Positions 1 through 27,641 of a stretch of 27,641 nt of DNA are shown in pieces. The stretch is from a virus. Location of the stretch: positions 1 to 27,641 of IMG/VR virus record IMGVR_UViG_3300031772_000225. One strand, written 5' to 3'. The notes below the pieces were generated by a model. That model saw nothing but the letters and a program-made list of their open reading frames with translations. It was not told the DNA's origin and did not search any database. The position numbers and the translations under genes were made by a program. Each line of letters begins with the position of its first letter. Within the stretch, counting starts at the first letter, position 1.

Positions 1-561
1 AAACAAGCGCTTTATTTTAAACGTATAGGTTTCAGATTGCATGATACGATGATTTATCAAAAAAAATGCTATATGCCTTTCAATCACAGAAGGTACGAAC
101 AAGAATTTGAATATATTTTTGTTTTTTGCAAAGGCGTTTTGCGTACTTTTAATCCAATTTTGTTGAATTGTTTAAATGCGGGTAAGATTGGCAGACACAC
201 AACAAAATTAGATTATCGTTATTATGAAAAAAATAAATCGCATAGGTGTCATGACCGTGATGAAATTTCTATCAGTAAAGAAACCAAAATTCATGGTAAT
301 ATTTTTTGTTACAACCCCACACGCAATAGGTCTGCCCATACTGCCGTATTCCCCGAGCAATTGGCAATTGACAATATACAAACATGGTCAAACGAGGGTG
401 ATATCGTTTATGATCCATTCTCCGGAAGTGGTACAACTTGTCTTGCCGCCAAAAGTTTAAGACGACATTTTATAGGTAGTGAGATAAATGAAACTTATTT
501 CAAGGATAGCTTGGAGAGAGTTGGTATCAATAAAAGAATCGCGAAAGTCAAGAAATTATAA
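1..561 (+). CDS. DNA methyltransferase (N4/N6 type), C-terminal part
   Basis: The reading frame is open from base 1, so the gene starts outside the window; the first in-window start-like codon (TTG at 37) lies inside a typical methylase stretch (GFRLHDTMIYQKK) and is unlikely to be the real start. The visible part ends with motif X/I of the N6_N4_Mtase family: HTAVFPEQLA followed by YDPFSGSGTT, the S-adenosylmethionine-binding loop. Placing the SAM motif near the C-terminus matches the beta class, whose catalytic D/S-PPY motif would lie upstream and is not visible. The enzyme should methylate adenine-N6 or cytosine-N4 in DNA; the target site cannot be read from the sequence. It sits directly before the packaging genes, so it may protect progeny DNA from host restriction (inference). 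Confidence 0.88.
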   Translation, partial: KQALYFKRIGFRLHDTMIYQKKCYMPFNHRRYEQEFEYIFVFCKGVLRTFNPILLNCLNAGKIGRHTTKLDYRYYEKNKSHRCHDRDEISISKETKIHGNIFCYNPTRNRSAHTAVFPEQLAIDNIQTWSNEGDIVYDPFSGSGTTCLAAKSLRRHFIGSEINETYFKDSLERVGINKRIAKVKKL

Positions 562-562
562 T

Positions 563-718
563 ATGGGTAAATGGTATAGATTAAGTGTTCTCGTGATGGT
601 GTTGATAATTATATTTTGTCACATTGTTGCAAATTTTATTAGTCGAAGGGTATTCAGCAGTTCGTTATATGAAGATACAATCAAAAAAGAATTTATGATG
701 AAGGAAAAGGAGAAATAA
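563..718 (+). CDS. Small membrane protein, unknown function
   Basis: A 51-residue protein starting at ATG 563, two bases after the methylase stop. The frame can be extended upstream to 488, but that would overlap the methylase by 74 bases, so the ATG at 563 is preferred. It begins MGKWYRLSVLVMVLIIIFCHIVANF, a basic N-terminus followed by one clear hydrophobic helix (about residues 7-25), then a charged tail rich in K and E. This is the pattern of a small single-pass inner-membrane protein. The upstream ribosome site is weak, so translation is probably coupled to the methylase. No family is recognised. Confidence 0.55.
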   Translation: MGKWYRLSVLVMVLIIIFCHIVANFISRRVFSSSLYEDTIKKEFMMKEKEK

Positions 719-723
719 AAATT

Positions 724-999
724 ATGTCAACAAATATTTTACGTCAAAATGAAAAAAATAATCTCGGGCAAAGAGCGTCATTAGAAAAAGGAAGACGAAG
801 AGAAAGCGATATCGACGGATATATCGATTATCAAGAAAGAGACGTCGACAGTATAGATTCTCATTTTGATTCAATTTGCCGAATGATTGGTAAAATGCTG
901 TTGCACCCCGTAGGCGCAGACGTTGATTTTGAAAAGCAAAAGGGGAATTATCTCCAGCGAGTAAAAATAAAAATTAAATACTATGTATCACCGGAATGA
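724..999 (+). CDS. Hypothetical protein before the terminase
   Basis: A 91-residue soluble, highly charged protein. An AAGGAG site lies about 12 bases upstream of ATG 724. The N-terminal half is rich in E, R and D; the C-terminal half (residues about 40-91) looks folded, with hydrophobic spacing and a closing strand-like VKIKIKYYV. Its stop overlaps the start of the small terminase gene as ATGA, so the two are translationally coupled. Genes in this position are sometimes packaging or regulatory accessories, but nothing in the sequence fixes a function. Confidence 0.6.
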   Translation: MSTNILRQNEKNNLGQRASLEKGRRRESDIDGYIDYQERDVDSIDSHFDSICRMIGKMLLHPVGADVDFEKQKGNYLQRVKIKIKYYVSPE

Positions 1000-1697
1000 T
1001 TATATTTAGTATTATGGGAACATTTAGAGCAACAGAGAGATTGACACAAGAGGATTGGGAAAGGTTATATCAGGCTCGAAAGCATGGGGCAACATATGGA
1101 GAAATGTGCGGATTAGTTGGTATAAATAAAACTTCCTGGTGCCATATATCAAAAATGTACTTCCGCTACCACTCCTCACGAGAGAGAGAGGAACGGAGAA
1201 AGTCACTTAAAAAAGAACAGATAAGATTTATAGAGCGCTCCAAAGAACAAGCAGTTAGACTTTCCGGGTTAGGTATGACACTTGCGGAAGTGGCAAGTTT
1301 TATTGGTGTTTCCACAAAACATTTAGATGAATTGATGGACGAGGATCCAGTATTCAAACATCATTACGTAAATGCGCCACTTAAATCAGACTGTGAAGTA
1401 GTTTCCGCATTGCGTAAACGAGCATTGGGGTTCTCTTATGTAACGGAGTCAGAGACGGAAATATTTGACAGGAACGGAAATTCAATAGGCAAAACAAAAG
1501 TTAAATCCAAGAGACTTTCCCCTCCTAATATTAAAGCGCACGAAATATGGCTTGTCAATAGGAGGAATTGGCGTTTAAATGCTAAAGAGAATCCCGAGGA
1601 TCATGACTCGAAAGCGATTGAGTACGATATAAGAGAAAAAATGTTTGACGAAAATCTGAGCGAACCGTTAAACGAAGAAAGTAAAGAAGATCAGTAA
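996..1697 (+). CDS. terS: Terminase small subunit
   Basis: A 233-residue DNA-recognition subunit of the packaging motor. Two helix-turn-helix-like stretches are visible: residues about 24-50 (ARKHGATYGEMCGLVGI) and about 85-115 (SGLGMTLAEVASFIGVS). The C-terminal half has the usual small-terminase layout: VVSALRKRALGFSYV, a short beta segment (TEIFDRNGNSIGKTKV), then PPNIKAHEIWLVNRRNWRLN, the oligomer-core signature of this group. Start ATG 996 overlaps the previous stop (ATGA); an alternative ATG at 1014 has no better ribosome site. It lies directly before the large subunit, as expected. Family membership is inferred from motif pattern, not a search. Confidence 0.85.
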   Translation: MIIFSIMGTFRATERLTQEDWERLYQARKHGATYGEMCGLVGINKTSWCHISKMYFRYHSSREREERRKSLKKEQIRFIERSKEQAVRLSGLGMTLAEVASFIGVSTKHLDELMDEDPVFKHHYVNAPLKSDCEVVSALRKRALGFSYVTESETEIFDRNGNSIGKTKVKSKRLSPPNIKAHEIWLVNRRNWRLNAKENPEDHDSKAIEYDIREKMFDENLSEPLNEESKEDQ

Positions 1698-1699
1698 CA

Positions 1700-3031
1700 A
1701 TGATTAACGCTGAAATTACAAAAAAAATCATATATAAGCCGGGACCAAAGTCTCGAAAAGTATGGAGAGAAAAAGATTCGGCAAAATATAGAATTCTTGA
1801 AGGTGCGGTCAGAAGTTCCAAGAGTTATTTGGCGGATACAATTGCGATTAGTGAAATACAAAAACTTCAGAACAATACAAAAATATTGATTTCTGGTTAT
1901 TCAATTTCTTCTGTTGCCCGGAACGTAATCGATAGCTGGAAAGAAATGGTTGACCCGCTGAATATCGGACTTTTTCGTAATGTCAAGGACACGAAAGACG
2001 ACTATCTCACCATTAATTGGAGAGGTTTACGCGGCAAGAAGTTTTATATTAGAGGTGCTGGGAAAGAGAATGATTTCAAACAGATTCAGGGAGCTACCTT
2101 TGATTATTGGCTCGCTGATGAGGCGACACGTCATCATGAAAAATTTATTGATATGTCAATGACACGGTTATCGATGGATCATGCCAAAGCAATATGGACA
2201 TTAAACCCTGATTCTCCGTATCATTTCATAAAAAAAAGATTCGTCGACAATCCGAGGCTTTATATAGAGGACGTCAATGGCTTTTCCGAATTCAAAAGAT
2301 GGGTATTCTTTTTAGAGGATAATCCCTCATTGACAAAACGGTATATCGATTCTTTGAAGGAACTTTACACCGGACTATTCTACCAGAGATACGTCGAAAG
2401 TAAGTGGGTAATTGCGGAAGGAACAATATATGATTTCTTTTCCAGCGCAAATATCATTCATAGTATAAAACCGCGCGCGGATTATTATGTTGTTGGCGTA
2501 GATTATGGCACGGGAAATCCAACTTGTTTTATTTTGTTCGGTGTTAACTTACGAACATTCCCAAAGATATGGTCTGAGAAGGAATTTTATTGGGATTCTA
2601 AAAAGATGCAAAGGCAAAAAACAGACTCCGAGTATTCCCACGATATGAAAATCTTTCTTAACAAGACGGAAGAAACCAAACAATTTGGAGAAATCGTCCC
2701 ACGATATATTTTTCTTGACCCCAGTGCCGCATCTTTTGAGATTCAATTAAAAAGAGACGATTTCAGAAATGTACGTCACGCAGAAAACGATGTGATTGAC
2801 GGGATAAGAACACACGCAAGAATGTTAAAAGGCGGGGAATACATGGTTGGAGAATATTGCGTTCAGACAATAGAGGATTATGCCGGGTATAGATGGGACG
2901 AAAAACAGCAATTGTATGGAATTGACGCACCATTAAAAATAAACGATCATACGAAAGATACTGAGAGGTATGTTTTACACACCTTGTTTGGAAAAAGTGG
3001 GCACAACTATAAAAAATTAGCAGCATGGTAA
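1700..3031 (+). CDS. terL: Terminase large subunit (ATPase and nuclease)
   Basis: A 443-residue packaging motor that hydrolyses ATP to pump DNA into the prohead and cuts concatemers. The ATPase half shows a Walker A-like loop EGAVRSSKSYLA (residues 34-45, Lys41) and a Walker B motif FDYWLADEATR (Asp140-Glu141). The nuclease half shows the RNase H-type acidic residues: VVGVDYGTGNPT (Asp268), YIFLDPSAASF (Asp340) and NDVIDGIRTHA (Asp364/Asp367). The layout matches the PBSX/Terminase_6-type family, and the length is typical. The gene begins two bases after the terS stop with only a weak purine-rich ribosome site, implying coupled translation. Whether packaging is headful or site-specific cannot be told here. 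Confidence 0.95.
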   Translation: MINAEITKKIIYKPGPKSRKVWREKDSAKYRILEGAVRSSKSYLADTIAISEIQKLQNNTKILISGYSISSVARNVIDSWKEMVDPLNIGLFRNVKDTKDDYLTINWRGLRGKKFYIRGAGKENDFKQIQGATFDYWLADEATRHHEKFIDMSMTRLSMDHAKAIWTLNPDSPYHFIKKRFVDNPRLYIEDVNGFSEFKRWVFFLEDNPSLTKRYIDSLKELYTGLFYQRYVESKWVIAEGTIYDFFSSANIIHSIKPRADYYVVGVDYGTGNPTCFILFGVNLRTFPKIWSEKEFYWDSKKMQRQKTDSEYSHDMKIFLNKTEETKQFGEIVPRYIFLDPSAASFEIQLKRDDFRNVRHAENDVIDGIRTHARMLKGGEYMVGEYCVQTIEDYAGYRWDEKQQLYGIDAPLKINDHTKDTERYVLHTLFGKSGHNYKKLAAW

Positions 3032-3062
3032 ATGGTAATATCTTTTTATAAAGGGGGTTCTT

Positions 3063-4490
3063 GTGAAATTGTTTCGTACCGATAGTTGGACAAATGTTTT
3101 TACCCGAATGGGCACCAGTCAAGATAAGAAGGAAGCAACGAAGTTTGGGAATATTACAATCTTCGATCAGGGTACTCTTCGTCTTATGTACAGAGGAGAG
3201 GGCTTGACAAAACGAGTGGTTGATTTAGCCGCCAACGACATGACGCGGAGATGGTTCAAAGTTGATGGCGATTCCGAGGGGTTTATTGGACAAAAACTTG
3301 ATGAACTGAAAGCGAAGAAAAAAATCAATCAGGCGCTAAGATGGGATAGGCTATTTGGAGGCGCTTTGATTGTCGGCGGCCTAATTGACGGTGGAGGAAT
3401 GGAGGAGCCGTTGAATGAGGCAACTTTACAAACGATAGATTTCCTCCATGTTTTCGATAGATATGCTGCAACACCACTTAGCTACTATAATGATCCGAAC
3501 AACGAGAAATACGGAGAAGTGGAAAAGTTTACAGTTTCCCCTAAAAGAAACGGAGCACCATTTGTTGTTCATGAGTCAAGATGCCTGATTTTTGATGGCA
3601 TTGACATTGACGACATAAGCCGCCAAGAGCAGCAAGGTTGGGGAGATTCTGTTATCCAAGCGATCTACGAGAGAATACGCGGCCTCGGAGTTGGGTACAA
3701 TGGTGTGGAACACATACTTGACGAATTCATAATCGGAATTTTGGCAATAAAAAATCTAACTGATTTATTAGCCGATCCTGAAGGACCAAAAATGATTTCG
3801 GATAGGCTCAATCAGATTGATATGTCGAAAAGCTTTCTTAATACCGTGTTGATAGACGCGGACCAAGAATCTTTTACGAAACTTTCCTCGACCGTTGCGG
3901 GATTAGAAGGTTTGATTGATAAACTTATTCAGTCAGTCGCGTCAGTCACTGAATACCCGGTCACTTTACTAATGGGAGAATCGCCTGCCGGTTTGAATGC
4001 CACCGGAAAGAGTGATATCCTCTTATATTATGATTCGATTCACGCAAAACAAGAAACCAAACTACAATCGCAGCTTGAGACTCTTTGTAAATGGATTCAA
4101 CTTTGTCAATTAGGTGATTTCAGAGGTATAGAACTCGATCAATGGAAAATCGTGTTCAACCCTCTTTATGAGCCGTCAGAAACGGAAATAGTCACAAACA
4201 GAAAAACAGTCGCGGAGACTGATAAGATTTATTACGATATGGGTGCTCTTTACGAAACGGAAATTCGCGACTCACGTTTCGGAGGAGAAACATATTCGAT
4301 TGATACCGACCTTGACGAAACTCTATCTTCAGCGCTGGAAGATAAATCCACACAAGAGGCGAAAGATATTAAAAATCCTCCTATGCCGTCTGTTGCTATT
4401 CCAGCACAAATGACAAATGCGACTGGTATTACATCCAGCGACCCAAAAGGATTTTTAAACGGAAAAGAACTTCCGACAAAGGGGCAATAA
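3063..4490 (+). CDS. Portal protein (DUF1073 family)
   Basis: A 475-residue dodecameric portal that forms the DNA entry vertex. It starts at GTG 3063, chosen because an AAAGGGGG ribosome site ends six bases upstream and the next ATG would remove conserved sequence. The N-terminus (GTLRLMYRGEGLTKRVVDLA followed by NDMTRRWF) and the central RWDRLFGGALIVGGLIDGG are the DUF1073 pattern; the middle has ESPAGLNATGKSD and YYDSIHAKQET, the portal stem/wing region. The last about 60 residues are low in structure. It follows terL and precedes a gpF-like gene, the standard order. DUF1073 proteins are sometimes labelled Acb1-like (anti-CBASS) in databases; here length, position and missing paired HxT/S motifs favour a portal. 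Confidence 0.93.
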   Translation: MKLFRTDSWTNVFTRMGTSQDKKEATKFGNITIFDQGTLRLMYRGEGLTKRVVDLAANDMTRRWFKVDGDSEGFIGQKLDELKAKKKINQALRWDRLFGGALIVGGLIDGGGMEEPLNEATLQTIDFLHVFDRYAATPLSYYNDPNNEKYGEVEKFTVSPKRNGAPFVVHESRCLIFDGIDIDDISRQEQQGWGDSVIQAIYERIRGLGVGYNGVEHILDEFIIGILAIKNLTDLLADPEGPKMISDRLNQIDMSKSFLNTVLIDADQESFTKLSSTVAGLEGLIDKLIQSVASVTEYPVTLLMGESPAGLNATGKSDILLYYDSIHAKQETKLQSQLETLCKWIQLCQLGDFRGIELDQWKIVFNPLYEPSETEIVTNRKTVAETDKIYYDMGALYETEIRDSRFGGETYSIDTDLDETLSSALEDKSTQEAKDIKNPPMPSVAIPAQMTNATGITSSDPKGFLNGKELPTKGQ

Positions 4491-5372
4491 ATGTCAGTCG
4501 ATCATTCGATAAAAGCTATACAGAAACAAATTCTTATTGGTAAACTGCGAGAACAGAGAGATAAAAAAAGAAGAGCCCGCAGAATGTACAAGCCGAAATA
4601 TCCGAAAATGCTTGAAGCGCAATACGTCAAGTTAATACTTGGCTATGTTGCTAAGATGCGAACAATGGCGGAAGATATTATCTCTCCTCAATTGTCGGGT
4701 ATTGTGAGTCAAGCAGGCTTTCGTCAAGATGCCTGGAATGATACAGTTAACGATGTAATTGAATCGCTGAAGTTATCATTTGGTAAAGAACTTCCGGATT
4801 TTTCTGTTTATGCTACCGACATCGGTCAAAAGACAAGCGGTTGGAATAATAAAGAATGGCAGAAGGTAATGAAATCAGTAATGCAGGTAGAATTTTACCA
4901 AAACGAGCCTTGGTTATTAGGTCTTGTAGATTCTTTTGTCAAGCAAAATACCAATCTTATTACTGAATTGACAAGTAAGACAGAGTCCGACATTCACGGT
5001 GTGATAGATCGTGGAGTAATTGCAGGAAAACGACACGAAACAATAATGAAGGAAATACTTTCTGGTACTGATTTACAAAAAGGAGTTTTTCAGAAAGTTG
5101 AGACAAGAGCGCGATTGATTGCACGGGATCAAGTGGCAAAACTGAATGGAAATTTGATGCGTTTACGTCAAACGAATTTAGGAATAACCCAATATATATG
5201 GAGAACTTCACTTGACGAGAGAGTACGCCCAACTCATGCAGCGCTTGAGGGAGAAAAATTCTCATGGGACAATTCTCCTGATGTCGGACATCCGGGAGAG
5301 GATTATCAATGCCGATGTACCGCTGAACCCGATTTTCAGGAATTGCTTAACACAAATGAGGAGGAGGAATAA
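4491..5372 (+). CDS. Head morphogenesis protein, Mu gpF / SPP1 gp7 family
   Basis: A 293-residue minor head protein, starting one base after the portal stop. The C-terminal domain (about residues 205-285) is the Mu gpF/SPP1 gp7 signature: ARDQVAKLNGNLMRLRQTNLG, then YIWRTSLDERVRPTHAALEG, and the cysteine-containing end GEDYQCRCTAEPDF. The N-terminal part is alpha-helical and basic. In SPP1 the homologue binds the portal and is injected with DNA; in Mu it is needed for head assembly. The same binding to the portal product of the adjacent gene is likely here. Family identity is strong from the motifs; the detailed role is inferred. Confidence 0.92.
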   Translation: MSVDHSIKAIQKQILIGKLREQRDKKRRARRMYKPKYPKMLEAQYVKLILGYVAKMRTMAEDIISPQLSGIVSQAGFRQDAWNDTVNDVIESLKLSFGKELPDFSVYATDIGQKTSGWNNKEWQKVMKSVMQVEFYQNEPWLLGLVDSFVKQNTNLITELTSKTESDIHGVIDRGVIAGKRHETIMKEILSGTDLQKGVFQKVETRARLIARDQVAKLNGNLMRLRQTNLGITQYIWRTSLDERVRPTHAALEGEKFSWDNSPDVGHPGEDYQCRCTAEPDFQELLNTNEEEE

Positions 5373-5375
5373 TAT

Positions 5376-5528
5376 ATGTCATTAAAAGAAGCTATCGAAT
5401 TGCTCTTCAGAAAAATCGCTTTTTATCTTTCTGAGAAATTCACCGGAAAAATAGTAATCACCTTCAATTGTAAAGATGGAGGAATTGGCAGATTATCAAT
5501 GACGGTTGAGGAAGATTTAAAAAAATAA
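5376..5528 (+). CDS. Small protein, unknown function (50 aa)
   Basis: ATG 5376 has a strong GAGGAGG ribosome site that is part of the end of the previous gene, and the frame runs 50 codons to TAA 5526-5528. The protein begins MSLKEAIELLFRKIAFYL (amphipathic helix), then GKIVITFNCKDGGIGRLSM, which looks like two beta strands with a Gly-rich turn, and ends EEDLKK. The helix plus two-strand layout is reminiscent of small DUF2292-type proteins, but I cannot confirm this. It is the last gene before the non-coding island at 5547-5687. The ribosome site, start spacing and coupling make it a real gene. Confidence 0.65.
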   Translation: MSLKEAIELLFRKIAFYLSEKFTGKIVITFNCKDGGIGRLSMTVEEDLKK

Positions 5529-5546
5529 AAAATATTAAAATAATTG

Positions 5547-5575
5547 TTGACTTTTATATTTTATTTTGTTATATT
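5547..5575 (+). promoter_or_regulatory. Sigma70-type promoter
   Basis: TTGACT (5547-5552) and TATATT (5570-5575) are separated by exactly 17 bases of almost pure A/T. Each hexamer has one mismatch to the housekeeping consensus (TTGACA, TATAAT). The predicted start is about 5581-5583. This is the only near-consensus promoter with both boxes and correct spacing that I found in an intergenic gap of the + strand genes. It lies 19 bases after the 50-residue gene and drives the short structured region 5581-5687. Confidence 0.75.
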
Positions 5576-5581
5576 AATAAC

Positions 5582-5687
5582 TAAGACTGTATGACGGTTT
5601 GCTGATTGATCCTCCGTAAGGACGGAGAACGACTTTTAGCCCGTTGGTAATGTTTTACTTATCCATTACCAGCGGGTTTTTTATTTT
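5582..5687 (+). ncRNA. Candidate structured RNA or attenuator leader
   Basis: Between the promoter and the terminator lie about 58 bases with no start-codon/ribosome-site pair. A perfect 6-bp hairpin, CTCCGT (5612-5617) with ACGGAG (5622-5627) and loop AAGG, sits in the middle. The 5' end CTAAG (5581-5585) can pair with TTTAG (5635-5639), closing a multi-part domain just before the terminator stem. The result would be an RNA of about 105 nt ending in the T-tract. It could be a free small RNA made inside the head operon or a leader that controls read-through into the protease-scaffold gene. No known RNA family was recognised; the structure was drawn by hand. Confidence 0.5.
5640..5687 (+). terminator. 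Intrinsic terminator inside the head operon
   Basis: CCCGTTGGTAATG (5640-5652) pairs with CATTACCAGCGGG (5664-5676): 13 bp with a single G-U pair and an 11-base loop, followed at once by TTTTTTATTTT (5677-5687). It is a textbook strong terminator lying only 12 bases before the start of the next structural gene. Its ribosome site (GAGG, 5691-5694) is outside the stem, so the hairpin should act on transcription rather than translation. Confidence 0.85.
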
Positions 5688-5699
5688 ACAGAGGAAAAA

Positions 5700-6908
5700 A
5701 TGGAAAAAAGACAAATAAGAAATGATCACGACGAATCCCGTCCGATGCGGTTTGACCGTGGAATAATAAAAGGCAAAACAAGCCGTACCGCGGAAGGATA
5801 TCTGCGTGCAGATGCCGTTGTTACGCGGTGCGGAGTTTTCAATTATAAAAATCCAAACGGTTCTGTCAGGCGGGAACTTCGTCATCCTGATGACGTGTTC
5901 AATCAAGTGAGCCTCGATAGTCTGAAAATGATTCCGGTAACAAATGAACATCCGGAAGTAAAGTTGTTGGATGCGAGCACAGCAAAGAAGTTCCAAGTTG
6001 GCTTTACTGGGGAGAATGTACGAAGAGACGAAAACGATGTTATGACCTCGATAACTGCAACCGATTCCGTAACAATAAATGACATTAATAACGGGAAAAA
6101 GGAACTTTCTTGCGGGTATACGCTTGATTTACTAAGAGAAGATGGTGTTTACGAAGGACAAAATTATAATTTTCGTCAAACAAATATTCTCTATAATCAT
6201 GTTGCGTTTACAAATAGGGGACGTGTGGGCACAGCACGATTAAATCTTGACGAGCAGGACGCTGTTGAATTAACGAATGATGAAATAAATGGTAATAGTA
6301 ATAGTGAAATTAATAACAAATCACAAAGGAGTAGTACAATGGGTAGTACAATGGTTAAATTCCGCATCGATAAAGACGAATTTGACGCTGATCCGCAGGT
6401 TGTTCTCTATGCGACCAAATTGGAGAATTCGTTGAAAGAAACAAAAACCAATTTGGACGGCATAACGTCCGAAAATTCCGCATTGAAAGCGGAACGCGAT
6501 ACCCTCAAAGCACGTCTCGATACCGCAGAAAAACGTGACGTTGCGAAGGAAATTTCCGATGCCGTTAAGTCACGGCGTTCTCTTGAAAATCAGGCTGGTG
6601 CGTTTCTCGGCAAGGATGTCAATCTGGATTCGATGGACGATTCCGCGATTCGTAAAGCAGTTGTGGAAAAGGCTTTCCCAACTCTGAAAGAAAAACTGGT
6701 CAATTGCGATGCTTCGTATTTGAATGTAAGCTATGACAATGCGACCGCTCTGTTGACAAACGAAAAAAGCGGTGGGGCTTCCGTTCAGCGTCAGTCAGTC
6801 ATGGGCAACGGAACAAGAAATGATTCCGAAACCGTGGACGTAGAAAAGGCAAGAGCGGCCTACGAAAAAAGAATGATCGAGGGTTGGAAAAATCCTGCTG
6901 CGAAGTAA
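5700..6908 (+). CDS. DUF2213 prohead protease-scaffold
   Basis: A 402-residue protein; GAGG at 5691-5694 sets ATG 5700. Residues about 15-185 match the DUF2213 pattern (MRFDRGIIKG, KMIPVTNEHPEV, KELSCGYTLDL, ILYNHVAFTNRGRVGTARL). His84 in NEHPE and Ser137 in ELSCGY are placed like the His/Ser pair of phage prohead proteases, so a maturation protease is likely (inference). Residues about 190-213 are a polar N/S-rich linker. Residues about 225-275 form a heptad coiled coil (LENSLKETKTNLDGI, SALKAERDTLKARLDTAEK), typical of scaffolds. The phage has no other protease or scaffold gene near the capsid gene, so this one appears to supply both. The scaffold half also has its own start (6339). Confidence 0.85.
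   Translation: MEKRQIRNDHDESRPMRFDRGIIKGKTSRTAEGYLRADAVVTRCGVFNYKNPNGSVRRELRHPDDVFNQVSLDSLKMIPVTNEHPEVKLLDASTAKKFQVGFTGENVRRDENDVMTSITATDSVTINDINNGKKELSCGYTLDLLREDGVYEGQNYNFRQTNILYNHVAFTNRGRVGTARLNLDEQDAVELTNDEINGNSNSEINNKSQRSSTMGSTMVKFRIDKDEFDADPQVVLYATKLENSLKETKTNLDGITSENSALKAERDTLKARLDTAEKRDVAKEISDAVKSRRSLENQAGAFLGKDVNLDSMDDSAIRKAVVEKAFPTLKEKLVNCDASYLNVSYDNATALLTNEKSGGASVQRQSVMGNGTRNDSETVDVEKARAAYEKRMIEGWKNPAAK
6325..6331 (+). promoter_or_regulatory. Internal ribosome binding site for the nested scaffold
   Basis: AAAGGAG at 6325-6331 lies 7 bases before an in-frame ATG at 6339 (codon 214 of the DUF2213 gene). It is as good as the sites before the true late genes of the window and falls exactly in the linker between the protease and coiled-coil domains. 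Confidence 0.7.
6331..6354 (+). repeat. 12-bp tandem duplication carrying a start codon
   Basis: GTAGTACAATGG occurs twice head to tail (6331-6342 and 6343-6354). Each copy holds an in-frame ATG, so there are two possible internal starts (6339 and 6351); the first has the better spacing from AAAGGAG. It adds four residues (SSTM/GSTM) to the full-length protein. Confidence 0.85.
6339..6908 (+). CDS. Nested in-frame scaffold protein
   Basis: Starting at ATG 6339, in frame with the DUF2213 gene, a separate 189-residue product would contain the coiled coil, a helical segment (KRDVAKEISDAVKSRRSLEN) and a basic C-terminus (YEKRMIEGWKNPAAK), but not the protease part. This mirrors the lambda C/Nu3 arrangement, in which the scaffold is translated from inside the protease gene so that many more scaffold than protease copies are made. 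The internal ribosome site and its location at the domain boundary are visible; expression of the short form is inference. Confidence 0.6.
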   Translation: MGSTMVKFRIDKDEFDADPQVVLYATKLENSLKETKTNLDGITSENSALKAERDTLKARLDTAEKRDVAKEISDAVKSRRSLENQAGAFLGKDVNLDSMDDSAIRKAVVEKAFPTLKEKLVNCDASYLNVSYDNATALLTNEKSGGASVQRQSVMGNGTRNDSETVDVEKARAAYEKRMIEGWKNPAAK

Positions 6909-6985
6909 TTGGTTCATAAAACAAACGAACGAGTGTACGAACTACGAATAAACAGTTTTTAAAACAATTTACATAGGAGAATAAA

Positions 6986-7753
6986 ATGCAAACTTCTTAC
7001 TCACAGGCGGCTCCGGTTGCCTTTCTCGGGATGAAGGCGGATTCCCGCTTCGATCATGTTGAAAGTAAAGTTGCGCTGGAAGAAATTCCGGTCGGTTTTG
7101 TTGTTACGAAGGCATTGGGGCTTGACAAGACGGTTATGCTCCCCGCAAAAAACAAAGCTGTTCAGACGTTCGACATTAACTTCGAGGCATCGAACTCTTG
7201 CGTTATCACGATCAATACCGTTGCGCTTACTGCGGTTGTCTATGCGTCAAGCCATGCTGTTACGATTGCTGCCGTTGCCGCGATGATCGCGACCGCAACC
7301 GGAGTGAAAACCTCAGTTGCTGACGCAAGTGCAAAAACGATCACCACGACCATGCTTCCAGGCTACGCGATTGCGATTGACGCAGTAGTAACCGGAGGGA
7401 CAAATCAGCCGGTTGACACAACGGTATACACTCTTGCCAATGATCTTGCAAAAGATGGTGGTATTGCTTTACATTCGCATACCATAGCACAGGAAGATGA
7501 CGGCACCGTTTCTTACAAAGCAACTGAAATGGTTAGTGTTCTTCGTCAAGGTTCGGCATACTGTATGGCAGAGGCGGCGATGACCTCGGATAGCGATGTT
7601 TACGTGAGACATACTGGTGCAACAACCGGAAAATACCTCGGCGCCGTTCGTGCGGATTCGGATTCCAGTTCATGTACTTTGTGGACTGGCGCAAGAGTAA
7701 AGAACGCCGTAACTGTTGCCGGTCCTGTACAGATCGAAATCAATTTACCGTAA
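6986..7753 (+). CDS. Capsid decoration (cement) protein
   Basis: A 255-residue protein with TAGGAG nine bases or so before ATG 6986. The start (SQAAPVAFLGMKADSRFDHVES) and the phrase EEIPVGFVVTK fit the N-terminus of phage cement/decoration proteins, and it lies between the protease-scaffold and major capsid genes, where these proteins are normally coded. Residues about 65-150 are Ala/Thr/Val-rich beta sequence and look like an inserted domain, which would explain why it is longer than the usual 110-150 residues. The C-terminus (VQIEINLP) is compact. It should bind the outside of the mature capsid and stabilise it. The role rests on position and N-terminal pattern. Confidence 0.65.
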   Translation: MQTSYSQAAPVAFLGMKADSRFDHVESKVALEEIPVGFVVTKALGLDKTVMLPAKNKAVQTFDINFEASNSCVITINTVALTAVVYASSHAVTIAAVAAMIATATGVKTSVADASAKTITTTMLPGYAIAIDAVVTGGTNQPVDTTVYTLANDLAKDGGIALHSHTIAQEDDGTVSYKATEMVSVLRQGSAYCMAEAAMTSDSDVYVRHTGATTGKYLGAVRADSDSSSCTLWTGARVKNAVTVAGPVQIEINLP

Positions 7754-7756
7754 ATA

Positions 7757-7813
7757 AATAAGTAAAAGTCGTAAACGTCAATAAGTAAAAGTCGTAAACG
7801 TCAATAAGTAAAA
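7757..7813 (+). repeat. 23-bp tandem repeat, about 2.5 copies, before the capsid gene
   Basis: A 23-bp unit beginning AATAAGTAAAAGTCG and ending TAAACGTC is present at 7757-7779 and 7780-7802, with an 11-base third partial copy at 7803-7813. It fills the 103-base gap between the decoration and major capsid genes and ends about 34 bases before the capsid ribosome site (ATAGGAG). It contains no good promoter or hairpin. It may be a leader element, a protein-binding array or replication slippage. Confidence 0.9.
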
Positions 7814-7856
7814 TTAATTCTTTACAAATGAAAAACAATTAACAATAGGAGTATTC

Positions 7857-8816
7857 ATGAAACCTGAAATTATCCATGCAACGAATCTTGACGCGAACGA
7901 AAGCGCTTTTTTTTCGCAGGAGTTACGTCATGTCAAGTCGAGGACCTATGACGTTTTGTACCCGGAATTTACCGCAGTCAGATTGATCCCCGTATCGACC
8001 GAAGCCGGACCGGGAGCCGAATCCATTACCTATCGTTCCTTCGACAGAGTTGGCCTGATGAAAATTATCAGCAATTACGCTGATGATCTTCCTCGATCTG
8101 ATGTCAAGGGGAAAGAATTCACTACTCCTGTTCGCTCTCTTGGTGGTTCTTACGGTTACTCCATTCAAGAAATCCGTGCCGCAATGAAAGCAGGTCGTCC
8201 ACTTTCTGCGATGAAGGCTTCCGCAGTTCGTCAAGCGAACGAATACGAAGTCAACCGTATTGCGTACTTTGCACGTACAAACAAGGAAGATTTTGCAGGA
8301 CTGCAAGGACTTCTTTATAATCCGAACACTACAAAAGGTGATCGTCCGAGCGGAAAAATCTGGATATCTGGAAATGCGACTGCCGACGAAATCGTCAAGG
8401 ATGTCAACTATGCAATCAATACGCCCCGCGCATTGTCACTTGGTGTTGAGAGAGTTGATACATGCCTGATGGGCATTGATAACTTCTCTCATATCTCAAG
8501 TATGCTGCGATCTTCGAACAGCGATACCACAATCCTTGAATTTTTACGCCGCGTCCATCCGGGTGTATTGTTCGATGGGATTCCGGAACTTTCAGCAGTT
8601 ACTCCGAAACCGTCTGCTCCGACCGGTAGCGGTACAACTAATGTACTGATTGCTTACCGCAGGAGCCCGGACAAATTGACACTGGAGATTCCTCAAATGT
8701 TTGAACAGTTTCCGGCACAGGAACGCGGGCTGGAGTATGTTGTGCCTTGTCATTCGAGAATCGGCGGAGTATTAATTTACTACCCGATTTCAATTTATGT
8801 GATGGAAGGCGTATAA
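7857..8816 (+). CDS. Major capsid protein (DUF2184-type, HK97 fold)
   Basis: A 319-residue coat protein starting at ATG 7857 after ATAGGAG. The N-terminal part (FFSQELRHVKSRTYDVLYPEF, then TAVRLIPVSTEAGPGAESITY) and VGLMKIISNYADDLPRSDV form the pattern seen in DUF2184 coat proteins; YSIQEIRAAMKAGRPLSAMKA and ANEYEVNRIAYF correspond to the spine-helix region, and ERGLEYVVPCHSRIGGVLIYYP to the C-terminal P-domain. Length and position after protease-scaffold and cement genes are right. Codon use looks richer in G/C third positions than in the tail genes, as expected for the most abundant product (judged by eye). Confidence 0.9.
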   Translation: MKPEIIHATNLDANESAFFSQELRHVKSRTYDVLYPEFTAVRLIPVSTEAGPGAESITYRSFDRVGLMKIISNYADDLPRSDVKGKEFTTPVRSLGGSYGYSIQEIRAAMKAGRPLSAMKASAVRQANEYEVNRIAYFARTNKEDFAGLQGLLYNPNTTKGDRPSGKIWISGNATADEIVKDVNYAINTPRALSLGVERVDTCLMGIDNFSHISSMLRSSNSDTTILEFLRRVHPGVLFDGIPELSAVTPKPSAPTGSGTTNVLIAYRRSPDKLTLEIPQMFEQFPAQERGLEYVVPCHSRIGGVLIYYPISIYVMEGV

Positions 8817-8869
8817 TAACGCTTTTCATTACTTGACAAATAACTTTAATTGATAAGTGAGGAGAAAAT

Positions 8870-9283
8870 ATGTTAGTCAGAAGCAAACTTCCATTCATTC
8901 TTACAGTTGCGGGTATCGTTATATACCCTGGACTCAATGAATTTTCCGACGTTATCGGAGAAAAGCTTTCGAATAGTGATTACTTCAAAGAGAAGCAAAA
9001 AGAAAGTAATCTGGAAGTTGTCGAGGTGGACTCGATTGACAAAGAGAAAATTGAGGAATTGGATTTGAACGGTCACCCGATTGTTGGCACAATTTTTATG
9101 TCCAGCGCGGAGGATGCGGTCGAACTTATCAACGAACTTTTCATAATTGGAGATTTACGTCTCATTCTTGAAAAAGAGAATTTACGGAAACCAAAGAGAA
9201 AGAAAGTTCTTGATGCTGTGCAACGTCAGATCGCAAAATTGACGGAAGATAGAAAAGAAGAAAAGAAAGCCGATAACGAGTAG
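8870..9283 (+). CDS. Head-neck region protein, unknown
   Basis: A 137-residue protein starting at ATG 8870 after GAGGAG. It opens with RSKLPFILTVAGIVIYPGLNEF, a short beta-rich segment often found in small proteins coded just after capsid genes, and ends in a long charged helix rich in K and E (KPKRKKVLDAVQRQIAKLTE). The hydrophobic N-terminus contains strand-forming residues broken by PG and is not a convincing signal peptide. It may be a capsid- or connector-associated protein. No named family is recognised. Confidence 0.6.
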   Translation: MLVRSKLPFILTVAGIVIYPGLNEFSDVIGEKLSNSDYFKEKQKESNLEVVEVDSIDKEKIEELDLNGHPIVGTIFMSSAEDAVELINELFIIGDLRLILEKENLRKPKRKKVLDAVQRQIAKLTEDRKEEKKADNE

Positions 9284-9292
9284 ATTATTCTC

Positions 9293-9679
9293 ATGATGCC
9301 AGTTATTGAAATTATTACATTGAGAGCCCCGCAGTTTGCGGCTATTCCGCGACTTGCGGGGCTTATTACTCTTTCAACTTCGTTGACAAGTGCTTCTCTT
9401 TTTAAAGACAAGTATAACTATGCAGTAGCTTTGCGAGTAATGCATTGGTTAACAAAAGAGCAAATTGATGGAGGGAATTTGACTACGATCTCTGGTATAA
9501 GCACACCCGGAGCGATTTCAAGCGAATCCGAGGGCGAAACCTCGCGAAGCTACGCGGTTTCTTCGTCCAGCGGTATGGGAAGTTTTGAAGATTTGAAAAC
9601 AACGGGATTTGGGAAAGAACTATTTCAATTGATACGCGGGTGTTCGTTTAGTCCGCGTACCAGAATAATGGTTGATTAA
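9293..9679 (+). CDS. Head-tail adaptor (DUF4054-like)
   Basis: A 128-residue protein. The core pattern is a helical bundle start (FAAIPRLAGLITLSTSLTSAS), then YNYAVALRVMHWLTKEQ, a Ser/Gly-rich loop with ISSESEGETSRSYA, and the closing DLKTTGFGKELFQLIRGCS, where GFGKELFQLIRG is the DUF4054 hallmark. Proteins of this kind form the first adaptor ring below the portal. Two adjacent ATG codons (9293, 9296) are possible starts; the ribosome site is weak. The position two genes after the capsid gene supports the call. Confidence 0.8.
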   Translation: MMPVIEIITLRAPQFAAIPRLAGLITLSTSLTSASLFKDKYNYAVALRVMHWLTKEQIDGGNLTTISGISTPGAISSESEGETSRSYAVSSSSGMGSFEDLKTTGFGKELFQLIRGCSFSPRTRIMVD

Positions 9680-9683
9680 TACA

Positions 9684-10172
9684 ATGCGATATACACAAGT
9701 CATAGATCATAAGCACTCTTTATTTAGGGGAGAGCTTGACAAGATGAAAGGCAGCTTTACAAAAGTTGGTTTTCCATCGAATGGTACTGTTGATAAAGGG
9801 AACAAAATACGAAAAGATCAACCAGTGGGCATGACTGAAGTAGCGCAAGTTGCCGCGGTTCAGGAGTTCGGCGCTCCTGCAAAAAATATACCAGAACGTT
9901 CTTTTGTTCGTTCTTCGTTTGATGAAAGTTTGCCAAGATTGTTGACAATAAGAGATAGAGAGTATCTCAAAATTATAAATCAAAAAAGTACGGTTGAAAG
10001 GTCATTGGGATTAATGGGAGAATTTGGAGTTTCACAAATGAGGGGAAAAATTAGGGATACTTATACCCCGCCTAATTCACCGCGAACGGTTGCTCGTAAA
10101 GGCTCGTCGCATCCATTAATTGATACAGCACAAATGATACAATCAATCCAACATACGGAGACTATATCATGA
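9684..10172 (+). CDS. Tail completion / HK97 gp10-like protein
   Basis: A protein of about 162 residues. ATG 9684 is preferred; TTG 9672, in the same frame and overlapping the previous gene, is an alternative. The diagnostic stretch is VAQVAAVQEFGAPAKNIPER followed by SFVRSSFDE, the pattern by which gp10-like tail completion proteins are recognised (an AVQEFG... IPERPF core). The C-terminal part has YTPPNSPRTVARKGSSHPLID and DTAQMIQSIQH, also usual in this group. The role would be joining the finished tail tube to the neck. It lies between the adaptor and stopper genes. No Shine-Dalgarno site is clear, so translation is probably coupled to the upstream gene. Confidence 0.75.
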   Translation: MRYTQVIDHKHSLFRGELDKMKGSFTKVGFPSNGTVDKGNKIRKDQPVGMTEVAQVAAVQEFGAPAKNIPERSFVRSSFDESLPRLLTIRDREYLKIINQKSTVERSLGLMGEFGVSQMRGKIRDTYTPPNSPRTVARKGSSHPLIDTAQMIQSIQHTETIS

Positions 10173-10504
10173 GTTTTCGTATAAATACATTGACTGTAAC
10201 TCGTTTTGCAAGTGATACGATGACAAAAGGAAGGTATGTTGTCGGAACGTCAAGTACGTTTACAATTCAAGCAAGTATACATAATGTCAACGGAAAAGAT
10301 TTACTTGCTTTACCAGAAGGAAGAAGGGAAGCGGAAGCAAAAAAGATATTTACAAGCGATAGTTTAAATACTGTTGGGGGTGCTCGACCGGATCAGGTTA
10401 CAATTGACGGATCGAATTTTGAAGTTATTCAAAAATTTGATCATACAAAAAATGGAGTTTTGGTACATTATAAATATATCCTATCAAAGATAGTTTCGAA
10501 ATGA
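10169..10504 (+). CDS. Head-closure (stopper-like) protein
   Basis: A 111-residue beta-rich protein joined to both neighbours by ATGA overlaps (10169-10172 and 10501-10504). The features are RYVVGTSSTFTIQASIHNV, KDLLALPEGRREAEAKKIFT and DQVTIDGSNFEVIQKFDH, followed by a closing strand (VLVHYKYILSK). LPEGRREAEAKKIFT followed by an ID-G-x-x-x-EV strand is a familiar pattern of short neck proteins that plug the portal channel. The function is inferred from this pattern and gene order (adaptor, completion, stopper, terminator). Confidence 0.65.
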   Translation: MSFRINTLTVTRFASDTMTKGRYVVGTSSTFTIQASIHNVNGKDLLALPEGRREAEAKKIFTSDSLNTVGGARPDQVTIDGSNFEVIQKFDHTKNGVLVHYKYILSKIVSK

Positions 10505-11067
10505 TCACGGAAGAAACCTTACAAGATAAGATTTATGATTGGATGATTTTACAATTTCCAACAGCGCGAATAATTTGGGAAAATCCGACAGTAACACCAG
10601 CAGCAAGGCCTGATTTACCGTATTTTTCTCTACTTATTAAGTCTTTGACGGCAGAGGGACGGGACTATACTTCTCAGCCAAATGTACTAAGAACGGCTTC
10701 GATCACCGGTAACAGATTATTTGTGCTTTCGGTGAGCTATTCTGGTCAAAATTCTTTATCAGTCATTGAATCGTTATTAACATTGCTTGTAAAACAAGAA
10801 ACTACGGATTATTTTCAGGACAATATTGGCGGTGGCTTCAGAGAATGTCGGGGAATTTTTAATCTTGACGCTTTACGAGAAAAGCGATGGGAACATAGAA
10901 CAACCGGAGATTTTGTTTTTATGATAGCTTCAAGAATAGATTTTACACAAGAGACTATCGAGGCTGTTGAAGTTACTGGAGATATTTATGGAGTAAAAAA
11001 TGAACCGAAACACACTCTTATAAGTCAAGGTGAGAAATACGAACCGGAACCGCAGCCAGAACCATAA
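10501..11067 (+). CDS. Neck / tail terminator protein (LIC_12616-like)
   Basis: A 188-residue protein with the ATGA overlap to the stopper gene. It begins TEETLQDKIYDWMILQFPTARIIW and continues with RPDLPYFSLLIKSL, SVSYSGQNSLSVIESLLTLLV and NLDALREKRWEHRTTGDFVFM, the layout of the LIC_12616/gp12-type neck terminator family. It should cap the tail tube and sheath and bind the neck. The last residues (EKYEPEPQPEP) form a short Pro/Glu repeat tail that is probably unstructured. It lies directly before the sheath gene, the expected location for a terminator. Confidence 0.8.
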   Translation: MITEETLQDKIYDWMILQFPTARIIWENPTVTPAARPDLPYFSLLIKSLTAEGRDYTSQPNVLRTASITGNRLFVLSVSYSGQNSLSVIESLLTLLVKQETTDYFQDNIGGGFRECRGIFNLDALREKRWEHRTTGDFVFMIASRIDFTQETIEAVEVTGDIYGVKNEPKHTLISQGEKYEPEPQPEP

Positions 11068-11094
11068 AATTTTATTTACTTAGGAGGAATTATT

Positions 11095-12171
11095 ATGAGC
11101 AGTATTTTTAGTGTTGCACAAGTAAACATTGACCGAGAAACAAAGCCGATATCTCAGGCCTCATTTGGTACCGTTCTTATTGTTGGACCGAACCCAACAT
11201 TCTCAGATCGTATTGAATATTTTACCGACTTATCCGCGATAGCCGCGGTATTGACTGGCGGAATAACTTCACTTGAGTATCTTGCCGCAAAAGCCATTTT
11301 CTCGCAATCACCGGTTGTCGAAAAAGTGGCAATTGGCAAAAAACTGGTAGGTGATGCTAACTACGCAGAGGCACTTGACACCGTAAAAGCATCGGACAAC
11401 GGATGGTATGGTCTTATTGCTGCAACCAGAACACAGGCGGAGCAGGTTTCAGCCGCTGGTTGGGCATTGTCAAATGAGAAATTTTGTTCGGTTGCCGCCG
11501 CGACTGCAAACATTATTGACACAACGGATGCAAACGACACGACAACGCTTGCTGCTGTTTTGAAAGCAGCGTCAAACTATCGAACATCATGTTTTTATTC
11601 CGCTGTTGCGGCGACTGAATTTGTAGACGCGGGTTATTTAGGGAAAATACTTCCGTACACTCCCGGCACATACTCAGGAGCATACAAAACGATTTCCGGA
11701 GTTACTGTTGATAAATTGACACCTACGCAATCTATAAACGCTCACACCAAATTCTGTAATACGTATGAGGAAATGGGCGCACAGAATAAAACATTTTTTG
11801 GGTATGTATCCGACGGTGACTATTCTGATACAATTATTTTCATTGACTGGTTGCGGTCACGAATTGCGGAAAATATTTATGTGATGCTCAACAATGTGAA
11901 AAAAATTCCAATCAACGATAACGGTATTGGTATGATAGAATCCGCGGTTCGTCAAATATTAGAAATTGGTCAATCGAACGGAGCAATAACGGAAACCGCT
12001 TTTGATCCGACTACCAAAGAACAGGTTGGTGGATTCAAAATTATTGTCCCTCGCGCTTCAAGCATAACGTTAGTTGATAAGACGGCAAGATTTTTGCAAG
12101 GCGTTAAATTCGTATGCTGGTATTCTGGCGCAATTCACACCGTGAGAATTGACGGAACGGTAACATTATAA
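11095..12171 (+). CDS. Contractile tail sheath protein (DUF3383)
   Basis: A 358-residue sheath subunit with AGGAGG before ATG 11095. It begins FSVAQVNIDRETKPISQASFG and continues TVLIVGPNPTF, EYLAAKAIFSQSP and VEKVAIGKK, the DUF3383 pattern; the middle has an Ala-rich variable domain, and the C-terminal region (EIGQSNGAITETAFD, FKIIVPRASSITLVDKTAR, GAIHTVRIDGTVTL) holds the conserved sheath core with the arm strand that links neighbouring subunits. Its presence identifies the particle as a myovirus. It is followed directly by the tube gene, the universal sheath-tube order. Confidence 0.92.
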   Translation: MSSIFSVAQVNIDRETKPISQASFGTVLIVGPNPTFSDRIEYFTDLSAIAAVLTGGITSLEYLAAKAIFSQSPVVEKVAIGKKLVGDANYAEALDTVKASDNGWYGLIAATRTQAEQVSAAGWALSNEKFCSVAAATANIIDTTDANDTTTLAAVLKAASNYRTSCFYSAVAATEFVDAGYLGKILPYTPGTYSGAYKTISGVTVDKLTPTQSINAHTKFCNTYEEMGAQNKTFFGYVSDGDYSDTIIFIDWLRSRIAENIYVMLNNVKKIPINDNGIGMIESAVRQILEIGQSNGAITETAFDPTTKEQVGGFKIIVPRASSITLVDKTARFLQGVKFVCWYSGAIHTVRIDGTVTL

Positions 12172-12212
12172 TCAGTTAACAGATAAGAAAATATCTACTA
12201 AGGAGAAAAATT

Positions 12213-12647
12213 ATGTCATTAAGTACTTATGTGCCGGAGGATATCCTTGTAATCATTGGTGGTGCGATTATGAGTGGATTCGGTGACGGGACTTTTGTCG
12301 TAGTCGAAAGAGATGAGGATACTTTTTCCAAAAAAACTGGCGCGAATGGTCGCACAACCAGAACGAAAAGTTCTAACAAATCTGGCTCGATTACGCTTAC
12401 TTTACAACAGACAAGCCCAAGCAATGATATTCTTTCCGCTATTCACGCAATTGACGAACAGACTGGTAACGGGGTTGTGCCTGTGCTTATTAAAGACAAG
12501 CGCGGAACAAGCATACATTCTTCTCCAGCGGCATGGGTCAAAAAGCCGGCATCTGCGAGTTATGCGAAGGAGTCGGAAGATCGCGAATGGGTTTTGGATT
12601 GCGCCGATCTCGAAGGACATGTTGGAGGAAATCCAACTTTCGGATAA
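12213..12647 (+). CDS. Tail tube protein (DUF3277)
   Basis: A 144-residue protein with AAGGAG before ATG 12213. The sequence YVPEDILVIIGGAIMSGFGDG followed by TFVVVERDEDTFSKKTGANG and TRTKSSNKSGSITLTLQQTS is the DUF3277 tail-tube pattern; DREWVLDCADLEGHVGGNPTF closes the beta barrel. It polymerises into the inner tube that the sheath drives through the host envelope. The length is normal for the family and the position after the sheath gene supports it. Confidence 0.92.
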   Translation: MSLSTYVPEDILVIIGGAIMSGFGDGTFVVVERDEDTFSKKTGANGRTTRTKSSNKSGSITLTLQQTSPSNDILSAIHAIDEQTGNGVVPVLIKDKRGTSIHSSPAAWVKKPASASYAKESEDREWVLDCADLEGHVGGNPTFG

Positions 12648-12718
12648 AAACAAATTAACAAGAGCGAAATTTTTTATTTTTAGCTTTCATCGACTTTCAT
12701 ATAAAACCAGGACAGGTT

Positions 12719-13282
12719 ATGGCTTACAAAACGATCGAATTGACTTTAAAGAACGCAGAAGAAAAAGATGTAAGCGTTCTCATTTCTACATTCCCGGCAC
12801 GACAAGGGATACAGATACAAGCACAACTCGCCTCTATCTTAACATCATCTGGTGTTGCTCTCTTTTCAATGTTTGGCTCAAGTGATGAGGAAAAGGTTTC
12901 AAAAGAGACGATAAAACAGTTGGAAACATTGGATATAGCAACAACCGGAGAAGTTGACAAAGAAAAAAGTTCTCTATTATCAAGGTCTATGGATTTTTCA
13001 AAGGTGGACATCGAGGCGGTCGCAAGACTGCTTGTAAACAATCTTGATAAAAGAAAAGTTACTGATTTATTAATTGAGATTTGTTCGTCTGTTGTAATTG
13101 ACGGAAAGCAACTTGCAAAGGGTAATAATATTTTCGATGAAACTTTCTCTGGAGAATATGGTTTACTGTTTGAAGTTATTTCTGAAGTGCTGAAAGTGAA
13201 TTTTGGAAGTTTTTTCTCCAAAGGCAGTATTGGAAAAATCCTTTTCGCTCTCAGAGCAAAAATCCCAACACTGCCAAAATAG
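12719..13282 (+). CDS. Tail assembly chaperone, 0-frame product (G-like)
   Basis: A 187-residue protein lying between the tube and the tape measure gene, the standard slot for the lambda G/GT-type tail assembly chaperone. It is mostly helical, with SVLISTFPARQGIQIQAQLA near the start and, near the end, FSGEYGLLFEVISEVLKVNF followed by GSFFSKGSIG, a pattern shared by TAC proteins of myoviruses. AGGACAGG precedes ATG 12719. The gene contains a canonical -1 slippery heptamer at 13210-13216, and an overlapping -1 frame stays open to 13476, so a longer frameshift product is expected. The chaperone coats the tape measure protein and recruits tube subunits. Confidence 0.82.
   Translation: MAYKTIELTLKNAEEKDVSVLISTFPARQGIQIQAQLASILTSSGVALFSMFGSSDEEKVSKETIKQLETLDIATTGEVDKEKSSLLSRSMDFSKVDIEAVARLLVNNLDKRKVTDLLIEICSSVVIDGKQLAKGNNIFDETFSGEYGLLFEVISEVLKVNFGSFFSKGSIGKILFALRAKIPTLPK
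13210..13216 (+). promoter_or_regulatory. -1 ribosomal frameshift site
   Basis: The heptamer T TTT TTC is in the correct phase for X XXY YYZ slippage: the 0-frame codons are AGT TTT TTC (Ser-Phe-Phe). It lies 63 bases before the 0-frame stop codon (TAG 13280-13282) and inside the only zone where the -1 frame is open (13186-13476). A short AAAGG/CCTTT pairing (13220-13224 with 13240-13244) lies just downstream, but it is too close and weak to be called a stimulator. A second, less canonical option is AAA before the stop itself (CCA AAA TAG, 13274-13282). Confidence 0.65.
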
Positions 13283-13476
13283 AAAAAATAAATCGACTAT
13301 TCAGCGATATTGATCCGAGATTATTATTGGAGTGGCCACTTTGGAGATTAGTTTTACTTGACAAAGTGGCAACACTTCGGGAGTTGGAAACTACTTGGGA
13401 TATGGACGATTTAACAAGAGCGAATACGTTGCTTGACATAAAGGCAAGATGTGAAGAAATACTCTGTGAAAAGTAA
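13216..13476 (+). CDS. Tail assembly chaperone, -1 frameshift extension (T-like)
   Basis: In the -1 frame relative to the chaperone gene the sequence is open from 13186 to TAA 13474-13476 with no credible start of its own. It codes for DIDPRLLLEWPLWRLVLLDK, then a helix with LRELETTWDMDDLTRANTLL and a Cys-containing tail. The helical DPRLLLEW... start and a domain of about 65 residues match the T extensions that bind the tape measure protein. Slippage at 13210-13216 would give a fusion of 252 residues (166 from the 0-frame plus 86). The extension is visible in the sequence; the frameshift is inferred from known tail-chaperone biology. Confidence 0.7.
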   Translation, partial: LQRQYWKNPFRSQSKNPNTAKIEKINRLFSDIDPRLLLEWPLWRLVLLDKVATLRELETTWDMDDLTRANTLLDIKARCEEILCEK

Positions 13477-13541
13477 ATGAAATTAATCGTATTGATTAAT
13501 AACAAATAGACAGTTGTACATTTTGAAGAGATGAGGAAATT

Positions 13542-13820
13542 GTGGATACAATAACAGTGGGAATTGTGTGCTCATCAATTAGCGCACTAATAACATTTTT
13601 TGTCACTACTGTTGCACAGCGTTCAATTTATGAAGAACTATCAAAAAAGTCAACAAAACACCATATTGATTATCATCACGACGGTAAATCCGTGCATGAT
13701 TTTATATCAGAGCATACAAAAGCGTGTAAAGCCCCTGCTGAGATAGATCGTTTAAAAATTGGTATTGTTTTTCTTGTTGGTCAAATGGGGGGAGATCCTC
13801 AAAAGATGGGACTTCTCTAA
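13542..13820 (+). CDS. Small membrane-anchored protein before the tape measure
   Basis: A 92-residue protein with GTG start at 13542, set by a GAGGA site about 6 bases upstream. The N-terminus carries one strong membrane helix (VGIVCSSISALITFFVTTVA, residues about 6-25). The rest is a soluble segment with an unusual His-rich stretch (KHHIDYHHDG) and Cys63 (HTKACKAP). It sits between the chaperone extension and the tape measure gene, where most phages have no membrane protein. The His/Cys spacing could bind a metal, but no family is recognised. Confidence 0.6.
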   Translation: MDTITVGIVCSSISALITFFVTTVAQRSIYEELSKKSTKHHIDYHHDGKSVHDFISEHTKACKAPAEIDRLKIGIVFLVGQMGGDPQKMGLL

Positions 13821-13821
13821 T

Positions 13822-15636
13822 ATGGTGTTGCGTGAACTTGTCAATCTAATTGGCTTTGACGTTAACGAAGCACAATGGAAAGCAGCAGAAAAAAGTATGG
13901 ACTCACTTGTCAAGAAAGGTGAGAACGTAGGCAGAAAGCTATCCATGTACCTTACTGCACCAATACTTGCTTTAGGAGGATTTGCTGTAAAAGCACAATC
14001 CGAAAGCAAAGAAGCCCTTGCACAAATAGAACAGAGTTTAATAAGTACAGGTAATGCTGCGGGTAAATCTGTTGAAGAACTTGCGCAACAAGCGAAGAAT
14101 TTACAAAACGCTACAATAATGGAGGATGATGCTATCCTCCGTCAAGTTACCGCGCAATTATTAACTTTTACGAATATCGCTGGAAAAGAATTCGATCGAG
14201 TGCAACAAGCGGTTCTTGATGTATCGGCAAAACTTGATCCAACAATGAATAATCTTCAAAGTGTTGCTATACAAATGGGGAAAGCGTTTAACGACCCGAA
14301 AAACGCTCTTTCAGCGCTAACACGAAGTGGGATTCAATTCAACGATCAACAAAAGAAAATGATTAATGCGCTTATTGATTCCGGAAAATTAGGAGAGGCG
14401 CAAAGAATCATGCTGAAGGAACTTGAAAGACAATATGGAGGTAGTGCAAAAGCCCTTGCTGATAACTCATCTGGTGTTAGGCAATTGAAAAATGATTTTT
14501 CAAATCTTCTCAAAATGTTCGGGGCTGATCTGCTACCAATGTTTAAGAGAATAACGGACGTAATAAGAAAACAAATAAAATTGCTTCAAGAGAATTTGAC
14601 TCCTCAAATGAGAATAATAATACTTGTCATTGGAGGAATACTTGCCGCAATCGGCCCGCTTATCATCGGTTTTGTTATGTTGACAAAAATTGGAGTAGGT
14701 GTCGTCTCGATGTTTAAGCTTGTCACAACAGCAGCAAGAGCGGCGAATTTAGCGACGGGATTATTCATTGGAAAAATGGCATTGATCGGCATTGCGGTCG
14801 CTGCGGTTATCGTGATACTTGCTTTACTCGTAGAGGATATAATCGCTTATGTCAACGGAAATAAATCTCTTATTGGTCAATTTATCGAACCATGGAGCAC
14901 TCTTGGTCCGAAGTTTAAGGAGTATTTCGCACCAATTATCATTTTGTTAAATGATTTATGGGTTAATGTAAAAACTATATTTCAGGGAATCATTGATTGG
15001 GTGATGGGTATTTTTACCGGAGACGTTGACAGAGCAGTAAAAGGTATTGGTGAGATTTTATCCGGAGTTTGGGAAGCTATCGGAAATATGGCAGCAATTT
15101 TAGTTCCTATTTTATGGACTGTTTTACAAGCTATATGGGGCGCGCTTGTCAAGTGGATTCCTAACCTATTCTCTTGGCTCTGGAAATCTGCCTTAACTGC
15201 GGTTGATGCGATTCTTACTTATATCTACGATATGATAACCGGATGGATTAAATCGATTATTGATGCGATAACTGGTGCGTTCGCAAATATTTGGGATACT
15301 TTAAAAAACTCAGCCAAGGGAGTAGTTGACAAAATCGGTCTTGGAAAGTTTTTAAAAACAGGCGACAAGTGGTTTCAGGGTGTAGGTGGACCACTCTTTT
15401 CTCCAGCGGCTGGAGTTCAAATGGCGGGAGCAGTCGCAGGTACTCAAAATCTTAGTACTATGAATCGTTCGGCAAATAAATCTCTTAGTGTTAATTCAGA
15501 AATAAAAGTTTATGTTCCGCAGGGGACTCCCGAAAGTCAAGCGTCATTTGCTGGAGATGCTGCACGAAAAGCAGCGGAAGATGTATTTAATGCTAAAATG
15601 AACGACCTAATGAATAATATGTCGGAGGTCGAGTGA
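13822..15636 (+). CDS. Tail tape measure protein
   Basis: A protein of 604 residues from ATG 13822 (one base after the previous stop). The frame opens upstream to a TTG at 13759, but that would overlap the preceding gene by 62 bases and add a non-conserved hydrophobic leader. It has a long helical N-terminal half (LVNLIGFDVNEAQWKAAEKS, then EQSLISTGNAAGKSVEELAQ), two hydrophobic helix pairs (about residues 268-295 and 330-350: RIIILVIGGILAAIGPLIIG, IGIAVAAVIVILALLVEDII), Trp-rich repeats after residue 360 and a Gly/Ala C-terminus. These are hallmarks of tape measure proteins, which set tail length and insert in the host membrane. About 600 residues implies a tail near 90 nm by the usual 0.15 nm per residue rule. 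Confidence 0.9.
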   Translation: MVLRELVNLIGFDVNEAQWKAAEKSMDSLVKKGENVGRKLSMYLTAPILALGGFAVKAQSESKEALAQIEQSLISTGNAAGKSVEELAQQAKNLQNATIMEDDAILRQVTAQLLTFTNIAGKEFDRVQQAVLDVSAKLDPTMNNLQSVAIQMGKAFNDPKNALSALTRSGIQFNDQQKKMINALIDSGKLGEAQRIMLKELERQYGGSAKALADNSSGVRQLKNDFSNLLKMFGADLLPMFKRITDVIRKQIKLLQENLTPQMRIIILVIGGILAAIGPLIIGFVMLTKIGVGVVSMFKLVTTAARAANLATGLFIGKMALIGIAVAAVIVILALLVEDIIAYVNGNKSLIGQFIEPWSTLGPKFKEYFAPIIILLNDLWVNVKTIFQGIIDWVMGIFTGDVDRAVKGIGEILSGVWEAIGNMAAILVPILWTVLQAIWGALVKWIPNLFSWLWKSALTAVDAILTYIYDMITGWIKSIIDAITGAFANIWDTLKNSAKGVVDKIGLGKFLKTGDKWFQGVGGPLFSPAAGVQMAGAVAGTQNLSTMNRSANKSLSVNSEIKVYVPQGTPESQASFAGDAARKAAEDVFNAKMNDLMNNMSEVE

Positions 15637-16295
15637 GTACGGTAAATACAATCAGTTTATTGACAAATAGAAAGTCTCCTGGGAAGATAAAAGATTTGGA
15701 GATTGACGTAACAGTGCGGGAGGTTCATAAATTTATAAACGATATAACGGAATACCCGATCGAAAACGGGTCTGTAGTAACAGATCACGTAAGGCAGCAG
15801 CCAGATAGGTTGACAATGGAGGGTATTATTACCAATACCCCGGTTATCCCGTTAAATAGTGTGATTGGTTCGCTTGTTCGGGGAGATAACTCAAACAGAA
15901 ACGAGGCCGCGTTCAATGAGTTATTGACAATGGGAGGATTTTCTGTATCGAAACAACCTGGAGAAAAGCCAATAAGAATTGGCCCACCACAAATAATTGA
16001 CATTGTGACAAGTTTGCGACTGTACACCGGTATGATCATTGGGGATATTTCGGTTACTGTTGATAATACAACAGACAACTCTTTAGTTTTTACTGTTGAA
16101 TTTCGTCAAGTTGTTTTCGTCAACTCAGATATAACCGTAATTAATAAAGCGAATTCATTAAACGGAAAAGCAAAAAATATAAAAAATCAAAATTCTCCAA
16201 CTGTTGACAATGGGAAAAACAGTACACAAAAAGTTGATAATGGATCGAATCTGTACAAGGCAGGAGAAGCAATAAAAGGGTTGCTTAGAAAATGA
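15633..16295 (+). CDS. Baseplate Dit-like / tail hub adaptor protein
   Basis: A 220-residue protein with GTG start at 15633 overlapping the tape measure stop (GTGA); GGAGG lies just upstream at 15624-15628. Residues about 15-130 hold the Dit-like N-terminal pattern: KIKDLEIDVTVREVHKFIND, then YPIENGSVVTDHVRQQPDRL and TMEGIITNTPV, found in the first baseplate gene of simple myoviruses. The C-terminal about 45 residues are N/K-rich and look disordered (NSPTVDNGKNSTQKVDNG). It should form the ring joining the tail tube to the baseplate hub. Confidence 0.82.
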   Translation: MSTVNTISLLTNRKSPGKIKDLEIDVTVREVHKFINDITEYPIENGSVVTDHVRQQPDRLTMEGIITNTPVIPLNSVIGSLVRGDNSNRNEAAFNELLTMGGFSVSKQPGEKPIRIGPPQIIDIVTSLRLYTGMIIGDISVTVDNTTDNSLVFTVEFRQVVFVNSDITVINKANSLNGKAKNIKNQNSPTVDNGKNSTQKVDNGSNLYKAGEAIKGLLRK

Positions 16296-16621
16296 TCAAA
16301 ATACCGTTTAAATCATCTCCGTCTTTCAAGGAGGAAATATTGCTTGACAATATTCCCTACATCTTTGAATTTATTTTCAATTCGAGGGGTGATTTCTGGG
16401 TGCTCAATCTCTATACGGTTGATGAGACACTACTAATGGCTGGTATAAAATTAGTAATCAACTATGAACTTATTTCTCAGTTTACAGGAAGAGGGCTTCC
16501 GAGAGGTCAACTTTATGCAGCGAGAGAAAATCAATCAATGGATAAAATATCACAATTAGAATTTGAGCAGGAAAAAGTTTTTTTAATTTACTTTACGGAG
16601 GAAGATCTTGTCACAATTTGA
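16292..16621 (+). CDS. Baseplate plug protein (Pam3 gp18-like)
   Basis: A 109-residue protein with an ATGA start overlap. The sequence KEEILLDNIPYIFEFIFNSR, then GDFWVLNLYTVDETLLMAGI and KLVINYELISQFTGRGLPRG is the pattern of the small plug protein described for the cyanophage Pam3 baseplate (an all-beta domain with NSR.GDFW...L.LY). It would close the inner channel of the baseplate hub. Length, overlap and position between the Dit-like and hub genes agree with Pam3-type gene order. Confidence 0.8.
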   Translation: MIKIPFKSSPSFKEEILLDNIPYIFEFIFNSRGDFWVLNLYTVDETLLMAGIKLVINYELISQFTGRGLPRGQLYAARENQSMDKISQLEFEQEKVFLIYFTEEDLVTI

Positions 16622-17468
16622 TCGTTTAATTTCTGTTATAATAAATACGCAAAGTTCACGCTTTACAATAAAGAACTTGCATATTTCTTTTACTGTTCAG
16701 AAAACAGAGAGCAGCGACTCAAATAAATGTTCCATTTCGATTTATAATCTTTCCGATTCCACAATAAACACGATAAAAGAAAGCGGTTTGACTGCTATTT
16801 TAAACGCCGGTTACAAACAAGGAAAAGGGGAGGAAGTTCTCTTTATCGGAGATATTTGTAATGTGTCAACACAATATGAATTTCCGAATAAGATCACAAT
16901 GATTGACCTATACGATGGACAAAAAGCCTTGACATACTCGAAAACGTCCGTATCATACAGAGAGGGTGCGGATTCTTTACAAATATTGAGAGATGCTTTA
17001 AATAAATTTGGTTTACCAATTAAAACAGACCTAACAAAGCTTGTGTTAAAAAATAAGCAATTTCTAAACGCTTTTTCTTTTGCCGGCTCGACAAAAACAC
17101 TGGTCGATACATTGACAAAACATCTTGGGCTTGATTGGTCTATTCAAAATGGTGAACTAAAACTATACACAAAAGAAAAACTTGAAAGTTACATTCTTAT
17201 TAATTTATCAAGCGAAACCGGTCTTTTAAATGTACCCGAATCCATCAAGATTCAGTCGAAAGAAAAGACAGGAGAGAGAAAAGAAGAGATTGACGGTTTC
17301 AGAATAAAAGCTTTACTTCAACCAAAGGCAGAACCGGCCGGAACAATCTCATTAACAAGTAGAAATATTCCGAAAGGAAGTAAATTCCGTATTTATAGTG
17401 TCAATCATATTGGGAGCAATTACGAAGGTGATTTTCAAACAGTAATGGAAGTTGTGAAATATGAGTAG
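16608..17468 (+). CDS. Baseplate hub protein (gp27/gpD-like)
   Basis: A 286-residue protein starting at TTG 16608; the choice is fixed by GGAGG at 16597-16601 six bases away, and it overlaps the plug gene by 14 bases. The N-terminal beta domain carries LHISFTVQKTESSDSNKCSI and SIYNLSDSTINTIKESG, the standard pattern of hub proteins related to T4 gp27 and P2 gpD. The middle holds AGSTKTLVDTLTKHLGLDW, also typical, and the end has GNFIPKGSKFRI-like strands (RNIPKGSKFRIYSVNHIGSN). The trimeric hub binds the spike coded by the next gene. Confidence 0.8.
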   Translation: MSQFDRLISVIINTQSSRFTIKNLHISFTVQKTESSDSNKCSISIYNLSDSTINTIKESGLTAILNAGYKQGKGEEVLFIGDICNVSTQYEFPNKITMIDLYDGQKALTYSKTSVSYREGADSLQILRDALNKFGLPIKTDLTKLVLKNKQFLNAFSFAGSTKTLVDTLTKHLGLDWSIQNGELKLYTKEKLESYILINLSSETGLLNVPESIKIQSKEKTGERKEEIDGFRIKALLQPKAEPAGTISLTSRNIPKGSKFRIYSVNHIGSNYEGDFQTVMEVVKYE

Positions 17469-18225
17469 TGCAGGTCAACAAATTACATTTACAAATGCGA
17501 TAAAAACCGCTATTCGTTCGATTTTGTCGGACGAACTTCATACTTGTCTACCTGGTAAGATAACAAAAATACTTGATTATAAAAAGAAAAAAGTATCTGT
17601 CAAGCCCTTATTAAAAAGAACATATCTTGACGGGACGATACTCGAGTTACCGATTATCGACAATGTTCCGGTTGTTTATCCGGATATAGGAGAAGCATTA
17701 TTAAAATTTCCGCTTATTGTCGGAGCAAAAGTTTTGCTATTGTTTTCCGAAAGATCACTTGACAATTGGTTATTAAGTGGAAATGACTCTATTCCAGGGA
17801 ATCCAAATAAATTTTCTTTATCGGACGCTATTGCAATTTTGGGATTGAGTGATTTTTCTCGCGTAAACGACAAGATAACCGACAATACAAGTTTGGAACT
17901 AATCTATAAGGATTCGAGAATAACGTTGAAGGATAATGGAGATATTGTCGCAACTTCCGGGAATACGTTGACACTGAAGAAAGATGGTGATATTGAAGTT
18001 GGCGGACAAGCTTTGAAAAAATTGATTAATGAGTCCTTCAAGGACGTTTTCAATAATCATGTACATAATTTCATTGCGGCGCCAAGCGGAAGTTTTTCAA
18101 CATCAACACCAGCGAGTACGATACCGACAGCGCTCCCTCCTCCATCTGTACCAGGTGGCGCTCTGGCAACTTTTGGAAGTGCGATTACATCCTCTGAGAT
18201 GACGCAGAAAGTCAAGGGTGAATAA
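17461..18225 (+). CDS. Central spike (Gp138/gpV-like)
   Basis: A 254-residue protein with an 8-base overlap to the hub gene. Residues about 25-110 form an OB-fold of the Gp138/gpV type (LPGKITKILDYKKKKVSVKP, PIIDNVPVVYP, VGAKVLLLFSERSLDNWLLS). Residues 145-185 are a beta-helix-like region with short repeated strands (LIYKDSRITLKDNGDI, NTLTLKKDGDIEVGG). HVH at residues 200-202 is an HxH motif like the metal-binding tip of P2-type spikes. A Ser/Pro/Ala-rich tail follows (LPPPSVPGG). It should be the membrane-piercing trimer at the centre of the baseplate. Confidence 0.85.
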   Translation: MSSAGQQITFTNAIKTAIRSILSDELHTCLPGKITKILDYKKKKVSVKPLLKRTYLDGTILELPIIDNVPVVYPDIGEALLKFPLIVGAKVLLLFSERSLDNWLLSGNDSIPGNPNKFSLSDAIAILGLSDFSRVNDKITDNTSLELIYKDSRITLKDNGDIVATSGNTLTLKKDGDIEVGGQALKKLINESFKDVFNNHVHNFIAAPSGSFSTSTPASTIPTALPPPSVPGGALATFGSAITSSEMTQKVKGE

Positions 18226-18594
18226 ATGCTTGACATTAAGCTGGACATAAATTCGCATGACATAATAGTTGATAATTTCGATTTACAACTCTGTGAGGAC
18301 GATCTATATTTAGTACAGAAACTAAAAATAAAATTCCTCTTTTTCTACGGAGAGTGGTTTCTTGACATTACGCAAGGAATAAAATACTATGAAGAGATAC
18401 TCATAAAAGACCCGAATATTTCCACAATTGACAATATGTTCAAGTTGACAATTATGGAAGATGGCTATTTTTCGAGTATTATAGAGTATCAAAGTAATTT
18501 TGATTTACAAAAAAGGGAATTTTTGGTTTCTTTTAAAGCGATGAAAAATAATGGGGAAATCTTTGTCTTTCCCCAGGAGGTCTTAAAAATATGA
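18226..18594 (+). CDS. Baseplate wedge / sheath initiator (gp25-like)
   Basis: A 122-residue protein starting directly after the spike stop. The sequence KIKFLFFYGEWFLDITQGIK, YEEILIKDPNISTI, and the closing REFLVSFKAMKNNGEIFVFP match the short gp25/gpW-like wedge proteins (the GEWFLD..GI.YYE.ILVK pattern). These initiate sheath assembly and hold the wedge together. It is coupled to the following gpJ gene by an ATGA overlap. Confidence 0.85.
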   Translation: MLDIKLDINSHDIIVDNFDLQLCEDDLYLVQKLKIKFLFFYGEWFLDITQGIKYYEEILIKDPNISTIDNMFKLTIMEDGYFSSIIEYQSNFDLQKREFLVSFKAMKNNGEIFVFPQEVLKI

Positions 18595-20033
18595 GTTTTG
18601 GAATAATACCAGAGGGTTTCAGATTGAAACGATTGGAAAACATAATGAGTGATCTTGAGCGGAATCTTCGCGCAAGATGGCCGGAAATTGATCTTTCTCC
18701 AGCGTCCGTGTTCGGTCAACTTATCGGTGTATTTTCCTACTCATATACTGAGATGTGGGAGCAGCTACAAAAAGTTTATGATTGTAAGCGTCCGTCAAGC
18801 GCTGAAGGTATACAACTTGATGATATACTCGCATTAAATGGATTGACGAGATTAGAACCAAAACCGACAATTGTGGAGGTTAGTTTAAATGGTACGAAAA
18901 ATACAATTGTGCCAAATGGTACTATTGTACGTAATAGATTGACAAATGATTTATATAGTTTGCAGTTTGATACAAAAATTACTAATGATGATGTATCAAG
19001 AATTTTTGTGCGAATTGTCAATTATGTAGAAAGTACTGATTATACTATTACAATTCAAGGAAGAACATATACCGTAAATTCAGGTATAAGCGGCACTAAG
19101 TTAGACATTTGTCAACTATTTGAGACGGCAATATCTTCTGATTCTCTTTGTGTTGCTGATGTTATGATTGTTGGTGACGATACTCTTGAATTAACTCAAA
19201 AGAATACTGTATTTAACGTAGAGGTAGGTAATGAAATAGAGTACTTGACGCCTGCTAATTTTGAGTGTACAGAAAATGGTTTGAAACTTTCTATTTATGG
19301 GTCTGTTACAATAATTGAAACACCGTGGAGTGGTCTTGACAAGGTATTCAATTTTATAGACGGTATACCAGGACGGGATTTTGAAAATGACGCAGAAGCG
19401 AGAATCCGCAGAAGTCAATCATTGCAACAATTAGGTGCTGGCACACTCCCGTCAATTGTTTCAAGAGTTGGCAACGATATTGACGGTGTTTCGCATGTAA
19501 AGGGTTTCGAAAATAGAGAGGATATTGTCGTAAGCGGTAGACCCCCTCATTCTTTTGAAATTGTAGTTGTTGGCGGAGACAATCAAGAAATTGCGAATTT
19601 GCTTTGGGCGATAAAACCGGCAGGTATACAAACATTTGGTAATGCACCGAACAATACTGGTGTTGGATTTAACGTTATTGACGCTAATGGTGATACTCAA
19701 GTAATACACTTTTCACGACCTGTTAATAAATTCGCGTTCATTAATGTTATTCTCAGTTTGTATAGCGAAGAGATTTTTCCGACCGATGGCATCAACACTG
19801 TAAAAAATAACATTCTTAATTATGGTGAAACATTTACAATTGGTATGGATATAATACCAGAACGATTTTTTGGTTTCATTTATTCTGTTCCAGGGATATT
19901 AAAGCCAATTGTAACGATAGCGGTCACAGATAATGAGGGGGACACACCTTCTTATCAGTCAACGCCAATTAGTATTAATCCATCTTGGATTGCACAATTT
20001 AGCTTGTCAAGAATATTTGTAACTGTGGTATAG
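18591..20033 (+). CDS. Baseplate wedge protein J
   Basis: A 480-residue protein with ATGA overlap. The N-terminal part (ARWPEIDLSPASVFGQLIGV, AEGIQLDDILALNGLTRLEP) and the central PWSGLDKVFNFIDGIPGRDF, DAEARIRRSQSLQQLGAGTL and PSIVSRVGNDIDGVSHVKGF are signature segments of the Mu gp47/P2 gpJ wedge family. It forms the baseplate ring that holds the fibre network. Length is usual for the family (about 350-500). Confidence 0.92.
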   Translation: MSFGIIPEGFRLKRLENIMSDLERNLRARWPEIDLSPASVFGQLIGVFSYSYTEMWEQLQKVYDCKRPSSAEGIQLDDILALNGLTRLEPKPTIVEVSLNGTKNTIVPNGTIVRNRLTNDLYSLQFDTKITNDDVSRIFVRIVNYVESTDYTITIQGRTYTVNSGISGTKLDICQLFETAISSDSLCVADVMIVGDDTLELTQKNTVFNVEVGNEIEYLTPANFECTENGLKLSIYGSVTIIETPWSGLDKVFNFIDGIPGRDFENDAEARIRRSQSLQQLGAGTLPSIVSRVGNDIDGVSHVKGFENREDIVVSGRPPHSFEIVVVGGDNQEIANLLWAIKPAGIQTFGNAPNNTGVGFNVIDANGDTQVIHFSRPVNKFAFINVILSLYSEEIFPTDGINTVKNNILNYGETFTIGMDIIPERFFGFIYSVPGILKPIVTIAVTDNEGDTPSYQSTPISINPSWIAQFSLSRIFVTVV

Positions 20034-20042
20034 GAGGAATAG

Positions 20043-23000
20043 ATGGGTGTAGGCTATTATACAAAAAAAATACATAAGGTCTTATCGTCTACGCACTCAG
20101 ACAGCGATGCCGGGGAGGCTTTACGAGGAGATATTATTACCGGTCAAGGCGCTACTCCTAAATGGAAACGCTTGTCTATAGGTACTACTGGAAAGGTTCT
20201 TACCTCTGACGGTATTGACGTATCTTGGCAGCCAGGATCTTCTGTATCGGGCATTGAGAATGATATCCCTAAATTTGCCGTTTCTGGTTTGTCAAGTAGT
20301 ATAATGAAAGAATTTGACGGTAGTATTAGTATTCCGTACTTAGGAACAGATAAAAGATCTGTCCTGTCGGTTGACCAGATGCAGATTTCTCACTTAGACG
20401 GAGGAATAAATATAGGTGGAGTTGATATTACGGAAAATCAGTTAATAATCGGTAGTATTGGAGATAATTTTGTACAAAGAGATACACAAAAAAGATGGTT
20501 GTATGTCGCTATGTCAAGTAGCGGTAAATACCAAATCGCTATTACTGCTGCAATTTCAGGGGTTAATGACTATTTGTATGTGTCAAGCGACTACGGCGTT
20601 ATATGGACACAACGTGCCGTTAATACATCTTTGTGGCGTTATATAGCCATATCGGAAAATGGAAAATATCAAAGCGCATTAACCTCCGATAGTGTGTATG
20701 TTTCTTCTAATTACGGAGTAACGTGGACTCAAATATTTTTTGTTGGTGTCGCTATTGGTAATTCAATTTGTATGTCAAGCGATGGACGGATACAGATTAT
20801 AGCGTCCAATACAAATTATTTGTGTAGATCAACAGATTATGGCGTAACATGGAATTTTATTTTGCCATCTTTGTCTCGCGATTGGATCGGAGTAGCTATG
20901 TCCAGTAATGGTAAAATAATTACTGGGTCTGCATATAATGGTTATTTGTATGTATCGGATGATTATGGCGCTACGTGGGCTCAACGAGGAACATCACAAC
21001 AATGGAGTTTTGTCGCTATGTCAAGTAGCGGTAAATACCAAACTGCAATTTCTCAATCTGGATCGACAGGTGTTTTTGTGTCAATTGATTATGGCGTAAC
21101 ATGGACACAAAAATTATCTGGGGTTTCCATTAGATATATATCCATGACAAGAAACGGTTGTATTCAGATAGCAGTAACAAGCAGCACTTCTATTAGAATT
21201 TCATCGGATTTTGGATCTACTTGGGTCACCAAGGGTTCTTTTACAAGCGGTATATTAAGAGGTGTTGCCGTTTCAAGTGATGGTAAAATATTAACATTGA
21301 CAACCGCGTTATCGAGCACACCTTATATTAGTTATATCTATACTTCGTATGCGTCCTCTCATGAAAAAGGGAATTTGAAAATTGACAATGGTGATTTATA
21401 TTTCTCAGCGGGTAAAGGTATTGCTTTCGAGACATGGCAAGCCGGGACATTAGCGGAAGTAAATTATATGGTTTCCGTTACATACGGTAAAGGCAAATTT
21501 GTTGCGTTATCGGCAACGGGAACTAATTGGGTACAATGGTCTCAAGACGGAATATCGTGGGTATCCGCCTCTTTAGCTGAAAATAATACTTCGCTTGGAT
21601 TGTGTTATGGAAACGGTAAATTTGTTTTAGTATCACAAAATGGTATTAACAGGGTACAGTGGTCATATGATGGTATTGCATGGGTTACTGCATCGGCCAC
21701 CGCAGCAGAAACATGGAATGGAGTTGTATGGGGTAAAGACAAGTATGTTGCTATTTCTTATACCGGAAAAATAATGTATTCCTTTGATGCTATTACTTGG
21801 TTATCAGCTACTGAGCCGGGTATATTATCCTTAACGTCTATTACATACGGTAATGGTCGCTTTGTTGCCGTAAGCGATTCTGGTACAAAAAGAGTTATTT
21901 ATAGTTTTGATGGGATTACTTGGCTTGACGTAACGGTAACCACTAATCAATGGAATGGTTTATGTTATTATAATGGGAAATTTGTTGCAACGGCTTTCAG
22001 CGGAGCCGAACGGGTTATGTGGTCTTTTGATGCCATAAATTGGAATTATGTGGTAGTTCCTACGTCAAATAATTGGGCGTACGTAACCGGAGGAAATGGT
22101 AAATTTGTAGCGGTAGCCAGATCTGGTTCGAATAGATCGATGTGGTCCAAAGATGCTACTACCTGGAATATTATGCCTCTGTTTGAAAGCCAAACTGCGT
22201 TCGGAATATGCTACGGAAACGGTAGATTTGTAACTGTTGCGGCGGATAGTACAAATAGGGTAATGTATTCAGGGGATTCTATAGATCCGGTGTCTTGTGG
22301 TATACCTAATATATTGGTGGGCGATTTAAAAATAGATGGAGGTAATTTAAAATTATTAACAAACGGTAAAGGCATAGATTTTCAAAGCGGGGCCTCTTTG
22401 CTGTCGTCAACTTCAGGTATTCGGTTGTCAAGCAATAAAGCCCTTGAAATATTTGGTAATTCTGGTACCCCTACTGAACTTTTGAAAATAGGAAATCCAA
22501 CTTCTGGGTTTTATGGATTTTTCTCTTTTGATTATTCCGGAAATACAACATTTCGGATGAACTCAGTTAATACCGATTTCATTTTGGGCCAGAAATCTGT
22601 TGATATGTTGTATTTAACCGATTATTTAATCGGTATATCGCATTTTAGAGTAGTTGATAATTTAGGTGAGCCGATGTTAAAACTGTATAACGGATACCCG
22701 GTTAACACTTATCAATTAATAGGATTCGGTAGTCAAAAAACTGGAATAACCGCACCATCGTGTGTTGTTTGTGGTTTTAAAGTAACGGATGAATCTGGTT
22801 ATTCGAAGGGGGATTTTATTATAGGGACTCGAAACACGACCGGAGGCTCGGATATTCCCGTAATCCGTTTTGCTGTTAAAGCGCCTGGAGATATTAGCAT
22901 ATTGACAGATGGTATATTCCTTAGCTTCGGAGTCGATAGTGAAATTAAATTGACGCATATACATAATGATGGACTGGAGTTAACTGGGAATTTAATTTTT

Positions 23001-23189
23001 AAAACAGTGGGAGGTACTAAAATAGGTACCGGAACAAGCCAATTATTGGCTTTTTGGGGAACCACTCCCATAAGTCAACCAGCTACGATATCTGATCCGT
23101 CCGGTGGGTCTACGGTTGACTCTGAAAGTAGAACAGCAATAAATACAATAATTGACAGATTGCAAGCAATCGGTCTGATAGCAACATAA
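20043..23189 (+). CDS. Receptor-binding tail fibre with two predicted beta-propellers
   Basis: A 1048-residue fibre with AGGAGG before ATG 20043. The N-terminus (residues 1-60, ending with TTGKVLTSDGIDVSWQ) is a phage fibre attachment type. Residues about 150-435 hold seven repeats of about 41 residues that begin VAMSSSGKYQ; six carry an Asp-box (SSDYGVIWTQ, SSNYGVTWTQ, STDYGVTWNF, SDDYGATWAQ, SIDYGVTWTQ, SSDFGSTWVT) and the seventh is degenerate. Residues about 470-750 hold seven further repeats of the type YGNGKFVAV...WSFDAITW. After a beta-rich region, the C-terminus (STVDSESRTAINTIIDRLQA) is a common trimer-forming end. It should bind the host surface; the sugar or protein ligand is unknown. 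Confidence 0.88.
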   Translation: MGVGYYTKKIHKVLSSTHSDSDAGEALRGDIITGQGATPKWKRLSIGTTGKVLTSDGIDVSWQPGSSVSGIENDIPKFAVSGLSSSIMKEFDGSISIPYLGTDKRSVLSVDQMQISHLDGGINIGGVDITENQLIIGSIGDNFVQRDTQKRWLYVAMSSSGKYQIAITAAISGVNDYLYVSSDYGVIWTQRAVNTSLWRYIAISENGKYQSALTSDSVYVSSNYGVTWTQIFFVGVAIGNSICMSSDGRIQIIASNTNYLCRSTDYGVTWNFILPSLSRDWIGVAMSSNGKIITGSAYNGYLYVSDDYGATWAQRGTSQQWSFVAMSSSGKYQTAISQSGSTGVFVSIDYGVTWTQKLSGVSIRYISMTRNGCIQIAVTSSTSIRISSDFGSTWVTKGSFTSGILRGVAVSSDGKILTLTTALSSTPYISYIYTSYASSHEKGNLKIDNGDLYFSAGKGIAFETWQAGTLAEVNYMVSVTYGKGKFVALSATGTNWVQWSQDGISWVSASLAENNTSLGLCYGNGKFVLVSQNGINRVQWSYDGIAWVTASATAAETWNGVVWGKDKYVAISYTGKIMYSFDAITWLSATEPGILSLTSITYGNGRFVAVSDSGTKRVIYSFDGITWLDVTVTTNQWNGLCYYNGKFVATAFSGAERVMWSFDAINWNYVVVPTSNNWAYVTGGNGKFVAVARSGSNRSMWSKDATTWNIMPLFESQTAFGICYGNGRFVTVAADSTNRVMYSGDSIDPVSCGIPNILVGDLKIDGGNLKLLTNGKGIDFQSGASLLSSTSGIRLSSNKALEIFGNSGTPTELLKIGNPTSGFYGFFSFDYSGNTTFRMNSVNTDFILGQKSVDMLYLTDYLIGISHFRVVDNLGEPMLKLYNGYPVNTYQLIGFGSQKTGITAPSCVVCGFKVTDESGYSKGDFIIGTRNTTGGSDIPVIRFAVKAPGDISILTDGIFLSFGVDSEIKLTHIHNDGLELTGNLIFKTVGGTKIGTGTSQLLAFWGTTPISQPATISDPSGGSTVDSESRTAINTIIDRLQAIGLIAT
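20504..20535 (+). repeat. 32-bp direct repeat in the fibre gene, copy 1
   Basis: Identical to 21011-21042. It codes for the VAMSSSGKYQ segment of propeller blade 1; the flanks diverge at once on both sides (ATGTCG versus TTGTCG, CAAATC versus CAAACT). Confidence 0.9.
21011..21042 (+). repeat. 32-bp direct repeat in the fibre gene, copy 2
   Basis: Identical to 20504-20535, in blade 5 of the first propeller and in the same frame. Recombination between the two would delete four blades in frame (507 bases). Confidence 0.9.
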
Positions 23190-23204
23190 ACAAAGAAGGA
23201 TAGT

Positions 23205-23333
23205 ATGAATACAAGTATTGATTTGGAAGTGTTAAGAAATTATCTTGGAGAAAAGGATCTAATAATTCTTTCTTTACAGTCCGAGATAAAGTCATTAAAG
23301 GAAAAGCTGAAAAACTTTGAAATCAAGGAGTAA
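23205..23333 (+). CDS. Small coiled-coil protein (42 aa)
   Basis: ATG 23205 has AAGGA 5-6 bases upstream, and the frame runs to TAA 23331-23333, two bases before the next start. The product (MNTSIDLEVLRNYLGEKDL followed by IILSLQSEIKSLKEKLKNFE) is one amphipathic helix with leucine/isoleucine heptads and should form a short coiled coil. It lies directly after the fibre gene and before another small helical protein, so a fibre assembly role is possible. No family is recognised. Confidence 0.6.
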   Translation: MNTSIDLEVLRNYLGEKDLIILSLQSEIKSLKEKLKNFEIKE

Positions 23334-23335
23334 TT

Positions 23336-23554
23336 ATGGCACTAAATTTTATTGACTTGACCAAAAAAGAAATATTACAGCACAACAAAATAATGATCAA
23401 TAAGTTTAGGGACGATAGAAATGATTTTCAAAATAAAATCGATACCTTGACTGCCGAAAGTGTTGTAATACGAGGCATGACGGACGCAGAGTTTCTTGCA
23501 GTGTATGCTCCAAAAATAGACAAAATAAAATATCAATTTGGGGAGGAAAATTAA
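23336..23554 (+). CDS. Small helical protein (72 aa)
   Basis: A 72-residue protein with AAGGAG upstream of ATG 23336. It is almost entirely helical and charged (NFIDLTKKEILQHNKIMINK, FRDDRNDFQNKIDTL) with a C-terminal segment MTDAEFLAVYAPKIDKIKYQ. Position within the fibre cassette, with TAATG overlap to the next gene, suggests a fibre chaperone or accessory. This is inference; no family is recognised. Confidence 0.6.
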   Translation: MALNFIDLTKKEILQHNKIMINKFRDDRNDFQNKIDTLTAESVVIRGMTDAEFLAVYAPKIDKIKYQFGEEN

Positions 23555-24135
23555 TGCAAACATACCCTGTATCTAAAATCACAGGACTAGAAACAATTAA
23601 GTATGAGGTATGGTATTTTGACGAGAACAACGCCGGAAAACCTGGATTGACAATACATACAAAATTGCGGAGAACGGTTGATAATTACTATTTTGACTTT
23701 TCAGATGCCACATTTAAAGCCGTACCAACATTAGATCATATTATCATGTTGGGCGGATCTGTAAATGGTTTGTATTATTACAATTTGGTACTAAATTCAA
23801 CATTTTTTGTGGACGTTGAATATAGCTGGGAGGTTACCCCCCAGAATACCGATTACCCCCCGTTAATAGAACCGTTTACATTTGAGGACGTTACTTCAAA
23901 GATAAAAGCAATATTTGATAAGCTTCCTTCCGGAATAATTTCAAATTTCTCTCTGGGTACGACAGTTTCAAATGTCACTGTTGAACATATTTTTGAGTTG
24001 CTGATGTCAATGTCTGACGGTCGGTATACCATAGACAAAAGTACCGGAAGAATAACATTCTTCAAAAGGGACAATCTTACACCGTTGACAATAGTGACCG
24101 CAACTGAAACGTCACGGGTACGAAACCCGCTATAA
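23554..24135 (+). CDS. Fibre/baseplate accessory protein
   Basis: A 193-residue protein; ATG 23554 overlaps the previous stop as TAATG and has GGGGAGG in front. Residues 1-100 look like an immunoglobulin-type beta sandwich (YEVWYFDENNAGKPGLTIHT, YYYNLVLNSTFFVDVEYSWE), the form of modules in upper baseplate or fibre proteins. Residues about 110-190 have the layout of a common fibre-linked C-terminal region (TSKIKAIFDKLPSG, VEHIFELLMSMSDGRYTIDK, GRITFFKRDNLTPLT). It probably connects fibres to the baseplate; the function is not established. Confidence 0.6.
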   Translation: MQTYPVSKITGLETIKYEVWYFDENNAGKPGLTIHTKLRRTVDNYYFDFSDATFKAVPTLDHIIMLGGSVNGLYYYNLVLNSTFFVDVEYSWEVTPQNTDYPPLIEPFTFEDVTSKIKAIFDKLPSGIISNFSLGTTVSNVTVEHIFELLMSMSDGRYTIDKSTGRITFFKRDNLTPLTIVTATETSRVRNPL

Positions 24136-24151
24136 TATTGCAAAGGAAAAT

Positions 24152-24841
24152 ATGTACTACCCAAAAAGTTTAGATTTGTCAAGGTACGGGCAAGACACAC
24201 CACTTGTTAGCGGTTTGGTATCAACCTACGGTTACAGCGAGTATAACGGGATTAATATTGGGGTACAATCCGATGTAGTCCAAAATGCAATCGATTTACT
24301 AATCGAACAATTCAAAAATTCGGCCGATTTGCATAAACTGATCGGAGCATTGTTATCACCAGCTCAGGAAATCGAGTATGTTTTAGGCGACATAATTACG
24401 TTGACTGCGTTGGAGATAGCAACAGCAGACCAGCTTGACATAATAGGTGAGATTGTAGGAGAGTCTCGTGAAAGTAGATCGGATACTGAATATCGTAATG
24501 CAATCAAAATACGTATTTTTTTAAATAGTTCTACTGGCTCGGCGGAGACTATAATTATGCTTTGTCGTTTTTTGACAAGGGCGTCAACAGTACGCTATCT
24601 TGAGGCATATCCGGCGAAATGTATTCTCACCTTTAAAACAATATATACTCCGCCAGTAAATTTGCAGAGTGCACTTGAGAGTGTTGCTCCCGCTGGTGTA
24701 AAGTTGTCTTTATACCAGAGCGACGACGATGAGGATTTTTCCTTCGGAGAAGAGAATGAATTTTATCCCGATACTGATATGTCAGGCTTTGGTGAAAATG
24801 ATTTTCCCTCAGAAGGTGGGAAGTTTGTAGAAAAAATTTAG
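24152..24841 (+). CDS. Baseplate protein, DUF2612
   Basis: A 229-residue protein with AAAGG before ATG 24152. The defining pattern is LHKLIGALLSPAQEIEYVLG, ITLTALEIATADQLDIIGEI, VGESRESRSDTEYRNAIKIR and FLNSSTGSAETIIMLCRFLT, which matches the DUF2612 family of baseplate proteins. The C-terminal tail is very acidic (YQSDDDEDFSFGEENEFYPD). In related phages it is usually coded next to gpJ; here the large fibre and three small genes lie between them. It should sit at the outer wedge and carry fibres. Confidence 0.85.
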   Translation: MYYPKSLDLSRYGQDTPLVSGLVSTYGYSEYNGINIGVQSDVVQNAIDLLIEQFKNSADLHKLIGALLSPAQEIEYVLGDIITLTALEIATADQLDIIGEIVGESRESRSDTEYRNAIKIRIFLNSSTGSAETIIMLCRFLTRASTVRYLEAYPAKCILTFKTIYTPPVNLQSALESVAPAGVKLSLYQSDDDEDFSFGEENEFYPDTDMSGFGENDFPSEGGKFVEKI

Positions 24842-24883
24842 TATTTTTCTTTTGAAATTTTACACTTTGTAAAGGAGACAAAA

Positions 24884-25654
24884 ATGGCGGATTATTTAGG
24901 AATTGAAAACGATGTACCCGACAATTTACCAGAGTTTGCAACAGATAATGTTGTTGACCCACTTTCTGGCAAAAATAATGTAGTGTCACCTTCAGCGGAC
25001 CAAAAAAGTTTTGGTTGGTTTCCGTTTCGTAAACGTCCTGAAAGAGGAGTTATGAATTGGTTACATCGGAGTACTTACCAGTGTATAGATTTTTTGCAGA
25101 ATACGTTTTACCCAGCGGTTGATTTTGCTTTAGAGGGAATTGACGGAAGGGTAACTACTCTCGAATCAGAAATTGGTGGTACTTTAGACGTTTCGTTGTT
25201 TTTAATCAGAGATCAATCGCAACCTACATTTGGTTGGACCACTCCAGGACCAAATAGTGTAGCAGTCCCGAGAGTAGGTGATCAGCGGTATCTTGATTTT
25301 ACCATTAGATGGGTTAAACTCAGGAGAATTTTATTTTTAATCATACCAGAGGCTACTTGTGCCGTAAATCTTGGTACACATTCAGATTGCGTAATGCATT
25401 TTAATAATATTATTCCCTCCGCATTTGACAGTTTAAAGCTGTACCAGAAAATGAATTGTTTAGTATATAATCCCCCTGTGGGATTGTTAAATGGGTATTT
25501 ACAATGGAGTATTGACGGTATTTTACCAATTAGAACCGAAGTTTCGTTAAGTGGGGGTACTGTCGTAAATACTATAGAAGATTTCATTTGTCAACGAGCA
25601 ATAGGATCACTTGCCGGTTTACCTTGTCAAACAATAGTAGGTGCGTTTGAATAA
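24884..25654 (+). CDS. Second tail fibre / receptor-binding protein
   Basis: A 256-residue protein with AAAGGAG before ATG 24884. The N-terminal half has SFGWFPFRKRPERGVMNWLH followed by RSTYQCIDFLQN, a pattern (GW.PF...P....MNWL.R....WI..L) that recurs in phage structural proteins near fibre genes, then a short coiled coil (EGIDGRVTTLESEIGG). The C-terminal 150 residues are beta-rich and unrelated in sequence to the large fibre. It is likely a second, shorter fibre or spike. A small hairpin (TTTACA 24859-24864 with TGTAAA 24868-24873) touches its ribosome site. Confidence 0.6.
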   Translation: MADYLGIENDVPDNLPEFATDNVVDPLSGKNNVVSPSADQKSFGWFPFRKRPERGVMNWLHRSTYQCIDFLQNTFYPAVDFALEGIDGRVTTLESEIGGTLDVSLFLIRDQSQPTFGWTTPGPNSVAVPRVGDQRYLDFTIRWVKLRRILFLIIPEATCAVNLGTHSDCVMHFNNIIPSAFDSLKLYQKMNCLVYNPPVGLLNGYLQWSIDGILPIRTEVSLSGGTVVNTIEDFICQRAIGSLAGLPCQTIVGAFE

Positions 25655-25669
25655 CAGAAAGGACAATTT

Positions 25670-26155
25670 ATGGCAAATTTTAACAAAGCAATAAAAATAA
25701 TTTTAAAACATGAGGGAGGTTACATTAATGACCCAAGAGACCCCGGCGGAGAAACAAAATTTGGCATATCAAAGAGATCATTTCCTAACACCGATATAAA
25801 AAATTTGACAAGTGCGCAAGCAGAAACTATTTACAGAATAAATTACTGGGAGTATATAAGAGGAGATTTAATCGATGATCAAATTCTCGCAACTAACATT
25901 TTCGACTTCGCAGTAAATGCGGGAGTCTCGCAATCTGTAAAGACTATCCAAAAAATTGTAAATACGGTAATTGACGGTAAGATGGGATTTAAAACCTTAA
26001 TGAAGATTAATTCCTCAAAAGAAAATTTGAATCCATCATTTACACGAGAGAGAATAGAGTTTTATAAGAATTTGGTAAAGAAAAATTCCTCTCTATCTAA
26101 ATTTTTAGTGGGCTGGGAAAAACGAACTAACTCTTTTGAAAGCGAGGTCGCATAA
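25670..26155 (+). CDS. Endolysin, GH108 muramidase
   Basis: A 161-residue peptidoglycan hydrolase with AGAAAGGA before ATG 25670. It begins FNKAIKIILKHEGGYINDPR, then DPGGETKFGIS, the GH108 signature; Glu15 in HEGGY is the catalytic acid. The middle (LTSAQAETIYRINYWEYIRG, NIFDFAVNAGVSQSVKTIQK) and C-terminal part follow the linked peptidoglycan-binding domain. It cleaves the glycan between N-acetylmuramic acid and N-acetylglucosamine. There is no signal peptide, so release depends on the holin in the next gene. Length is typical (about 160-180). Confidence 0.95.
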   Translation: MANFNKAIKIILKHEGGYINDPRDPGGETKFGISKRSFPNTDIKNLTSAQAETIYRINYWEYIRGDLIDDQILATNIFDFAVNAGVSQSVKTIQKIVNTVIDGKMGFKTLMKINSSKENLNPSFTRERIEFYKNLVKKNSSLSKFLVGWEKRTNSFESEVA

Positions 26156-26631
26156 TGAGTAATTTAGTGGGTAGTATTTTTTCCGGAGCCGGTGAGGGGT
26201 TGTTGAAGGGTTTCGGTTCAGCGGTTAAAGGAATTCGTGAGGCCGTCACCGGGAAGGAAATTATTACAGGTCAAGAGAGGATGGATCTTGTGAACAAACT
26301 TCATGAGATGGAAATAGCAGCACTGGAGGCGGATAAATTGATTATCTCGTCGCAGGCGGATATTAATAAAATCGAGGCGGCGTCTTCGAGCGCTTTTAGA
26401 GGTAATTGGCGCCCAGCAATTGGTTGGGTTTGTGTAATTGGATTATTTTATCAATTAATTTTTCAACCACTCTTTCCGTGGTTAATTGACACGGGGACAA
26501 TTCTATTTTCGCAAAAAGCAATAATTCTCCCGGCTATGCCAAAACTTGACGGACAAACATTATTTTCATTGATTTCTGGGATTTTAGGTTTGGGAGGGTT
26601 TCGGACATTTGAAAAAATACGCGGATTGTAA
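26155..26631 (+). CDS. Holin, 3-TM family
   Basis: A 158-residue inner-membrane protein that opens pores to end the infection. It begins with a Gly/Ala-rich amphipathic part and a helical segment (about residues 38-80), then the family motif SAFRGNWRPAIGWVCVIGLF (residues 79-98, first membrane helix about 88-110), a second hydrophobic segment (about 112-127) and a third (FSLISGILGLGGF, about 137-149). It overlaps the endolysin gene as TAATG. The order endolysin-then-holin is less common than holin first, but both are known. No spanin gene is seen next to it. Confidence 0.88.
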   Translation: MSNLVGSIFSGAGEGLLKGFGSAVKGIREAVTGKEIITGQERMDLVNKLHEMEIAALEADKLIISSQADINKIEAASSSAFRGNWRPAIGWVCVIGLFYQLIFQPLFPWLIDTGTILFSQKAIILPAMPKLDGQTLFSLISGILGLGGFRTFEKIRGL

Positions 26632-26663
26632 TAAACCTGTCCATTTTCGATTCGCGTTTTTAT

Positions 26664-26697
26664 AGAGCAGTCAGTTACGTGTGACTGCTCTTTTTTT
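26664..26697 (+). terminator. Late operon intrinsic terminator
   Basis: AGAGCAGTCA (26664-26673) pairs perfectly with TGACTGCTCT (26682-26691), loop of 8 bases, running into TTTTTTT (26691-26697). It lies 32 bases after the holin stop and marks the end of the + strand gene block. Confidence 0.93.
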
Positions 26698-26706
26698 GTG
26701 GGTCAG

Positions 26707-26727
26707 AGCGACGCACAGCGTCGTTTT
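26707..26727 (+). terminator. Second hairpin after the late operon terminator
   Basis: CGACGC (26709-26714) and GCGTCG (26718-26723) form a 6-bp GC-rich stem with loop ACA, extendable by A-T and G-U pairs, followed by a short TTTT. It could be a back-up terminator; the T-tract is short, so confidence is moderate. Confidence 0.5.
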
Positions 26728-26820
26728 AGAGATGTTGACGTCGTGAGCTATAAAATCTACGCTACAACCGTTATCACGCTTTAGATAACCCCCTGATCCG
26801 GATGCCGGGCAAGGGAACAA
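26728..26820. other. Convergent intergenic region with a large hairpin
   Basis: No coding frame is supported in this gap between the + strand late genes and the - strand genes. It holds GTTATC (26770-26775) with GATAAC (26784-26789), and directly after it a long GC-rich hairpin: CCCCTG (26790-26795) with CAAGGG (26810-26815), enclosing CCGG (26798-26801) with CCGG (26805-26808). Neither is followed by a T-tract on either strand, so they are not ordinary terminators. Confidence 0.5.
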
Positions 26821-27078
26821 TCAAATAATATCGACCTTTGTACATGCACTCAAAATTTTTATTTTGCCCACTTCTCGCGCGGCATTGCCGGAGAGGGAAA
26901 ATTTTTGCCGTTTTGAGTCATGGTTGTAACCTACTACACCCTCTCCGTCTATGTCGATTACCTCTACTACTCGAGCACATTTTTCGCTGATTTTATCCGC
27001 TATTGCTGTAAAATTTGCGCTCCTCCATCCACACGGCCTGTACGTAGACGCACGATAACTGATTTTAATTGTACTCAT
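26821..27078 (-). CDS. Hypothetical protein, - strand (85 aa)
   Basis: An 85-residue protein read leftwards. GAGGAGG lies five bases before its ATG (27076-27078 on the + strand). It has a basic, Ser/Arg-rich start (IKISYRASTYRPCGWRSANF) followed by alternating strands (ARVVEVIDIDGEGVVGYNHD) and a short helix (SGNAAREVGKIKIL). The compact alpha/beta composition looks folded. No family is recognised. It is the last gene of the leftward block and shares its 23-bp leader with the gene upstream of it. Confidence 0.65.
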   Translation of the reverse strand: MSTIKISYRASTYRPCGWRSANFTAIADKISEKCARVVEVIDIDGEGVVGYNHDSKRQKFSLSGNAAREVGKIKILSACTKVDII

Positions 27079-27098
27079 AAAATCCTCCTCGTTTGATT
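27076..27098 (-). promoter_or_regulatory. Shared 23-bp translation leader, copy 1
   Basis: From the start codon outward this stretch is identical to 27336-27358. On the - strand it reads AATCAAACGAGGAGGATTTT then ATG: a strong GAGGAGG site with five bases before the start. Confidence 0.9.
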
Positions 27099-27149
27099 AT
27101 TGTTGAAACATGCCATTTCTGGTACCAATTATTTAATGTAAGCACACAC

Positions 27150-27338
27150 CTACTCCTCAACGATAGATTTGTTAAACCGTTCCGCCAACTTGCAGAAATC
27201 ATCAATAATTTTACGGCGTTTAAGAGATATTGTCTCAGATATGGTTAATCTGGAAATCGGAACTTTATCGACGTCAGTAAATTCATTGATCTCAAACAGG
27301 TCTATTTCGTCTAACAATTTCTGGGTATTAACTATCAT
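27150..27338 (-). CDS. Hypothetical protein, - strand (62 aa)
   Basis: A 62-residue acidic protein (NTQKLLDEIDLFEINEFTDV, then ISETISLKRRKIIDDFCKLA) predicted to be mostly helical. The start is fixed by GAGGAGG five bases upstream, in a leader identical to that of the next gene. It has no membrane helix and one Cys. No family is recognised. Confidence 0.65.
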   Translation of the reverse strand: MIVNTQKLLDEIDLFEINEFTDVDKVPISRLTISETISLKRRKIIDDFCKLAERFNKSIVEE

Positions 27339-27358
27339 AAAATCCTCCTCGTTTGATT
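27336..27358 (-). promoter_or_regulatory. Shared 23-bp translation leader, copy 2
   Basis: Identical to 27076-27098 including the start codon; the bases beyond it differ. The repeat is limited to the ribosome site and start codon plus about 7 bases upstream. Confidence 0.9.
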
Positions 27359-27364
27359 GTTTAG

Positions 27365-27641
27365 CTAATCCTCAACATTAACCGTTTCCAACTCAGTTTC
27401 CTGGTATGGGGTCCAAGCTGTACCGGTGATTTTTTTATACTCGGTTTTAAGTGCCTTTGCCTGGTTTTTATCTGCGTAGATCATGGCAATTTTTATGCTG
27501 TGGTACAGATCACTAACCTCTGTGCTGGCCAGGATATCGCTGATTACTACCGACAAATCTAACAGTACGCTCGCCGAACCGCTGAAGTCGGGATCGTAAT
27601 CGTTCATGATCTGCGCCCAATCAGGTCGTTTATCGTATTTA
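27365..27641 (-). CDS. Hypothetical protein, - strand, partial at the right edge
   Basis: At least 91 residues read leftwards from the window edge. An in-frame ATG at 27605-27607 has no ribosome site, and the frame stays open to base 27641 with a sensible sequence (RPDWAQIMNDYDPDFSGSAS), so the true start is probably outside the window. The visible part has a helical middle (VSDLYHSIKIAMIYADKNQA) and an acidic end (ETELETVNVED). Its stop lies 7 bases before the shared 23-bp leader, so it is probably in one transcript with the two genes downstream. No family is recognised. Confidence 0.6.
   Translation of the reverse strand, partial: KYDKRPDWAQIMNDYDPDFSGSASVLLDLSVVISDILASTEVSDLYHSIKIAMIYADKNQAKALKTEYKKITGTAWTPYQETELETVNVED

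Follow-up and report, generated by a model that had tools for sequence, protein, structure and literature searches.

A probable transcription attenuator linked to a small phage protein at the MuF/protease junction of a phage head operon

The stretch of DNA analyzed here (the window) is an IMG/VR virus record of 27.6 kb, which we read as the late region of a myophage. Its genes follow the order terminase, portal (Phage_portal_3), MuF-like protein, orf50, DUF2213 protease-scaffold, cement and major capsid protein, with tail and lysis genes following; before the terminase genes, the 5' edge falls inside a likely DNA methyltransferase gene (37-561; PHROG 67 match). Between orf50 (5376-5528, on the + strand like all features of the window described below) and the DUF2213 gene (5700-6908, with an SD-like AGAGG at 5690-5694) lie a promoter, a leader of ~60 nt and a strong terminator. 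A promoter-leader-terminator unit of this kind is present in a single copy in the window, in G003 and in G004.

The promoter is of the sigma-70 type (5547-5575). An earlier note on this DNA had pointed out a near-consensus TTGACT-17-TATATT, which is indeed present: the -35 element TTGACT (5547-5552) and the -10 element TATATT (5570-5575) match the consensus at 10 of 12 positions, with an additional extended -10 TG (5567-5568), and transcription is expected to start near 5582. One such match means little by itself, because sites with at least 9 of 12 matches are as frequent in the region (35) as expected from shuffles (34.2). The local promoter score in the window reached p=0.007 against shuffles, and across relatives the score at this place had a mean of 9.68 versus 8.36 (sd 0.21), an enrichment of ~6 sd. 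Note that the promoter attained p≤0.05 in 11 of 25 relatives and is weak or uncertain in about half.

The intrinsic terminator (5638-5687) is the sole strong intergenic terminator in the window. Previously described as a 13-bp stem with a T-tract, it holds up as a terminator, but its stem comprises 15 pairs, two of them G-U (5638-5652/5664-5678), with the U-tract at 5677-5687. The low folding energy of the whole 5582-5687 RNA (z=-5.1) is owed to this terminator. In the relatives, terminators mostly start at their 5' side with (A)GCCC.

The leader itself shows little conservation. A hairpin, CUCCGU-AAGG-ACGGAG (5612-5627), had been singled out as perfect; it is present (5612-5617/5622-5627), where the antiterminator helix described below encloses it, but it does not go beyond chance by itself (leader alone, z=-0.73) and is not found family-wide. 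Leaders of relatives, folded alone, are likewise not above chance (mean z -0.6), and their sequences are nearly unalignable with the exception of a GG-N2-3-GC motif. A motif search of the leaders returned GG-NN-GC-like words with a log-likelihood ratio of 24.3, compared with 13.7 (sd 1.8) in shuffles. With unit boundaries set by eye, GG-N2-GC was found in 12 of 25 leaders (2.1 expected, sd 1.4) and GG-N2-3-GC in 16 (3.5 expected). The idea that CCTCC (5611-5615 in the window) acts as an anti-Shine-Dalgarno sequence did not carry over to the family, as only 5 of 25 leaders contain it, three of them from close relatives. These five (the window, L173, L174, L177 and L099; form in L173/L174, CCTCCTTTCAAGG) exceed the expected 0.4 and belong mostly to one subclade. 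A leader peptide was considered and rejected, the open reading frames of the leaders being no longer (6.2 codons) than those of shuffles (7.5 codons). At gathering score, Rfam gave no match in the window, including no T-box model and no sRNA family. In a permissive search of the island, only terminator similarity was detected; the best weak match, RybB, covered the terminator alone, and again no T-box was found.

Relatives were collected as 160 IMG/VR loci from alignment-based scans with capsid and portal, and further loci came from scans with orf50. Scans with single proteins or patterns returned no close DNA or protein relatives, which were reached solely via alignments. Cultured phages are distant (~25-38% identity); in many of them this position holds a short gap or a small gene. 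Among 26 independent relatives with orf50, the gene lies directly behind MuF wherever the contig includes MuF, and an intrinsic terminator follows within ~200 nt of the orf50 stop in 25 (the exception being L178), usually preceded by a sigma-70-like promoter. A strong terminator occupies the MuF-DUF2213 interval in 17 of 19 phages with orf50, compared with 3 of 55 without it. Strong terminators are rare in two control intervals: they were found between DUF2213 and the major capsid gene in 0 of 14 phages with and 4 of 77 without orf50, and between portal and MuF in 0 of 73. Because other genes part the terminator from DUF2213 in several relatives, the unit, judged from gene arrangement, belongs with orf50 and the operon that follows, not with DUF2213.

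The inserted genes are various. In L092, L100, L132, L171 and L201 they directly follow the putative attenuator and would come under its control; one recurring product, encoded between the terminator and DUF2213, starts with MPYPNEHSARL or similar. The orf50-less L037 (and, identically, L038) encodes at 1037-1195 a small protein with weak DUF2292 similarity (E 0.0074, below the curated cut-off), followed by a terminator near 1246-1270; this may be an analogue or a distant relative of the unit. Contig IMGVR_UViG_3300005782_000035 (L201 and L012) carries portal, MuF and orf50 together on one strand and, on the opposite one, the closest capsid gene (65% identity), which points to genome rearrangement or mosaicism.

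In the window the product of orf50 is a 50-aa protein with the motif F-T-G-x-I ... G-G-I-G. It represents a family of ~50-80 residues located behind MuF (motif F-T-G-x-I ... G-G-I). AlphaFold2 models it as a helix plus beta-hairpin (pLDDT 85, pTM 0.55). No significant family match was obtained in Pfam, PHROGs or NCBIfam, and no significant fold match for model or sequence in PDB or BFVD; specifically, no CAT RNA-binding domain was found (Pfam, PDB). Searches of cultured phages and plasmids produced no credible match, and 299 genomes of one bacterial phylum produced one weak match only, with an internal stop.

We next consider the leader RNA together with the terminator. In the window, UGACGG (5592-5597) and GCUGA (5601-5605), separated by a UUU bulge (5598-5600), pair with UUAGC-CCGUUG (5636-5646; p_shuffle 0.025). 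The 5' strand (5592-5605) contains the GG-N2-3-GC motif, and 5638-5646 doubles as the 5' arm of the terminator. Since these bases are common to both structures, antiterminator and terminator are mutually exclusive. The 5' end of the leader had been suggested to pair with the bases before the terminator; the pairing stands in essence, except that its partner extends into the 5' arm of the terminator itself. From the GG-N2-3-GC words of the leaders and the GCCC starts of the terminators follows a family helix in which leader X-GG-(bulge)-GC-Y joins terminator arm Y'-GC-CC-X', with a bulge of 2-3 nt on the leader side. Examples are L100 (CCAGG-cc-GUCUCGU/ACGAGAC-CCUGG), L185 (GUAGG-au-GC/GC-CCUAC) and L201 (AAGCGG-aa-GC/GC-CCGUUU). 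In L190 the arm lacks GCCC and the leader changes to match (GG-uc-ACUC/GAGU-CC).

Contiguous pairing between leader and terminator arm was rejected, as it was no better than in composition-matched shuffles and a 3'-arm control scored equally. Of 12 helix geometries compared, just two stood out, those with a leader-side bulge of either 2 nt (z=-3.2) or 3 nt (z=-2.2); note that the bulged geometry was arrived at after the sequences had been inspected. Leaders matched with the arms of other phages paired more weakly (p=5e-5 for the 2-nt bulge), and in 20,000 leader-arm permutations with a 2- or 3-nt bulge none reached the observed value. A control with a 1-nt bulge also gave p=0.009 by permutation, so part of the leader-arm signal is composition. 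In a composition-controlled test with shuffled leaders, 0 of 400 sets attained the observed value. In the cleanest comparison, on 12 units, the register was anchored on the GG..GC motif and on the GCCC junction, blind to pairing, and only flanks outside both motifs were scored. These flanks paired better with their own partner than with those of other units (p=0.002-0.003 for the inner and p=0.03-0.05 for the outer flanks).

A covariation alignment was built of 11 rows, containing only units with both motifs, with an artificial linker between the strands and with the window and L174 cut from a 3- to a 2-nt bulge. In this alignment, 73% of cells were paired versus 60% in shuffles (0/500) and 25-47% in slid registers, and the covariation score was 0.351 versus 0.164 in shuffles (sd 0.037; 0/500) and 0.05-0.13 in slid registers. 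When the RNA was folded as it would exist before the terminator's 3' arm, the terminator 5' arm paired with the leader with a mean probability of 0.59, compared with 0.38 for shuffled leaders (sd 0.042); in the window this probability was 0.95. The covarying alternative helix sharing the terminator 5' arm fits well in about half of the 25 units and is poor or absent in at least five (L091, L093, L099, L173 and L177).

A different variant occurs downstream of 3171 in L179 and, in two tandem copies, downstream of 3204 in L184. Here a 19-nt loop, UAGCGCGAUAAYWUCAACC, is kept inside stems of differing sequence (ACUUAG.GG/CC.CUGAGU; UCUAAGAG/CUCUUAGA; UAACGG/CCGUUA), and the stems in L179 and the second L184 copy also use the terminator 5' arm. 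Judging from the sequences of only three copies, the variant appears to follow the same principle, although not with the same bulge. As a separate observation, a loop kept within covarying stems resembles a hairpin that binds a protein or ligand.

At the level of sequence, the promoter, the terminator, their linkage to orf50 and the covarying antiterminator are conserved, and in the window and nearly all orf50 loci the intrinsic terminator lies within the leader of the downstream genes. A strong promoter followed by a strong terminator implies either that the leader itself is the product or that passage beyond it is regulated; the conserved pairing with the terminator arm favors regulated passage. 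The island is probably a transcription attenuator. This was one of two models in the earlier note, and it now has support from an antiterminator that is conserved, covaries and cannot form together with the terminator. The note had the attenuator setting the level of protease-scaffold and capsid. The attenuator is supported, but confining its control to DUF2213 would be too narrow, given the intervening genes in several relatives and the tie to orf50, a gene that the note left unmentioned. Those intervening genes do not argue against attenuation, as an attenuator would govern the entire downstream operon.

In the mechanism we propose, RNA polymerase would initiate near 5582, or reach the unit from the portal genes. 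The bulged antiterminator helix (5592-5605 paired with 5636-5646) would be the first structure of the nascent leader. Left unheld, it would be displaced by the longer terminator hairpin (5638-5678) and transcription would stop at ~5687, leaving a leader of ~105 nt. A factor holding the bulged helix would let transcription run on into the genes for protease-scaffold, cement and major capsid protein. The best candidate for such a factor would be the orf50 product, because its gene precedes the unit throughout the family. By this linkage orf50 may be the factor that acts on the leader, a tentative assignment in which RNA binding is presumed; the missing fold match and a net charge of only ~+2 by sequence lend an RNA-binding role no support. 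Full reading of the capsid genes would then come only after expression of terminase, portal, MuF and orf50. The opposite sign is also conceivable, with the factor favoring termination. That such a switch operates in vivo and governs capsid-gene transcription, as well as the sign of this control, is inferred. Probably the phages of this uncultured family employ orf50 and the switch to set the timing or strength of shell-gene reading.

Late control in the manner of lambda Q is an unlikely alternative. Here promoter and early terminator would act as pR'-tR' do, the leader RNA would be irrelevant, and an antiterminator protein, perhaps orf50, would load at the DNA on paused RNA polymerase and render it terminator-resistant. 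The anatomy of promoter, short leader, terminator and genes matches, a candidate regulator gene adjoins upstream, and the leader sequence is scarcely conserved. However, this explanation predicts no RNA pairing covarying with the terminator arm, and such pairing is present; moreover, no Q-family antiterminator protein was found beside the promoter, orf50 being without a significant PHROG or Pfam match. Next in order, and improbable, is a free small RNA of ~70-140 nt, made late and acting in trans on other RNAs, with the terminator merely its 3' end. Most relatives have a promoter and terminator of their own, and the terminator resembles those of sRNAs such as RybB. Against this, leader-alone structure is at chance level, sequence divergence is near-complete except for one 6-7 nt motif, there is no Rfam family, and the conserved pairing uses the terminator arm and would vanish in the terminated RNA. 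The attenuator is favored over a free sRNA because the leader/terminator-arm helix is conserved and excludes the terminator; the free ~105-nt RNA of the earlier note is not needed, though a terminated leader of that size should arise. A cargo ('moron') slot, in which promoter and terminator are remnants that insulate a site of variable insertions in the MuF-DUF2213 interval, is very improbable: extra genes do occur in the interval in the five relatives named above and in phage S-CBS4, but they sit past the terminator and not between promoter and terminator, orf50-less phages rarely have a terminator even when the interval is long, and the pairing covaries.

Returning to the attenuator, a bolder and more doubtful reading makes orf50 the first member of a new class of phage antiterminators, RNA-binding proteins of ~50 residues that would read, by TAR-like recognition, the bulge of 2-3 nt between GG/CC and GC/GC pairs, as part of an assembly-timing switch freeing capsid transcription once the portal-side genes are expressed. 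In tailed phages, the relative amounts of portal, scaffold and capsid and the order of their synthesis are usually explained by translation or a single late promoter. If true, an attenuator between portal side and shell side, acting with a single small protein, would give head assembly a direct and testable switch at the level of transcription, along with a new RNA motif and a new candidate family of minimal RNA-binding regulators that could serve as a genetic part.

Several known systems invite comparison. In the T-box, a bulged antiterminator competes with a terminator, as here; the T-box has a 7-nt bulge with a conserved tRNA-binding sequence and a specifier stem, whereas the present unit has no 7-nt tRNA-binding bulge, no specifier stem and no Rfam match. 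Lambda pR'-6S RNA-tR' with Q consists of a late promoter, short leader, terminator and late genes, with the regulator gene upstream, and the present unit shares this layout down to the upstream candidate regulator gene. According to PMC7171158, loading of lambda Q takes place at a sigma-dependent pause and involves a specific DNA element. In contrast, here an RNA pairing covaries with the terminator, and the site lies inside the head operon at the MuF/protease junction. Where late genes are concerned, lambda Q offers a parallel in function (PMC7171158). ANTAR regulators (NasR, AmiR, EutV) use a protein-held antiterminator overlapping the terminator stem (PMC3369936). The overlap is the same here and holding by a protein is proposed, but neither a P1/P2 hairpin pair nor an ANTAR domain was seen. 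In the literature searched, no match was found for phage leader attenuators of this kind. BglG, SacY and LicT act through the RAT/CAT system, in which a protein stabilizes an RNA hairpin with asymmetric internal loops that overlaps and excludes the leader terminator (PMC3369936, PMC9981650). The present antiterminator likewise overlaps and excludes an intrinsic terminator in a leader, but it carries a single bulge of 2-3 nt and precedes phage head genes rather than sugar operons, and orf50 is modeled as a helix plus beta-hairpin instead of a four-stranded CAT domain and has no PRD. RAT/CAT-like attenuation is thus a known mechanism, and the combination of RNA and protein seen here sets this unit apart from each of the systems compared (BglG/SacY/LicT, ANTAR, lambda Q).
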